Shown here one piece after another: positions 1 through 64,000 of a stretch of DNA of 64,000 bases; the first letter of the stretch is position 1, and each line of letters opens with the position of its first letter. The DNA lies in NCBI GenBank assembly GCA_902789665.1, contig CADAOY010000001.1, positions 310,001-374,000 on the forward strand, written 5' to 3'. Origin of the DNA: an uncultured Lachnospiraceae bacterium. GTDB lineage: Bacteria; Bacillota; Clostridia; Lachnospirales; Lachnospiraceae. A program made the position numbers and the translations under genes. Under the pieces are notes generated by a model. It was not told the DNA's origin and did not search any database. It saw only the letters and a list, made by a program, of their open reading frames with translations.

Positions 1-102
1 GATAACATGGACATGCTCTTTATTACCACGTCAGGTGAGTACGCAAGTGGTGAGCATGACGGCTGTATCTTCACATGCAAAGTTGACGCCAAAGGCGTTT
101 GA
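1..102 (+). CDS. SMP-30/gluconolactonase-like protein, C-terminal fragment
   Basis: Frame 1 is open from the first base to a TGA at 100-102 and gives 33 residues including DMLFITTSGEYASGEHDG and CIFTCKVDAKGV. This resembles the last beta-propeller strands of SMP-30/gluconolactonase/LRE proteins, which hydrolyse sugar lactones: a 'lyvTta' strand, then a glycine turn and a short 'lf...v...G' strand. The rest of the gene lies before the window. Only the end is visible, so the family call is moderate and the substrate cannot be inferred. Confidence 0.6.
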   Translation, partial: DNMDMLFITTSGEYASGEHDGCIFTCKVDAKGV

Positions 103-170
103 TAAAGATAAACAAAAAAGGCGCTTGATTGCCATCTGGGACGGGGGAAAGTGCATCAAAGGCGCTTAAT
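91..170 (+). repeat. Three 13-bp direct repeats AAAGGCGYTTRAT
   Basis: Copies lie at 91-103, 117-129 and 158-170. The first overlaps the stop codon of the upstream gene. They fill the gap between the lactonase tail and the ABC ATPase start at 192. They could be a small local duplication or a multi-site regulator target. Confidence 0.6.
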
Positions 171-191
171 ACAAAAAAGGATGATATAAAA

Positions 192-899
192 ATGGAATTT
201 GTAATATCGCATTTAGCTAAAAGTTATGGAAAACATCAGGTATTAACTGATGTTGATTATACCTTCGAAGAGGGCAAAATCTACGGCCTCATAGGTCGAA
301 ACGGCGCAGGTAAAACCACGCTGTTTAACTGCCTTAACAGCGATATTGAAACTAATGGAGGCAGATTCTTCTTTAAGGATAGCGAGAAGGAAATTGCTGT
401 TAATTCAAGTGACATAGGTTATGTTCTTTCAACGCCTACAGTTCCTGATTTCATGACAGGAAGAGAATTCATTAAATTCTTTATGGATATTCACTCAGAC
501 GGAATTAAAGACCCGATGACCATAGATGAATATATGGATTATGTAATGATACCTGAAGATACCAGAGACCGTCTTATGAAAGACTATTCTCATGGCACCA
601 GGAATAAAATGCAGATGATAGTAAACTTAATAGCCAAGCCAAAACTCATGCTGCTTGATGAGCCTCTTACATCTTTGGATGTAGTTGTGGCTGAAGAGAT
701 GAAAGATATATTCAGAAAGCAAAAAGATGGAAGAGTACTGATTTTCTCCACTCACTTACTGGATATAGCATTGGATTTGTGCGACGAAATCATTCTTCTT
801 AATCATGGGAAACTCGAGAAGGTTGATAAATCAAATCTTGATAATGAAGATTTCAAAATAAAGATAATTGAGGCCCTGAAAGATGCAGATAATTCTTAA
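192..899 (+). CDS. ABC transporter ATP-binding protein
   Basis: This 235-aa ATPase subunit likely pairs with the permease that overlaps its 3' end. The start is the ATG at 192 (MEFVISHLAKSYGK), with AAGG at about 178-182 in front; an upstream in-frame TTG gives a non-homologous extension. Walker A is GRNGAGKTT and Walker B is LMLLDEP. The signature motif is degenerate (YSHGTRNKMQ instead of LSGGQ), as in many drug- and lantibiotic-type exporter ATPases, and the switch histidine lies in FSTHLLD. The stop overlaps the next start by 17 bp, implying translational coupling. The substrate is unknown. Confidence 0.93.
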   Translation: MEFVISHLAKSYGKHQVLTDVDYTFEEGKIYGLIGRNGAGKTTLFNCLNSDIETNGGRFFFKDSEKEIAVNSSDIGYVLSTPTVPDFMTGREFIKFFMDIHSDGIKDPMTIDEYMDYVMIPEDTRDRLMKDYSHGTRNKMQMIVNLIAKPKLMLLDEPLTSLDVVVAEEMKDIFRKQKDGRVLIFSTHLLDIALDLCDEIILLNHGKLEKVDKSNLDNEDFKIKIIEALKDADNS

Positions 900-2538
900 A
901 GATCTTTGGCGAATTACCAAATTAAGAAATACAATAAATACCAATTTAATACTATATGGCATCAGGCGAATTCCTATAATTGGCGGTTTGTTCAACGATG
1001 AAATATATGGCATAAAACTGTTCAAAATCATCGCCTTCATTCTCTCAATTCAGGCAGAAATCTTCAAAGCCATTTTTGGTGATTTTTGTATGTTCGCTCT
1101 TCTGGCTATGGGAACATTTGCCATAAATTATGGAACAGGCTGTCCAAAACCCGTTATCTTCCTGTATGGTTTTATAGTGGCATCACTTGTTAATGTATTT
1201 AATTTTGAAATCTTTAAAGGAAGCCTGGAAGCAGATTATGCTGTATTCGGTATGGGAATGGATGCCAAAAAGTTTATTATGGCAAGACTTACCTATAGAA
1301 TAGCCTGGCTGATAATCAGTTATGTTTTATTTGGAATTCCGGCGGCTTTTATTTCAGGAGTTCCGTGGTTTATTGCACTATTGATTCCGCTGACTGGAAT
1401 AGGATTTGACATAGGCGCCCTGGCTTTAAAGATGTGGATATTCTCATTAAGACAAAAAGGATTTGAGAAGAATAATAAAAAGAAAGATATTTCAATTGAA
1501 GGCACCAGCACACTTGTTTTTTTACTGGTTTTTGGAATACTGATGCTTGGATTTGCAGGAATTCCTGTGATTGTTCGTCTGGAAATTGGATTCATTTCAT
1601 ATATATTTTATGCAATTGTATTTTTCGTTGCCATAACCACATTTTTCACCAATGGTGCCATAAAGAAGTTCCCTTACGGATACTACCGAATTGCACTTGC
1701 CGGTGAAAAGGTTAAACTTGCCAAAGAAAAGGAAAAGAATAAAAAAGCAAATAGTGGTACGGCGCAGATAAGTAAAGACGTAACCAGAATTAATCAGGGT
1801 GAAAATGTTAACAGTGAACTTAATGGATATGCTTATCTTAATGAGATATTCTTTAAAAGACATAAGAATATCCTGTCTGTCAGATTGCTGCTTATGACAT
1901 TATTAGCACTTGGCGCATTTATATTTGGATCATTTCTCATATATTTAGAAGTATTTAAGTTGCATGCTCCGGAGAAATCAGTGATAAGAGGCTTGTTTAC
2001 AAGACATGCGGGAGTCATTTTGCCTGCAGTATGGTCATTAAATTATACTGACTATATATGTCATGTTATGTTTGCAAACTGCGATTCTGTAATGCTTAAA
2101 TATAATTTTTACAAAAGCCCGGATGCGCTGGTAAGGATGTATAAGGAGCGTTTAATATCTGTAATAAGAGCGAATTCAATCCCGGCTGTTATTGTTGCGA
2201 TATTCAGTGTGGTTTCCGTACTGATTACCGGTGGTGAAGAAACACCGTTTCAGTGCATATTTAATGTTCTTCTGGTGGGAACAGGACTTGTGGCTGCATC
2301 TGCATGGTATTTAAGCATATATTATCTTGTTCAGCCTTATGCCAGTAATCTGCAGGTTAAATCCAAATTATATTCTGCTTTGAATTTTGTAATAGCTGCT
2401 TTGCAGTTTCTTATAATATTTATTCCGATACCGGCCTGGATACTTTGTCTTGTATGTGTGCCGGGAACCTTGTTGGCTATTTATGTATTTATGATGCTTA
2501 TCAGAGTAATATCTCCTAAGACATTCAGAATCAGATGA
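883..2538 (+). CDS. ABC transporter permease, about 551 aa
   Basis: This hydrophobic protein has roughly ten predicted membrane segments in two halves, separated by a lysine-rich cytoplasmic stretch (about residues 285-305). The C-terminal half carries LLLMTLLALGAFIFGSFLIY and further helices. It starts 17 bp inside the preceding ATPase gene, so the pair forms a two-component ABC system, more likely an exporter because no binding protein is present. I recognise no specific family, and no substrate can be assigned. Confidence 0.85.
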   Translation: MQIILKDLWRITKLRNTINTNLILYGIRRIPIIGGLFNDEIYGIKLFKIIAFILSIQAEIFKAIFGDFCMFALLAMGTFAINYGTGCPKPVIFLYGFIVASLVNVFNFEIFKGSLEADYAVFGMGMDAKKFIMARLTYRIAWLIISYVLFGIPAAFISGVPWFIALLIPLTGIGFDIGALALKMWIFSLRQKGFEKNNKKKDISIEGTSTLVFLLVFGILMLGFAGIPVIVRLEIGFISYIFYAIVFFVAITTFFTNGAIKKFPYGYYRIALAGEKVKLAKEKEKNKKANSGTAQISKDVTRINQGENVNSELNGYAYLNEIFFKRHKNILSVRLLLMTLLALGAFIFGSFLIYLEVFKLHAPEKSVIRGLFTRHAGVILPAVWSLNYTDYICHVMFANCDSVMLKYNFYKSPDALVRMYKERLISVIRANSIPAVIVAIFSVVSVLITGGEETPFQCIFNVLLVGTGLVAASAWYLSIYYLVQPYASNLQVKSKLYSALNFVIAALQFLIIFIPIPAWILCLVCVPGTLLAIYVFMMLIRVISPKTFRIR

Positions 2539-2544
2539 TTGATG

Positions 2545-2574
2545 TTGCACTTTTGTTGTAGCATTTAATATAAA
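2545..2574 (+). promoter_or_regulatory. Putative promoter of the 744-aa protein gene
   Basis: TTGCAC (2545-2550), an 18-bp spacer and TATAAA (2569-2574). The spacer begins TTTTGTTG and contains GCATT. The same arrangement precedes the calpain-like gene (22134-22163). Confidence 0.5.
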
Positions 2575-2629
2575 GTTTTATTAGATTTGAAAATTATGTA
2601 AAAGATTAATTCTTTGGAAAGGAAAGCTT

Positions 2630-4864
2630 ATGAAGGAAGTAGAAAATGAAGTTGATTTAGTAGAATTACAGAAGGAAATTGATAAGCGTAAAGTTGAAGA
2701 TGAAAAGAAAAAGAAATCCTGTTATAGAGCATTTGACATGGTTAATTCTAATCTGGGTTCCGGTATTTCCACTAAAGAAGGTGAAGCTTTGGGCCAGTCT
2801 ACTGATAGTAGTAAATTATCGTATTATGCGCAGGAAAACTATCCTCAGGCTTTTAATTACCAGGATTATGAAGGTGAATTCTACACTCCAATGGGAGTAA
2901 CTGTTAAAATCATTCCGGGTTCCAGTGCAAAAGATTTTAAAAAATGGACTAAGGATGCTAAAGCGTTCAACAAAAAGGTAGAAAAATATATTGATGAAAC
3001 AGCTTCAAATGAAGAAATAAGTGAGGAGTATGCAGAAGTATTTAAGGCTATCACTACAGACCGTATTAATCGTACACTTGAAGGTTATTCAGATGATTAT
3101 ATTTCAAGCAAAACACCTCTTGGTTCAGTTAACTCCGCAATAGATGCCTGCTCGACAGGTAAATTCAACAAAGAATCTGATGAAATGATGAAAAGATGGA
3201 ACAAAAAGTTTCCACTCTGGTCATATTATAAAAATGGTGAAAAACAGTTAAGAACACTGACTGAATATTGGAAAGAAAAAGAAAAGAATAAAGGTGAATT
3301 ATCTGCTGAAATAGAAGACAAGTATCGTAAACAGTTATATGAAACAACTGTTAAAATGGTTAATTATCAGCAAAAGATGATGAGCTGCGTTATTGATCCG
3401 GATATTAACAAACAGCTGGTTGATGATAATGTATTTGATAAAAATAATAACCCTTATCATATTCATGGTTATTCTGCAAGAGGAATCACAGCAACTTATA
3501 AAACTCATGAAACTTATAAAGCCTGTCTTGAAAATGGATGGGCGATAGATGATATTGCTCTTGTGGCTGCTTTCTCAACTTATCTGTCATATACAGAGAG
3601 CTGCGTAATGAGCAAAAGATCAGCACTTACCCTGAAAAATGCAGAGTTCAGGGATGAACCAAAATTTAATAATGATCCTGAAGGCAAAAAACTCAATCAT
3701 TATAAGAAAGCTGTGGCTTTGTATGAAAAGATAAAGACCACCAAACTTAAGAATTCGATTGATCGTGAAAATTTTATTAACGAAATGTCTGACATCATAA
3801 ATGAAGCAAGAGAAAAGAATCTGTATTTTTCTGATGGTGCTAATAATACCAGTTCTGTATTTGGCTACTTTGATCAGGTGAAAGAGGATGTTGATTTCCG
3901 CACAAAACTAATTGATGCAGGGCTTGAAAAGGCAACATTTAATACTGATTTTACCAAATCAGAAAGAGATATTAAATTCACTGATGCCGTAAATAAATTT
4001 AATGTTCCAAGAACGCGTAACAGAGAGTCTGATGAGCACAAAAATCTTAGAGAGGCTGTTGAAGGTCTTCAGCATTTGCTTGAAAGCAAAATCAGTTTAG
4101 AGAAGGATGAAAAAGCAAAGAAGAAAGTTTTAATTAATCAGGCAAAAGAAAAAGCTGAGAAAGATCCTAATAATTTTAAAGAACTCACCAAAGAGCAGAT
4201 TGACAAAATCAGTATTTTCAACTCCAAAGACGCTGCTATGAATTTTGCCGATTCTTACCTGGCCAAACTTGATGAAGTTGTATATAAATCACGTTTATAT
4301 CAGAAGGAAAAGGCCGGAACTTCATCACCTGTAGGTTTAGACAGACTGAATGGTGCAAAAGAAGTAGAAGCATTTGCCAAAATGGAACGTAATCGCCTGC
4401 TTAAACAGTTTATAAAACAAGGTTTCCTTCAAAAAACTGCTGACTTACATACTTTTAGAGTGAATCTTGCAGTTCATAATATGGAAAAGGCCTATGAAGG
4501 TATTATGAGTAAGGATGAGATGCCTAAGACGAAGGCTGGAAAAGAGAACTTTAACAGTATGGTAGCAGATATTTATGTATCTAAAATGGCTTCCATGCCA
4601 AGTAATCGTCCTTTGATAGATGTAATGGGAAATAAACTTCTTAAAGAAGAGATTATGAAGGACAAAGATTTTAAGAAGATGATGGATGATTACTACAAAG
4701 ATAAAACAATGACTCCGGCCAAACTTGTGGAGAGTGTTATTAGTTCAAATAAGCTTTTGGAGATGAAAAACCTTAATAAAACTGTTAAAGAAGAAGCTAA
4801 ATTTAGAAATGACAAGGCTAAAGAAGCGTATGATAAAATGACTAAAAACGTCCCAAAGAGATGA
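2630..4864 (+). CDS. Uncharacterised 744-aa lysine-rich protein
   Basis: I do not recognise this protein. It begins after AAAGGAAAGC with a very charged segment (ELQKEIDKRKVEDEKKKK), has no signal peptide or membrane helix, and reads as mostly alpha-helical and hydrophilic with many Lys, Glu, Asn and Asp residues. The last 200 residues contain long amphipathic helices. Its size, composition and lysine-rich start resemble the calpain-like protein at 22200-24617, and the two genes share a promoter-like motif. The ends may be distantly alike (LLKEEIMKDKDFKKMMDDY versus YLKEYSGKLYNNRAFKDL), but this is weak. It is a single-gene unit ended by a strong terminator. Function unknown. Confidence 0.85.
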   Translation: MKEVENEVDLVELQKEIDKRKVEDEKKKKSCYRAFDMVNSNLGSGISTKEGEALGQSTDSSKLSYYAQENYPQAFNYQDYEGEFYTPMGVTVKIIPGSSAKDFKKWTKDAKAFNKKVEKYIDETASNEEISEEYAEVFKAITTDRINRTLEGYSDDYISSKTPLGSVNSAIDACSTGKFNKESDEMMKRWNKKFPLWSYYKNGEKQLRTLTEYWKEKEKNKGELSAEIEDKYRKQLYETTVKMVNYQQKMMSCVIDPDINKQLVDDNVFDKNNNPYHIHGYSARGITATYKTHETYKACLENGWAIDDIALVAAFSTYLSYTESCVMSKRSALTLKNAEFRDEPKFNNDPEGKKLNHYKKAVALYEKIKTTKLKNSIDRENFINEMSDIINEAREKNLYFSDGANNTSSVFGYFDQVKEDVDFRTKLIDAGLEKATFNTDFTKSERDIKFTDAVNKFNVPRTRNRESDEHKNLREAVEGLQHLLESKISLEKDEKAKKKVLINQAKEKAEKDPNNFKELTKEQIDKISIFNSKDAAMNFADSYLAKLDEVVYKSRLYQKEKAGTSSPVGLDRLNGAKEVEAFAKMERNRLLKQFIKQGFLQKTADLHTFRVNLAVHNMEKAYEGIMSKDEMPKTKAGKENFNSMVADIYVSKMASMPSNRPLIDVMGNKLLKEEIMKDKDFKKMMDDYYKDKTMTPAKLVESVISSNKLLEMKNLNKTVKEEAKFRNDKAKEAYDKMTKNVPKR

Positions 4865-4902
4865 GATTGAATAATAATTAATTAAAGAATCAGGTTTTAT
4901 GA

Positions 4903-4941
4903 CCCGGTATATGTAAAAAAAGCATATACCGGGCTTTTTTT
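4903..4941 (+). terminator. Rho-independent terminator after the 744-aa protein
   Basis: A perfect 11-bp stem (CCCGGTATATG at 4903-4913 with its complement at 4923-4933) is followed by CTTTTTTT. It separates this gene from the atp operon. Confidence 0.93.
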
Positions 4942-4966
4942 AGTATAATTATTGGTCCTTCAAAGT

Positions 4967-4995
4967 TTGTATTTATACATTATAAGTGCTATAAT
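4967..4995 (+). promoter_or_regulatory. Promoter of the ATP synthase operon
   Basis: TTGTAT (4967-4972), a 17-bp spacer and a perfect TATAAT (4990-4995). It lies after the terminator and 34 bp before the atpB start. Confidence 0.6.
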
Positions 4996-5029
4996 ATGTT
5001 TGATTGTGCATAAGAAAGGAAGTGGACAC

Positions 5030-5884
5030 ATGAGTAAGAAACAAAGAATCTGGTCCATCCTTGTATTTGCATTGATTCTGATAGCGCTTTTAATCGGTAT
5101 TATATTAACCGGTGGCGGCGGGGCAGAAGAGGAATCCATACAGGATGTTCTTAAAGATGCCGTGCTGCATGAGCATGCCAAAGTCAGTCTTTTTGGAATT
5201 AAGGATGTGAATCCCGGACTGATTTCGGCTATAAGCGTAACGGGAATTATGCTTGTATTTGGATTGATATGCAGATTATTTATTATTCCAAGATTTAAAA
5301 TGATCCCCGGTAAATTCCAGTTATGCCTGGAGAGTATGGTGGGAATTTTTGATGGGCTTGCCAAGACTAACAGCCCACACAGAAATGGTTTCTTAGGAGC
5401 ATACATATTTACTGCGGGTGTATATATTTTCATCGGAACCATGTTTGAAATGTTTGGCTTCCAGGCCATAACGATTCATGGCACACCGGTATCACTGCCG
5501 GCTCCATTAGCAGATATTAATGGTGCGATAATGCTGGGATGTTTGTCATATACATTTATTTTAGTAGGTGGTGTGACATCAAACGGATTCAAGGGCTTAC
5601 TTAAGACTTTGAAAGATTTCTCGCTGCCGTTGTCAATGAGCTTCCGTCTCTTTGGTGCTCTCCTTAGTGGTGCACTTGTTACGGAACTTGTTTACTACTA
5701 TTCAGTATTAAGTTATGTACTGCCGGTAGTTGTAGGTGTACTCTTTACCGTACTTCATGCAGTAATACAGGCTTACGTACTTACAATGCTGACATCCATG
5801 TTCTATGGTGAGGTAACAGAGAAACATCCAAAAAAGGTTAAAGAAAAGAATAATAAAGCGCAGAATGCGGAGGTAATGGAATGA
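5030..5884 (+). CDS. atpB: F-type ATP synthase subunit a
   Basis: This is the membrane stator subunit forming the ion half-channels of Fo. The ATG at 5030 follows AAAGGAAGTGG. An upstream in-frame TTG at 4952 would lie inside the promoter and is rejected. The protein is 284 aa: an N-terminal hydrophobic segment (WSILVFALILIALLIGIILT), a short outside loop, then the conserved core. The essential arginine is in the SFRLFGALLSGALV helix, and the last helix pair contains HAVIQAYVLTMLTSMFY. The tail is Lys-rich. It is the first gene of the operon, with no atpI ahead, and its stop overlaps atpE by 4 bp. Confidence 0.96.
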   Translation: MSKKQRIWSILVFALILIALLIGIILTGGGGAEEESIQDVLKDAVLHEHAKVSLFGIKDVNPGLISAISVTGIMLVFGLICRLFIIPRFKMIPGKFQLCLESMVGIFDGLAKTNSPHRNGFLGAYIFTAGVYIFIGTMFEMFGFQAITIHGTPVSLPAPLADINGAIMLGCLSYTFILVGGVTSNGFKGLLKTLKDFSLPLSMSFRLFGALLSGALVTELVYYYSVLSYVLPVVVGVLFTVLHAVIQAYVLTMLTSMFYGEVTEKHPKKVKEKNNKAQNAEVME

Positions 5885-6270
5885 AAACATTGAATAAAAT
5901 TATGATTATGGTTGCGATGGCAGCATTACTTGCAGGTATTGTATTTGTTCCTGTTAAAGTTAAGGCTGCAGAGGCAGAAGAAACACAGGTTACAACAGAA
6001 GCAGAAGGTAGTGCTGAAATTGCTGAGATTTCTTCACAGGGCAGTATTTTGAGCAGTAAAGCTTATGCAGCAGCAATAGCAATTGGTCTTGCAGCACTTG
6101 GTGGTACAATCGCCATGGGTCTTGCAGTTGCCAAGGCAGCTGAAGGTGTTGCACGTCAGCCGGAAGCAACAAGTAAGATACAGACAGTTATGATGCTTGG
6201 TCTTGTATTCGTGGAGACAGTTGTTATTTATGCTCTTATCATAGCCGTTCTGGTTATATTCGTATTATAA
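5881..6270 (+). CDS. atpE: F-type ATP synthase subunit c with signal-like N-terminal extension
   Basis: This is the rotor-ring proteolipid. It has 129 aa where 70-90 is usual. Residues 1-29 look like a cleavable signal peptide (KIMIMVAMAALLAGIVF, then VKVKA before AEAEET), followed by an acidic linker (30-55) and the normal hairpin: helix 1 (about 60-88), the polar loop ARQPEA (91-96) and helix 2 (about 103-129). The ion-binding carboxylate is E112. T113 and Y117 resemble Na+-type rings, but Met79 sits where Na+-type rings have Gln, so the coupling ion is uncertain. The ATG overlaps the atpB stop. Extended c subunits occur in other lineages; this one may be processed after insertion. Confidence 0.95.
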   Translation: MKTLNKIMIMVAMAALLAGIVFVPVKVKAAEAEETQVTTEAEGSAEIAEISSQGSILSSKAYAAAIAIGLAALGGTIAMGLAVAKAAEGVARQPEATSKIQTVMMLGLVFVETVVIYALIIAVLVIFVL

Positions 6271-6288
6271 GTTTAGGAAAGCAGGTGA

Positions 6289-6789
6289 ATGTGCATGAAT
6301 TTGCCACTTAATATTGATATACAGCAGATACTCTTGCATCTTTTGAACTTCACAATTTTATTCGGAATTTTATACTTCCTTTTATATTCTCCGGTAAAGA
6401 AGTTCATGGAGAAAAGAGAACAGTATTATAAAGATATGGACGCTGAAGCTAAAGGCGAGCTTGAGAAAGCTAAAGCGAATAATGCCGAGAGCGAGAAGAA
6501 GTTAGCTGATCTTGATAATGAACTTTCCCTTATGAGAAAGTCCATGAATGCTGACATGGATGAAGCAAGAGAACAGATGATATCCGAGGCTAGGAAAGAA
6601 GCCAAGGAAATCATTAACAGTGCTAATTCCAAGGCTATGATGGATAGAGAAAGAATCATGGCTGAAACTCAGAATGAGATTAAGGAAATGGTTGCCAAGG
6701 CAACAGAAAAAATTGTTCTTAATTCAGAAGTTGGTGAAAGCTATGATGACTTCTTAGCTTCTGTTGAAAGGAAAGATTCAGATGTCTAG
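6289..6789 (+). CDS. atpF: F-type ATP synthase subunit b
   Basis: This 166-aa peripheral-stalk subunit has one N-terminal membrane helix (about 12-32, [20 protein letters not shown]) and a long charged coiled coil (about 35-155) typical of b. Two ATGs are possible (6289 and 6295), both in reach of an AGGAAAGCAGGTG region; 6289 is used here. Its last codons overlap the alpha start (ATGTCTAG), where atpH would normally follow. Confidence 0.95.
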
Positions 6790-8530
6790 TAAAGTTGATG
6801 CATTAAAAGCAATTATATATTCAAGTGCTGCACCTAATGATACTCAGCTTAAGCGTTTCAAAAATTTCCTTGCCAACAAGTATGGCAGAGAAATGGAAGT
6901 TGAATGGGTTAAGAATGATGACCTTGAAGGCGGCTTCAAGCTCGAGGTAGGTACTGAAACTTATGAATGGAGTTCTCTTGGAAGATTAAGACAGTTCAAA
7001 GAGGCTTTGGAGAATATTCCTGAGCAGCAGGAGAATGTTATCTCTCTTATCAGAGAGACTCTTGATAACTGGACTCCTTCAGTATATGAGGAAGAAACAG
7101 GTGTTGTACTTACAGTAGGTGATGGTATTGCCACAATTTCCGGTCTTGCAGGTGCTACATACGGCGAGATACTTGTATTCGAATCAGGTATTAAGGGTAT
7201 GGCTCTTGACCTTCAGGAAGACTACGTAGGCTGCATCTTATTTGATGATGATGCGCTCGTATATGAAGGAAGCTATGTAAGAAGAACACATAAGACTGCC
7301 GGTGTACCGGTGGGCGATGATTTTGTCGGAAGAATTGTTAATCCGCTTGGTGAAGCAATTGACGGACTTGAGGATATTGTTCCGCAAGGCTACAGAGCAA
7401 TTGAGAGCCCGGCTCCCGGTATTATTGACAGACAGCCTGTTAATAAGCCTATGGAAACAGGTATTCTTACCATTGACTCAATGTTCCCAATCGGACGCGG
7501 ACAAAGAGAACTTATTATCGGCGACAGACAGACTGGTAAAACCGCCGTCGCCCTTGACACAATAGTTAACCAGAAGGGCAAGGATGTAATCTGCATCTAT
7601 GTTGCAATCGGACAGAAGTCCAGTTCAGTTGCCCAGCTTGTTAACAATCTTAAGAAGAGGGGAGCAATGGATTATACAATCGTTGTATTTGCTTCAGCAT
7701 CTGATCCGGCGCCTCTTCAGTATATTGCTCCATATTCAGGATGCTCAATTGGTGAGTATTTCATGGAGAAGGGCAGAGATGTACTTATTATCTATGATGA
7801 TTTATCAAAGCATGCCATAGCATACAGATCCTTAAGCCTTCTTTTAGGACGTTCTCCGGGACGTGAGGCTTATCCTGGTGACGTATTCTATCTGCATTCA
7901 AGATTACTTGAAAGAGCAGCTCATTTAAGTGATGAGAAGGGTGGCGGTTCCATAACTGCACTTCCTATCGTTGAGACACAGGCAGGCGATGTATCAGCAT
8001 ATATCCCTACAAATATCATATCCATCACAGATGGTCAGATATTCTTGGAGAGTGACCTTTTCTTCGAAGGACAGAGACCTGCGGTTAACGTTGGTTTGTC
8101 TGTATCGAGAGTTGGTGGCGCAGCTCAGACCAAGGCCATGAAGAAGGCTACAGGTACACTTAGACTTGACTTATCACAGTACAGAGAAATGGAAGTATTT
8201 ACACAGTTCTCAAGTGACCTTGATGAGGCAACCAAGAATACACTTACCTATGGTCAGGGGCTGATGCAGTTATTAAGACAGCCTCAGTATGCTCCTTATT
8301 CACAGGCTGAGCAGGTTGTTATATTAGTTACATCAGGCGCAAGATTATTCATTGAATATCCTGTTAAGAAGATAAGAGAAATCGTTAAGGGTATGCTGGC
8401 GTATTTTGACGAAGAAAGACACGATATCATGGATAAGATTAATAAGACAGGTCATATGTCAGATGATGACAGAGATTATATTATTAAGAGTGCCAAAGAG
8501 TATTTAAGCACACTGGAGATAAAGAAATAA
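6782..8530 (+). CDS. atpA: F-type ATP synthase subunit alpha with N-terminal delta-CTD fusion
   Basis: This is the non-catalytic F1 head subunit. The ATG at 6782 overlaps the atpF stop and follows AAAGGAAAG; the in-frame TTG at 6764 overlaps that ribosome site and is rejected. The product is 582 aa against about 505 normally. Residues about 20-77 match the C-terminal domain of delta (AtpH/OSCP): [10 protein letters not shown] (48-57), then SSLGRLRQF (64-72). Residues from about 84 ([14 protein letters not shown]) match the ordinary alpha N-terminus. Alpha hallmarks follow: GDRQTGKT Walker A and [17 protein letters not shown]. No separate atpH exists between atpF and atpA, so the fusion occupies the expected atpH site and retains only its 3' half. 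Confidence 0.95.
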
Positions 8531-8543
8531 GGCGGTGATTTAA

Positions 8544-10854
<2,311 letters not shown>

Positions 10855-10875
10855 GAGGGTGAATAGGAGACTATA

Positions 10876-11292
10876 ATGGAAGTTTTCAATTTACATATTC
10901 TAACAGCCACTAAAACCTTTTATGAAGGCGATTGTGAGTCCATAGTTATTCCTACACCAAATGGAAGATATGGTATACAGGCTAATCATCAGGATATGAT
11001 GGCAGCCATTATTCCGGGAAAACTGGAACTTACCATACCGGGGGAAAAGAAGAAAAGAATTGCGGCCATTTCAACAGGGGTTGCCATTGTGGAAGATAAT
11101 GATGTTCAGATTCTTTCAGAATCGGCGGAGTGGCCGGAAGAAATTGATATTGTAAGGGCAGAAACGGCAGCTAAAGAGGCAGAGGAAGAACTTAAGAATG
11201 ATACCAGTTCAAGGCAGATTCTGAGTGCTGAAGCCAGAATAGCAAGAGCTCTTAACAGATTAAGCATTAAAAAAGAATTTGGGGATAAATAA
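10876..11292 (+). CDS. atpC: F-type ATP synthase subunit epsilon
   Basis: This 138-aa regulatory central-stalk subunit has an N-terminal beta-sandwich (FNLHILTATKTFYEGDCESI, PTPNGRYGIQANH) and a C-terminal two-helix domain that includes ILSAEARIARALNRL. It is the last Fo/F1 gene, 21 bp after atpD. Confidence 0.95.
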   Translation: MEVFNLHILTATKTFYEGDCESIVIPTPNGRYGIQANHQDMMAAIIPGKLELTIPGEKKKRIAAISTGVAIVEDNDVQILSESAEWPEEIDIVRAETAAKEAEEELKNDTSSRQILSAEARIARALNRLSIKKEFGDK

Positions 11293-11318
11293 AACTATAA
11301 TGATAAGGGGGTAGATCT

Positions 11319-12977
11319 ATGAAACTACACTTTATTGGGGCAGATCACGAGGTTACGGGTTCGGCGCATTTTATCAAGGCGTGCGGGCTTAATATGCTTG
11401 TTGATTACGGTATGGAACAGGGCGTCAATGTCTTGGAGAATGAGCCTCTTCCGGTACCGGCATCTGAAATCAATTATGTTTTCCTAACACATGCTCATGT
11501 GGATCATTCCGGTATGTTGCCATATTTATATGCTCTTGGCTTTAGAGGCAGGGTAATTACCACAGTTGCAACTGCAGATTTGTGCAGCATAATGCTTAGA
11601 GACTGTGCACACATTCAAATGCAGGAAGCAGAGTGGAAGAGCAGAAAGAATAAAAGAGGCGGTGATTTTGGCCCGGCTGAACCTTTGTATACAATGGAAG
11701 ATGCTGATGGAGTTATTGCCAGAATTGACGGCTATAATTATAACGAGAAATATAATATCGCGGAAGGTGTGGACTGCCGTTTTACCGATATAGGACATCT
11801 TCTTGGCAGTGCAAGTATTGAACTCTGGCTTACAGAGAATGGCATAACCAAAAAGCTGGTATTCTCAGGTGATATAGGTAATACCGACCAGCCGTTAATT
11901 AAGGATCCTGAATATACCAAGGATGCTGACGTTGTAGTAATGGAATCCACCTACGGTAACAGATATCATGAGCGTAATCGTCTTGATTATGTATCTGAGC
12001 TTACTGCGATTTTAAGGGAGACATTCCAAAGAGGCGGTAATGTTGTAATCCCTTCGTTTGCAGTTGGAAGAACTCAGGAGATGTTATATTTCATTCGTCA
12101 GCTTAAGGCAGATCGTCTCCTGGAAGAATTTCAGGATTTTGAGGTATATGTGGACAGCCCTCTGGCTGTGGATGCGACGGAAATATTCAAGAATAATATT
12201 TACAGCTGTTTTGATGAAGAAGCGATGGAACTGGTTAATCAGGGTATCAATCCTCTGACATTCCCGGGACTTAAGCTTACCATCACATCCGAGGAATCCA
12301 AAGAGATTAACTTTAATGAGAAACCGAAGGTAATTATTTCTGCATCAGGTATGTGTGAGGCAGGCCGTATAAGACATCATCTTAAACATAATCTCTGGAG
12401 AGAAGAGTGTACGATTCTTTTCGTTGGTTATCAGGCTGTAGGTACCCTGGGAAGAAGAATTGTTGATTATGGCGCTGACAGGGATAATGATCCGTTGGTA
12501 GGTCTTGATCCAAACAGAAATACAATTAAGCTTTTCGGTGAAGCTGTGGAGATGAAGGCACATATTAAAGTGCTTGCAGGTATGTCAGGACATGCTGACA
12601 AGCAGGGCCTTACAGACTGGATTAATGCATTTGAGAAGCAGCCTGAGAGAGTATTCATAGTTCATGGTGAAGACTCAGTGGCTGAGGAATTCAAAGAATA
12701 TCTCCATAATGAATATGGACATAATTCGTTTGCTCCATACAGTGGAACAATATATGATATTTTAACTGATGACTTTGATTATGTTGCAGAACCTCATTAC
12801 ATTAAAGAGACTAAGAAGACCGAGGGCGGCAGAAAAGTATCTGAAGTATTCGCAAGACTTCTTGCGGCAGGCAACAGACTGCTTACGGTTATTAATCATA
12901 ATGAGGGTGGAACAAATAAAGATCTGGCCAAGTTCGCAGATCAGATTAATTCCCTTTGTGATAAGTGGGACAGATAA
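11319..12977 (+). CDS. MBL-fold/beta-CASP RNA-processing-type hydrolase
   Basis: The 552-aa protein resembles the RNA-specific metallo-beta-lactamase family (CPSF73/YshC-like). The zinc motif HAHVDHSG is at 58-65, DIGHLLGSAS supplies a second ligand region, and FSGDIGN is the motif-4 type aspartate. The beta-CASP part contains MESTYGNRYH, SFAVGRTQE and ISASGMCEAGRIRHHL; HADKQGL and the VHGE strand close the fold. It starts after AAGGGGGT, 26 bp after atpC, so it may be cotranscribed with the atp operon. Likely an RNA endo- or exonuclease; the substrate is unknown. Confidence 0.9.
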   Translation: MKLHFIGADHEVTGSAHFIKACGLNMLVDYGMEQGVNVLENEPLPVPASEINYVFLTHAHVDHSGMLPYLYALGFRGRVITTVATADLCSIMLRDCAHIQMQEAEWKSRKNKRGGDFGPAEPLYTMEDADGVIARIDGYNYNEKYNIAEGVDCRFTDIGHLLGSASIELWLTENGITKKLVFSGDIGNTDQPLIKDPEYTKDADVVVMESTYGNRYHERNRLDYVSELTAILRETFQRGGNVVIPSFAVGRTQEMLYFIRQLKADRLLEEFQDFEVYVDSPLAVDATEIFKNNIYSCFDEEAMELVNQGINPLTFPGLKLTITSEESKEINFNEKPKVIISASGMCEAGRIRHHLKHNLWREECTILFVGYQAVGTLGRRIVDYGADRDNDPLVGLDPNRNTIKLFGEAVEMKAHIKVLAGMSGHADKQGLTDWINAFEKQPERVFIVHGEDSVAEEFKEYLHNEYGHNSFAPYSGTIYDILTDDFDYVAEPHYIKETKKTEGGRKVSEVFARLLAAGNRLLTVINHNEGGTNKDLAKFADQINSLCDKWDR

Positions 12978-12995
12978 TCAGATAATTACAGACCA

Positions 12996-13020
12996 TGTAA
13001 TTAAGTATATGTTAATTACA
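12996..13020. terminator. AT-rich inverted repeat between convergent genes
   Basis: TGTAATTAA (12996-13004) and its exact complement (13012-13020) flank a 7-nt loop and overlap the murI stop. No T-run follows on either strand, so terminator activity is uncertain. Confidence 0.35.
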
Positions 13021-13843
13021 GATTAAGAAGCCTGTTACAAAGAGCAATCTTAGCTTCAGAATCATTTAAGCCGGTATTCAGTATAGTGATGTTACCTTTA
13101 TGGTCAGCGTCATTGCTGAGGCCGGCTTCTTTAATTCTTCTCTGGATTTCACGGGCTGTACCAAGGCTTCCGTCATAAAGGGTAATATCATCTCTTTGAA
13201 GATAGGAGATGATTTCTTTTTTTAGGAATGGATAGTGAGTGCAGCCAAGTACAATACTCTCTGTAATGTCATTAAGATATGGTGAGAGAGTACTCTTGAA
13301 ATATTTATCAAGTTCAGGACCTTCTACAATTCCTGCTTCAACAAATTCCATAAGACCTTTACATGGAACAGGAATAATGACAGCCTGATTCTCATATAAT
13401 TTAAGGAGATTCTTAAATTTCTCCTGAGCAATTGTCATAGGTGTGGCCATAACCAGGATTTCACCACCGTGGTTGTGAAGTACAGCAGGTTTAATGGCAG
13501 GCTCTATGCCAACAAGTGGAAAGTTAGGATACAGATTTCTTAAGTCTCTTACAGCAGCGCTGGTAGCAGTATTACAGGCAACAACAAGGCCCTTGATATG
13601 ATGCTCATTAATTAAGGTTTTAACCACGTTATAGGTCAGTTCCTTAATTGTCATGGTATCTTTGGTGCCATATGGAGCATTGGCAGAGTCACCAATGTAA
13701 ACAAAATCTTCATTTGGCATTATTGCTACTGCTTCTTTAAGTACGCTGATTCCGCCTACGCCTGAATCCATAAAGCCGATAGGCATAGATTTATCCAGGT
13801 TATCAAGCTTTGGCATATTCTGATTAAGAGTATTTGTATCCAT
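13016..13843 (-). CDS. murI: Glutamate racemase
   Basis: It converts L- to D-glutamate for peptidoglycan. At 275 aa it has both catalytic cysteines in context: VACNTATSAA and LGCTHYPF. The N-terminal DSGVGG motif and IGDSANAPYG are also present. The start at 13843 has GAAGG seven bases upstream and gives about 20 residues before the conserved PIGFMDSGVGG strand, a little longer than usual. It is the last gene of a three-gene minus-strand unit; the gap to the gene before it is 17 bp. Confidence 0.96.
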   Translation of the reverse strand: MDTNTLNQNMPKLDNLDKSMPIGFMDSGVGGISVLKEAVAIMPNEDFVYIGDSANAPYGTKDTMTIKELTYNVVKTLINEHHIKGLVVACNTATSAAVRDLRNLYPNFPLVGIEPAIKPAVLHNHGGEILVMATPMTIAQEKFKNLLKLYENQAVIIPVPCKGLMEFVEAGIVEGPELDKYFKSTLSPYLNDITESIVLGCTHYPFLKKEIISYLQRDDITLYDGSLGTAREIQRRIKEAGLSNDADHKGNITILNTGLNDSEAKIALCNRLLNL

Positions 13844-13860
13844 TGTTATACCTTCAAAAA

Positions 13861-14622
13861 TTATTTTTTATATTCATAATTAGGGTCAGCAGGATAGCCC
13901 CCCTTTAATTTCTGCATGGCTCTCTGGTTAGCATCTTTGGACTCTTTCCAAGGGTCATTGGTATGCTTATAATCAAATTTCTCAATAAGCCAGTTAACAT
14001 CTTCCTGAATACGGGCCATATTCTCTACCATAAGTGGTTTTGTTATCTCATAGAATTCGGCTTTTTGCTTATCATTAAGCTTCTTGTCAGCCTCTTCACA
14101 TAAATCGCCGTAATGGCTTAAACAAAAGCCCTTGCTGTCCTTAATCTTCTGAACGAATTCAGGATCTTTTTTCCATAATACAAAGAAAGTATCAAGATAT
14201 CTTGCATAGGTTTCCTTAAAAGCATTGCAGATAAAACAGGATTCTTCCTTACCTTTAATCCAGGCATTAATGGGATTGGATATTTCCTCAGACTTTGAGA
14301 ATCTTGATTTAAGAGTTGTTTTACCCGGTGTATATGAATTAAGGGTTTTCTCCATTTCGGAGCGCATGGACATAAGATGTGTCTTAAGCATCCAGGCATT
14401 GCCCAAAGTATTGCCATATAAAAACATCTTACGATAATGCATCTTGCAAAAACCTGCCTTATCGGTCTGTTCCCTGATATCGCTTACCATATATGAAGAA
14501 CCTGAACCTAAAACAAAATCCAGCTGGTTCTGTTCAACTTCTCTTTCTACAAAGCAGAAAGGACATTCATCATGAGCATTAACTGCGTCATTAAGTGGGA
14601 TTGTATAGAGTTGTTCCTTCAT
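13861..14622 (-). CDS. DUF6062-type cysteine-pair protein
   Basis: This 253-aa soluble protein has repeated zinc-ribbon-like cysteine/histidine pairs: DECPFCFVERE, GFCKMHYRKMF, ESCFICNAF and GFCLSHYGDL. The pattern (CxxC...CxxH twice) suggests two metal sites in a duplicated fold. From memory it matches DUF6062, a family of unknown role common in Lachnospiraceae. It has a strong AAAGGGG ribosome site and lies between a membrane-anchored protein and murI. Confidence 0.8.
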   Translation of the reverse strand: MKEQLYTIPLNDAVNAHDECPFCFVEREVEQNQLDFVLGSGSSYMVSDIREQTDKAGFCKMHYRKMFLYGNTLGNAWMLKTHLMSMRSEMEKTLNSYTPGKTTLKSRFSKSEEISNPINAWIKGKEESCFICNAFKETYARYLDTFFVLWKKDPEFVQKIKDSKGFCLSHYGDLCEEADKKLNDKQKAEFYEITKPLMVENMARIQEDVNWLIEKFDYKHTNDPWKESKDANQRAMQKLKGGYPADPNYEYKK

Positions 14623-14637
14623 ATTGGCCCCTTTCCA

Positions 14638-15357
14638 TTAATTCATCTGATAAAGATACTTGAGCAAAATAACCGCCTTCTCAGGTCTCGTCGAATAAGA
14701 AACAATAGAATAAACTATTTCCTGTTTTGTTTCTTCATTGGCATTATTAGGATAAAGATTATATGACTTAACGAGCGGCGCATCAGTTATATATATTCCG
14801 ATGGGATAGAGGTTATGATCCTCTGCTTCATAATAATAAACCAGCCCCTGTTCATCAAAATAATTAAAGGTTTCTTCATCCAGATATTTATCTATTGTTT
14901 TAGAGAAAAAGTTGGCATTAACATAGTAGTTTATGACATCAGTAGGACCTGCGATAAAATCCAGGTCTCCACGCTCGCCTTCAGCAGTCATTGCGATGTC
15001 CTGCGCAAGAGTATAGGAATCTGATACGTTATAATCAATATTTGTCACATAATCAATTCCGACTCTGTATGATTTAAGGTCTATCTTAGCATAATCCGTA
15101 AAGGCATCCGTAAGTTTTGTTACATCTGAAGTTATGGTCATGTCATCATAACCGGTATTAAGAAAATAGCCTTTAAATCCAAATGGAAGAGGCTTAAATA
15201 CAGTTAAGTGAAGTATCAGATATATAACAAATATGATTGCAACAGCTGCAATCATTACATAATACTTATTGTAATACCAGAAATGCTCCCATTTCTGTTT
15301 AGGAGTCATATCTTTTAATTTTTTATTCTGCTCTTTGATTTCGTCTTTCAGAGCCAT
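14638..15357 (-). CDS. Conserved single-TM protein, extracytoplasmic domain
   Basis: This 239-aa protein begins with a charged cytoplasmic segment (EQNKKLKDMTPKQKWEHFWYYNKYY), then one membrane helix (about 34-53, VMIAAVAIIFVIYLILHLTV) and an extracytoplasmic domain of about 185 residues. The tail domain (GPTDVINYYVN..., PIGIYITDAPLVK) is vaguely like a periplasmic-binding half-domain. I cannot assign a family. It is first in the operon with DUF6062 and murI, so a cell-envelope role is plausible by context only. Confidence 0.8.
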   Translation of the reverse strand: MALKDEIKEQNKKLKDMTPKQKWEHFWYYNKYYVMIAAVAIIFVIYLILHLTVFKPLPFGFKGYFLNTGYDDMTITSDVTKLTDAFTDYAKIDLKSYRVGIDYVTNIDYNVSDSYTLAQDIAMTAEGERGDLDFIAGPTDVINYYVNANFFSKTIDKYLDEETFNYFDEQGLVYYYEAEDHNLYPIGIYITDAPLVKSYNLYPNNANEETKQEIVYSIVSYSTRPEKAVILLKYLYQMN

Positions 15358-15393
15358 TTTTTCTTTCTTCCTTTTGCAAATAATAACAGACTA

Positions 15394-15422
15394 ATTATAG
15401 CATAACGGGGTGTGTAAAACAA
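15394..15422 (-). promoter_or_regulatory. Promoter of the minus-strand murI operon
   Basis: Read on the minus strand: TTGTTT (15422-15417), 17 bp, then TATAAT (15399-15394) preceded by TGC, an extended -10. It lies 36 bp before the 15357 start. Confidence 0.65.
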
Positions 15423-15442
15423 TGAAGTAAGGGATTAACAAT

Positions 15443-15470
15443 TTGAAACCGAAGGATATTGTGTTATAAT
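15443..15470 (+). promoter_or_regulatory. Promoter of the kinase/ParB-fusion gene
   Basis: TTGAAA (15443-15448), 16 bp, then TATAAT (15465-15470) with an upstream TGT (extended -10). It diverges from the murI-operon promoter about 20 bp away. Confidence 0.65.
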
Positions 15471-15504
15471 TGATGTAATTATTGATAAAAAAAGGAGATT
15501 ACTC

Positions 15505-16410
15505 ATGAATATAACCATTACAGGAAATCTGGGTGCAGGTAAAACCACAATATGTAAGTTTTTGAATCAAAATGGTTATGAAATAATCTCAACAGGTAAG
15601 ATATTTCGTCAGATTGCTGATGAAAAGGGCATTACTGTTTTAGAGATGAATGAACTTGCCAAGACAGATCCTTCAGTTGATAAGATGATAGATGACAGAA
15701 GTGTTAAGCTCGGTAAGGAAAAGGATAATGCCATATTCGATTCAAGAATGGCATGGCATTTCATTCCGGACAGTTTCAAGGTATTCTTACTTGCAGATAC
15801 CAATGAATCAGGAAGAAGAGTATTATCAGATACGGAAAGAAATGCTGAGAAATATTCTTCCATAGAGGAAGCAACACGTAATCTTTATGAGAGAATGTCC
15901 ATGGAGAGAGCAAGATTCAAGGAACTCTACGATGTTGATTATCTGTCTAAGGATAATTTCAATTTAATCATAGACAGCACAGCAGCAACTCCTGAACAGA
16001 TTTCAAAAGAGATTATCAGACAGTTTGAAGCATATAAGAAAGAGCCATTTGTCGGCAAGGTTGAACTTTGCGTTGCCAATGTATATCCGACAGAGAGTTT
16101 TGAAGAATTCAGCTCATTAACTCTTGATGGATATTTAGAAAAAGAAAAAGACAATGATTCTTTCTGTTCATCAAGCATCATTACCTGCGTGGAGCAAAAA
16201 GGAAATATCTTCATGGTGGACGGCCACCACAGAGCCATGGCATCAGCAAAGAGCGGTAAACCGTTCATTGAGGTTAAGGTTGTTAAAGATGACGTGGAAG
16301 TTAAGCCATTATTTGAAGATGAATTAAAGAAATACGAAAAGACTGGAAATATTACATATAAATACCTTCCAAGCGATAACGTAAATGAGGGATATTTATT
16401 CGATTTTTAG
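15505..16410 (+). CDS. NMP-kinase-like domain fused to ParB/sulfiredoxin-like domain
   Basis: The 301-aa protein begins at the ATG after AAAAAAGGAG. The first half resembles cytidylate-kinase-type P-loop proteins: P-loop GNLGAGKTT (7-15), then AIFDSRMAWHFIP and an Arg-rich lid-like segment (NLYERMSMERARFKELY). The second half (from about residue 185) resembles a ParB/Srx-fold domain with the signature MVDGHHRAMASAKSG, which in that fold sits at the nucleotide or phosphate site. ParB/Srx-fold proteins include small-molecule kinases, so the fusion may be a metabolic kinase rather than a partition protein. Single-gene unit with its own promoter and terminator. Confidence 0.8.
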   Translation: MNITITGNLGAGKTTICKFLNQNGYEIISTGKIFRQIADEKGITVLEMNELAKTDPSVDKMIDDRSVKLGKEKDNAIFDSRMAWHFIPDSFKVFLLADTNESGRRVLSDTERNAEKYSSIEEATRNLYERMSMERARFKELYDVDYLSKDNFNLIIDSTAATPEQISKEIIRQFEAYKKEPFVGKVELCVANVYPTESFEEFSSLTLDGYLEKEKDNDSFCSSSIITCVEQKGNIFMVDGHHRAMASAKSGKPFIEVKVVKDDVEVKPLFEDELKKYEKTGNITYKYLPSDNVNEGYLFDF

Positions 16411-16429
16411 AATAGTAATAACAGTTTAT

Positions 16430-16468
16430 AAAGGGCTTGCCTTAAATGGCAGGCTCTTTTAATTTTTT
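16430..16468 (+). terminator. Rho-independent terminator
   Basis: GGGCTTGCC (16433-16441) pairs with GGCAGGCTC (16448-16456), including two G-U pairs, across a 6-nt loop. TTTT and later TTTTTT follow. Confidence 0.85.
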
Positions 16469-16480
16469 AAATTATTTTGG

Positions 16481-16509
16481 TTGTCAACTTAACCTTATTG
16501 TGATATTCT
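16481..16509 (+). promoter_or_regulatory. Promoter ahead of the DUF6106-like gene and guaB
   Basis: TTGTCA (16481-16486), 17 bp, then TATTCT (16504-16509) with TGA just upstream (extended -10). The leader to the start at 16641 is about 125 nt and includes a small GGTG/CACC hairpin (about 16565-16577). I recognise no riboswitch in it. Confidence 0.55.
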
Positions 16510-16640
16510 AATATGAATAGCACAGTCTATTTCTATTTTTCTATAATGTTTTGGTTCTGGGGAAGGTGGAAACACCAAATTATCATACTGTGGCAATGAT
16601 CTTGCAACAGCTACTTTGGGAAAAGATTGAAGGATTAATA

Positions 16641-18627
<1,987 letters not shown>

Positions 18628-18650
18628 GTTAAATAATTTAAAGATATTAA

Positions 18651-18684
18651 ATCGAGTAGGAATAAAAACCTACTCGATTTTCTT
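18651..18684 (+). terminator. Rho-independent terminator after guaB
   Basis: A perfect 10-bp stem, ATCGAGTAGG (18651-18660) and its complement (18669-18678), is followed by TTTCTT. The same arms recur in the palindrome at 35072-35102. Confidence 0.9.
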
Positions 18685-18747
18685 ATTATGTGCTAAAATA
18701 ACTTTTAGATGCGCATTCAAAATACAGGCGCGTCATAAGGATTTATT

Positions 18748-20070
18748 ATGGATTTGTTTAATTACATGGAACAAGTTAATAAAGAAGCAAGCCAGCCCCT
18801 GGCAGCACGCTTAAGGCCAACAAAACTTGAAGATGTTGTGGGACAGGAGCATATTCTGGGGAAGGATAAACTTCTGTACAGGGCAATCAAAGCAGACAAG
18901 CTTAGCTCCATTATTCTCTACGGACCTCCGGGCACCGGTAAAACAACTATTGCCAGAGTTATAGCCAATACCACAAGTTCAGATTTTTGTACACTTAATG
19001 CAACCACCTCCGGTAAGAAGGATATGGAAGATGTGGTGGCAAAGGCAAAAGAGAATATGGCTCTTCGTAATACAAAGACCATTTTGTTTATAGACGAGAT
19101 TCACAGGTTCAATAAGGCGCAGCAGGATTTTCTGCTTCCTCATGTGGAAGACGGAACCATCATATTAATTGGTGCCACAACTGAGAATCCTTACTTTGAA
19201 GTTAACGGAGCTTTAATATCCCGTTCATCCATATTTAGGTTAGAGGCTCTTACAACAGAGGACATAATGAAACTCTTAGACAGAGCCATAACTGATGTAG
19301 AGCAGGGTATGGGAAGTTATAAGGCAGAGATTACGGAAGATGCCAAGAGATTCCTGGCTGAAGGCGCATCAGGAGATGCCCGTAATGCCTTAAATGCTCT
19401 GGAAATCGGTGTACTTACAACACCGCGCTCGGAAGATGGAATCATACATATCACTTTGGAAGTTGCATCTGACTGTATACAGAGAAAGGCTTACAGTTTT
19501 GATAAGGATGGTGATAATCACTATGACATCATCTCAGCCTTTATAAAGAGCATGAGAGGCTCTGATCCGGATGCGGCGGTTTATTACCTTGCAAGAATGT
19601 TAAAGGGCGGAGAGAGCGTCACATTCATCGCTAGACGTATTATGATATGTGCATCAGAAGATGTGGGTAATGCAGATCCGATGGCTTTGGTTGTTGCAAC
19701 CAATGCTTCACTTGCAGTTGAAAGAGTCGGTATGCCGGAAGCACAGATAATACTTGCACATGCTGCAACATATGTGGCAACGGCGCCAAAGAGTAATTCA
19801 GTAGTTAATGCAATATATGAGGCAATGAATACAGTGGAAAATACAGGAAATCTTGCAGTTCCTAATCATTTAAGGGATGCCCATTATCCGGGGGCTGCCA
19901 AACTTGGACATGGAACTGATTACAAATATTCACATGATTATCCTAATCACTATGTGGATCAGCAATATCTTCCTTATGAGCTTAAGAAAGAGAAATTCTA
20001 TGTTCCTGGAGAACTGGGATATGAGAATAAAATTACTGAGCATATGAAGAAGATTAGAGGAGAAGAGTAA
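18748..20070 (+). CDS. rarA: Replication-associated recombination protein A (AAA+ ATPase)
   Basis: This 440-aa member of the MgsA/RarA/WRNIP1 family acts at stalled replication forks. It has N-terminal ARLRPTKLEDVVGQEH, Walker A GPPGTGKTT, Walker B ILFIDEIHRFNKAQQD, sensor-1 IGATTENPYFEVN and an Arg finger in ISRSSIFRLE. The C-terminal tetramerisation region (MRGSDPDAAVYYLARML; NHLRDAHYPGAAKLGHG) is complete. It is a single-gene unit. Confidence 0.95.
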   Translation: MDLFNYMEQVNKEASQPLAARLRPTKLEDVVGQEHILGKDKLLYRAIKADKLSSIILYGPPGTGKTTIARVIANTTSSDFCTLNATTSGKKDMEDVVAKAKENMALRNTKTILFIDEIHRFNKAQQDFLLPHVEDGTIILIGATTENPYFEVNGALISRSSIFRLEALTTEDIMKLLDRAITDVEQGMGSYKAEITEDAKRFLAEGASGDARNALNALEIGVLTTPRSEDGIIHITLEVASDCIQRKAYSFDKDGDNHYDIISAFIKSMRGSDPDAAVYYLARMLKGGESVTFIARRIMICASEDVGNADPMALVVATNASLAVERVGMPEAQIILAHAATYVATAPKSNSVVNAIYEAMNTVENTGNLAVPNHLRDAHYPGAAKLGHGTDYKYSHDYPNHYVDQQYLPYELKKEKFYVPGELGYENKITEHMKKIRGEE

Positions 20071-20073
20071 AAG

Positions 20074-20099
20074 AGAGCCACCTTGTAAGGTGGCTCTTT
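20074..20099. terminator. Bidirectional terminator between rarA and the DUF4364 gene
   Basis: An 11-bp perfect stem (AGAGCCACCTT and complement, 2-nt loop) sits between convergent genes, with TTTG on the plus side and a CTTTT on the minus side. Confidence 0.85.
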
Positions 20100-20100
20100 G

Positions 20101-20616
20101 TTATAGCAGTTGTTCTACTAAATATTTATAAACATCTTTATTTTTCTTTTGCCAGTTGTCACAAACTTCAATGGCCATTTCCTCATCGGGAACGGTGATG
20201 GAAATATTCACCAGATCTGAGCGCTGTTCCTTAACTGTAAGGGTAGCAACATATCTGCCATCTTCAGTCTTGGAATAATCCGACATAATTAAATATTCTT
20301 CCTTGAAGGAGATTTTGTTCTCCTTAAGATAATTATTCATGTCTTCCATAAGAGACTCTGACAAATTGTCTTTAAGCATCTTGAGTGTATTCTCACCATC
20401 TTCTGTTAATGCAAGATAGGTACGATTTCTCTTGGTTGTGGTTGTCAGAAAATTATTATCCTTAAGAAAAGATATGGTAGCTGACAATGTAAGATAATCT
20501 GTATATCCCGCTCCGGTTATGAAATCAGAAATCTGCTTAACCGTAAGAGGAATATCAACCTTGCTTAACATATAAAGAATCATTATTTTGTAAAGGTTAA
20601 TGCTTTCGTTATTCAT
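20101..20616 (-). CDS. DUF4364-type winged-helix protein
   Basis: The 171-aa protein starts one base after the malic enzyme stop, so the pair is translationally coupled. The first 90 residues look like a winged helix (IMILYMLSKVDIPLTVKQISDFI, then YLTLSATISFLKDNNFL and a beta wing RTYLALTEDGENTL). The C-terminal half is a small alpha/beta domain ending DVYKYLVEQLL. This matches DUF4364 from memory, a family of likely DNA-binding regulators in Clostridia. It may regulate the malic enzyme unit, perhaps at the palindrome in that leader. Confidence 0.8.
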   Translation of the reverse strand: MNNESINLYKIMILYMLSKVDIPLTVKQISDFITGAGYTDYLTLSATISFLKDNNFLTTTTKRNRTYLALTEDGENTLKMLKDNLSESLMEDMNNYLKENKISFKEEYLIMSDYSKTEDGRYVATLTVKEQRSDLVNISITVPDEEMAIEVCDNWQKKNKDVYKYLVEQLL

Positions 20617-20617
20617 A

Positions 20618-21766
20618 TCAGATGTTAGCCTTTACTGCAGCGGCAACCTTATCAGCTACGCCCGGCATAAATGGTGCAGGAATTACATAGTCTGCTGAGA
20701 GTTCATTCTCAGGAACCATGGAAGCAATTGCTTCAGCTGCTGCAAGTTTCATATTCTCTGTAATCTGTTTTGCTCTGCCTTCCAAAGCACCCTTGAAGAT
20801 ACCAGGGAATGCAACAACGTTGTTGATTTGGTTAGGGAAGTCTGAACGTCCTGTACCAACTACTGCAGCGCCTGCAGCCTTGGCAATATCAGGCATAATT
20901 TCAGGAACAGGATTAGCCATTGCAAAAATAATCGCCCCCTCATTCATTGACTTAACCATTTCTTCTGTTACCATGTTAGGAGCAGAAACACCAATGAAGA
21001 TATCTGTTCCAACCATGGCATCTGCAAGCTTACCTGTCTTATGCTCAAGGTTTGTTACCTTGGCAATTTCAGCCTTTGATGAATTAAGGTTAGGAGCACC
21101 ATCACATACGATACCCTTGCTGTCGCAGATTGTGATGTACTTGAAGCCGTAACGAAGGAGAAGCTTGGTGATGGCGATACCTGCTGAGCCTGCACCGTTA
21201 ACAACGATTTTTACTTCTTCTTTCTTCTTGCCTGTAACTTTAAGAGCATTGATTAAGCCTGCAAGTACAACGATTGCTGTACCATGCTGGTCATCATGGA
21301 ATACAGGAATATCAAGAGTTGCTTTTAATCTTTCTTCAATCTCGAAACATCTTGGAGCAGAAATATCCTCTAAGTTGATTCCGCCGTAAGATGGTGCAAG
21401 ATATGTAATAGCCTTAATTAATTCTTCGGTATCCTGTGTATCAAGGCAGATAGGAACTGCGTTAACACCACCGAATTCCTTGAATAAAACTGCTTTACCT
21501 TCCATAACAGGCATTGCAGCATATGGTCCGATGTTTCCTAAACCAAGAACTGCGCTACCGTCTGAGATAATAGCAATTGTATTTGCTTTCATTGTATATT
21601 TATAAGCTGCATCCTTATCTTTAGCAATAACCTTACATGGCTCTGCAACACCAGGTGTATATGCAACAGCTAAGTCTGCATTGGACTTAACAGGTGCCTT
21701 GGATACAACGTCTAACTTGCCATTCCATTTGGCATGCATTTCAAGTGCTTCATTTAATTCACTCAT
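20618..21766 (-). CDS. NAD(P)-dependent malic enzyme
   Basis: It decarboxylates malate oxidatively to pyruvate. This is the short 382-aa prokaryotic form without the phosphotransacetylase-like domain of MaeB. The catalytic Tyr is in AYTPGVAEPCK, the metal-binding aspartates are in IPVFHDDQHGTA, and the nucleotide-binding loop is NGAGSAGIAI. VGTGRSDFPNQINNVVAFPG is also conserved. The ATG at 21766 has GGAGG upstream. Cofactor preference cannot be read from the sequence. Confidence 0.93.
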   Translation of the reverse strand: MSELNEALEMHAKWNGKLDVVSKAPVKSNADLAVAYTPGVAEPCKVIAKDKDAAYKYTMKANTIAIISDGSAVLGLGNIGPYAAMPVMEGKAVLFKEFGGVNAVPICLDTQDTEELIKAITYLAPSYGGINLEDISAPRCFEIEERLKATLDIPVFHDDQHGTAIVVLAGLINALKVTGKKKEEVKIVVNGAGSAGIAITKLLLRYGFKYITICDSKGIVCDGAPNLNSSKAEIAKVTNLEHKTGKLADAMVGTDIFIGVSAPNMVTEEMVKSMNEGAIIFAMANPVPEIMPDIAKAAGAAVVGTGRSDFPNQINNVVAFPGIFKGALEGRAKQITENMKLAAAEAIASMVPENELSADYVIPAPFMPGVADKVAAAVKANI

Positions 21767-21795
21767 GATAAACCTCCGATTGTTTAATTTACTAT

Positions 21796-21813
21796 CCGTC
21801 CAACTTTAGACGG
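21796..21813. promoter_or_regulatory. Operator-like palindrome in the malic enzyme leader
   Basis: An 18-bp inverted repeat with 8-bp arms (minus-strand CCGTCTAA-AG-TTGGACGG, 7 of 8 pairs) lies about 30 bp before the malic enzyme start and downstream of its predicted transcription start. It could be a roadblock operator or a leader hairpin. Confidence 0.55.
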
Positions 21814-21827
21814 CACTAATCATTTTA

Positions 21828-21851
21828 TAATAATAGTACTTACATTGACAA
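21828..21851 (-). promoter_or_regulatory. Malic enzyme promoter
   Basis: On the minus strand, TTGTCA (21851-21846) is followed by 16 bp and a TATAAA-type -10. The -35 box overlaps the -35 box of the divergent Smr gene. Confidence 0.5.
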
Positions 21852-21873
21852 GGATTTTTCGTAAAGTTATCAT
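21845..21873 (+). promoter_or_regulatory. Smr-gene promoter with start codon at predicted +1
   Basis: A perfect TTGACA (21845-21850), 17 bp, then TATCAT (21868-21873). The ATG at 21880 lies six bases past the -10, where transcription would normally begin, and no ribosome site is visible. The mRNA may therefore be leaderless. Confidence 0.65.
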
Positions 21874-21879
21874 ATTATC

Positions 21880-22131
21880 ATGAGCGAACCGATTATTACA
21901 TTAGACTTACACAATATGACTACGGATGAGGCAAGGCATATGATAAATAAGACCTTGCAAAGTGCGGATTCTTCCACCTACAGAATCAGGCTGATTCATG
22001 GGTATAACAGGGGGGATGCGCTTTTTCGCATGATTAAGGATGAGTACGAGTATTTTGGCCATAAGAAGGTTAAGAGACTGGACCGAGGAGCTAATCCGGG
22101 ACAGACTGACCTGGTTTTAAGGGAATATTAG
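21880..22131 (+). CDS. Small Smr-domain protein
   Basis: The 83-aa protein is a stand-alone Smr (MutS2 C-terminal-like) domain: LDLHNMTTDEA corresponds to the LDLHGxxxxEA motif (Gly replaced by Asn), and IRLIHGYNRGDAL to the HGxG motif. Family members are nucleases acting on nucleic acids, some in ribosome rescue. The gene diverges from malic enzyme with overlapping -35 boxes. The call is good; activity is unproven given the changed motif residue. Confidence 0.8.
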   Translation: MSEPIITLDLHNMTTDEARHMINKTLQSADSSTYRIRLIHGYNRGDALFRMIKDEYEYFGHKKVKRLDRGANPGQTDLVLREY

Positions 22132-22133
22132 TG

Positions 22134-22163
22134 TTACTCTTTTGTTGCGCATTCTGATATAAA
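22134..22163 (+). promoter_or_regulatory. Putative promoter of the calpain-like gene
   Basis: TTACTC (22134-22139), an 18-bp spacer beginning TTTTGTTG, then TATAAA (22158-22163). The layout matches 2545-2574. Confidence 0.5.
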
Positions 22164-22199
22164 ATGGTGAAGTATTGAAAAAAATACCAGGAGGCATAT

Positions 22200-24617
22200 A
22201 TGGATAATATAAATAATGTTGAACCTAAAGAAAAGAAAAAGAAAGATGAAGAAAAATTAAAAGATGATTTATATATGGCCGCAATCAAAATTGCTGCAGA
22301 AAATCGTACCAAAGAGCAGCAGGATATTGTGGATTTTTATGACCGAATCGTTGCCGAAAAAGATAGTATTGAGAAAACTAACAGAAATAACGCTGTTAAT
22401 CTTGATAATCATGCAAGGCAGTATTCAGGATATCATGATTATGATGGTAATGCCTTCGTTGGTAAGCAAAATATCAAGGATTTGGCTGAGCAGTACAGGG
22501 TTTTCTTTGAAGGGGATACCCAGCTTAGAACATTTATTGATGCGATTTTGCATTATACCGAGATAGATACCCATTCTACAAGTGGATATGATGAGGAAGT
22601 GGAATTCATTAAGACTCTGCCTCTTTTACTCGAAGAGACTGAGAAATATATCTATAATCTTCAGCAGCAGCATATTGATAAACTTAATAGAATGACAAAA
22701 GAAGAATTTGAAGCCATGCCTAAGGCTAAGCAGGATGCTTATAACAAAAAGATGATTAAAGAAGAAGAAACCCTGGATAACTGTTTAAGGGCTGTGGCTA
22801 ATATCGGACATTATCTTGAGACCATGCTTGATGGAAAACTTGATGAAAAAGCATACAAGAATGTTATGGAAGAATTTAAAGGACAGGTCGAAGAAGCAGA
22901 TAAGAAAGATTATTCCTTTAATGACTTAAGAGACGAAAACGGTAAATTTTTTTATTACATTAATGCCTCAGGAATTGAACCAAACAAAGAGATGGATTCA
23001 GAGGGTATGGGTGCTTTGGAATCTACCATGGTTTTCATGGGAAAGAATACAACTGTTAATGTAGACAGGTCAGATGTGCCGCTCTTCCCGCATGAACCAA
23101 GATATACAGATGTTACTCAGGCTTACTCAGGTGAGTGTTATCTGTATTCAGCATTAGGAGAACTTGCCAGATTATATCCATGGAAGATTAAAAACATGAT
23201 TAAGGATAATGGCGATGGAACATGTACGGTTCGTTTTTATGCCAGGGGAGCCGGTATGAATGGAATGGAATACACTCCTGTATATGTCAGGGTAAGTAAG
23301 AGCGTTCCAAAACTTGGACTCGGGGCTTTTGACAGACTTGGTAAGGACTGTATGTGGGTAAATATGATTGAGAAGGCATATGCTTTATCAGGATTACATT
23401 ATAACAGTGATAAAGGCTATGTACTCCCTGTTAATTTCTCCAGAGAAGATGAAAAAAGGAAACCTTCCATTGCAGGTATAGAAGGTGGATACAGCGCTAA
23501 TTTCATGGAGACTATCCTTGGAGAGGAAGGTAAGTCAAAAGTTATTCCTCATCCGGACGGAAATGGTGATTTCGAAATCGCGCAGTATATTGAACAGATT
23601 AATAACTACGTAGACAAGGGAGTTCCAATGTTTGCAGGCAGTCGTTCAAAGAAGCAGGATGTAAACTTTGTATTCCATCATCATGCTTATGCAATTATCG
23701 GAACAGTTAAAACAGAGAATCCGACCAAGTATTTCCTTCGAATCAAGAATCCTCATACCAAAAACGTTAAAATAGCCAATGGTATGGAGTATACACAGGA
23801 TAAAAACGGAGATTTTAAGGGTAAGTGGGTTAATCTTAAGGACGGTATTTTTGACATGGAATTAAGTGAGTTTTTACATGACTTTGAGCCTATTAACTGT
23901 TGTGGAGATGGTTATTTAAGTAAACAGGATCATAGAAAAACCGAAGACTATGAAGTTACCTCCGATTATATGGCAAAAGAATATGAAAAGAAGTGGGTAA
24001 CAGCGTCCAAACTTTCAGATATCATGAAAGTAAGTAATGATTTATATGATGCCATGGTTGCAACCAATTTCACGTTCTCAAATGATTCAAAGCAGTACAC
24101 TGAACTTCTTGAGGGACTTAAGGATTTCCGTATGAATGTTGCCTTATCAAGAGGCAAAAAGATGGATGCGTTAAAGGAATATACAAAGACATTAAATGAA
24201 CTGGTTAAGGCTTATGAGGATCACGTAGCTGAGAATCCAAAACCAAGCACCAGACAGAAAAACAGATTATCAGTCTGCGAATCTGTCAAAATCCTTACCG
24301 ACTGTATTGACAATGCGAAGAGCCCTGAGGCTGAAATAGGTAAGAAGTATGCTGAAAAACTGATGAATCAGTCATTAAAAAATGCAGGATTTGGCAAGCA
24401 TTATTTAAAAGAGTATTCAGGCAAATTATATAATAACAGGGCATTTAAAGACCTGGTTAATAAGAATAATGTGCATACTTTATTAAATGCTGACAAGAAG
24501 ATGATGAATGAGCATCTTAAAGTCATTGAGAAACAGCTTGTTGGAAGAGGAATTGATAACAAGGGTGTTAATATGACGAATATGAATCCTAAACAGAATC
24601 TTACAAAGAAACTGTAA
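22200..24617 (+). CDS. Calpain-family (peptidase C2-like) cysteine protease, 805 aa
   Basis: The central domain (about 290-580) has the calpain catalytic set: the oxyanion Gln307 and Cys313 in TQAYSGECYLYSALGEL, His495 in HHHAYAIIGT and Asn517 in FLRIKNPH. The helix CMWVNMIEKAYAL (384-396) matches the calpain 'lW..llEKAYA' motif. The 290-residue N-terminal and 220-residue C-terminal regions are helical, hydrophilic and unrecognised. The N-terminus is Lys/Glu rich with no signal peptide, so the protein is cytoplasmic or exported by a signal-less route. No Ca2+-binding EF-hand is obvious. The ATG follows CAGGAGG. It shares promoter layout and general style with the gene at 2630. Confidence 0.82.
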   Translation: MDNINNVEPKEKKKKDEEKLKDDLYMAAIKIAAENRTKEQQDIVDFYDRIVAEKDSIEKTNRNNAVNLDNHARQYSGYHDYDGNAFVGKQNIKDLAEQYRVFFEGDTQLRTFIDAILHYTEIDTHSTSGYDEEVEFIKTLPLLLEETEKYIYNLQQQHIDKLNRMTKEEFEAMPKAKQDAYNKKMIKEEETLDNCLRAVANIGHYLETMLDGKLDEKAYKNVMEEFKGQVEEADKKDYSFNDLRDENGKFFYYINASGIEPNKEMDSEGMGALESTMVFMGKNTTVNVDRSDVPLFPHEPRYTDVTQAYSGECYLYSALGELARLYPWKIKNMIKDNGDGTCTVRFYARGAGMNGMEYTPVYVRVSKSVPKLGLGAFDRLGKDCMWVNMIEKAYALSGLHYNSDKGYVLPVNFSREDEKRKPSIAGIEGGYSANFMETILGEEGKSKVIPHPDGNGDFEIAQYIEQINNYVDKGVPMFAGSRSKKQDVNFVFHHHAYAIIGTVKTENPTKYFLRIKNPHTKNVKIANGMEYTQDKNGDFKGKWVNLKDGIFDMELSEFLHDFEPINCCGDGYLSKQDHRKTEDYEVTSDYMAKEYEKKWVTASKLSDIMKVSNDLYDAMVATNFTFSNDSKQYTELLEGLKDFRMNVALSRGKKMDALKEYTKTLNELVKAYEDHVAENPKPSTRQKNRLSVCESVKILTDCIDNAKSPEAEIGKKYAEKLMNQSLKNAGFGKHYLKEYSGKLYNNRAFKDLVNKNNVHTLLNADKKMMNEHLKVIEKQLVGRGIDNKGVNMTNMNPKQNLTKKL

Positions 24618-24641
24618 AATGGCGCAGAAAATCAAATAATA

Positions 24642-24670
24642 TTGAATAAGCCTTACCAAAATGTTATAAT
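24642..24670 (+). promoter_or_regulatory. Flotillin promoter nested in the upstream terminator
   Basis: TTGAAT (24642-24647), 17 bp, then a perfect TATAAT (24665-24670) preceded by TGT (extended -10). The -10 lies in the loop of the terminator hairpin of the preceding gene. Confidence 0.7.
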
Positions 24671-24690
24671 GGGTAAGGCTTTTTATTTTA
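24648..24690 (+). terminator. Terminator after the calpain-like gene, overlapping a promoter
   Basis: AAGCCTTACC (24648-24657) pairs perfectly with GGTAAGGCTT (24672-24681), followed by TTTATTTTA. The 14-nt loop holds the -10 box of the flotillin gene. Confidence 0.8.
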
Positions 24691-24710
24691 TGTTAAAAGG
24701 AGGAACAAAC

Positions 24711-26258
24711 ATGAATCCATTCCCAATTATTGGTGCAATTGTGGTCATTATAGTTGTTATTATTGCTTTAATTGCAATACTCTTCATGCTCGGTTATGTT
24801 AAAGCTCCGCCTGATATGGCATTTATCATTTCCGGTTATAAGAAGAAAGCGCGTTTTGCCATAGGTAAGGCGACTATCAGAATTCCATTCTTTGAAAGAC
24901 TGGATAAACTTAATTTAAGACTTATTCCGATTGATGTTAAAACATCCAATGCGGTTCCAACAGCTGATTACATCAACATCAATGTTGATGCAACTGTAAA
25001 TATCAAGATCAGTTCTGATCCGGAAAAATTACATTTAGCTGCAGAGAACTTCCTTAACAAACCAACTGAATATATTGCTTCAGTTGCAAGAGAAGTTCTT
25101 GAAGGTAATGTTCGTGAAATCGTAGGTAAGATGAAACTTGAGGAAATGGTTTCAGACCGTCAGAAGTTCGCTAATCTCGTTAAAGAGAATGCAGAGCCTG
25201 ACCTTGCAGCAATGGGTCTTGATATTATTTCATTCAACGTTCAGAATTTCGTAGATGGAAACGAAGTTATTGAGAACCTCGGTATTGATAATATCGTTAA
25301 GATTAAGAAGGCAGCAGCTATTGCAAGAGCTGAGTCTGAAAGAGATATCAAAGTTGCTCAGGCAGCAGCTGATAAAGAATCCAATGATGCAGCTGTAGCA
25401 GCTCAGACAGAAATTGCCAAGAAACAGAATGAACTGGCAATTAAGAAATCTGAACTTTTACAGGAATCAGATACAAAGAGAGCTATGGCAGATGCTGCTT
25501 ACGAAATCCAGAAGGAAGAGCAGCGTAAAACAATCGAAATTACAACAGCCAATGCTAACATCGCGCGTCAGGAACGTGAGATTGAACTTAAGCAGAAAGA
25601 AGTATCTGTTAAAGAGCAGGCTTTGGAAGCTGAGATTAAGAAGCAGGCTGAAGCTGATAAGTATGCAGCACAGCAGAAAGCTGATGCAGCTCTTTACCAG
25701 AGACAGAAAGAAGCTGAAGCAAGAAAGTTCGAAGTTGAGAGACAGGCTGAGGCTAAGAAGGCTGAAGCTGAAGCTGCAAGATATGCAAGAGAGCAGGAAG
25801 CTGAAGGTATCCGTGCAGTGGGTGAAGCTGAAGCTGCAGCCATTGCTGCCAAGGGTCGTGCCGAAGCTGAAGCAATGGAGAAGAAGGCAGAGGCTTATGC
25901 TAAGTATAACAAGGCTGCCGTTGCCGAGATGATGATTAAGGTTCTTCCTGATGTTGCAGCCAAGGTTGCTGAGCCACTTGACCGTATCGATAAGATTACC
26001 ATTATTGGTGGCGGCGAAGGCGGTTCTAATGGTGTAGATCAGGTAGCAGGTAATGTTCCTGTTGTTATGGCCAAGGTTTTTGAAAGTATGAGAGAGGCTA
26101 CAGGTATTGATCTTGCAAGCATTATCAATGCTGAATCTTATGAAGCCAAGGTTAACAAGAATGTTACACTTACAGGACTTGATGATGTTAATGTTGTTGT
26201 TAAGTCACCTGAAGATAAGAAAGTTAATACTGTTTCTTCATCAGAAGTTACGGAATAG
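24711..26258 (+). CDS. Flotillin-like SPFH/band-7 membrane scaffold
   Basis: The ATG at 24711 follows AAAGGAGGAAC; the in-frame start at 24642 lies inside the promoter and is rejected. At 515 aa it has an N-terminal membrane helix (about 6-32), an SPFH domain (about 40-190, including NVDATVNIKIS and ASVAREVLEGNVREIVG), then a long Ala/Glu/Lys coiled coil with repeated EAEA segments (about 200-425) and a flexible tail. This is the FloT/YuaG layout that organises membrane microdomains. No NfeD partner is adjacent. Confidence 0.93.
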   Translation: MNPFPIIGAIVVIIVVIIALIAILFMLGYVKAPPDMAFIISGYKKKARFAIGKATIRIPFFERLDKLNLRLIPIDVKTSNAVPTADYININVDATVNIKISSDPEKLHLAAENFLNKPTEYIASVAREVLEGNVREIVGKMKLEEMVSDRQKFANLVKENAEPDLAAMGLDIISFNVQNFVDGNEVIENLGIDNIVKIKKAAAIARAESERDIKVAQAAADKESNDAAVAAQTEIAKKQNELAIKKSELLQESDTKRAMADAAYEIQKEEQRKTIEITTANANIARQEREIELKQKEVSVKEQALEAEIKKQAEADKYAAQQKADAALYQRQKEAEARKFEVERQAEAKKAEAEAARYAREQEAEGIRAVGEAEAAAIAAKGRAEAEAMEKKAEAYAKYNKAAVAEMMIKVLPDVAAKVAEPLDRIDKITIIGGGEGGSNGVDQVAGNVPVVMAKVFESMREATGIDLASIINAESYEAKVNKNVTLTGLDDVNVVVKSPEDKKVNTVSSSEVTE

Positions 26259-26280
26259 GATTTATGATATTTTAAATATT

Positions 26281-26310
26281 AAAGGCAAGTCGTTAAGGCT
26301 TGCCTTTTTA
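26281..26310 (+). terminator. Rho-independent terminator after flotillin
   Basis: AAAGGCAAG (26281-26289) and its complement (26299-26307) form a 9-bp stem running into T residues. Confidence 0.85.
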
Positions 26311-26313
26311 TTA

Positions 26314-26358
26314 TGTTTTAATGGTTTATTTCGTTGTATTTTAGCCTGTTTTAATGGT
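26314..26358 (+). repeat. Pair of 12-bp direct repeats TGTTTTAATGGT
   Basis: Copies at 26314-26325 and 26347-26358 have a 33-bp period, about three helical turns. The second copy abuts the -10 of the STAS gene. This suggests a possible activator or repressor site pair. Confidence 0.55.
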
Positions 26359-26363
26359 ATAAT
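26334..26363 (+). promoter_or_regulatory. Promoter of the STAS/radical-SAM/ABC/PP2C locus
   Basis: TTGTAT (26334-26339), 18 bp, then TATAAT (26358-26363) with TGG upstream (extended -10). Confidence 0.6.
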
Positions 26364-26420
26364 TATAAAGGTTTTTTTGTTATAGGTGTTTCTATTTCAG
26401 ATGAGAAGGAGAATGGTATT

Positions 26421-26723
26421 ATGGAAGTTAATATGAATGTACAGGATGATGTTTTATATGTTGAGATTATGGGGAATCTTAATAACAAGACTGCACCTGA
26501 GTTAGAAACTATGCTTGAAGAAAAAAGAGATAGTGTTAATGCCATTGTTTTTGATGCTTCAAAACTTGAGTATATTTCATCTGCAGGACTTCGTGTAATT
26601 ATGGCGACTGAAATCTATATGAACAAGAGTGGAAAGCGCCAGACCAAGTTTATTAATGCTAATAATGACATTATGGAAATACTTGAAATGTGCGGATTCA
26701 ATAATGTTGTTGAAGTTGAGTAA
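26421..26723 (+). CDS. STAS-domain anti-sigma factor antagonist-like protein
   Basis: This 100-aa single STAS domain has the phosphorylatable serine context YISSAGLRVIM found in SpoIIAA/RsbV proteins. In that family the unphosphorylated form sequesters an anti-sigma kinase. The gene opens a locus that ends in a PP2C phosphatase (32704), which could dephosphorylate it. No partner kinase or sigma factor gene is seen. The start follows GAGAAGGAG. Confidence 0.9.
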   Translation: MEVNMNVQDDVLYVEIMGNLNNKTAPELETMLEEKRDSVNAIVFDASKLEYISSAGLRVIMATEIYMNKSGKRQTKFINANNDIMEILEMCGFNNVVEVE

Positions 26724-26774
26724 GTATGTGGGAGATGAAAGATTAGAGGGATAATCTTGGAATAAAGTTATAGT

Positions 26775-28172
26775 ATGTATTATCGTATACAGGATTATAT
26801 TGGTCTTAGAAAATGGAAATATGTGGACCGCTCAATATACATAAAAAATGTTACTGATGCCAAGCCAGTGTCCAAAGAGCAGTTTGAAAAACTTCTTCTT
26901 TGTGATTCGGAACATGATTTAGTTAAAGATGAAGTCATAGACTCTTTATTGGAACTTCATTACATTGAAGAGTGTGAAAAGGGTAATAAACCTTCTGAGT
27001 GGTCAACATTAAAGGAATATGATAATTATTATTTTCCGAAGATGAATCTCATGATTACAGGTAAGTGTAATCTTAACTGCATTCACTGTTTTAATGCGAA
27101 AGATAATGACCGCCTGAATAGCGAATTAAGTTTTGATGAGATTATTGATATCCTGGATCAGGCAAGAGATACGGGAGTCAATGGTTTTACAATTACCGGT
27201 GGAGAGCCTACTGTTCATAAGCATTTTATGGACATAATAAGAGCTATCTACGACAGGGATATGTTCGTTTTCGAACTTAATACAAATGGCATTTTATTAA
27301 CTCAGAAAATGCTGGATGAGTTCAAGGAAATCGGATGTCATCCTCTTATCAAAATATCTTATGATGGTGTTGGCTATCATAACTGGATGAGGCAGAATGA
27401 CAAGGCAGAAGAGAAAACACTACAGGCCATCGAACTTTGTATTAAGAATGGTTTTCGTGTTAAAGCCCAGGTTCAGGTTAATCTTAAAAACCTTGATGTC
27501 ATGATGGATACCGCAAGGCTTCTGAATGATATGGGCGTTAATGAGATGAGAATCATTAGAACAACAGAGGTGCCAAGGTGGGAACAGAATTCTCCTAATT
27601 CCACAATTCCTCTTGAGATGTATTATGAGACCATGCTGGACTTTGCCCGTGAGTACATTAAGTCCGACATGAAGATGGTAATAAATGTCTGGCAGTTTTA
27701 TTTTCTCTATCCTAGTAGTAAGTCTTATTCTTTGCAACCCATTGCATCAAACAGGAATAATTTCAATATAAGAACTCCAATCTGCCCGGGCAACAGAGGC
27801 ATGATTGCAATAACAAGTGGTGGAGAAGTTGTGCCATGTATGCAGATGTCTGGATTCTTCCTGGAGAGAGGAATCAGTCTTGCCAATGTTAAGACAAGAC
27901 CGCTTAAAGATATAATTACAAAAAGTGAATACTTAAATGTTGCCATGGCAACATTACTTCAGCAGGTTATCAGTAATGATAAGTGTGGTAACTGTAAATA
28001 TTATATGGCATGTGCGGGTGGCTGTCCGGCTCTTGGAAGATTATACAGTCCCAAGCAGGATGATTTCTTCCATCAGGATGTTACCAAGTGTGTTTTCTTT
28101 GAAAATGGCTGGTATGACAGGGTAGTTAAAGCACTTGATGGCTGGACGCTTCAGAATCCGCTGGATATATAG
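26775..28172 (+). CDS. Radical SAM/SPASM enzyme, probable peptide maturase
   Basis: This 465-aa enzyme has the CxxxCxxC 4Fe-4S motif at C98, C102 and C105 (GKCNLNCIHCFN), the SAM-binding TITGGEPTVH and a C-terminal SPASM region with extra cluster cysteines (ICPGNRG, EVVPCMQ, KCGNCKYYMACAGGCP, KCVFF). The first 85 residues (PVSKEQFEKLLLCDSEHD...) look like a small winged helix, as in other maturases. SPASM enzymes typically modify ribosomally made peptides. Neighbouring C39-peptidase and ABC genes support a RiPP role, though no precursor gene is adjacent. The ribosome site is weak. Confidence 0.88.
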   Translation: MYYRIQDYIGLRKWKYVDRSIYIKNVTDAKPVSKEQFEKLLLCDSEHDLVKDEVIDSLLELHYIEECEKGNKPSEWSTLKEYDNYYFPKMNLMITGKCNLNCIHCFNAKDNDRLNSELSFDEIIDILDQARDTGVNGFTITGGEPTVHKHFMDIIRAIYDRDMFVFELNTNGILLTQKMLDEFKEIGCHPLIKISYDGVGYHNWMRQNDKAEEKTLQAIELCIKNGFRVKAQVQVNLKNLDVMMDTARLLNDMGVNEMRIIRTTEVPRWEQNSPNSTIPLEMYYETMLDFAREYIKSDMKMVINVWQFYFLYPSSKSYSLQPIASNRNNFNIRTPICPGNRGMIAITSGGEVVPCMQMSGFFLERGISLANVKTRPLKDIITKSEYLNVAMATLLQQVISNDKCGNCKYYMACAGGCPALGRLYSPKQDDFFHQDVTKCVFFENGWYDRVVKALDGWTLQNPLDI

Positions 28173-28219
28173 TGGAATGTAAAACCGGCAGTTATAATAT
28201 GTGATATGGTGTGAGATAA

Positions 28220-28621
28220 ATGTCAAAAAAAGATAAAAAAGTAAATAAGAATATTTCAGGTCCGGAAGAACTCGATAAGATCCTTAAAAGAACAAATCCT
28301 GTTGTATGGATAGTTCTTGGGGTTCATATCCTGCTTCTTCTGAACTTCTTTTTATGGGCAATACTTGCAACCATAGAACAGAAAGTGGAAATGACTGCTG
28401 TTGTGTCAGACAGAAGTGTTGCCATTTATTCAGAAGAAGAGAGCGTGAAATCAATAGCAGCCGGTCAGAAAGTATATATTGAAGATGAGGCCGGAACCGT
28501 GCTTTCAGTGGAAGATGACGGAACAATTCTTATATCCGATATGCCACTTAAAGATGGCGCATATAAGTGCAAGATAGTCATAAGAGAAATAAAACCGGTA
28601 GAGTTTTTAATGAATAAATAA
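28220..28621 (+). CDS. Miniature HlyD-like adaptor, single TM
   Basis: This 133-aa protein has a charged N-terminus, one membrane helix (about 33-52, VVWIVLGVHILLLLNFFLWA) and a short extracytoplasmic domain. That domain (SIAAGQKVYIEDEAGTVLSV..., YKCKIVIREIKPVEFLM) resembles only the last beta-barrel part of HlyD/NHLM-type secretion proteins, without lipoyl halves or coiled-coil hairpin. Its position before two exporter-type ABC genes suggests a reduced membrane-fusion protein. It ends two bases before the next start, so the genes are coupled. Confidence 0.7.
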   Translation: MSKKDKKVNKNISGPEELDKILKRTNPVVWIVLGVHILLLLNFFLWAILATIEQKVEMTAVVSDRSVAIYSEEESVKSIAAGQKVYIEDEAGTVLSVEDDGTILISDMPLKDGAYKCKIVIREIKPVEFLMNK

Positions 28622-28623
28622 TT

Positions 28624-30792
28624 ATGAGTGAGATTAAGAAACCAAAAACAAAAGGTGCAGCAAAAGTACCCATAGTTATGCAGCTAGAGGCCTTAGAGTG
28701 CGGTGCGGCTTCCCTTACCATGATTATGGCATACTACGGCAGATGGGTTCCTTTGGAACAGGTGAGAAGCGACTGTGGTGTGTCCCGTAACGGAAGTAAT
28801 GCCAAGAATATTCTTCGCGCTGCCAGAAAATATGGCTTCGAAGGCAAAGGCTATGCTTATACAACTGAGAAATTAAGAGAAAAAGGTCAGTTCCCGGCTA
28901 TTATTCACTGGGGAATGGCTCATTTTGTTGTGCTTTGCGGTTTCAAAGGAAATAAAGCCATTATCAATGATCCGGCCAAAGGTCTGGTAAAAGTTGATCT
29001 TAAAACATTTGATAAGATGTTTACAGGTATTTATCTTCAGCTTACTCCGGGCGAGGATTTTGAAACAGGTGGTAAGAGAAAGTCAATGCTTGAATTTGCC
29101 AAGAAGAGACTTAAGGGCGCTGTGTCACTCATTGTTTTCTTTGTAATGACAACCGTCATTTTAAATCTGATTGGCATTGTTACACCTGTAATGCAGCAGG
29201 TTTTCGTTGATTATATTCTGGGTGGAAACAATCCTTCGTGGTTGCTGCCATTCGTTCTTTTGTTCGCAACCTTCGGACTGATGCAGTGTATTATAACACT
29301 TGTAGAGACAATATACGGATATAAGATCAGAGGTAAGCTCGACTTAATCGGTTCCACCAATTATATGTGGCGTGTTCTCAGACTTCCAATCAATTTCTTT
29401 TCACAAAGAATGGTTGGTGATCTTCAGGGCAGACAGTCAGAGAATGCTTCCATTGCTGAAACTCTGGTGAATGTTTTTGCACCGCTTGCGCTTAATTCCG
29501 TAATGATTGTTTTCTATCTGGTTGTAATGCTCAGAAAGAGTCTGATTCTTACTGCAATCGGAATTATCAATATTGTTATTAATATCTTTTTATCGCAGGT
29601 TATATCCAATGTGAGAATAAATATATCCCGTGTCAAAAGCCGTGATATGGCAAAGTTAGGTGCCATGACATCCAAGGCTATTGAAATGATTGAGACCATT
29701 AAGTCAAATGGTGCAGAGAAAAGTTATTTCGATACCTGGGCTGAAGTACAGGAGGATGTAAATAAACAAAACATTAAGATGGCAAAACTTAATGCGTCAC
29801 TTGGTCTTATTCCTGCGATTATCTCATCTCTTGCCAATTATGGAATCCTTATTCTGGGTGTTTACTATACCATGCAGGGTGAGTTCTCAGTCGGTTCAAT
29901 TCTGGCTTTCCAGGCATTTCTTTCAGCCTTTATGGGACCTGCCATGACAGTTATATCAAGTGGACAGACCATAATGGAAATGAGAACCAGTATGGAAAGA
30001 GTGGAAGATGTTCTTGAATATCCTTTAGATGAGAATGTTATAAGACATGTGCAGATGGATAAGATTCAGAAAGTTAAAGGTAATATTCAGATAAAGAATC
30101 TTACATTTGGTTATTCTTCACTTGATGAACCTGTACTTAAGGATTTCAGCATCAATATTGAAGAAGGTCAGAAAATCGCCATCGTTGGTCCTACAGGAAG
30201 CGGTAAGTCCACAATATCCAAACTGCTTTCAGGTCTGTATTCTCCGTGGTCCGGTGAAATGTTATTCGATGGTAAGAGAATAGATGAGATAGATCATGAA
30301 GTCTTCGTAGGCTCCATAGCGGTTGTTGATCAGGACATTACTCTTTTTGAAGATACCATAGCAAATAATATTAAGATGTGGGACAATTCCATCGTTGATT
30401 TTGAAGTTAAGATGGCATGTAAGGATGCTCAGATACATGACCTTATAATGTCAAGAGAGGGCGGATATGATGCTCTGGTACTTGAAGGTGGTAAGAACTT
30501 CTCAGGTGGTGAGAAGCAGAGAATGGAGATTGCACGTGCCCTGGCTCAGGATCCAAGTATAATTATTCTTGATGAAGCCACAAGTGCACTTGATGCAAAG
30601 ACAGAATATGAAGCTGTTAATGCCATCAAAAAAAGAGGCATAACAACTATCGTTATTGCTCACAGACTATCAACCATCAGGGACAGCGATTTAATTGTTG
30701 TTCTTGATAAGGGTAAAATTGTGGAGCAGGGTACACACAGTGAACTTATGAAACTTGAAGGTTTCTACTATAAGCTTGTAAGCAGTGAATAA
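28624..30792 (+). CDS. C39 peptidase-containing ABC transporter (NHLM/PCAT type)
   Basis: This 722-aa one-piece exporter cleaves a double-glycine-type leader while secreting the peptide. The N-terminal C39 peptidase is intact: Q20 and C26 in QLEALECGAASL, H100 in WGMAHFVVL and D116 in INDP. Six membrane helices follow (about 165-430). The ATPase has GPTGSGKST, FSGGEKQRMEIARAL, IIILDEATSALD and a switch His in IVIAHRLS. The protease implies an exported peptide substrate with a GG-type leader. No strong ribosome site is present; translation is probably coupled to the preceding gene. Confidence 0.93.
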   Translation: MSEIKKPKTKGAAKVPIVMQLEALECGAASLTMIMAYYGRWVPLEQVRSDCGVSRNGSNAKNILRAARKYGFEGKGYAYTTEKLREKGQFPAIIHWGMAHFVVLCGFKGNKAIINDPAKGLVKVDLKTFDKMFTGIYLQLTPGEDFETGGKRKSMLEFAKKRLKGAVSLIVFFVMTTVILNLIGIVTPVMQQVFVDYILGGNNPSWLLPFVLLFATFGLMQCIITLVETIYGYKIRGKLDLIGSTNYMWRVLRLPINFFSQRMVGDLQGRQSENASIAETLVNVFAPLALNSVMIVFYLVVMLRKSLILTAIGIINIVINIFLSQVISNVRINISRVKSRDMAKLGAMTSKAIEMIETIKSNGAEKSYFDTWAEVQEDVNKQNIKMAKLNASLGLIPAIISSLANYGILILGVYYTMQGEFSVGSILAFQAFLSAFMGPAMTVISSGQTIMEMRTSMERVEDVLEYPLDENVIRHVQMDKIQKVKGNIQIKNLTFGYSSLDEPVLKDFSINIEEGQKIAIVGPTGSGKSTISKLLSGLYSPWSGEMLFDGKRIDEIDHEVFVGSIAVVDQDITLFEDTIANNIKMWDNSIVDFEVKMACKDAQIHDLIMSREGGYDALVLEGGKNFSGGEKQRMEIARALAQDPSIIILDEATSALDAKTEYEAVNAIKKRGITTIVIAHRLSTIRDSDLIVVLDKGKIVEQGTHSELMKLEGFYYKLVSSE

Positions 30793-30804
30793 AGGAAGTA
30801 ACAA

Positions 30805-32667
30805 ATGGGTTGGTTTGAAGATCAATTGAATGAAAGAAAAGAATATGATGAAACCGCTTTTGGTGAATCGTTCCTTTCTCTGGCCGGTGTTGCTGCAAGT
30901 GCAGAAGCGGTAAATGAGGATACATATAAGTTCAATGATACTGACTACAAGGGTAAAGCAGGACTTAAGGAGTATCTTGCATTTATGATGGGCGCACTTC
31001 CTGTCAAAGATATAATCATAACTCTGGTATTTGGTCTGCTTGTTTCTTTGGTGGGTATGCTGATTCCATATTTTACACGTACTTTAACCGGCAGCGTAAT
31101 TGAAAAACAGGATATGAATTATTTTATATTAATCTCTGTTTTTGTTGTATCAGCTGCACTTGGAACACTTTTGATGAGAGCAGTTAATGGAGTTTTCCAG
31201 GCTCGTGTAAGTTTGATGCTCTCTAAGAATATCCAGAGAAAAACAATGGAGAGAGTGCTTCATCTTCCGGCAGGTTTCTTTAAAAAGTATAATACCGGTG
31301 AAATGTCAATGAGAACAGGAAGTATGATAAGTCTTGCAAGTTCTATGGTTGAAGGTGTTTTTATGACATTCCTTTCAGCATTGATTTCGATGGTATATCT
31401 TGTTCAGCTCTCACAGTTTACACCGACTCTGGTTATTCCTACGGTACTCATTCTGATATGTACTACGGGATTTAGCATTCTTATATCTTTCGTAAGTATG
31501 AAGGTTGTTAAAATGCAGCTTAAGCGATCTTCCAAGGCGGCAGGCTTAACCTACGAGGTTATTAATGGCATTCAAAAAATCAGGCTCTCGGGTGCTGAGA
31601 AAAGAATATTCGTTAAGTGGGCAGAAGTTTATGCCAAGGCTGCAAGACTTACATATCATCCGCCAAAGATTATGCTTATCAGTTCCTCGTTCCAGCTTTT
31701 TATTGCCCTTATTGGTAATATAGTAATCTATCTTACAGCAGGTACCGGGGATATAAGCGTAGGCGACTATATGGCATTCCAGGCTGGTTTCGGTATTCTG
31801 TCCGGGGCTTTTGCCTCAATTGCCGGAATAGTTGCATCCTTGTCCAGAATATTCCCGGATTTAAGTATGGTAAGTTCGATTCTTGATGAAGTTCCTGAAA
31901 CGGAAGATCCGAATAAAATTACACTTGAAAAAGTTGATGGAAATATAAAGATTGAGAATGTATCATTTTCTTATGGAGAGAATCTTCCAAATGTTCTTGA
32001 TGATATCTCTCTTGAAATTAACAGTGGTGACTATGTTGCCATAGTTGGAAAGACAGGTTGTGGTAAGTCTACATTTGTAAGACTTCTTCTTGGTTTTGAA
32101 GAACCTAAGAGCGGTAATATTTATTATGACGGTCACAACATGAAAGAACTTAATCTTACATCTGTAAGAAGGAATATAGGAACAGTTACGCAAAATGGAA
32201 CTTTGTTCCATGCAGATATCCTTTCAAATATTTTGATTTCTGCGCCTTCAAAGACAGAGGAAGATGCCTGGGAAGCAGCGGCCATTGCCAATATTGCTGA
32301 TGACATTTCAAGTATGCCGATGGGAATGCATACAATTATTTCTGAAGGTCAGGGCAGTATTTCAGGTGGTCAGAAACAGAGAATCATGATTGCAAGGGCT
32401 ATTGTTAATAAGCCGAAGATTCTTATTTTTGATGAGGCTACCAGTGCTCTTGATAATGTAACTCAGCAGAGCATATCAGATTCAATTAATAAGCTTAACT
32501 GTACAAGAATTGTTATTGCGCACAGACTCTCTACCATACAGAATGCAGACAGAATTATTATGTTAGAAGCAGGTCACATAATAGAAGAGGGAAGTTATGA
32601 TGAACTTATCAAGAAAGATGGTAAGTTTGCGGAACTTGTTAAGAGACAAAGACTTGATATTGATTAA
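30805..32667 (+). CDS. Second exporter-type ABC transporter (NHLM-like)
   Basis: The 620-aa protein has a non-peptidase N-terminal region of about 65 residues, a six-helix transmembrane domain (about 70-355) and an ATPase domain with GKTGCGKST, ISGGQKQRIMIARAI, ILIFDEATSALD and IVIAHRLST. In NHLM-type loci the peptidase-ABC protein is paired with a second ABC protein of this kind, likely as a heterodimer. Ribosome site AAAGGAAG. Twelve bp separate it from the preceding gene. Confidence 0.92.
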   Translation: MGWFEDQLNERKEYDETAFGESFLSLAGVAASAEAVNEDTYKFNDTDYKGKAGLKEYLAFMMGALPVKDIIITLVFGLLVSLVGMLIPYFTRTLTGSVIEKQDMNYFILISVFVVSAALGTLLMRAVNGVFQARVSLMLSKNIQRKTMERVLHLPAGFFKKYNTGEMSMRTGSMISLASSMVEGVFMTFLSALISMVYLVQLSQFTPTLVIPTVLILICTTGFSILISFVSMKVVKMQLKRSSKAAGLTYEVINGIQKIRLSGAEKRIFVKWAEVYAKAARLTYHPPKIMLISSSFQLFIALIGNIVIYLTAGTGDISVGDYMAFQAGFGILSGAFASIAGIVASLSRIFPDLSMVSSILDEVPETEDPNKITLEKVDGNIKIENVSFSYGENLPNVLDDISLEINSGDYVAIVGKTGCGKSTFVRLLLGFEEPKSGNIYYDGHNMKELNLTSVRRNIGTVTQNGTLFHADILSNILISAPSKTEEDAWEAAAIANIADDISSMPMGMHTIISEGQGSISGGQKQRIMIARAIVNKPKILIFDEATSALDNVTQQSISDSINKLNCTRIVIAHRLSTIQNADRIIMLEAGHIIEEGSYDELIKKDGKFAELVKRQRLDID

Positions 32668-32703
32668 TTATATTATTCTTAAATATCCGGGGAAGGTTGT
32701 TGT

Positions 32704-34878
32704 ATGAAGAAAAATAAAGAAAAATATTACGAAGGAATTCATGGAGAAATAATGAAGATAGTAATTAGTCTGTCTTTTGTTATGGTTATTCTTTTCATGA
32801 TAACAACAATCCTGCTTGTTCATGCACTTCATCTGACAATAAATGAGAGTGAAATTGAGCAAAGAGAACTGGCCAAAGACAGTTCTGATGAAGCGATGAT
32901 GTCTCTTGCAACTGACTCTTTGCTTAAAACAGTTACCTGGGCATCTGACCAGATCGACGATGAGTTCTGGATACTTGAACATGACTATAATGTATTAAAT
33001 GAGCAGGTTGTGGAAGTTTTGGAGAATCCTTCCGCATATGAAATCAAAGAACTTCAATACCCGCAGACAGTGGATGATGGTGAGTATCATCTTCAGTTAT
33101 TAGGTTCTAAGACCTGTATGGAAGATAATCCGGATGTGAAAGAAAAACTTGGAAGGATAGCGAACCTGGCTCCAATGATGAAAGAGATTGTCAGGGGTAA
33201 TGATGGACGTACCATTGACTGCTATGTTGCTCTTCCGGATGGAACCGCCATTGCAATGGATGATATGCCTGCTGAAAAATATGATGAAAATGGCGAGCAG
33301 ATAAAATATGATGCATCAACAAGAGCCTGGTTTAAGGGCGCAGTTGAAACAGGAGATATATATTTTTCGGAAGATGTTCACAGCTTCTTTTATGATTTAA
33401 CTGAGGTGACATGGGGTATGCCGGTATATGTTGATGGCGAACTTGAGGCGGTTTTAGAAGGCTGCACATCCCTGGAAGTTATGGAACAGAAACTTGCCGA
33501 AAGAAATCTTGGTGAAACCGGTTTTTCAGTTATTATCAGTCAGAATGGTCATATTATCTGTACGCAAAGTACAAGCGGTATTTTGATGCAGGATGGAGAT
33601 AATACCACAGATGTAAGAGAAGTAGCATCCCCAAGCCTTGCAGAAGCTGTTCAAAAAGGTATTGATCAGGAAACGGGATTTGCTGAGGTTGAACTTGATG
33701 GAGAGATGTATTATACAGCATATGCTCCTATAAAAACTGTTGGCTGGACTATAATGATGTTTGTATCCCGTAAGGAATTAGAGGAGCCATCACAGAAACT
33801 CATGGATGAAATGGGTGCCATTTCAGCAGAAAATATTAAAAGGCTTGATACTAATATTAAGGTATCCTGTGTACTTCTTTTAATAGTTACATCACTGATT
33901 GTTATTCTTACGGCGCATGTCATTAGTTTAAGAACCAGAAAAGCATTAAATCCGATTAAGACCATGACAAAGAGAATCCGGAATCTTGATGAAAGCGACA
34001 TGGATTTTGCCATGACGGATGAATATAAAACCGGTAATGAGATTGAAGTGCTTGGCGAAGCATTCTCTGATTTAACCAAGAGAATTAAAGTCTACATGAA
34101 TGAAATATTTGAGAAGACGGCGGCGGAAGAAAGAATCAATGCGGAGATTAATACGGCAAGCAAGATTCAGCTTGCGATGCTTCCAAAGATTTCCGATGAA
34201 CTTGCTGAAAGACCTGAGTTTGATATATTCGCCAAGATGGTTCCGGCCAAGCAGGTTGGAGGAGATTTATATGACTTCTTCTTAATAGATAATAATCATC
34301 TTGCCATTGTGCTTGGTGATGTATCCGGTAAAGGTATCACTGCAGCGCTCTTTATGGTGCTTTCCAAGAATACAATTCAAAACCAGCTTATGCTTTACGG
34401 AGATGACCTTGAGAAAGCGGCTTACGAAATCAACCGTTTACTGATTCGTGACAACGAAATGAAACTCTTTGTTACCGTATGGCTTGGTGTACTTGAACTT
34501 GATACAGGAGTTCTTAAGTTCGTCAATGCAGGTCATGAACTCGCGGCCATCAGCCGTCATATGGGTGAATTTGAACTTCCGAAAGACAAGCACAGTGCTA
34601 TATTCGGAATGGTTGAAGATTTAAAATATAAACTTAATGAAACAACCCTTGAAGATGGTGATACACTCTATCTCTTCACGGATGGTATTGTTGAAGCAAT
34701 GAAGGAAGAGAATAATATGTTCGGCAAGGAAAGAATGCTTAATGCCCTTAATGAGAACCCGGGTGACTCGGTTGAAAAACTTGATGAGACAGTCAGAACA
34801 AGGGTTACTGAATTCGTTGAAGATGCAGAGCAGTTTGATGATATTACAACACTTTGCATAAGGTATCATAAGAAGTAA
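32704..34878 (+). CDS. Membrane sensor PP2C/SpoIIE-type serine phosphatase
   Basis: The 724-aa protein has a short cytoplasmic N-terminus, TM1 (about 17-40), a large extracytoplasmic Cache-like domain (about 45-385), TM2 (about 387-409), a HAMP-like linker (about 410-465), a coiled coil and a PP2C-SpoIIE domain (about 490-724) with QVGGDLYDFF and VLGDVSGKGITAALFM metal-binding motifs and LFTDGIVEAM. It probably senses an external ligand and dephosphorylates a STAS protein; the locus starts with one. It is the last gene of the unit and has a terminator. Confidence 0.92.
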   Translation: MKKNKEKYYEGIHGEIMKIVISLSFVMVILFMITTILLVHALHLTINESEIEQRELAKDSSDEAMMSLATDSLLKTVTWASDQIDDEFWILEHDYNVLNEQVVEVLENPSAYEIKELQYPQTVDDGEYHLQLLGSKTCMEDNPDVKEKLGRIANLAPMMKEIVRGNDGRTIDCYVALPDGTAIAMDDMPAEKYDENGEQIKYDASTRAWFKGAVETGDIYFSEDVHSFFYDLTEVTWGMPVYVDGELEAVLEGCTSLEVMEQKLAERNLGETGFSVIISQNGHIICTQSTSGILMQDGDNTTDVREVASPSLAEAVQKGIDQETGFAEVELDGEMYYTAYAPIKTVGWTIMMFVSRKELEEPSQKLMDEMGAISAENIKRLDTNIKVSCVLLLIVTSLIVILTAHVISLRTRKALNPIKTMTKRIRNLDESDMDFAMTDEYKTGNEIEVLGEAFSDLTKRIKVYMNEIFEKTAAEERINAEINTASKIQLAMLPKISDELAERPEFDIFAKMVPAKQVGGDLYDFFLIDNNHLAIVLGDVSGKGITAALFMVLSKNTIQNQLMLYGDDLEKAAYEINRLLIRDNEMKLFVTVWLGVLELDTGVLKFVNAGHELAAISRHMGEFELPKDKHSAIFGMVEDLKYKLNETTLEDGDTLYLFTDGIVEAMKEENNMFGKERMLNALNENPGDSVEKLDETVRTRVTEFVEDAEQFDDITTLCIRYHKK

Positions 34879-34907
34879 AGAATATAATTATTATTTAGTA
34901 AATTAGT

Positions 34908-34933
34908 AAAGGCGAGCCACGGCTCGCCTTTTT
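34908..34933 (+). terminator. Rho-independent terminator after the PP2C gene
   Basis: AAAGGCGAGCC (34908-34918) and its exact complement (34921-34931) are separated by AC, and T residues follow. Confidence 0.9.
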
Positions 34934-34943
34934 GTGCGAAGAG

Positions 34944-35067
34944 GGTGCAAGTGCAGACTTGCTTGCAAGTATATGTAACAGCAAAATAGACCGTGCACAC
35001 TTGTGTGCTAAGGTATAATTTGCTGTTTCATATGGCATGTGTAAACATGCCAATCTGCATTTGCACC
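34944..35067. repeat. Branched inverted-repeat element, candidate structured RNA or MITE
   Basis: The outer arms 34944-34957 and 35054-35067 pair over 14 bp with one G-U. Inside, each side has its own hairpin (ACTTGC/GCAAGT at 34957-34970; GGCATGT/ACATGCC at 35034-35051). The arms then pair again (34971-34975 with 35029-35033; 34977-34985 with 35019-35027), and a GCACAC/GTGTGC hairpin (34995-35008) caps it. The result is a long stem with a four-way junction. It lies between the PP2C terminator and the AEC gene; orientation is unknown. Confidence 0.7.
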
Positions 35068-35071
35068 TAAC

Positions 35072-35102
35072 GTACATCGAGTAGGGCGCCTACTCGATGT
35101 AC
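35072..35102. repeat. 31-bp near-perfect palindrome
   Basis: Two 14-bp complementary arms (starting GTACATCGAGTAGG) flank GCG. On the plus strand ATTTATTTGATTTT follows, so it may terminate plus-strand transcription. The inner arms equal the guaB terminator stem at 18651-18678. Confidence 0.8.
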
Positions 35103-35140
35103 ATTTATTTGATTTTAGTTAGAACTCATAACTATTCTTA

Positions 35141-36088
35141 TTATCCAATAAAGTAATTCTTGAATACTGCCAGGAGGATGTAGACGATTACGGTGATTGG
35201 CATGTACATTGAGATGGTTGTGGCTATATATGATGAGGAAGCTTCTTTCTTTACGAAGGATGAAATTGAGAAGCTTGGTGTTAATAACATGTAGAGGATT
35301 GCTGCGAGTATCATGTAGTTATCCATATGCATAAACTTAAAAATAACAAGCAAAGCTCCAAGGAAGCATAATGATACAATAAGTCTTGCAACCACAGTTT
35401 TGAAACACTCTTTAATTAAGGATGCATTAATGCCAAGGTCAGCGCCAACACAAAGAAGAATCATGGAATTCATTGGGACGGTAATGATATCCTTGGATGC
35501 AACATATAACTTGGAAATATCTGTATTAAGGAACATGGTCATGAGCGGCGTCAGGCCAATTATCATACCTGCTATTACGGCAATGAAGGTTGGAGATTTA
35601 AGCGCGCTTTTGACAATCTCTGATGCCTTGATCTCCTTACCGCTGTCGATAAGTCCCAAAAGTGAGAAATAAACACTGAATCCAAATACCATTCCTGCAA
35701 AATCAAGAAGCGCAAGTGTTGAAAGATGCTCGGCTCCACAGATATTGGTATATAAAGGGTAACCAAGAAGGCCGCCTTCATAGACTGTCATAAGAAATGG
35801 AAAATAAGGTCTGTATTCTTCCTTAACAAGCTTCTTAAGAAGAAATCCCACACCTAATCCCAAAGATAATACTGCAAGCATTATAAAGAAGAGAAGTATA
35901 ACGCTTACATTATATTCAGCAGTTGCCATAGCGTGAAAAACCGCCACCGGCAAAGCAATGTTAATAACATATTTCTTTATTGTTGCAGTTCCATTTTTAT
36001 TAAGAATTCCGATTTTTTGACAAAAGAATCCGAGAAGCAGCATTAATACTACAGGAAGAACAATTGACAGTGCATCTAAAATATTCAT
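35141..36088 (-). CDS. AEC-family (auxin efflux carrier-like) transporter
   Basis: The 315-aa membrane protein has about ten helices in the AEC pattern: N-terminal ALSIVLPVVLMLLLGFFCQKIG, a central GGLLGYPLY motif and a C-terminal ILAAILYMLLTPSFSISSFV. Prokaryotic members export or import small organic acids such as malate or malonate. It is a single gene on the minus strand; the start at 36088 follows a TAGGAG ribosome site. The substrate cannot be inferred. Confidence 0.88.
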   Translation of the reverse strand: MNILDALSIVLPVVLMLLLGFFCQKIGILNKNGTATIKKYVINIALPVAVFHAMATAEYNVSVILLFFIMLAVLSLGLGVGFLLKKLVKEEYRPYFPFLMTVYEGGLLGYPLYTNICGAEHLSTLALLDFAGMVFGFSVYFSLLGLIDSGKEIKASEIVKSALKSPTFIAVIAGMIIGLTPLMTMFLNTDISKLYVASKDIITVPMNSMILLCVGADLGINASLIKECFKTVVARLIVSLCFLGALLVIFKFMHMDNYMILAAILYMLLTPSFSISSFVKKEASSSYIATTISMYMPITVIVYILLAVFKNYFIG

Positions 36089-36197
36089 TTATATACTCCT
36101 AATCACACATTATTACATATTTTCTTAATAATCATTATAGATGGGGACAAGCTTTAATTCAAGGAATATGGGGTTGATAAAAAATATAGAACAAATA

Positions 36198-36226
36198 TTG
36201 ACAAAAAAAATCATATATGATAAATT
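36198..36226 (+). promoter_or_regulatory. Promoter of the metal-resistance operon
   Basis: TTGACA (36198-36203) is followed after 15-17 bp by an AT-rich -10 region (GATAAATT, about 36219-36226). Confidence 0.5.
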
Positions 36227-36242
36227 TAAGTTAATAAAACAG

Positions 36243-36258
36243 TTGAACAGTTGTTCAA
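36243..36258 (+). promoter_or_regulatory. ArsR/SmtB-type operator
   Basis: The perfect palindrome TTGAACAGTTGTTCAA contains the TGAACA-nn-TGTTCA half-sites known for SmtB/CzrA/CadC-type repressors. It lies just downstream of the predicted transcription start, ahead of the arsR-type gene. Confidence 0.85.
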
Positions 36259-36277
36259 ATGAAAAGCAAGAGGGCGA

Positions 36278-36332
36278 AACTGTTAAACTAAAAAGATTAA
36301 ACAGTTAAACAATTAAAGAATTAAGAAGTTAA
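36278..36332 (+). repeat. AT-rich repeat cluster in the arsR leader
   Basis: AACTGTT and its complement AACAGTT flank a short spacer, then TTAA(A)-containing words recur about every 8-9 bp up to about 36332. This may be secondary repressor sites or leader structure; it is not clearly assignable. Confidence 0.4.
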
Positions 36333-36363
36333 TCGGGAAGAAGGTAAACAGGGAGAAACTTTT

Positions 36364-36723
36364 ATGGAGAAAAATCAGGGAAAAAAAGAAACTGCTGAAA
36401 GTATTAATTACGAGGTAGTTGAAGAGGTTAGAAGTAAGATGCCTGCAGATGATACATTCGAGGATTTGTCTATGTTCTTCAAGGTAATGGGAGATGAGAC
36501 AAGACTGAGAATTATGTGGGCTTTAGACTGTAAGGAAATGTGTGTACAGGATTTGGCAGAAACACTTGGAATGACTAAGTCAGCCATATCACATCAGCTC
36601 TCTTTACTTAGAAGGTCTAACCTGGTTAAGACAAGAAGATCTGGAAAGAGCATTTTCTATTCACTTTCCGATGATCATGTAATTATGCTTTTTGAAGCAG
36701 GACTTGAACACATTAATGAATAA
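36364..36723 (+). CDS. ArsR/SmtB-family metal-responsive repressor
   Basis: This 119-aa winged-helix protein has the recognition region MTKSAISHQLSLLRRSNLV. The C-terminal helix fits the SmtB/CzrA alpha-5 metal signature DxHx10HxxE exactly (DDHVIMLF...LEHINE), which points to a Zn(II)-type sensor. A cysteine in the alpha-3 ELCVxDL-like position (KEMCVQDLAE) could add a second site. It precedes a heavy-metal-binding protein and a P-type ATPase, and the operator lies upstream, so it likely represses its own operon. Confidence 0.93.
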   Translation: MEKNQGKKETAESINYEVVEEVRSKMPADDTFEDLSMFFKVMGDETRLRIMWALDCKEMCVQDLAETLGMTKSAISHQLSLLRRSNLVKTRRSGKSIFYSLSDDHVIMLFEAGLEHINE

Positions 36724-36742
36724 AAATTTGGAGGATTGAAAG

Positions 36743-36961
36743 ATGAAAAAGACAATTAAACTAGAAGGACTTGACTGTGCACACTGTGCTGCAAAGATTG
36801 AGAAGAAGGTAGCAGGAATGAAGGGCGTTGACAGCTGCTCAGTTAATTTCTTGACTGCAAAGATGATTCTTGAAGTTGAGGAACTATCTGATGAGATGTT
36901 TGGAGAGATTAAGAAGGTTGTTAATAAGTTTGAACCTGATGTTGAAGTTAAATTAATTTAA
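36743..36961 (+). CDS. Stand-alone heavy-metal-associated (HMA) domain protein
   Basis: The 72-aa ferredoxin-like HMA domain has the CxxC metal site at C12 and C15 (GLDCAHCAAKIEKKV). Such proteins pass soft metals to P1B ATPases. The adjacent ATPase lacks its own HMA domain, so this is probably the detached domain supplied in trans. Ribosome site GGAGG. Confidence 0.92.
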   Translation: MKKTIKLEGLDCAHCAAKIEKKVAGMKGVDSCSVNFLTAKMILEVEELSDEMFGEIKKVVNKFEPDVEVKLI

Positions 36962-37007
36962 ATTAAGTTGATTTGTGGTTATAACAACAATTTTGTGTGG
37001 TGATTAA

Positions 37008-38894
37008 ATGAAAGCGATAAAGAAGAAACTTGTAAGATTCATAATAAGCGCAATTGTATTTGTAATTGCATTTTGCTTATATCATTTCCTTGATAATAAG
37101 ATTCCAGGTATTGTAGCCTTTGTAATCAGTTATATTATCTCGGGATATGATGTAGTCTGGAAGGCAATTAAGAATATATTCAGCGGTAGACTGTTTGATG
37201 AACATTTTTTAATGACAGTTGCCACAGTTGGCGCTCTGGCTATTCAGGAATATCCTGAAAGTTCAGCGGTTATGCTTTTTTATCAGCTTGGTGAATTATT
37301 CCAAAGCTATGCCACAAATAAAAGCCGTAAGAATATAGCATCCCTTATGGATATAAGACCTGATTATGCCAATGTGCTTCGTGATGGTGCACCTGAGAAG
37401 GTTGATCCGTCTGAAGTAAATATAGGAGATGAGATTATTATTAATCCGGGAGAGAAAGTACCTCTTGATGGTGTGGTAATATCCGGAACATCTTCAATTA
37501 ATACAGCAGCTTTAAGTGGCGAATCAGTGCCTGTAACAGTTTCTGAGGGTGATGATATATTAAGTGGCGGCGTTAATATTAATGGAGTTTTAACAGTTCG
37601 TGTAACGAAAGGATATGAAGAATCCACTGTTAATCAGATTCTTGAACTTGTTGAAAATGCCATATCAAGAAAGTCAAAAACAGAGAATTTCATTACCAAG
37701 TTCTCATTTGTATATACTCCTATTGTTGTAGGACTTGCAGTACTTCTTACATTTGTACCACCTGTCTTTACCATTGGTACATATGGTTCATACTGGGCAG
37801 GTGTATTGGCATTCTTAACAAGAGCATTGTCATTCTTAGTTGTATCATGTCCTTGTGCACTTGTTATCTCAGTTCCGCTTAGTTACTTCGGAGGAATTGG
37901 TAAAGCATCAAGAGAAGGCATCTTAGTTAAAGGCAGCAACTATCTTGAAGGCCTTGCTAACATAAGCCGTATCTACTGGGATAAGACTGGTACACTTACC
38001 AAAGGTGAACTTGATATTGAAGAAATTGATGCTAATGGCATGAGTGAGGATGAACTTATTTCTTATGCCTATGTATGTGAGAAACATTCCAATCATCCTA
38101 TAGCACTTGCATTTAAGGCCAGATATAAAGCACTGATTGGTGAGGAAGCATTTGAAGAAAAGGAAAAAGAAGTTATTGATGGCTATGAAGTTGTTCCTGG
38201 CCGCGGCGTTAAGGTAACACATGATGGTAAAGAGATACTTTGCGGTAATGCGGATCTTCTTAAAGATGCTGGTGTTCCATTTGAACTTAAAGAAGGCGTA
38301 GGAACGAATATATATGTTTCAGTTAATGGCGAATATGCAGGACGCTTTGTCCTTAATGATACTGTTAAGGAAGAATCCAAGGATGTACTTAAATCAATTA
38401 AAGCCCTGGGAGTTAAGGCTAATGTAATGCTTACAGGCGATCATGGAAGCATTGCAGAGCATGTTGGCGGTATCCTTGGAGTTGATGAAATACATCATTC
38501 ACTTCTTCCTGCCGATAAAGTGGCACTTCTTGAAAAAGGAATTAAAGAGAACAAGAGCGGCGCCGTTGCATTCGTAGGTGATGGTATCAACGATGCACCG
38601 GTACTTGCAAGAGCAGATCTTGGAATAGCAATGGGTGGTCTTGGCTCTGATGCAGCGATAGAAGCTGCTGATGTGGTTATTATGACTGACAGACTTGATA
38701 AAATTCCAAGAGCCATTGATATAGCAAGACGTACACATACAATTGCAAAGCAGAATATTTGGTTTGCGCTCGGTGTTAAAATACTTATACTGCTTCTGTG
38801 TTCAGTAGGACTTGCTAATATGTGGTGGGCTGTATTCGCAGATGTAGGTGTTTGCGTTTTGGCTATACTTAATTCAATGAGGATGCTTAAGTAG
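37008..38894 (+). CDS. P1B-type Zn/Cd/Pb-translocating ATPase without HMA domain
   Basis: This 628-aa metal exporter has the CPC transmembrane motif (about 281-283, VVSCPCALVIS), phosphorylation loop DKTGTLT (about 325), HP motif EKHSNHPIALAF, MLTGDHG and GDGINDAPVLARADLGIAMG. The last helix contains VFADVGVCVLAILNSMR, whose Asp is characteristic of ZntA/CadA-type (Zn, Cd, Pb) rather than copper ATPases. It is about 100 residues shorter than ZntA because the HMA domain is encoded separately upstream. The stop codon touches the start of a G-rich/C-rich repeat array. Confidence 0.94.
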   Translation: MKAIKKKLVRFIISAIVFVIAFCLYHFLDNKIPGIVAFVISYIISGYDVVWKAIKNIFSGRLFDEHFLMTVATVGALAIQEYPESSAVMLFYQLGELFQSYATNKSRKNIASLMDIRPDYANVLRDGAPEKVDPSEVNIGDEIIINPGEKVPLDGVVISGTSSINTAALSGESVPVTVSEGDDILSGGVNINGVLTVRVTKGYEESTVNQILELVENAISRKSKTENFITKFSFVYTPIVVGLAVLLTFVPPVFTIGTYGSYWAGVLAFLTRALSFLVVSCPCALVISVPLSYFGGIGKASREGILVKGSNYLEGLANISRIYWDKTGTLTKGELDIEEIDANGMSEDELISYAYVCEKHSNHPIALAFKARYKALIGEEAFEEKEKEVIDGYEVVPGRGVKVTHDGKEILCGNADLLKDAGVPFELKEGVGTNIYVSVNGEYAGRFVLNDTVKEESKDVLKSIKALGVKANVMLTGDHGSIAEHVGGILGVDEIHHSLLPADKVALLEKGIKENKSGAVAFVGDGINDAPVLARADLGIAMGGLGSDAAIEAADVVIMTDRLDKIPRAIDIARRTHTIAKQNIWFALGVKILILLLCSVGLANMWWAVFADVGVCVLAILNSMRMLK

Positions 38895-39135
38895 CCGCCC
38901 ACACCCCGGCACCCCACCCAATATACATGTCGATAAAGCAGGTGCCCATACCCCGGCACCCCACCCAGGTTACATTTTGGTAAACCGGACGGCACCCCAC
39001 CCAGGTTACATTTTGGCAAACCGGACGGCGCCCCGCCAGGATACACAGAGGCAAAGCGAACACCTCCGGCACCCCACCCAATATACATGTCGATAAACTA
39101 GCTGGCACACCCCGACACCACACCAGATATACACG
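38894..39135 (-). repeat. C-rich/G-rich degenerate tandem array, G-quadruplex capable
   Basis: About six units of roughly 35-55 bp, each built on CGGCACCCCACCCA, lie at about 38903-38920, 38951-38967, 38991-39004, 39028-39040, 39066-39081 and 39106-39126. Units 2 and 3 are near-identical over about 36 bp, and units 1 and 5 share 26 bp. On the minus strand unit 1 has four runs of 3-4 G separated by 1, 4 and 3 nt. An identical 27-bp copy (as at 38894-38920) lies at 50672-50698. Confidence 0.85.
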
Positions 39136-39146
39136 TAAAAATTTGT

Positions 39147-39189
39147 AAAAAAAATAGCGACAGATTTAATTCCTATCGCTATTTTTTAC
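39147..39189 (-). terminator. Terminator of tRNA-Arg
   Basis: On the minus strand, AAAATAGCGA (39185-39176), a 15-nt loop, its complement (39160-39151) and TTTT. It follows the tRNA closely. Confidence 0.85.
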
Positions 39190-39192
39190 AAC

Positions 39193-39265
39193 GTGCGTTA
39201 GAGGATTCGAACCCCCGACCTTTTGGTCCGTAGCCAAACGCTCTATCCAGCTGAGCTAAACGCAC
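39193..39265 (-). tRNA. tRNA-Arg(ACG)
   Basis: The minus strand folds as a full cloverleaf: acceptor GTGCGTT/AACGCAC, D arm GCTC...GAGC, anticodon stem TTTGG/CCAAA with loop CTACGGA (anticodon ACG, read CGN after A34-to-inosine editing), and T arm with GGTTCGAAT. CCA is not encoded. It is a single gene with its own terminator. Confidence 0.95.
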
Positions 39266-39467
39266 AAATATTCAAAACGCAAGAAATATTGTAACTTATG
39301 GTGGGATAAAAGTCAAGTGTGATAATTGAAAGCACAATATTTAGTAAATTACTGATTAAAAAACTACAAAATAATGTAAAAATGCTGGAATTGTACTTAT
39401 GGATGTACTATAATTATTCTGTGTGTATTAAATTGAGAATTATGTCAGTTTTTATAGTATATAAGTA

Positions 39468-41018
39468 ATGAAGAAATATATAGATAAAATTAAATCAAGT
39501 AATATGTTCTTACCCATAATGACAGCTCTGGTAACAGGGCTTATATGTCATATGTATATGCTTACGCATAATTTCATGACATATGACGGATTATGGAATC
39601 AATACAGTCCTCAGGATATGATAACCTCAGGACGTCAGTTTCTGACATATTTTGCTCATATTAGTTCAGATTATGATCTGCACTATCTAAACGGGATTCT
39701 TTCAATATTTTTCTTATCGATTACAGCAGGAATACTGACTGAAATATTAGGCATAAAGGGGAAGGCTGAAAGGATGGTTACTGCCGCTTTGGTAGTATCA
39801 TTCCCGACACTTGCTTCGCTTTTTACATGTATGTTTACAGCAGATGCATATATGCTGGCACTTTTAATCAGCACGCTTGCCATATATCTTATTAAGAGAT
39901 ACCGCTTTGGATGGACAGCAGCCATCTTTATGATGGGACTGGGCTTAGGTGTATATCAGGCATTCTTCTCATTTGCAGTAACTCTTTGTATGTTTAGTGT
40001 ACTTATTATGATTCTTGATAATGAGGACATTAAGAAAATACTGATGACAATCCTTAGAATGGGACTTTCAGTAGTTGGTGCTTATGCATTTTATGTTATA
40101 ACCCTTAAGGTGATGATGAACATTAAAGGTGCTGACGGCCTTGGATATCAGGGGACGGATAAACTTACAAGTTTCAGTCCTGACTGGATTATGAGCGGGC
40201 TTAAAGCAGCATACAGCATGTTTTATTCATTTCCGGTAAGAACCAGTGTATTTAGAAATGGAATTACACTTGAACTTGCAACCTTAATAATGGTAATTGC
40301 AGGGGTAGGCCTTACAGTATATTTATTTATCAAAAAAGGCGCATATAAAAAGTGGTATAGTTATTTACTCGCATTACTTATTATCTGTGTGCTTCCGCTT
40401 GGAATCAATATGGTTAATATAATGTCTCAGGATATTTATTACAATATGATGGTTAAGTGGTCATGGATACTGCCATTTGTATATGTGATTACTCTTTCAG
40501 ACAGGGTAAGACCTGAGATTGATAAAGACAGTAAGATTACTTTTAAAGAAGTATTTAAGAAACAGTGGTTATCAATAATTGTGGTTATAACCACATTTGT
40601 AATGGTATACAATTTCACCGTTATAAGCAACATTGCATACTATAACATGAATGAAAGATATGAGAAGTCTTATGCATTTGCATTGAGAATTGTGGACAGA
40701 CTTGAACAGATGGAAGATTACAAGGCAGGAGATAAGATAGCACTTCTTGGAGGTATTCCAAGAGAATATCCATCTACTGACATAACTGTGAAAGATGTGG
40801 AATATTATACAGGCTCATCGGGTGACCTGATTTATTCATCAAGTACAGCCTTCGCATCTTTTATTTATCATTATCTCAATGTTACAGTTACAACTCTTAC
40901 CTTTGATGAGGAAATGGAACTTGTTAGAACTGAAGAGTTTGAGAATATGCCTTGTTTCCCTGATGAGGCAAGCATTCAGAAAATAAATGGTGTATGGGTT
41001 ATTAAGATTAACGGATAG
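39468..41018 (+). CDS. GtrII-like polytopic glucosyltransferase
   Basis: This 516-aa membrane protein has about ten helices and matches the Glucos_trans_II (GtrII) style: an early acidic loop (HNFMTYDGLWNQYSPQD), FPTLASLFTCMFTADAYMLALL and a short extracytoplasmic C-terminal domain (about 400-516). Family members add glucose to surface polysaccharides from a lipid-linked donor. No ribosome site is visible before the ATG, and a TATA-like sequence lies only about 5-10 bp upstream. It opens the mixed transport locus, 15 bp before the next gene. Confidence 0.8.
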   Translation: MKKYIDKIKSSNMFLPIMTALVTGLICHMYMLTHNFMTYDGLWNQYSPQDMITSGRQFLTYFAHISSDYDLHYLNGILSIFFLSITAGILTEILGIKGKAERMVTAALVVSFPTLASLFTCMFTADAYMLALLISTLAIYLIKRYRFGWTAAIFMMGLGLGVYQAFFSFAVTLCMFSVLIMILDNEDIKKILMTILRMGLSVVGAYAFYVITLKVMMNIKGADGLGYQGTDKLTSFSPDWIMSGLKAAYSMFYSFPVRTSVFRNGITLELATLIMVIAGVGLTVYLFIKKGAYKKWYSYLLALLIICVLPLGINMVNIMSQDIYYNMMVKWSWILPFVYVITLSDRVRPEIDKDSKITFKEVFKKQWLSIIVVITTFVMVYNFTVISNIAYYNMNERYEKSYAFALRIVDRLEQMEDYKAGDKIALLGGIPREYPSTDITVKDVEYYTGSSGDLIYSSSTAFASFIYHYLNVTVTTLTFDEEMELVRTEEFENMPCFPDEASIQKINGVWVIKING

Positions 41019-41033
41019 AAAAAAGGGGAAGAA

Positions 41034-41582
41034 ATGATAGGGGATTTCAGACAGATAAGCGAAAGAGAGAATGATCTCTTGGAAAAGATTCAGAAATGTG
41101 AGAAGGAACTTAGGGAATATAAGGATTCTTTGTTTCTTTGTCACAGGGATATGGAGAATTTTGAGAAGGATAAGAATGGTAAGTATCGTATTCCTTTGAT
41201 TGTATCCACAATTCTCTTTGGTTTATGCCTTGCGCTTACCTTCGCATATATAATATTCGGACTTATTCTGTTCGCATCATCCGTATCTACCATGATGACG
41301 ATGGGATTCTATATTTCCGGTGGCGGAGGATTCTTAACCATTGCAATGTTCGTGGTTATGGTAATTAACTGGCGTAATTACAGACTGGAATTTGGAACAT
41401 CAGAGTCACAGATGGAGAAGGCGGCAGCCAGGGGTATTAAGAACAGACAGGCGAGAATACAGCAGATACAGAATAATTACAATCTTATTAATGTGAAGAT
41501 TAAAGAGATAGAAGAAGAACTTGCTGATCTTAAAGAACAGCTTAAAGAGGAACAACAAAAAGCAGATGAAGAACAAGGGTGA
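41034..41582 (+). CDS. Two-TM coiled-coil protein
   Basis: This 182-aa protein has an N-terminal coiled coil (about 5-45), two membrane helices (about 55-85 and 88-110) with a glycine-rich turn (YISGGGGF), and a C-terminal coiled coil (about 125-180) rich in Glu, Lys and Gln. I recognise no family. It starts after AAAAGGGGAAG and overlaps the next gene by 17 bp. Its layout resembles, at small scale, the two-TM coiled-coil protein at 57719-58879. It could act as a scaffold for the transporter. Confidence 0.8.
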   Translation: MIGDFRQISERENDLLEKIQKCEKELREYKDSLFLCHRDMENFEKDKNGKYRIPLIVSTILFGLCLALTFAYIIFGLILFASSVSTMMTMGFYISGGGGFLTIAMFVVMVINWRNYRLEFGTSESQMEKAAARGIKNRQARIQQIQNNYNLINVKIKEIEEELADLKEQLKEEQQKADEEQG

Positions 41583-42492
41583 GGAAAAAGAAAAGAAAAA
41601 AATTAAAATCCCCAAGTACAAGATGACGAAAAAGGATTTTATTCATAATCTCAAAATCCAGGGTTTCATCCTGCCGAGTTTGATTGGTGTTTTGTTATTT
41701 TATATAGCACCATTCTTCGTAATTATTTATTACTCGGTTATAGATAATCCTATCAGTAAGAAGTTCGTAGGCTTTCAGAACTTTATTGATGTATTTAACA
41801 ATGAAGCCTTCAGGCTGGCTGCGTGGAATACTTTTAAATTCAGCTTTACAGCAGTGCCGCTTGCAGTTGTAATATCGCTTTTGATTGCGCTGGTATTAAA
41901 TGAGAAGATTCCGCTTTCGAGCCGATTCAGAACAGCTTATTTAAGTCCTATGGTTGTACCTGTGGCTTCTATCGTTTTAGTTGTACAGGTTTTATTTGAT
42001 TATAACGGTGTAGTTAATCTCTTCGTCACATTCTTTGGCGGAGATAAAATAGATTTCCTTAAATCTGAACATGCCATGCTGGTTATTATATTATTATTCC
42101 TCTGGAAAAATGTGGGATATAATATGATTCTTTTCCTGTCAGCACTTGGAACAATACCAAGAGATGCAATCGAAGTTGCGCTGCTTGATACGACTTCGGA
42201 GTGGCTGATTTTCTGGAAGATTAAAATCAGATATTTAACACCTACACTTGTATTCGTAACCATACTTTCAACAATTAACTCATTTAAGGTATTCAGGGAA
42301 GTATATCTGCTTACCGGCAGTTATCCGTATGAAAGTATTTATATATTGCAGCATTATATGAATAATATGTTTAATTCTCTTAACTATCAGAAACTGTCTG
42401 CGGCAGCGATTATTATGTCTGTGGTCATGATAGTCATTATTCTTATAATGTATATCCTTGAGAATAATTACAGTGGAGACATGGAGGAATAA
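41566..42492 (+). CDS. MalF/UgpA-type ABC permease
   Basis: The ATG at 41566 is chosen because AGAGGAAC lies upstream; earlier in-frame starts overlap the previous gene further. The 308-aa protein has a Lys-rich N-terminus, then six helices typical of carbohydrate importers (GFILPSLIGVLLFYIAPFFVIIYYS). The EAA loop that contacts the ATPase is altered: EVALLDTTSEWLIFWKIK, with Thr where the conserved Gly of the DGAS segment normally lies. It pairs with the next gene. No ATPase gene is in the locus. Confidence 0.88.
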   Translation: MKNKGEEKEKKKIKIPKYKMTKKDFIHNLKIQGFILPSLIGVLLFYIAPFFVIIYYSVIDNPISKKFVGFQNFIDVFNNEAFRLAAWNTFKFSFTAVPLAVVISLLIALVLNEKIPLSSRFRTAYLSPMVVPVASIVLVVQVLFDYNGVVNLFVTFFGGDKIDFLKSEHAMLVIILLFLWKNVGYNMILFLSALGTIPRDAIEVALLDTTSEWLIFWKIKIRYLTPTLVFVTILSTINSFKVFREVYLLTGSYPYESIYILQHYMNNMFNSLNYQKLSAAAIIMSVVMIVIILIMYILENNYSGDMEE

Positions 42493-42494
42493 AG

Positions 42495-43484
42495 TTGGAT
42501 CAGGAAGAGAAAACTTTGAACGAGTCTACTGAAACGGAAGATAAGTCAAATGAAACCACAATTAAATATAAGCATACCTCCAAGTTATATGTACGTTTCC
42601 GTAAAGGTTTGAAATTTCTTCGTAAGGCAGTTTTGTTTACTGTAGCTGCTATATGTGCACTGATATTTATCATGCCTACAGTACTTACAATAACAAACTC
42701 ATTTATGTCGAAGGAAGAAATCGCATCAAATTACGGTAAGGTATTTGCTACCAATGAAAAGGGTGGCAAGGTATTCATAGGTGAGCAGGTTAATCTTAAA
42801 TTAATACCTGATATGGTGGTATTTGACCAGTATAAAACGGTATTATTCCAAAGTCCTGATTATCTGTTTAAGTTCTGGAATTCGGTTATATATGTAATTC
42901 CGATTGTACTTCTTCAGATAGCCATATCGCTCCTGGCGTCCTATGCTTTTACCAGACTAAAGGGAAGATTAAAGAGTATTGTATTCTTTATTTATATCAT
43001 TGTATGTATGATGCCTTATCAGGTTACTTTAGTACCTAACTTCATGGTTATAAACTGGCTTAATCTTATTAATACAAGATGGGCTATATGGCTTCCTGGT
43101 ATATCATCACCTTTTGCGGTATATCTTCTGACCAAGTACATGAAGAGAATACCTACAGCCATTGTTGAGGCTGCCAAGGTGGATGGTGCTACGGAGTGGC
43201 AGATTTTTAGAAAGATTTATCTGCCATTATGTAAGGGCGCAATATTCTCAGTAGCGATGCTTATTTTCATTGACTACTGGAATATGGTAGAGCAGGTACT
43301 TATCCTGATTACAGATGATAATTTATATCCATTATCATTATTCTTATCAAGAATTAATTCTGCAGAAGTCGGTCTGGCTTTCGCAGTAGCTACGATATAT
43401 ATGATTCCGAACCTGTTACTGTTTATTTATGGTGAGGATTATCTTGTGGAAGGTATTACTTTCCAGGGCGGCGTTAAAGGTTAA
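42495..43484 (+). CDS. MalG-type ABC permease (TTG start)
   Basis: The start is TTG at 42495, six bases after GGAGG and three bases after the preceding stop. The 329-aa protein has an acidic N-terminal tail of about 40 residues, six membrane helices and a canonical EAA loop (EAAKVDGATEWQIFRKIYLPL). An inserted extracytoplasmic loop follows the first helix. Typical MalG partners import sugars with a shared MsmX-like ATPase; the same may apply here. Confidence 0.88.
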   Translation: MDQEEKTLNESTETEDKSNETTIKYKHTSKLYVRFRKGLKFLRKAVLFTVAAICALIFIMPTVLTITNSFMSKEEIASNYGKVFATNEKGGKVFIGEQVNLKLIPDMVVFDQYKTVLFQSPDYLFKFWNSVIYVIPIVLLQIAISLLASYAFTRLKGRLKSIVFFIYIIVCMMPYQVTLVPNFMVINWLNLINTRWAIWLPGISSPFAVYLLTKYMKRIPTAIVEAAKVDGATEWQIFRKIYLPLCKGAIFSVAMLIFIDYWNMVEQVLILITDDNLYPLSLFLSRINSAEVGLAFAVATIYMIPNLLLFIYGEDYLVEGITFQGGVKG

Positions 43485-43520
43485 GTTTAGAATAGATACA
43501 TATTTGGAAGGAGTACGAAG

Positions 43521-45152
43521 ATGTCGGCTGAAAACTCTAAAGTTAAAAGTACCAAGCGAGAGATTGTTAAGAACATCGCCATTATATTCTTAGTTATAAT
43601 GTTGATTCTTACATTCTTTTCAAACACAATTATGAATTATTCCTTAGCGGAAGTATCAACTCAGATGGTTGAAAGCGGAACCATTCAGACAAGGGTATCC
43701 GGAACCGGTGTGGTTGCAGCGGTTGATCCTTATAATGTTATCGTTGAAGATACAAGGATTATATCCGGTGTTGCTGTTAAAGTGGGTGATACAGTAGCTG
43801 AAGGAGATGTGCTTTATTATCTTCAGGATGAGGAGAGTGAGGAACTTGTTAAGGCAAGACAGGAACTTGAAGATTTGAAACTTGCTTATGACAAGGCAGT
43901 ACTTACAGCAGGAATCACCAATGCTGAAAGACTTGAAATCGAAAGTGGTAATATGCCATCTATCGGTGATTACCAGCTTTTGGTTGAAACCAGAAGTACA
44001 AGTTCAGCAGATGCACAGAAATTAGTGGATGAATATACCAACCAGGTTGCCGATCTTCAGAAGAAGATTGCTTCCACAGAAGTTAAAACAGTCGACACAA
44101 CAAATGAAAATAATGCCATATATAATGCAACAGTTAATGTAAATAATATCAAGGCTCAGCTTAGCATGCTTGAGACTACAATGAATCAGAAGAAGGAGAT
44201 TCGTGATAATACCGACGAGGCAGATCCTAATTATGCTCAAAGAGAAGCAGAATATAACGAGGCTTTGGCTAAGTGGACAGAGATGGATAATAAGAGAATT
44301 GCTGCTGAAACTGAACTTGCCAATGCCAACGCTGCATTAGCTGCAAAGACAGGCAATAATCAGAATGCTGCACAGGTTGGCGCACTTCAGGCACAGCTTG
44401 CAGTTGCTCAGGCTAATCTCGATGCAGCAAAGACTAATCTTGAAGCAATTAATACAGGTAATACTGCATATGTGAAAACAATTGTAGACAAACTTGATAT
44501 CAGAAAAGCATATGACGATTATCAGAATAAAATTGCAGCAGTTGCCAAGTTAGAATCCAAAGCAACAGGCGCAACGATTACATCACCGGTTGCAGGAACA
44601 ATTAATACACTTAATTATGTATCAGGTCAGAAGACTGTAGCAGGTGAGCCTGCAGCGGTAATCAGAATAGATGGCAAAGGATTCACAACAAGTATTCCTG
44701 TTAATGACAGACAGGCCAGAAGCGTTAAGGTTGGTGATGAAGTTACACTTACAGATTCATGGAGATTCAATGATGTAACTGCAAATCTTGTTTCAATCAC
44801 ACCTGACAGAAACAGCACAACAGGCGGTAAGTTACTTAACTTTAACTTATCCGGTGAATCAGTATATGACGGTATGTCCATTAACCTTTCAGTTGGACAG
44901 AAGAGCAGCAGTTATGAAATGGTAGTTCCTAATATTGCTGTAAGAGAAGATGTAAATGGTAAGTATGTACTTAAGATTGAAAGCAAGTCAACACCTCTTG
45001 GAACCAGATATTCTGCAGTAAGAGTTAATGTTGAAGTACTTGCTTCAGATGACAAAATGACCGCCATTCAGGGCGATATCGCTCAGTGGGATTATGTATT
45101 AACAAACTCATCAAAGATAGTAGAGCCGGGAGACAGCGTAAGACTTCCATAG
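43521..45152 (+). CDS. HlyD/RND-type membrane-fusion adaptor
   Basis: This 543-aa protein has one N-terminal membrane helix (about 18-37). The lipoyl halves flank a long coiled-coil hairpin (about 100-340): VSGTGVVAAVDPYNVIVEDTRIISGVAVKVGDTVAEGDVL is the first half (split in the evidence only by reading order) and GATITSPVAGTINTLNYVSGQ the second. A beta-barrel domain follows. Such adaptors normally serve MacB- or RND-type exporters, so its place next to sugar-importer permeases is unusual. The next gene encodes a MacB-like periplasmic domain. Confidence 0.87.
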   Translation: MSAENSKVKSTKREIVKNIAIIFLVIMLILTFFSNTIMNYSLAEVSTQMVESGTIQTRVSGTGVVAAVDPYNVIVEDTRIISGVAVKVGDTVAEGDVLYYLQDEESEELVKARQELEDLKLAYDKAVLTAGITNAERLEIESGNMPSIGDYQLLVETRSTSSADAQKLVDEYTNQVADLQKKIASTEVKTVDTTNENNAIYNATVNVNNIKAQLSMLETTMNQKKEIRDNTDEADPNYAQREAEYNEALAKWTEMDNKRIAAETELANANAALAAKTGNNQNAAQVGALQAQLAVAQANLDAAKTNLEAINTGNTAYVKTIVDKLDIRKAYDDYQNKIAAVAKLESKATGATITSPVAGTINTLNYVSGQKTVAGEPAAVIRIDGKGFTTSIPVNDRQARSVKVGDEVTLTDSWRFNDVTANLVSITPDRNSTTGGKLLNFNLSGESVYDGMSINLSVGQKSSSYEMVVPNIAVREDVNGKYVLKIESKSTPLGTRYSAVRVNVEVLASDDKMTAIQGDIAQWDYVLTNSSKIVEPGDSVRLP

Positions 45153-45161
45153 GAGAAATAA

Positions 45162-46217
45162 GTGCAAGATATAATAAAGGAAAAATTACATATATCCTGG
45201 AAGTTGCTTGCAATTATTGTGCTTACAATCGTTATGGGTGCAATAATCGGTTATACCGGATTTGTGCTTCATAAAGGAAAGTTTTCACTGACAGATCAGC
45301 TGGCTTATTACAGATATGATACTTCAGGTGAATTCGGTCAGTTCTCTGTATTTATGCCAAGCAGTGCAAATTTCGTTAGGGAAAATGTTGATTATACAAG
45401 ATATCAGCTGGTGAATTCCCTTAAAGAAAATGGTATTGAAGAGGATACTTATGAAGGAAGACTCTATGTTGATGCCTATTATGGAGAATCTGAATTAACT
45501 GTTGAACTCGATACAGGTAAAAGCGCCAAGGTTAAAGCAAAGGGAGTAGGGGGAGATTATTTCTATTTCCACCCGTTGGAATTGGTTTCCGGCACGTATT
45601 TTACTGAAGATTTTCTTAATGATGACTATGTGCTCATTGACAGGGAGTGCGCCTGGGCATTATTCGGTGCAACGGATGTTGAAGGCTTCTGGGTAAATAT
45701 CAATGGCGAATTATATGTCATTGCGGGAGTATATAACAGACCTGATGATGAGCTTAATAAAATAGCAGGTAACGCAGACAGCACAATTTATATGTCATAT
45801 TCGGCAATGGATCCGGAGGGTAAGACTCCTATTACATGCTATGAGGTTGTAATGCCGGACCCGGTTAAGAACTTTGGTTTAAATATGCTTAACGAGAAGG
45901 TTTTTGCAGATGTTACAAGCAAAACAATTGTCTGCAATTCAAAGAGATACACCTGGCCTTCTTACTGGAACGTGCTTCAGAATAAGAGAGCCCGTAAGAT
46001 GAGAGTTGATGAAATTGCATTTCCTTATTGGGAGAATATTGCCAGAGACTTGGAAGATCAGTTGTCCGGATATGCCAGGGTTCAGTGGATATGCATGGGC
46101 ATTCTTGCCACTGTTTATGTAGTATCAATTACGGCATGGATAATTAAGCACAAACCTGACAGGGAAAGTGTCGAACGAATGGAAGACTGGTTTGGTGAGA
46201 AAACCAGGAAAAAGTAG
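45162..46217 (+). CDS. MacB periplasmic-core-like two-TM protein (GTG start)
   Basis: The GTG start is supported by AGGAGAAA a few bases upstream. The 351-aa protein has TM1 (about 13-35), a 260-residue extracytoplasmic domain resembling a MacB periplasmic core (PLELVSGTYFTEDFLNDDYVLIDRECA..., INGELYVIAGVY), then TM2 (about 305-327). It lacks the three extra membrane helices of FtsX/MacB permeases, so it cannot be an ordinary transporter alone. It likely acts with the adjacent adaptor. Confidence 0.7.
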   Translation: MQDIIKEKLHISWKLLAIIVLTIVMGAIIGYTGFVLHKGKFSLTDQLAYYRYDTSGEFGQFSVFMPSSANFVRENVDYTRYQLVNSLKENGIEEDTYEGRLYVDAYYGESELTVELDTGKSAKVKAKGVGGDYFYFHPLELVSGTYFTEDFLNDDYVLIDRECAWALFGATDVEGFWVNINGELYVIAGVYNRPDDELNKIAGNADSTIYMSYSAMDPEGKTPITCYEVVMPDPVKNFGLNMLNEKVFADVTSKTIVCNSKRYTWPSYWNVLQNKRARKMRVDEIAFPYWENIARDLEDQLSGYARVQWICMGILATVYVVSITAWIIKHKPDRESVERMEDWFGEKTRKK

Positions 46218-46220
46218 TTT

Positions 46221-46249
46221 TTTACATTTTGAAGTATTTATGATATTAT
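46221..46249 (+). promoter_or_regulatory. Internal promoter of the binding-protein gene
   Basis: TTTACA (46221-46226), 17 bp, then TATTAT (46244-46249) preceded by TGA (extended -10). TTACATTT and its complement AAATGTAA (about 46222-46229 and 46253-46260) bracket the promoter, as an operator might. Confidence 0.65.
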
Positions 46250-46293
46250 TCGAAATGTAAGTATATAGTATATCTTATTAAAGGAGGAAAAAT

Positions 46294-48780
46294 ATGAGAA
46301 AGGTTTCAAAGAGAATTCTTTGTGCAAGCCTGGCACTCATGATGGTTCTGTCACTTGGTGGATGCAAACTTTTCGGCGGTGGACAGAATGGTGGCCAGAA
46401 TGGACACAATGGTGGCGGCTCTGCAATTACAGAGGAATTATCCAATCCGGAAGCTGCTTCAGAGCATGTATACCAGGAAGTGGCAAGATGGGATTTAGGC
46501 TGGGATGGTATGCAGATATCTGTATATCAGGATAATATAGCAGCTTTATATCAGGAGTATGAATATTGCGATAATACTCTTGAAGAGTTAGAAAATGCCA
46601 ATGCTGACGATCCGGAAACTCCGGCAAATGAAGAAGAGGAAAATGCAGAAGACGCTGATGCAGAGGCTGCAAAGGAGCCGGAAGCAGAAGAAACTGAAGA
46701 AGCTGTAGAGCCTGGAGATGCAGAAGATGTAGTTGATGTAGATGTTCCGGAAGATGCAAAGGTTACAGAACATATTGCCATTGGTAAGATAGGTGATGCT
46801 GAGCCTACAATTATTGAGATTGAAGGCAAAACGAATGAAAATGCATACAGAATTGCAGCAACAGATAATTCATTTGTTGTATTATACAGTTCTTATACAG
46901 AGGCTGATAATGGCGATTATTCAGAGGATTATTTCCTTGTAGAATATGATTTAAACGGTAACGAAATAGCAAGAGGTGATATTGCAAGCAACAACGCTTC
47001 ATCCGTTTCATATTTCTATCCTGGTACATTCCTGTATGGAAATGGTGGTTTTGTTTTAAGCTCTGAAGGCGTTATCTATGTATTCGACAGAAGCCTTGTT
47101 AAAAAGGGAGAGATTCCTTGTGATGATGTTTATGTTGAAAAACTTATCAGAAATAAAGATGGTGAAGTTATAGCAATTACATCCAAGTATACTGATGCCG
47201 GTATTGAATATGCTTATAAGACCATTGATATTAATGCAGCAAAGTTTGGCGCAGATGCAAACTTTACATCATCAGGCAACTTTACAGCATATAATGCTAA
47301 TGGTTCTGCAATGGCTGCTTATACAGCAGAGTGCTATGATGGAATTAATCTTACAGGTTATTCTGCAGATAAAACTGAGGGCGAAGTTATTTGTTCATTA
47401 ATTGATTCAGATATTTCTCCATCAAGAATTGATTATATGGGAACTGTTTCAGAAGACCAGATTGTTACAGCAGAGCATGATGATAATTATGCTAATTACG
47501 CAGTTGTTTTATATAAGAAAGTTCCTGCTGATCAGGTAGCTGCAAAAGAGATTATTACTCTTGGCTGTGTATATCCTGATTATTCAGTTCTTAACAAGGT
47601 AGTAGATTACAACAAGTCAAGTTCACAGTACAGAATAAGAGTGGTTAATTATTCACAGCTTAATACTGAGGATGATTTTGAAGCAGGCGGCAGGGCTTTT
47701 GACGCAGATATTATAAGCGGTAATGCTCCTGATATGGTTATTCTTGACTGGGGTTCAAATCCTGAGAAGTATTCATCCAAGGGATTATTTGTTGACTTAA
47801 ATACTCTTCTTGATACAAACAGTAATATTTCAAGCAGCGATATCCTTCCAAATATCGTTGATATCAATACATATGATGGAAAGTTATATACACTTCCAAT
47901 GTCATTTACAATTAGTACATATGTAATGAATGGTGAGGATGCACCTGCAGACGGACTTCTTACAATCGATGAAGTTAAGGCGCTTGAATCACAGTATGGA
48001 TGCAAGGCATTCTTCAATACTGCAGCACCTTATGTACTTAATACAATTCTTTCCAACAGCAGAAAGAAATTCATGGATCCTGTAGCAGGAACATGTAATT
48101 TTGATAATCCGGAATTTGTAGAGATTCTTGAATATGTATCTCAGTATCCAAAGTCATATGATGATATCAATACTGAAGAAATTGATTACATGGAATATCA
48201 GAATGCATACAGAGCTCATAATGCTCTTATGACAAACTTTACTATTTCTGATCTTAACTATATCAATAATTCAATCAGATATAATTTTGATGAAGGTTAT
48301 AAGTTTGTTTCAGCTCCTGGCGCTGAGCAGAGAGGAACCATCTCAATGTCCTCAGTTATGGCTATTACAAATACATGCAGCGATCCTGAAGGAGCATGGG
48401 ATTTCTTAAGCAGTTTCCTTTCAAAAGAGGCACAGGATCAGTATTCATATGGTCTTCCAATCAGAATGGATTCACTTGATGCCAAACTTCAGGAAATGAA
48501 GAAAGGCCCATATTATATGGACGGCGATAAGAAGGTTTATTACCAGGATTCAGTATATCTTAATGGTGAAGAAGTTAAGCTTGATCCATTAAATGATGCA
48601 CAGATTCAGGAAATCAAGGATTTAATCTTAAGCATTAATCAGATCAGTTACTATGATACAGATATTGATAATATCATTACTGAAGAAGTAAGTGCTTATC
48701 TGTCAGGACAGAAGTCAGCTCAGGAAGTTGCTTCAATTATCCAGAGCAGGGTACAGATTTATATCAATGAGCATAAATAA
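46294..48780 (+). CDS. Large lipoprotein extracellular solute-binding protein
   Basis: The 828-aa protein has a lipoprotein signal with lipobox LGGC (C24). A Gly/Asn/Gln-rich linker follows, then an acidic Ala/Glu tract (about 95-155) and a beta-rich region (about 160-405) that may be propeller-like. The C-terminal part (about 410-828) is an ABC-type solute-binding domain (TLGCVYPDYSVLNKVV..., GNAPDMVILDWGSNP). Being about twice the usual size, it may combine ligand sensing and binding. The N-terminal cysteine anchors it to the membrane. Ribosome site AAAGGAGG, own promoter and own terminator. Confidence 0.88.
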   Translation: MRKVSKRILCASLALMMVLSLGGCKLFGGGQNGGQNGHNGGGSAITEELSNPEAASEHVYQEVARWDLGWDGMQISVYQDNIAALYQEYEYCDNTLEELENANADDPETPANEEEENAEDADAEAAKEPEAEETEEAVEPGDAEDVVDVDVPEDAKVTEHIAIGKIGDAEPTIIEIEGKTNENAYRIAATDNSFVVLYSSYTEADNGDYSEDYFLVEYDLNGNEIARGDIASNNASSVSYFYPGTFLYGNGGFVLSSEGVIYVFDRSLVKKGEIPCDDVYVEKLIRNKDGEVIAITSKYTDAGIEYAYKTIDINAAKFGADANFTSSGNFTAYNANGSAMAAYTAECYDGINLTGYSADKTEGEVICSLIDSDISPSRIDYMGTVSEDQIVTAEHDDNYANYAVVLYKKVPADQVAAKEIITLGCVYPDYSVLNKVVDYNKSSSQYRIRVVNYSQLNTEDDFEAGGRAFDADIISGNAPDMVILDWGSNPEKYSSKGLFVDLNTLLDTNSNISSSDILPNIVDINTYDGKLYTLPMSFTISTYVMNGEDAPADGLLTIDEVKALESQYGCKAFFNTAAPYVLNTILSNSRKKFMDPVAGTCNFDNPEFVEILEYVSQYPKSYDDINTEEIDYMEYQNAYRAHNALMTNFTISDLNYINNSIRYNFDEGYKFVSAPGAEQRGTISMSSVMAITNTCSDPEGAWDFLSSFLSKEAQDQYSYGLPIRMDSLDAKLQEMKKGPYYMDGDKKVYYQDSVYLNGEEVKLDPLNDAQIQEIKDLILSINQISYYDTDIDNIITEEVSAYLSGQKSAQEVASIIQSRVQIYINEHK

Positions 48781-48804
48781 TTGATTATTTGGTTCACATT
48801 TGAG

Positions 48805-48836
48805 GGGACTTTGCAGCATTGGCAAAGTCCCTTTTT
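48805..48836 (+). terminator. Rho-independent terminator after the binding-protein gene
   Basis: A 10-bp perfect stem (GGGACTTTGC at 48805-48814, complement 48822-48831) is followed by TTTTT. Confidence 0.92.
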
Positions 48837-48905
48837 AAGTTGTATAAAATCCCCGTCGGTGTTATGATTAATATAACTAAATATGTGTTTTGCGGAGGTG
48901 TTCTT

Positions 48906-49469
48906 ATGGATAAAAAAGTAGTTATATGTATGGCCAATGGAGTAGAGGAAATTGAAGCTCTTACAGTGGTTGATATTTTAAGACGTTCCAGAATAGATAT
49001 AACAATTGCAGCAGTTGGTGGCAATAAGACAATTGCAAGTTCACACGGCATTGTGCTTAACTGCGATACCCTGGTTGAAAGCGTAAACTGGAATGATGTT
49101 TATATGCTGGTACTTCCTGGAGGAATGCCGGGTACTCTTAATCTTGATAAAGATCCGACAGTCAATAATGCCATAGAGGTTTTATCAAAGAAGGGTAATC
49201 CTATTGCAGCAATCTGCGCAGCTCCAAGTATTCTTGGTAAGAGAGGACTTCTTGAAGGTCATAAGGCATGCTGCTTCCCTGGTTTTGAAGAGGAACTTAA
49301 GGGCGCAGAGGTAATTATGGATAAGAAAGTTGTAGTTGACGGCAACTTTATTACAGCTCCTGGTATGGGATGTTCAGTTGATTTTGGCCTTGCAATCTTA
49401 GAATATATGCAAGGGGCAGAAGCTAAGGAAGAAATGGCTAAGAGAATTGAATTTGGCACAAGAAATTAG
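48906..49469 (+). CDS. DJ-1/PfpI-family protein
   Basis: The 187-aa protein starts at the ATG at 48906, after GGAGGTG. The nucleophilic cysteine is C104 in AAICAAPSIL, with the partner glutamate in ANGVEEIEA and the class-I amidotransferase-like LVLPGGMPG. Members include glyoxalase-type and stress-response proteins. It is a single gene with no informative neighbours. Confidence 0.92.
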   Translation: MDKKVVICMANGVEEIEALTVVDILRRSRIDITIAAVGGNKTIASSHGIVLNCDTLVESVNWNDVYMLVLPGGMPGTLNLDKDPTVNNAIEVLSKKGNPIAAICAAPSILGKRGLLEGHKACCFPGFEEELKGAEVIMDKKVVVDGNFITAPGMGCSVDFGLAILEYMQGAEAKEEMAKRIEFGTRN

Positions 49470-49560
49470 TTTATATAAACTTAATAATTAGGAGTATTGC
49501 ATTATAAAAATCGGAAGTTTATAATGTAGTTACATCGAAAGAATAGGAGGGAAGCACACA

Positions 49561-49752
49561 ATGGACATAGCAGCTTTATCAATGAATATGGCTCAGAGCA
49601 ATGTAATGCAGGCAGTGAGCGCTAAGATGCTTAGTAATGCAATGGATATGGCGGATGTAGCCGGAGATGCTATCACTTCTATGATTGACAGTTCAGCAAT
49701 GGAATTATCAGTTAATCCTAGTGTTGGTGCTAATTTCGATGTGATGGTATAA
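49561..49752 (+). CDS. YjfB-family small protein
   Basis: The 63-aa protein MDIAALSMNMAQSNVMQAV... matches the YjfB putative motility protein family: an N-terminal MDIAALS motif, a helix, and a short C-terminal tail. No flagellar genes lie in the window. It has a clear GGAGGGAAG site and a terminator. The role is not established. Confidence 0.85.
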   Translation: MDIAALSMNMAQSNVMQAVSAKMLSNAMDMADVAGDAITSMIDSSAMELSVNPSVGANFDVMV

Positions 49753-49778
49753 CGAATAATTTGACTAATGAAAACAAT

Positions 49779-49810
49779 AAAAGAGTGGCTTGTGACGGCC
49801 ACTCTTTTTC
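49779..49810. terminator. Terminator between YjfB and mrp
   Basis: AGAGTGGC (49782-49789) and complement (49798-49805) form the stem, followed by TTTT. It lies between convergent genes. Confidence 0.85.
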
Positions 49811-49834
49811 TGTGTTTTAAATTGGTTTTAATTA

Positions 49835-50656
49835 TCAGATTTTTTCAAGTTCATCAGCAAACTTCTCTAAATAATCTCCCTCGAATAATTCGATAAGACC
49901 TTTATCGCACTGTGCTGCGAGTTCAGGATTGATTGGAAGTTTGGCAATATTCTTAATGTCGTACTTGGCGGCAATATCTTCGATATGGCTTTCACCGTAA
50001 ATCTTATGCTCCTTGCCACAGTCAGGACATTTGAAATATGACATATTCTCGACAATTCCAAGTACAGGAATGCTCATTAAATTAGCCATCTTAACAGCCT
50101 TTTCAACGATCATTGAAACCAGTTCCTGAGGAGAGGTTACAATTACGATTCCGTTAACAGGAATAGACTGGAATACTGTAAGAGGTACATCGCCTGTTCC
50201 AGGAGGCATATCGATGAAGAGATAATCTTCATTCTCCCAGATAACATCTGTCCAGAACTGCTTAACTGTTCCTGCAATAACAGGGCCACGCCATACAACA
50301 GGATCAGCTGGATTCTCCAGGAACATATTTACAGATACGATATCTGTGCCAAATTTGGACTTGGCTGGATAGATACCAAGTTCTGAACCTGTAGCCTTCT
50401 CATTGATACCAAAGATCTTTGGAATTGAAGGTCCTGTAATATCAGCATCGAGGATACCGCAGTGCTTATCACGGCGCTGCATGGTTACTGTAAGCATTGA
50501 TGTAACAAGTGACTTACCAACTCCTCCCTTACCTGATACAACTGCGATTACTTTTTTGATGTGAGAGAGGTTATTAGGTTCCTCAATCAAACTTTCAGGC
50601 TGTCTGCTTGCACAGTCAGCACCGCAACTACTACAATCATGTGTACATTCGTCCAT
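49835..50656 (-). CDS. mrp: Mrp/NBP35-type Fe-S cluster carrier ATPase
   Basis: The start is the ATG at 50656, preceded by AAAGGAGAG. A longer frame reads into a G-rich repeat and is rejected. The 273-aa protein opens with four clustered cysteines (C4, C8, C11, C15), then a deviant Walker A KGGVGKS and YLFIDMPPGTGD. A CPDCG pair near the C-terminus is the usual CxxC cluster site of the dimer interface. The protein probably assembles or transfers 4Fe-4S clusters. Its leader contains a G-quadruplex-capable repeat. Confidence 0.93.
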   Translation of the reverse strand: MDECTHDCSSCGADCASRQPESLIEEPNNLSHIKKVIAVVSGKGGVGKSLVTSMLTVTMQRRDKHCGILDADITGPSIPKIFGINEKATGSELGIYPAKSKFGTDIVSVNMFLENPADPVVWRGPVIAGTVKQFWTDVIWENEDYLFIDMPPGTGDVPLTVFQSIPVNGIVIVTSPQELVSMIVEKAVKMANLMSIPVLGIVENMSYFKCPDCGKEHKIYGESHIEDIAAKYDIKNIAKLPINPELAAQCDKGLIELFEGDYLEKFADELEKI

Positions 50657-50671
50657 GTGTTTCTCTCCTTT

Positions 50672-50698
50672 GCCGCCCACACCCCGGCACCCCACCCA
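50672..50698 (-). repeat. G-quadruplex-capable repeat copy in the mrp leader
   Basis: This 27-bp copy is identical to 38894-38920. On the minus strand it is the sense of the mrp leader and lies just ahead of the ribosome site (15-45 nt before the ATG). A folded quadruplex could affect translation. The rest of 50657-50771 holds a GC-rich hairpin (about 50744-50765) of uncertain role. Confidence 0.8.
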
Positions 50699-50771
50699 GG
50701 AAGTACCTGCAAGCCTGGAGTGTAAGCATTTATTTTTTATATTTTCCGCTCGCGCTGCGACGCGCGTTTGT

Positions 50772-51866
50772 TTACTTTAAGTACTCTTTAATAGTCTTAA
50801 TTAATCCTTCATTATGCTCATGCTCCATGAAGCAGAATCTGAAGAAGGTATCATCCAGAGTCTGGAAGGTCTGACAGTCTCTTATCATATAGCCCTTCTT
50901 AATGCATATGTCGAATAAATCCGCCGAGCTGTAATTGCTGTCATGGATATGACATAAAATAAAATTGGCATATGGCTTATATACTGTAAGCTTCTTAAGC
51001 TGACTTAACTCATTATATACGAATTCGCGTTCTTTGTGAATGTAATTACTGCTTTTCTCGATATATTCCTTATCTTCCAAAAGAAGAGGAACACCGCATT
51101 CGGCAAGAGAGTTAACGCTCCATGGGTCCTGAGAAGAAAGAATTGCCGCTCTTAAGTTCTCATCCGAGCAGATTGCATATCCAAAACGAAGACCAGGGGA
51201 TGCGAAGAACTTGCTGATGCCTCTTAAAACGATAAGATTTTTATATTTCTCACATAACGGTATACTGCTATATACCTTAACGTCCGGTGTAAACTCGATA
51301 TAGGTTTCATCCACTAAAACAAAGGCATTTTTTTGAACAGCCTTATCAAGAATCTTTATCATCATATCCCTGTCAATCAGGGTAGATGTAGGATTGTTAG
51401 GATTACAGGTGATGAGCATCTTTGTATCACCATCAAATAAATCATCTATCTGATCTTCTTTAAGGATAAAATCATTCTCTTTCTTAAGTGAAGCGTACTT
51501 GCATTTAGAACCAATTTTCTCAAGAGAATTGGCATATTCTGAATATGCAGGAGCTATAATTGTAGCATTTCCCGGGTTAACAGCTCTGATACTTAAGTTA
51601 ATAAGTTCCGATGTACCGTTACCCACGATAATATTCTCATATGGAGTATTCACATATTCAGAAAGGTGCTTTCTTAAACTGACGTAATCCCTGTCAGGGT
51701 AGGCGGTTATTTTATCAAGAAGATTAGGCATCTTTTGTAAAAAATTCCCGGACAGGCCCAAAGGATTAACATTAGCTCCAAATTTAATGATGGAATTAAT
51801 ATCTATATTGTATATTTCAGCGATTCGTTCAATATCGCTTCCATGAAAAATTTCTTTTTTATTCAT
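50772..51866 (-). CDS. CobD-like PLP-dependent aminotransferase/decarboxylase
   Basis: The start is set at the ATG at 51866 (an adjacent ATG is at 51869); further upstream in-frame starts lack homology. The 364-aa fold-type-I enzyme has HGSDIERIA and FGANVNPLG, typical of threonine-phosphate decarboxylase (CobD) and close HisC relatives. The PLP lysine is in RGISKFFASPGLRFGYA, and ITCNPNNPTS is the N-terminal cofactor loop. CobD would make the aminopropanol arm of cobalamin, but no other cobalamin genes are near, so HisC-type activity is an alternative. Confidence 0.85.
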   Translation of the reverse strand: MNKKEIFHGSDIERIAEIYNIDINSIIKFGANVNPLGLSGNFLQKMPNLLDKITAYPDRDYVSLRKHLSEYVNTPYENIIVGNGTSELINLSIRAVNPGNATIIAPAYSEYANSLEKIGSKCKYASLKKENDFILKEDQIDDLFDGDTKMLITCNPNNPTSTLIDRDMMIKILDKAVQKNAFVLVDETYIEFTPDVKVYSSIPLCEKYKNLIVLRGISKFFASPGLRFGYAICSDENLRAAILSSQDPWSVNSLAECGVPLLLEDKEYIEKSSNYIHKEREFVYNELSQLKKLTVYKPYANFILCHIHDSNYSSADLFDICIKKGYMIRDCQTFQTLDDTFFRFCFMEHEHNEGLIKTIKEYLK

Positions 51867-51888
51867 CATATATACCTGTGTTCTTTTG

Positions 51889-51918
51889 TTGATAATTACC
51901 CCTGTTTTATGGTAAAAT
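51889..51918 (+). promoter_or_regulatory. Promoter of the DUF5717-like operon
   Basis: TTGATA (51889-51894), 18 bp, then TAAAAT (51913-51918) preceded by TGG (extended -10). The leader is about 105 nt long. Confidence 0.55.
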
Positions 51919-52028
51919 ATACAAAGGTTTTTTGTGTTTGATGGCAAGTTAAATGCCTTAAATCATTATATAACATCGAACGCAAAAATCAACACTTAAA
52001 GTAACCTGATAGGAATGAGGAGAGAGTT

Positions 52029-55000
52029 TTGAGAAATATCGTTCAATCCATGATAGAAGATAATTATGATTTTTCTGATCGTACACCGGGTCTCGAATTC
52101 TCTTGTGGAAGCATAGAACTGGATTTCTTATCAGAGGCTAAGAAGAGTGGCGAATTCAATATTATCAACACATCTGATACCCCTATGGAGGGGTATATCT
52201 ATGTTACAGGCTCAAGGATGTACTTAACTTCAGATTATTTCAAGGGAATGGAGTCAGTATGTTCTTTTACCTTTGATTCCACCGGTATGGCTGAAGGTGA
52301 TGAAATCGAAGGAGAGTTCCAGATTGTATCCAATAAAGGTGAATATGTAATTCCATATAAGGCACATATGTCTGGCTCTTATATCGATTCTACCAAGGGA
52401 GAGATTCGTAATCTGTTCCATTTTGCCAATCTGGCTGCAGATAATTTTGACGAGGCTGTAACTGTTTTCTATTCTCCGGAGTTTATTAATCTTCTTAAAG
52501 GACCGGATGCAAGATATCTTGGAATGTACAGGGCATTATCATCAAGAAGATATAATGAGCAGTATGTGGATGAGTTTTTGGTTGGAATCAGAAAGAAGTC
52601 CAGAGTATCTTTATCTTCAAGCGTATCAAAGATTAATCTTAATACTGTTATGGATACAAAAGGCGAGTTTAAGATCTACGCTTCTACTTATGGTGCAACA
52701 GGATTTAAGGTTTATGCTGACGACCTTCAGATTGTTACCGAGAAGACTGAATATCGCATAAATGATTATGAAGACAGGGAATGTGTTGTAAGATATGAGA
52801 TTAATAAAGAAGCCCTGCATACAGGCTTTAATTATCTTAATATTCATGTAGAACATTACAATGGGGATATCATTATTCCGGTTGTAATTAATAATAAAGC
52901 AATCGATATTACATCAACATCCGAGTATTACACAAAGAAGATAATAATGGATATTGAGCGTGCCTATGTTCTTTATGAGATAGGTAAAATGGAACTCGGG
53001 GATTTTGCCAAGAAGATTACCAATTATGCGGTAATGTTAAGAGGTGATAAAATCTCCGAATTGTGGTCAGCCCTTCTTAAAATTCAGGTATTAATTGCTG
53101 AGGACAGAGTAAAGGATGCGAGATATTCTTTGGAGAAGGTTGGACCTGAGATTGACAGCTTCAAGGCAGGAGAAGAGATATATGCATATTATCTTTACTT
53201 AACTGCAATGGCAGACAGAAGCACATCATATGTGGACAAGGCGGCGCACAAGGTTAAGAAGGTATATCACAGAAATAAGGATAATACCATAATCGCTTAT
53301 GTGCATATGTTCCTGCAGGAAGAATATGCAGTTAAGAAAGATAAGAAATATGAATTTATAAAAGAAGAATATTACTTAGGCGTAAGTTCCCCATTATTCC
53401 TAGCGCAGGCGCTTAATCTTGCCAAGGCTAATCCGGCTTTGGTGACTGAGCTTGGGGACTTCGAAAGAAGTCTTGTGAGATTTGCACTTAAGTATGATGC
53501 GATTGATGAGAGAATCGCAGAGAGAATTGATTTTCTTGCCAACAGGGACAGGACTTTTGACAGAACGATTTATAATGCGCTGGTTTATATTTATAACAAG
53601 AATCCAAACAAGATGGCATTATCATCTATCTGTTCGTACCTTATGAAGGGTAATAAGGTTGGCAGGGATGATTTCAGATGGTATGAAAAGGCAGTAGAAG
53701 AAGACATCAGATTGACAAGGCTTTATGAGTTTTATATGTACTCACTTCCGATGGATGAGAATATAGAACTTAAGCAGATTATCATGATGTATTTCACATA
53801 CAAGAACAGTCTTGGATATGAGAAGCAGTCTTATCTTATACGCAAGGTTATGGATAATAAGGACAAGTATCCGGATATTGCCCTTAATTTCTTGGAGGGA
53901 ATCGAGAGATTCCTTAAAGATCAGCTTAACGAGGGACATATTAATTCGTCACTTGCAAGATTATACAGGGATTATATTACAACGAACATGATTAATGAGG
54001 ATAATATTGAGAGGGCTGTGCCGCTTATCTTCATGCATGAGATTGAGGTAACCAATCCTAAGGCTTCCATGGTTATTATTATTCATGGCAAGGCAAGTAA
54101 GGAATTCCAGGCAAGAATCATTGACGGTAAGGCATATCTTCCGATATACAGCAGGGATTACTGCATCGTTTTGGAAGATGACAGACATAACAGATATGTG
54201 GACAATGAGCATATCAAAGTTAAGAAAGTAATTGATGATGAACAGTTAATTACTTATGTGAGAAGTTTTGATACCAAGGGTATGGGACCTTGTATCTACT
54301 TCAGCGAAGAAGGCAATAATGATGATGCAATAGATGAGCAGAATCTGGTTTATTATGAAAGATTATATGATTCAGACAGAGTGGTTAAATCCTATCATGA
54401 TGAACTGATGGTCAAGCTGATTAAATATTATCATTCCATTGATGACATAAAGAATCTCGACGAGCTTCTGGCTGACCCTGACATGAGTGTAATATCTCCA
54501 TCCGACAGGGGAGATTTGATTCAGATCATGGTATCTCTTGGTATGTATGATGAGGCCTTTAAATATGTATGTGAATATGGACCTTATCATGTGGAAGATA
54601 AGACAATATTAAGGCTTTGTTCAAGACTTCTTGAAAGAAGGGATTTTGATGAAGATCCTTATCTTGTGGATTTAAGTGGTTATATCTACAGAAAAGATAA
54701 ATATGATCAGAATATTCTTACATATCTTGTTAAGAACATGGATGGAACAACTGCGGATTTAAGAGTGCTTTATGAAGTAAGTAAAGAGTTCCAGGTTGAG
54801 ACATTTCCGCTGCTTGAGAAGATATTAATGCAGTTCTTATTCAGCGGAATATATTCATCTTCCAAGATGTTATATTTTGAAGAATATGTTCATTTGAACG
54901 GAAGTGCTGATTTGCAGAAGGCTTTCCTTGCAAGTTCTGCATATGAGTATTTCGTAAAAGAGGGCATGATTAATGATGACATTTTTGCCCATATAGAAGG

Positions 55001-55577
55001 TTTCCTTGCTGATGGCGAAGAGATGCCAAGAGTATGTAAGCTGGCGCTTCTTCAGTTCCTTAGCGACAAGGATAAAACTCTTCTTAATGAGGAACTTGTT
55101 ACAAGACTTATTGAAGAAGAAATCAGAAATGACAGATGCTTCCCATTCTTTATGGAATATATATCCATGGTTCCGGGACTGCTTAAGTTTACGGACAGGG
55201 CTTTTGTCCAGTATAAGGGTGATAACAGAAGCAGGGTAATAATTCATTATTCAATTGAAAGAGAAGCTGATAAGGAGAATGAGTATCACAGAGATGAAAT
55301 GGTAAATCTTTATGGCGGAATATTCGTCAGTGATTTTATCCTGTTCTCAGATGAAGCAATTCAGTATTACATTACTGAGGAACTTAATAATAAAGAGATG
55401 CTTACACAAAGTTCAGTGCTTCGTCAAAAAGATGATGCAGCGAGCAGCGTATCATGGAGATATTCACTTCTTAATGAGGCTGAGATAGCACGTAAGATGA
55501 ATGATTATACATATTCAGAAGAGATGCTTAAAGAGTATATTAAAAAAGATTATTTAACCAGAATGATATTCAAATAG
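52029..55577 (+). CDS. Large 1182-aa solenoid protein (DUF5717-like, TTG start)
   Basis: The TTG start at 52029 lies five to six bases after GAGGAGAG; the next Met would leave that site too far. The N-terminal 110 residues form a beta-rich Ig-like domain (SCGSIELDFL..., EYVIPYKAHM). Two such stretches follow, then many helical repeats (about 310-1000) of solenoid type, with a beta-rich insert near 690-790. The C-terminus contains another beta segment (VIIHYSIERE..., GGIFVSDFILFSDEAIQYYI). No signal peptide or membrane helix. I recall similar proteins catalogued as DUF5717, with no known function. It is the first gene of a four-gene unit. Confidence 0.8.
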   Translation: MRNIVQSMIEDNYDFSDRTPGLEFSCGSIELDFLSEAKKSGEFNIINTSDTPMEGYIYVTGSRMYLTSDYFKGMESVCSFTFDSTGMAEGDEIEGEFQIVSNKGEYVIPYKAHMSGSYIDSTKGEIRNLFHFANLAADNFDEAVTVFYSPEFINLLKGPDARYLGMYRALSSRRYNEQYVDEFLVGIRKKSRVSLSSSVSKINLNTVMDTKGEFKIYASTYGATGFKVYADDLQIVTEKTEYRINDYEDRECVVRYEINKEALHTGFNYLNIHVEHYNGDIIIPVVINNKAIDITSTSEYYTKKIIMDIERAYVLYEIGKMELGDFAKKITNYAVMLRGDKISELWSALLKIQVLIAEDRVKDARYSLEKVGPEIDSFKAGEEIYAYYLYLTAMADRSTSYVDKAAHKVKKVYHRNKDNTIIAYVHMFLQEEYAVKKDKKYEFIKEEYYLGVSSPLFLAQALNLAKANPALVTELGDFERSLVRFALKYDAIDERIAERIDFLANRDRTFDRTIYNALVYIYNKNPNKMALSSICSYLMKGNKVGRDDFRWYEKAVEEDIRLTRLYEFYMYSLPMDENIELKQIIMMYFTYKNSLGYEKQSYLIRKVMDNKDKYPDIALNFLEGIERFLKDQLNEGHINSSLARLYRDYITTNMINEDNIERAVPLIFMHEIEVTNPKASMVIIIHGKASKEFQARIIDGKAYLPIYSRDYCIVLEDDRHNRYVDNEHIKVKKVIDDEQLITYVRSFDTKGMGPCIYFSEEGNNDDAIDEQNLVYYERLYDSDRVVKSYHDELMVKLIKYYHSIDDIKNLDELLADPDMSVISPSDRGDLIQIMVSLGMYDEAFKYVCEYGPYHVEDKTILRLCSRLLERRDFDEDPYLVDLSGYIYRKDKYDQNILTYLVKNMDGTTADLRVLYEVSKEFQVETFPLLEKILMQFLFSGIYSSSKMLYFEEYVHLNGSADLQKAFLASSAYEYFVKEGMINDDIFAHIEGFLADGEEMPRVCKLALLQFLSDKDKTLLNEELVTRLIEEEIRNDRCFPFFMEYISMVPGLLKFTDRAFVQYKGDNRSRVIIHYSIEREADKENEYHRDEMVNLYGGIFVSDFILFSDEAIQYYITEELNNKEMLTQSSVLRQKDDAASSVSWRYSLLNEAEIARKMNDYTYSEEMLKEYIKKDYLTRMIFK

Positions 55578-55589
55578 GTTGGTAGGTAA

Positions 55590-56888
55590 ATGATATCAGA
55601 CAGTATCAAGGATGTATTTGACAAAATAAGTAAAGATAAATATGTGATTGGATACGATATTAATCCGGAGTTTGCGCAGATTTCATACTGCAGAATTGAT
55701 GAGCGTACTCCTGAGACATTAAGTACCATTACAGGTGCGGAGGAATTCAATATTCCGCTTGTTATCTTAAGACGCCGTTCAACAAAGGCGTGGGTGTTTG
55801 GTAATGAAGCCCTGGAAGCCGAGAAGGACAGGGATGGAGGTTTAATTAAGAATCTCTATGAAAGGGCCCTGGCAGATGAGAATATTAATGTTGACGGGGA
55901 AATCTACAGAGCGGAAGACCTGCTGCTTTTATTTATCAAAAAGAGTCTTGGACTGCTTTCAGTTATGACCACGCCTGAGAAGGTTATGGGCATATGCATT
56001 GCAACACCGAAGCTGGATGAAAGACTGGTTAATATTTTCCGTAAAGTCCCGAAACTCATTCAGGTACCAAATGACAAACTCGAAATGATGGACTATGAAG
56101 AAAGCTTCTTCTATTACATGGTGGGACAGGAAAGTGATTTGAGTAAGTATAATGTGCTGCTTTGTGATTCATCCCTTGGATATCTTAATATTTATTCATT
56201 AGAGAAGAATACTTTTGCAAAGCCTAATTTTGTAAGTGTCTTTGCAGATGAGCACAGGGATTTTAAATTTGAGGAAGTAAGTGAGTCTGTATATGAACTC
56301 AGGGACAGCAAGTTCCAGGAGATTGTATCAGGCTTTATGGAGAATAAAATTTACTCTTCAGTTTTCTTAATTGGAGACGGTCTTGCGGGAGACTGGCTTA
56401 AGAATTCAATTAAGTTTTTATGTAAGAACAGAAGAGTATTTAAGGGTAATAACTTGTTTAGCAAAGGCGCCTGCATAGCGGCTTTGGAGAAGGTGGTTCC
56501 ATCCAATTTCGAAGAGGATGTGGTTTACATGGGTAAAGGCAAACTCAAAATCGGAATCGGACTTAAGGTGAATACCGCCGGAAAAGATGAAGTAATTAAT
56601 GTGGTTCCTGCAGGACTTAACTGGTATGATGTTCACGGCCAGGCAGAGGTTATAATCAAGGATACCAATGTAATTAATATTTATATTGAAAGACCTAATG
56701 GAAAGCCGGGAGCAGTGGCGGAGTTCAAGCTTAAGGATTTTCCAATAAGAAATGGCAGAATCTCAAGGATACTTATGGACGTAACCATGACAAATGAGAA
56801 GATTGTGCATTTCAAGGCGCAGGATCTGGGATTTGGTGAGATATTCCCATCAACAGGAATGATATTCGAAGAAGATTTGGAAGTGTGA
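55590..56888 (+). CDS. Hsp70/actin-fold-like protein (DUF5716-like)
   Basis: The 432-aa protein follows the Hsp70 plan. The phosphate-1-like strand is YVIGYDINPEFAQISY (18-33), then IPLVILRRRSTKAWVFGNEA (55-74). The phosphate-2-like strand is VLLCDSSLGYL (189-199), and the adenosine-like segment is VFLIGDGLAGDWL (258-270), ending with NLFSKGACIAAL. Residues 376-420 (AEFKLKDFPIRNGR..., DVTM, AQDLGFGE) resemble the Hsp70 substrate-binding beta-sandwich. The Gly-rich DLGTT and DLGGGT signatures are not conserved, so ATP use is doubtful. The C-terminal lid is absent. Twelve bp separate it from the preceding gene. Confidence 0.78.
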   Translation: MISDSIKDVFDKISKDKYVIGYDINPEFAQISYCRIDERTPETLSTITGAEEFNIPLVILRRRSTKAWVFGNEALEAEKDRDGGLIKNLYERALADENINVDGEIYRAEDLLLLFIKKSLGLLSVMTTPEKVMGICIATPKLDERLVNIFRKVPKLIQVPNDKLEMMDYEESFFYYMVGQESDLSKYNVLLCDSSLGYLNIYSLEKNTFAKPNFVSVFADEHRDFKFEEVSESVYELRDSKFQEIVSGFMENKIYSSVFLIGDGLAGDWLKNSIKFLCKNRRVFKGNNLFSKGACIAALEKVVPSNFEEDVVYMGKGKLKIGIGLKVNTAGKDEVINVVPAGLNWYDVHGQAEVIIKDTNVINIYIERPNGKPGAVAEFKLKDFPIRNGRISRILMDVTMTNEKIVHFKAQDLGFGEIFPSTGMIFEEDLEV

Positions 56889-56892
56889 TACA

Positions 56893-57711
56893 ATGGCGGG
56901 TGTATATAAAAGTTTATACAGAAGAGCGAATAAGCCTTTTTATATAGACAGGGTTTCATTAAGAATTTATTCGGTGGAAGAACTGTGCTATATAATTACG
57001 GAGAATGCGGAACTTATTGAGAAGGATATTTTCTCCAGAGACCTTGCCATCTGGCTTGAGGGTGAGTGCGGCGCAAGAGAACTTGCAGCAGAGATAATAA
57101 AGCTCATTACAAGTGATGCGAGACTGGTTCAGTTTGTTAAGGTTATACTTGAATGCGCGCCTTACATATCTGATGAAGAGAAGAATGAAATCTATGAGAT
57201 AATCCGTGATATGGTTAGCTCAGATATTTATCACAGACGCAAAAGCCACGCCGACTTTTTCTTAAAGAAAGAAAGATTCATGCCGGCGATAAAGGAATAT
57301 GAACAGCTTATTGAGACTGTGGATGAAGAAGAGAAATTCTTCCTGGCAGAATTATATCATTCCCTTGGAATTGCAAAGGCGAGGCTTTTTATATTTAATG
57401 AGGCAGTAGATGCTTTTAATAAAGCTTATGAACTTGATGAAGATCCAAAGCACGAATATATGGCTAAGGCTGCAATGAGACTTTCCTTAAGTGAAAAGGA
57501 ATATCTGGCAAAAGTCTCTGTGGATGAAGCCAATACAAATATTATTAATCTTGAGGATGATTTATTTAAGATTAATAATGAATTTTTGGAAAGCGAAGAA
57601 TATAAAGAGCTGGTTAATGCCAAAGAGAATGCACAGTCAGTCAGTGATTATGAAGCATTTATTGATAAGAAGATTTATGACCTTAAGGAAGAGTACAGGC
57701 GTTTTGTATAG
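56893..57711 (+). CDS. TPR-like 272-aa protein
   Basis: This cytoplasmic protein has an N-terminal helical domain (about 15-110) and a TPR-like pair (about 130-190: FLAELYHSLGIAKARLFIFN and AVDAFNKAYELDED), followed by a charged C-terminal coiled segment. It starts four bases after the preceding stop with a weak ribosome site, so translation is likely coupled. As TPR proteins often bind chaperones, it may be a partner of the Hsp70-like protein. I do not recognise the family. Confidence 0.78.
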   Translation: MAGVYKSLYRRANKPFYIDRVSLRIYSVEELCYIITENAELIEKDIFSRDLAIWLEGECGARELAAEIIKLITSDARLVQFVKVILECAPYISDEEKNEIYEIIRDMVSSDIYHRRKSHADFFLKKERFMPAIKEYEQLIETVDEEEKFFLAELYHSLGIAKARLFIFNEAVDAFNKAYELDEDPKHEYMAKAAMRLSLSEKEYLAKVSVDEANTNIINLEDDLFKINNEFLESEEYKELVNAKENAQSVSDYEAFIDKKIYDLKEEYRRFV

Positions 57712-57718
57712 GTGATGT

Positions 57719-58879
57719 ATGGGGATTTTTTCAAAGTTTTTTTCGAAAAAAAAGAATGATGAATACTATGAGAATTCCAGCTTTTATCTGTCAGAAATAA
57801 TAGATAATGATGAGGACAGAAAGAAGTATATAGAAGGTATCATAAGCCAGATGAAGGCTTCCGGTGATGATATTGATTCTCTTTCAAGAGAGTATGATAA
57901 ACTGACATCACTGCTTGGTGATATTGAGCAGATTGATTCTTTCCCGAGGGATATCAAGGAAGACATTATGGGGTGCGCAAGAGCCCTTAATAATGTGGAG
58001 AATGTAAAGGCAACTCTGGATTCGAACCTGCCGTATCTGTCGGAGAGTGAATATGCAATCATGACAAAGATTGAACCTGATATGCCAAAGGCGTATAATC
58101 AGATTTTGGATGCTGAAAATTATCAGAAGAAAATCAGGTCTGATCTTCAGTATGTGGAATCCGAAAAGAATGCATATAAATTCAGGCTTCGTGAGATGGA
58201 GACAATGATATCCAACTTAGGTGGGGCGCTTATAATAATTACCATATGCTTCTTGACAGGTGTGGCAATAGAGATTATATTTGCTCTTATGCTTTCCTTT
58301 GATGTAAAGATTGCTTTCTTAATTACTGTTGCGGCAGCAGCGATTGGATATACCATTGTTGCCATAAAGGTAATGGAGAGACAGGAAGAAAAGCGTGTGA
58401 TAGAGCGTGACATAGCAAGGCTTGTCCAGCTTCATAATACAGTTAAAATAAGATATGTTAATAATACAAACTTGCTGGATTACTATTATATTAAGTATAA
58501 TGTTGCAAGTTCCTCTGAACTGGATGAAATCTGGAGCAGATATATTCAGGTCAGGGATGAAAGAATGAAGATGATGAAGACTCAGGAAGAGTGGGATTAT
58601 TACAGCAGGGAACTTAGTAATAAGCTAAGGCGGCTGCACATACAGGATCCTGAAGTCTGGAAATATCAGACCAATGCTTTATTGAATCCTAAAGAGATGG
58701 TTGAGGTAAGGCATCATCTTGTAGGTCAGAGGCAGGCGCTTCGTAAGAAGATGGATGAAAGTAAAGCCTATGCTCTGGCAGCAGAAGATGAACTTAAGAA
58801 ACTTCTGAAGGCATATCCTAAATATTCCACGGAAGTTATGACAATGATGGAAAAATATGAAAGTAAAGTAAGTATATAG
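57719..58879 (+). CDS. Two-TM coiled-coil 386-aa membrane protein
   Basis: The protein starts with a basic segment ([10 protein letters not shown]), then a helical region (about 30-165), two membrane helices (about 170-192 and 198-215, [20 protein letters not shown]) with a short loop, and a long coiled-coil C-terminus (about 220-380). Both ends should be cytoplasmic. It is the last gene of the operon, after GGTGATG, and probably tethers the soluble partners to the membrane. No family recognised. Confidence 0.78.
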
Positions 58880-58901
58880 GTTCAAAAATGGAGGATTAAG
58901 A

Positions 58902-60338
58902 ATGAACGAAGATGTTTATGTAAGCCCGTTATCGGAAAGATATTCAAGCAAGGAGATGCAGTATATCTTTTCACCTGAGAAGAAATTCAAAACCTGGAGA
59001 AGATTATGGATTGCTCTTGCAGAAACTGAGAAAGAATTAGGCTTAACTCAGATTACTGATGAGATGATAGAAGAACTTAAGGAACATAAAGATGACCTTA
59101 ATCTTGATGTTGCAAAAGAAAGAGAAAAGGTTGTTAGACATGACGTAATGAGCCATGTTTATGCATATGGAATGCAGTGTCCTAAGGCTAAGGGTATTAT
59201 CCATCTTGGTGCAACATCATGCTACGTTGGTGATAATACAGATATGATTCTTATGAAGGAAGCTCTTATTCTTGTTCGTAAGAAAGTTGTAAATGTTATT
59301 AATAACTTAACCAAGTTTGCTGAGGAATATAAAGATCTTCCAACACTTGCATTTACACATTTCCAGCCAGCACAGCCAACCACAGTTGGTAAGAGAGCAA
59401 CACTCTGGATTAATGAGTTTGTTATCGACTTAGAGGATCTTGATTATGTTATTGATTCTCTTAAACTTCTTGGTTCAAAGGGAACAACAGGTACACAGGC
59501 AAGTTTCCTGGAGTTATTTGACGGAGATCAGGAAACAATCGATAAGATTGATCCAATGATTGCAAAGAAGATGGGATTTGAATCAACATATCCTGTATCA
59601 GGTCAGACATATTCAAGAAAGATTGATACAAGAGTATGTAACGTACTTGCAGGTATTGCAGCAAGTGCTCATAAGATGGGTAATGATATCAGACTCCTTC
59701 AGCACCTTAAGGAAGTTGAAGAGCCATTTGAGAAGAGCCAGATTGGTTCATCAGCAATGGCTTATAAGCGTAATCCAATGCGTTCAGAGAGAATCTGTTC
59801 ACTTTCAAGATATGTAATCTGTGATGCACTTAATCCTGCAATTACATCAGCTACACAGTGGTTTGAGAGAACACTTGATGACTCTGCAAATAAGAGATTA
59901 TCAGTAGCAGAAGGATTCCTTGCAACAGATGGTATTCTTGATTTATGTATCAATGTAACTGACGGACTTAAGGTATATCCTAAGGTTATTGAGAAACATA
60001 TCAAAGCTGAACTTCCATTTATGGCTACAGAGAATATTATGATGGATGCTGTTAAGGCAGGTGGAGACAGACAGGTTCTTCATGAAATCATCAGAGAGAA
60101 GTCAATGGAAGCAGGAAAGAATGTTAAGGAAGAAGGTCTTGAGAATAATCTTCTTGAACTTCTTGCAGCAGAGCCTCAGTTTGGTCTTACCAAAGAAGAG
60201 ATGGAATCAAAACTTGATCCGGCTCTCTATGTGGGAAGAGCACCAAGACAGGTTGAGAAGTTCGTGGCTGAAGTTTGCAATCCAATCTTAGAGAAGTATA
60301 AAGATGAACTTAATGTAGTAGCTACGATTAATGTATAA
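58902..60338 (+). CDS. purB: Adenylosuccinate lyase
   Basis: It catalyses two fumarate-releasing steps in purine synthesis (SAICAR to AICAR, adenylosuccinate to AMP). At 478 aa, the fumarase-superfamily signature [14 protein letters not shown] carries the catalytic flexible loop serine; [12 protein letters not shown] and [15 protein letters not shown] are the other two conserved regions. The ribosome site is TGGAGG, 22 bp after the preceding gene. Confidence 0.97.
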
Positions 60339-60389
60339 AATTTATTTTTAAAAAGAAAAGTTAAGAAAAGTTGAAGAAGAAGTAAGAAA

Positions 60390-62027
60390 ATGAGAAAGTT
60401 ATCAAAAAGAGGAAAGGGAACTTTAATAGCCTTACTGGTTATTATAGTTCTCGGAATATCAGCAGGTGTGGCAGGTTACGTATTTTATCTGTTTGACAAG
60501 ACACAGTCATCCATAACGGTTGAAGCAGGTACTACTGTATATGCAACAGATTTTATAAAGCATAATGTACAGGAAATCAGTTTCACTGATGGAAGCGATA
60601 AAATAGAAACCAACACCTGCGTTTCTATGAAAGTTTCTGTTACTGCTGATAATTTCAGCAGGGACTGTGTATTAAATGTGGTTGATACCACATTTCCAAC
60701 AGCAGATCCAAAGCCTATGGTTTTAATGGCAGGTGATACATGTGAAGCTAAAGACCTGGTTGAGAATGTAGTTGATGAAACACCTGTAACCATTGATTTT
60801 GCTGAAAGTGTTGACTGGTCAGCATATGGACTTCGTGAAGTTCCGGTAAAAATAACGGATGAAGGAAATAATACAACCATAATTAATTCGACGCTTAATA
60901 TATCAAAGGTTGACCTGGCTTCTCCTTATGCAATTGAGGCAGGAAGTTATATGCCGGACCCGAGGATTTTCCTGGTGACTGATGGTGAGTGTGAATACAG
61001 GCAGTCAGGCTGGGATTTCGTTGATTCAGCACACTGCGGTGTCTATCCGGTATTCCTTTTGGTAGATGGTGAGGAAGTTCAGGTTAAGGTTGAAATCGTG
61101 GACAGCATTGAGCCAAGATTTGAGGTTCAGGACCTTAATGATTATATAGGTCACGATTTGGATCCTGCCAAGTTTGTAACATCCTGCGTTGATGCAACAG
61201 ATGTAACTTATTCTTATAAGACAGAGCCTGATATGACTTTGGAAAATCAGACCGTAACCATTGTGGGTACAGATGAAGGTGGCAATACTTATGAGGTGTC
61301 AGCTAATCTTGCATTAGTTCCAGATGTTGAGCCTCCTACAATTCTTGGTACAGGTAACCTTGGTGTTCAGGTTGGCGGAACAGTATCATACAGAAGCGGT
61401 GTAAGCGTAGTTGATAACTGCGATGAAGACTTGGAGGTTCAGATAGATAATTCTGCAGTAGACCTTAATGTGGAAGGCAGTTATCCCGTTGTATATACGG
61501 CAACGGACCATAGCGGTAATGTGGCAACAGTAACCACTATGGTTAATGTTCTCCCTGAAGGTGTTGAGGTTGTAACAATTGATGAATTATATGCTTTGGC
61601 TGATGAGATTTTAGCAGGCATTATTACAGATGACATGAGTCAGTACGATAAGGCACATGCAATCTTTACCTGGGTTCGTTCCAATATTATGTGGTCTGAA
61701 CATTCAATTAAAGAGGACTGGGTTGAGGCTGCATATGAAGGCTTTACAGATAAGAGAGGAGACTGCTATACATTCGCAAGTACTTCCAAAGCACTTCTTA
61801 CAAGAGCAGGTATTCCTAATATTGATATAAAGAGAAATTCCACACTCAGTAAGCATTTCTGGAATCTTATCGACTGTGGCGACGGCTGGTATCATTATGA
61901 TGCAACTCCTCGTAATGACAAGACAGTTGTATTCTACTGGTCAGAAAGTATGCTTCAGGGTGATGAGGCAGTAAGAAGATCACATGTGTATGATAAGACT
62001 TTGTATCCAACTGTTAACTGGAACTGA
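60390..62027 (+). CDS. Membrane-anchored transglutaminase-like protein with Ig-like repeats
   Basis: The 545-aa protein has an N-terminal signal-anchor (about 10-33, GTLIALLVIIVLGISAGVAGYVF). Several Ig/HYR-like modules follow (about 40-390), including SYPVVYTATDHSGNVATVT. A transglutaminase-like domain (about 395-545) ends the protein, with the catalytic triad C459 (RGDCYTF), H489 (KHFWNLI) and D504 (YHYDATP). Such proteins may act as cysteine peptidases or crosslinkers at the cell surface. The ribosome site is weak. Between purB and this gene lie 51 AT-rich bases. Confidence 0.85.
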   Translation: MRKLSKRGKGTLIALLVIIVLGISAGVAGYVFYLFDKTQSSITVEAGTTVYATDFIKHNVQEISFTDGSDKIETNTCVSMKVSVTADNFSRDCVLNVVDTTFPTADPKPMVLMAGDTCEAKDLVENVVDETPVTIDFAESVDWSAYGLREVPVKITDEGNNTTIINSTLNISKVDLASPYAIEAGSYMPDPRIFLVTDGECEYRQSGWDFVDSAHCGVYPVFLLVDGEEVQVKVEIVDSIEPRFEVQDLNDYIGHDLDPAKFVTSCVDATDVTYSYKTEPDMTLENQTVTIVGTDEGGNTYEVSANLALVPDVEPPTILGTGNLGVQVGGTVSYRSGVSVVDNCDEDLEVQIDNSAVDLNVEGSYPVVYTATDHSGNVATVTTMVNVLPEGVEVVTIDELYALADEILAGIITDDMSQYDKAHAIFTWVRSNIMWSEHSIKEDWVEAAYEGFTDKRGDCYTFASTSKALLTRAGIPNIDIKRNSTLSKHFWNLIDCGDGWYHYDATPRNDKTVVFYWSESMLQGDEAVRRSHVYDKTLYPTVNWN

Positions 62028-62039
62028 CGCGAACTACAA

Positions 62040-62158
62040 GTGCATGTGAGGAATAAGCATAATTCGCAAGAAAAGCTTGCTTTTGTAAAGAATTATGCTA
62101 TGACGAACAGAGCGCGCCAGCGCGCACGAGCAAATCTCTGATTTGCGAGTAAATGCAC
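62040..62158. repeat. Multibranched inverted-repeat element
   Basis: A closing stem GTGCAT/ATGCAC (62040-62045, 62153-62158) encloses three hairpins: GCATAATTC/GAATTATGC (62057-62065, 62090-62098) with an inner GCAAG/CTTGC; GCGCG/CGCGC (62112-62116, 62121-62125); and GCAAATC/GATTTGC (62130-62136, 62140-62146). It lies between the transglutaminase and racemase genes and ends about 15 nt before the racemase start, so it could be a leader RNA. Confidence 0.6.
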
Positions 62159-62172
62159 GAAGGAAAGAAATT

Positions 62173-62859
62173 ATGAAAAAACTTGGAATTATAGGTGGCA
62201 TGGGGCCTTTGGCTACAGCCATCTATATGAAAAAAGTAATTGAATATACCAAAGCTCCAACAGATGCTGAAAATATTCAGATGGATATAATCAACGATCC
62301 GACAATACCTGACAGAACTGCTTTTATCCTGGGAGAAAGCACTGACAGCCCTGTTGAGAGAATTGTTGAAATAAGAACGGACCTTGAGAAAAGAGGCTGC
62401 GATGTAATTGCAATTCCGTGCAATACTGCTTTTGCATTTTATAATGAGATAGCAGCAGGTTCTTCAGTTCCAGTACTTAATCCAATCACTTTAACCTGTG
62501 AAAGACTGGTTGAGATGGGTGTTAAGAAAGCAGGAGTCATGGCTACAAGAGGTACCATAAAGATGGGCTTATTTAAGAAGTGCCTGGGCCAGTATGGAAT
62601 CGAAGCTATTATTCCTGATGAGAAGATGCAGTCTGTTATCAGTTCAATGATTTATAACTATGTTAAGGCAGGAAAGAATATTCCTTCTGTTGATATTAAC
62701 TGGGTAAGGGAATATATGATTTCAATGGGAGCCCAGAAGATTATACTTGGCTGTACGGAACTTACTGAAGTTGCTGAGACAGACAAAAATGATATATATG
62801 TGGACACTCTTGATGTGCTTGCAGAAGAAGCAGTTAAGATGTGCAGCATAGGAGGATGA
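62173..62859 (+). CDS. Aspartate/glutamate racemase-family protein
   Basis: The ATG at 62173 follows AGGAAAG; an earlier in-frame TTG lies in the structured leader. The 228-aa protein has GIIGGMGPLAT, a first cysteine in IPCNTAF and a second in ILGCTEL, the two-base PLP-independent racemase pair. It is more like aspartate racemase than MurI. Its stop lies one base before the next start, so the two genes are coupled, hinting at a D-amino acid fed to the adenylating enzyme. Confidence 0.9.
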   Translation: MKKLGIIGGMGPLATAIYMKKVIEYTKAPTDAENIQMDIINDPTIPDRTAFILGESTDSPVERIVEIRTDLEKRGCDVIAIPCNTAFAFYNEIAAGSSVPVLNPITLTCERLVEMGVKKAGVMATRGTIKMGLFKKCLGQYGIEAIIPDEKMQSVISSMIYNYVKAGKNIPSVDINWVREYMISMGAQKIILGCTELTEVAETDKNDIYVDTLDVLAEEAVKMCSIGG

Positions 62860-62860
62860 T

Positions 62861-64000
62861 ATGAGAAATAATGTACTTGATTATCTGGACGAGGCGGTAC
62901 TTAAGAATCCGGATAAAGCAGCATTCATAGACAAGAAAGAAAGTCTGACATTCAGACAACTTAAAGATAACGCGGATAGGGGGGCGACTTATCTTCATAA
63001 TGAGGGATATTATAACGAGGGTATCCTTATATATATGAGCAAGTCTCCATCAGAGATATCCGCTTTTTTTACTGTTATAAGATCGGGTAATTATTACGTT
63101 CCTATCGATGAAAAAATGCCCGCCGCCAGAATCAATCTCATTATCCAGACAGTTAATCCAAGACTTGTAATCTGTGATGAGACAACAATCGACAAGGCAG
63201 CAAACTTAGAGGGTGAGCATAAGTGTATTTTATTTAAGGATGTAATAGCTGCAGAAGCAGATAATGTGGTTTTAACCACAATTCGTAATGCAGCAATTGA
63301 TGTGGATCCAATCTATATTGTATTTACATCAGGCAGCACCGGAGTTCCTAAGGGAGTATGTGCCTGCCACAGAAATGTAATTGATTATATTGAGAGTTTA
63401 TGCGAGGCTCTTAAGTTTGATGAAAATACAGTATTTGGTAATCAGACTCCACTTTATTTTGATTCACCGCTTAAAGAGATATATCCAACACTTAAATACT
63501 GTGCGACCACATATTTGGTTCCAAAGGAATTATTTATGTTTCCGGTAAAGCTGGTTGAATATCTTAATGAGAATAAGATTAATACAATATGCTGGGTTGT
63601 ATCAGCATTAACAATGATATCCGGACTTAAGGCTTTTGATACAATTAAGCCTGAGCATTTAAGACTGGTTGCATTTGGTTCTGAAGTTTTCCCGATTAAG
63701 CAGTTTAATATGTGGAAAGAGGCTGCTCCTAATGCAAGATTTGTTAATCTCTACGGTCCTACAGAAGGAACAGGTATGTGCTGCTATTATGAGGTGGACA
63801 GGGATTTTGCCGAAGGGGATGTTATTCCTATAGGAAGACCTTTTAAGAATACCGGATTAATGTTAATTGATGAAGAAGGCAAGCTTGCTAATGAGGGTGA
63901 GATTGTGCTTCGCGGAAGCTGTGTAACCTTAGGTTATTTCAATAACGAAGAGAAGACCAATGAGGTATATACACTTAATCCGTTAATCAGTGCATATAAG
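62861..64000 (+). CDS. AMP-forming amino-acid adenylating enzyme, 5' part
   Basis: The reading frame opens at the ATG at 62861, preceded by GGAGGATG, and runs to the end of the window (380 codons). It contains the ANL-superfamily core motifs VFTSGSTGVPKGV (A3), a YGPTEG (A5) loop and the GEIVLRG (A6-like) segment, plus an early LTFRQLKDNADRGATYL. This resembles DltA or NRPS adenylation domains. The remaining A7-A10 motifs and any carrier domain lie outside the window. The amino acid cannot be predicted confidently. Confidence 0.9.
   Translation, partial: MRNNVLDYLDEAVLKNPDKAAFIDKKESLTFRQLKDNADRGATYLHNEGYYNEGILIYMSKSPSEISAFFTVIRSGNYYVPIDEKMPAARINLIIQTVNPRLVICDETTIDKAANLEGEHKCILFKDVIAAEADNVVLTTIRNAAIDVDPIYIVFTSGSTGVPKGVCACHRNVIDYIESLCEALKFDENTVFGNQTPLYFDSPLKEIYPTLKYCATTYLVPKELFMFPVKLVEYLNENKINTICWVVSALTMISGLKAFDTIKPEHLRLVAFGSEVFPIKQFNMWKEAAPNARFVNLYGPTEGTGMCCYYEVDRDFAEGDVIPIGRPFKNTGLMLIDEEGKLANEGEIVLRGSCVTLGYFNNEEKTNEVYTLNPLISAYK

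What the first reader, a model, noticed from the sequence alone, without database searches (positions are those of the whole stretch)
52029..58879. Four-gene operon combining a solenoid, an Hsp70-like protein, a TPR protein and a membrane coiled-coil
Four genes sit with gaps of 12, 4 and 7 bp behind one promoter. The 432-aa protein has the Hsp70 layout with a substrate-domain-like end; its neighbours are an 1182-aa solenoid, a TPR-like protein and a two-TM coiled-coil protein. Together they suggest a membrane-tethered client-binding or scaffold machine distinct from DnaK/DnaJ/GrpE. I recall only DUF names for two of them. Seen: gene order, spacing and motifs. Inference: that they form one complex.
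Basis: partly seen in the sequence, partly recalled or inferred. Interest (0 to 1): 0.8.

Follow-up and report, generated by a model that had tools for sequence, protein, structure and literature searches.

The report
Dead Hsp70 in a core operon
Most Lachnospiraceae genomes sampled carry a small operon built around an Hsp70-like chaperone that looks unable to burn ATP, apparently what is left of a larger machine with several working Hsp70s still found in neighbouring bacterial families; its job is unknown.

Summary

A-B-C stand together in 60 of 61 family loci, B and C fused in 5. B occurs in 145 of 150 family genomes and in none of 393 others in a phylum sample. D is often lost (present in 28 of 61).

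New: 16 loci from seven other families of the order carry A and B's orthologue, mostly C, inside a bigger operon with three intact Hsp70s and a GrpE-like protein. B's orthologue there is already eroded. Lachnospiraceae apparently lost the ATPases and kept the dead one.

Most likely an ATP-independent, Ssz1-like scaffold or holdase. Anatomy and ancestry are well supported; mechanism is inferred.

The parts
52029..55577 (+). Gene A, DUF5717 (1182 aa): PapD/MSP/ASH-like domains at residues about 20-116 (52086-52376) and 190-291 (52596-52901), alpha-solenoid about 298-660 and 738-1054, small beta domain 669-733, Ig-like domain 1057-1132, end helices
   Evidence: PF18984 7e-235, PF18983 1.3e-83; AlphaFold2 pLDDT 87.0, pTM 0.57; fold matches
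55590..56888 (+). Gene B, DUF5716 (432 aa): lidless Hsp70-like protein; nucleotide-domain-like residues about 16-304 (55635-56501), SBD-beta-like residues about 311-432 (56520-56885)
   Evidence: PF18980 4e-87; AlphaFold2 pLDDT 91.4, pTM 0.87; orthology to the beta protein of sister families
55650..55679 (+). B: position of Hsp70 phosphate motif 1 (GIDLGTTNS in DnaK), here eroded
   Evidence: alignment; coordinates
56163..56189 (+). B: position of Hsp70 phosphate motif 2 (YDLGGGTFD in DnaK), here eroded
   Evidence: alignment; coordinates
56370..56471 (+). B: conserved stretch in place of the Hsp70 adenosine motif (G-x-G-F..W then RRVF-GNNL-SKGA); the first part is shared with the beta orthologue
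   Evidence: (signature in 41 of 46 B, 13 of 16 beta, none of alpha, gamma, delta or DnaK)
56893..57711 (+). Gene C, TPR protein (272 aa); fused to B in five family loci
   Evidence: sub-threshold TPR hits; HMM finds the ~390-aa TPR protein in 13 of 16 sister loci (Pfam of one); fusions
57719..58879 (+). Gene D, coiled coil - membrane hairpin - coiled coil (386 aa)
   Evidence: orthologue in 16 of 16 sister genomes examined, 6 beside the operon and 10 elsewhere; absent from 33 of 33 family genomes that lack it beside C
58220..58372 (+). D: predicted two-TM hairpin, residues 168-218
   Evidence: hydropathy; alignment
51889..51918 (+). Candidate promoter (TTGATA-18-TAAAAT with TG before the second hexamer); weak
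   Evidence: 35 sites found, 33.6 expected from shuffles
58902..60338 (+). purB, 22 bp after D; may be co-transcribed but is not a conserved partner

Best explanation
What it is (shown by sequence and predicted fold): a family-wide module of Lachnospiraceae in which A (PapD/ASH-like domains on a helical solenoid), B (a lidless Hsp70 with eroded ATPase residues) and C (TPR) are encoded together, with an often-lost membrane hairpin protein D. It corresponds to a larger operon, present in other families of the order, that has three intact Hsp70s (one with a vWA domain), a GrpE-like coiled-coil protein and B's already eroded orthologue; the tree favours loss of the ATPases in Lachnospiraceae. How it works (inferred): B no longer cycles; it serves as a fixed binding platform, in the manner of yeast Ssz1. 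Its SBD-beta (or its reshaped nucleotide lobe) holds a client or partner weakly, C docks on B, A is the long scaffold that brings units or clients together, and D, where present, pins the assembly to the cytoplasmic face of the membrane. Any ATP-driven step must come from another protein, most plausibly the cell's ordinary DnaK.
Against: No direct evidence for a complex, for client binding or for DnaK cooperation. B's own profile finds no solved structure by sequence, so the Hsp70 link rests on a predicted fold and on the beta bridge. The loss of the catalytic Glu (E171) depends on alignment register: its column has Glu in 0 of 46 B, but a Glu lies two columns on in 39 of 46 B and 13 of 16 beta. 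The first Asp (D8) is kept in 42 of 46 and D194 in 34 of 46, so ATP binding is not excluded. D, the tether, is absent from 33 of 33 family genomes that lack it beside C, including the same-genus G120. No J-domain hit among the nine G552 operon proteins at E 0.1 (for the TPR protein 25 of 32 hits were shown), unlike the Ssz1 system. The B HMM's preference for beta is narrow in G638 (81.9 against 79.9 bits) and fails in G669.
Confidence: 0.5

Rival explanations
1. Co-chaperone of the cell's DnaK: B still binds ATP without hydrolysing it and, with C, feeds clients to or regulates canonical DnaK (Ssz1- or Hsp110-like role).
For: Ssz1 is also lidless, binds but does not hydrolyse ATP and works for another Hsp70 (PMC7083937, passages); Ssz1 and Hsp110 Sse1 are among the fold matches, tied with other Hsp70s. 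All 40 family genomes searched have a DnaK-level Hsp70, as has the window genome. In sister families the eroded Hsp70 sits beside intact ones and a GrpE-like protein. D8, D194 and a Glu near the E171 position are mostly kept.
Against: Erosion seems deeper than I recall for Ssz1: phosphate motif 1 threonines (0 and 4 of 46), the Lys (0 of 46) and the phosphate 2 glycines (4 and 10 of 46) are mostly gone. No J-domain hit in the operon proteins scanned.
Confidence: 0.25
2. A structural scaffold of the cell envelope or cytoplasm, not a chaperone: the Hsp70/actin fold and the PapD/ASH domains serve only as protein-protein modules, for example in organising a membrane or division complex.
For: A resembles, at fold level, ASH/HYDIN- and TPR-type parts of large assemblies; D is a membrane hairpin; the module is kept without the ATPases.
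Against: SBD-beta is kept, with a D-x-G-F/L-G stretch near its end in 46 of 46 B proteins, which a pure actin-like scaffold would not obviously need; D is dispensable.
Confidence: 0.2
3. A defence or conflict system related to the GAP1-N2 HSP70/GrpE neighbourhoods or to CoCoNuTs.
For: Similar parts are described there: HSP70 plus GrpE, a second incomplete HSP70, FNIII-TPR fusions (PMC7159879 section 29); Hsp70-like CnuD with degenerate ATPase motifs and vWA partners (PMC11090510, passages).
Against: No PADLOC hit for the four proteins; no GAP1, GTPase, McrB/C or nuclease hit in the nine G552 operon proteins by Pfam; nearly family-wide and syntenic, unlike patchy defence genes.
Confidence: 0.04

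Closest known systems
DnaK/Hsp70 (PF00012)
   Same: Two-lobed nucleotide-domain fold plus SBD-beta (predicted); linked to it through the beta orthologue
   Different: No lid, eroded phosphate and catalytic motifs, no PF00012 match for B
Ssz1 of the yeast ribosome-associated complex
   Same: Lidless, non-hydrolysing Hsp70 with NBD and SBD-beta in a stable partner complex (PMC7083937, passages); high fold similarity, tied with other Hsp70s
   Different: Partner there is a J-domain protein; here TPR and PapD/solenoid proteins; presumably independent origin; erosion appears deeper (recalled for Ssz1)
GAP1-N2-type HSP70/GrpE neighbourhoods (eLife 2020, PMC7159879)
   Same: HSP70 + GrpE + an incomplete second HSP70 + FNIII/TPR protein in one neighbourhood (section 29)
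   Different: No GAP1 or GTPase hit in the G552 operon; here a nearly family-wide, syntenic locus
CoCoNuT CnuD/CnuCD Hsp70-like domains (eLife 2024, PMC11090510)
   Same: Hsp70-like NBD/SBD with degenerate ATPase motifs and helical-repeat partners (passages)
   Different: No McrBC or nuclease hit in the window genes or the G552 operon

Membership tests
Hsp70 superfamily | Actin/Hsp70 two-lobed nucleotide-domain fold | tested here: met
   predicted structure
Hsp70 superfamily | SBD-beta following the nucleotide domain | tested here: met
Hsp70 superfamily | Pfam PF00012 match | tested here: not met
   no PF00012 hit for B; its orthologue beta matches in 10 of 16
Functional Hsp70 ATPase | Catalytic Lys, Thr, Asp (K70, T199, D201 in E. 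coli DnaK) and phosphate-binding motifs | tested here: not met
   0, 1 and 0 of 46 B proteins
Functional Hsp70 ATPase | Catalytic Glu (E171) | tested here: inconclusive
   0 of 46 in its column, but a Glu two columns on in 39 of 46
Functional Hsp70 ATPase | Helical lid (SBD-alpha) | tested here: not met
   protein ends after the last SBD-beta strand
Functional Hsp70 ATPase | ATP binding and hydrolysis | not testable with these tools
   needs purified protein
DUF5716 / DUF5717 (Pfam) | Match over the curated cut-off | tested here: met
Ssz1-type complex | J-domain partner | tested here: inconclusive
   no DnaJ hit at E 0.1 in the four window proteins or in the nine G552 proteins as shown (7 hits of the TPR protein not shown); partners elsewhere in the genome not tested
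GAP1-N2 conflict system | GAP1 and GTPase components | tested here: not met
   no such Pfam hit shown for the window genes or the G552 operon; other sister operons not scanned whole
Known anti-phage defence system | PADLOC-DB model match | tested here: not met
   0 families for all four proteins at E 1

The most novel reading that the evidence does not exclude
A new kind of chaperone-derived machine: one bacterial order evolved a dedicated operon with three active Hsp70s, one pseudo-Hsp70, its own GrpE-like exchange factor and a PapD/TPR scaffold, and one family then discarded every ATPase while making the pseudo-Hsp70 and its scaffold part of its core genome, so that the dead subunit, not the engine, was the indispensable part.
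Probability: 0.5. Interest if true: 0.85.

Novelty: new variant of a known kind. Interest (0 to 1): 0.72.

Why it matters
Lachnospiraceae are among the main butyrate-forming gut and rumen bacteria (general knowledge). This locus is in 145 of 150 sampled genomes of the family, yet A and B carry only DUF names in Pfam and C and D no family over its cut-off. A full-text search of 5.39 million open papers for DUF5716 or DUF5717 found one paper, an unrelated cancer study. The comparison turns the locus into a testable question: what does an Hsp70 do once it cannot hydrolyse ATP, and why is the dead copy kept when the live ones go? The sister-family operon offers a natural before-and-after pair.

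Tried and rejected
Sequence-only link of B to Hsp70: a phmmer and a profile search of the PDB with B gave nothing useful; the link came from the predicted fold and from the beta orthologue. Wadjet JetA, which I recalled as carrying a similar DUF number, was dropped: no PADLOC hit. Defence or mobile origin: dropped for family-wide presence and synteny. Neighbours as function hints: HisC-like and purB are only partly conserved; where D lies apart in sister genomes a valS-like frame (named by eye) is near in several, which tells little. Weak or odd DUF5717 hits in G704 (contamination 5) and G650 (E 5.9e-5) were left in the counts. A second, sub-cut-off DUF5717_N match in the window genome (C8:13031-13351, E 3.8e-4) was not followed. 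Paper searches for Hsp70/TPR operons, Hsp70/GrpE/vWA clusters, atypical bacterial Hsp70s and Lachnospiraceae signature proteins listed no paper whose title or shown abstract describes this locus (listings only). Direction of evolution: the tree places B inside beta, which favours loss in Lachnospiraceae, but several beta branches are long and the tree is a quick one, so gain elsewhere is not fully excluded.

The 80 loci of set 2 are the best of 547 confirmed matches and lean towards the window's B; in set 2 the layout is ABCD 66, ABC 13, BC 1, and contig ends cut some. Sister loci: 20 regions were fetched, of which L126/G642 is same-family; of the other 19, 16 were extended and analysed, while G550, G557 and G613 were not.
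Full report
Observation. Pfam covers A entirely with DUF5717_N and DUF5717 and residues 135-431 of B with DUF5716_C; C has only TPR hits below cut-off and D nothing above cut-off. NCBIfam gives only hits far below cut-off and PADLOC none. The promoter claim is not better than chance. purB begins 22 bp after D.

Distribution. DUF5716_C is found in 145 of 150 genomes of the window's family, once in all but two of them (G129, and G137 where two pieces lie on one contig). Of the five without it, three still have DUF5717. In a phylum-wide sample 5 of 398 match, the window genome and four of its family; the other 393 do not. DUF5717_N reaches other families of the order, 94 of 196 in all, but in a class sample only 10 of 291 pass the cut-off, the window genome and nine of its family. 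In a scan of named genomes, 75 of the 80 best relatives are titled Lachnospiraceae, Butyrivibrio, Kineothrix or Eisenbergiella; the rest are untitled bacteria, two Clostridiales and one record titled Muribaculaceae. That the window's family is Lachnospiraceae is inferred from this.

Gene order. With family HMMs, set 1 (61 loci) reads ABCD 28, ABC 27, ABC with B and C fused into one frame 5 (L089, L091, L092, L094, L096), B alone 1. Set 2 (80 loci) reads ABCD 66, ABC 13, BC 1. In set 1 56 of 60 A-B gaps and 53 of 55 B-C gaps lie between -50 and 60 bp; in set 2 72 of 79 and 71 of 80. The largest gap is 255 bp. As controls, in set 1 the divergent HisC-like gene lies within 3.5 kb upstream in 27 of 60 and purB directly follows in 2 of 60. 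Where D is missing beside C it is not found in the genome in 33 of 33 family genomes, while the same search finds it in 10 of 10 sister genomes. So A-B-C is the core and D an accessory.

The larger operon. In 16 loci from seven other families of the order, A (as one or two genes) is followed by a bona fide Hsp70 (alpha, about 559 aa), a coiled-coil protein X, a divergent Hsp70 (beta), a third Hsp70 (gamma, about 546 aa), in 14 of 16 a fourth with a C-terminal vWA domain (delta, about 692 aa; one truncated), and in most a TPR protein. Labels alpha to delta and X are mine. In the other two, delta lies just beyond the fetched stretch (G577) or on another contig (G725). Pfam in G552: HSP70 for alpha, gamma and delta, vWA for delta, GrpE for X, both DUF5716_C and HSP70 for beta, TPR for the TPR protein. 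X carries GrpE in 15 of 16; beta carries DUF5716_C in 14 of 16 and HSP70 in 10 of 16. D is beside the operon in 6 of 16 and elsewhere in the genome in the other 10. C's HMM finds the TPR protein in 13 of 16.

Orthology and decay. B HMM scores beta best in 15 of 16 loci, narrowly in G638, G669 being the exception. The B and beta profiles align over 424 columns at 100% probability, E 2.1e-48, and beta finds DnaK at 1.4e-20, whereas B alone finds nothing in the PDB by sequence. In a quick 93-row tree (30 of the 46 B rows) a branch with SH-aLRT 100 separates B and beta from alpha, gamma, delta and DnaK; beta of G549 is next to all B (98), and the remaining beta lie outside them, so B sits inside beta; several beta rows are long-branched. 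Of four catalytic positions, alpha and gamma keep all in 16 of 16, delta in 13 of 14, beta none in 13 of 16 and one in 3, B none in 45 of 46 and one in 1 (B rows are the window, 34 rows of A1 and every sixth row of A4). By position in B: K70 0, T199 1, D201 0, E171 0 of 46; but a Glu stands two columns from the E171 position in 39 of 46 B and 13 of 16 beta, so that loss depends on the alignment. D8 is kept in 42 and D194 in 34 of 46. A D-x-G-[FL]-G stretch near the end is in 46 of 46 B, 13 of 16 beta, 6 of 16 gamma and none of alpha, delta or DnaK. Erosion in beta indicates that the pseudo-Hsp70 arose before the reduction.

Co-occurrence. Using delta as marker, hits in the order fall into two classes: 69 genomes at 844 bits or more, all in other families, then nothing until 325 bits, the DnaK level. 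Among 174 other-family genomes, 67 have DUF5717 and delta, 5 only DUF5717, 2 only delta, 100 neither (lists typed). None of the 22 family genomes in that sample, the window's own included, has delta. A class sample of 291 has no hit above 356 bits. All 40 family genomes searched have a DnaK-level Hsp70, as has the window genome, whose other two PF00012 matches are short and weak; some family genomes have further Hsp70s.

Interpretation. Shown by sequence and prediction: a conserved, family-wide A-B-C module; B as a lidless, catalytically eroded Hsp70; the corresponding locus in sister families as a multi-Hsp70 and GrpE operon. Suggested: B contacts C (fusions) and Lachnospiraceae lost the ATPases. 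Inferred: the module acts as an ATP-independent scaffold or holdase, anchored by D where present, possibly serving DnaK. Ssz1 is the best functional parallel: it lacks the lid, binds but does not hydrolyse ATP and binds chains with low affinity in a complex (PMC7083937, passages read). The nearest described gene neighbourhoods are the GAP1-N2 HSP70/GrpE theme (PMC7159879, section 29 and passages read) and CoCoNuT Hsp70-like CnuD (PMC11090510, passages read); their defining parts were not found in the genes scanned here. The only paper found with either DUF name mentions it for the human protein MAX (PMC8115291, one passage).

Limits.

Noticed in passing
G552 operon, L108:5675-12593 and L128:2518-4674, and 15 like it: Operon with four Hsp70-like genes and a GrpE-like coiled-coil protein; delta is very conserved (74% mean column identity) while the GrpE-like protein and beta diverge fast (34% and 43%).
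   Followed up: yes
window 58880-58902; G120 (L085): purB follows D by 22 bp, and in the same-genus genome D is absent and the longest purB frame overlaps C, so the transcript may include purB.
   Followed up: partly
G049:C10:343332-344822: An Hsp70 domain inside a 1328-aa open frame in a same-family genome.
   Followed up: no
L242:9181-12855: Repeated frames with a Cas2-like ORF next to a D homologue in G581; looks like a CRISPR array (by eye).
   Followed up: no
window 49561-49752: A 63-aa ORF that resembles YjfB-type small proteins (recalled, not tested).
   Followed up: no
G029 and G091: Two fairly complete (93% and 98%) same-family genomes with neither DUF5716 nor DUF5717 detected; possible natural losses that might reveal what the module is for.
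   Followed up: no
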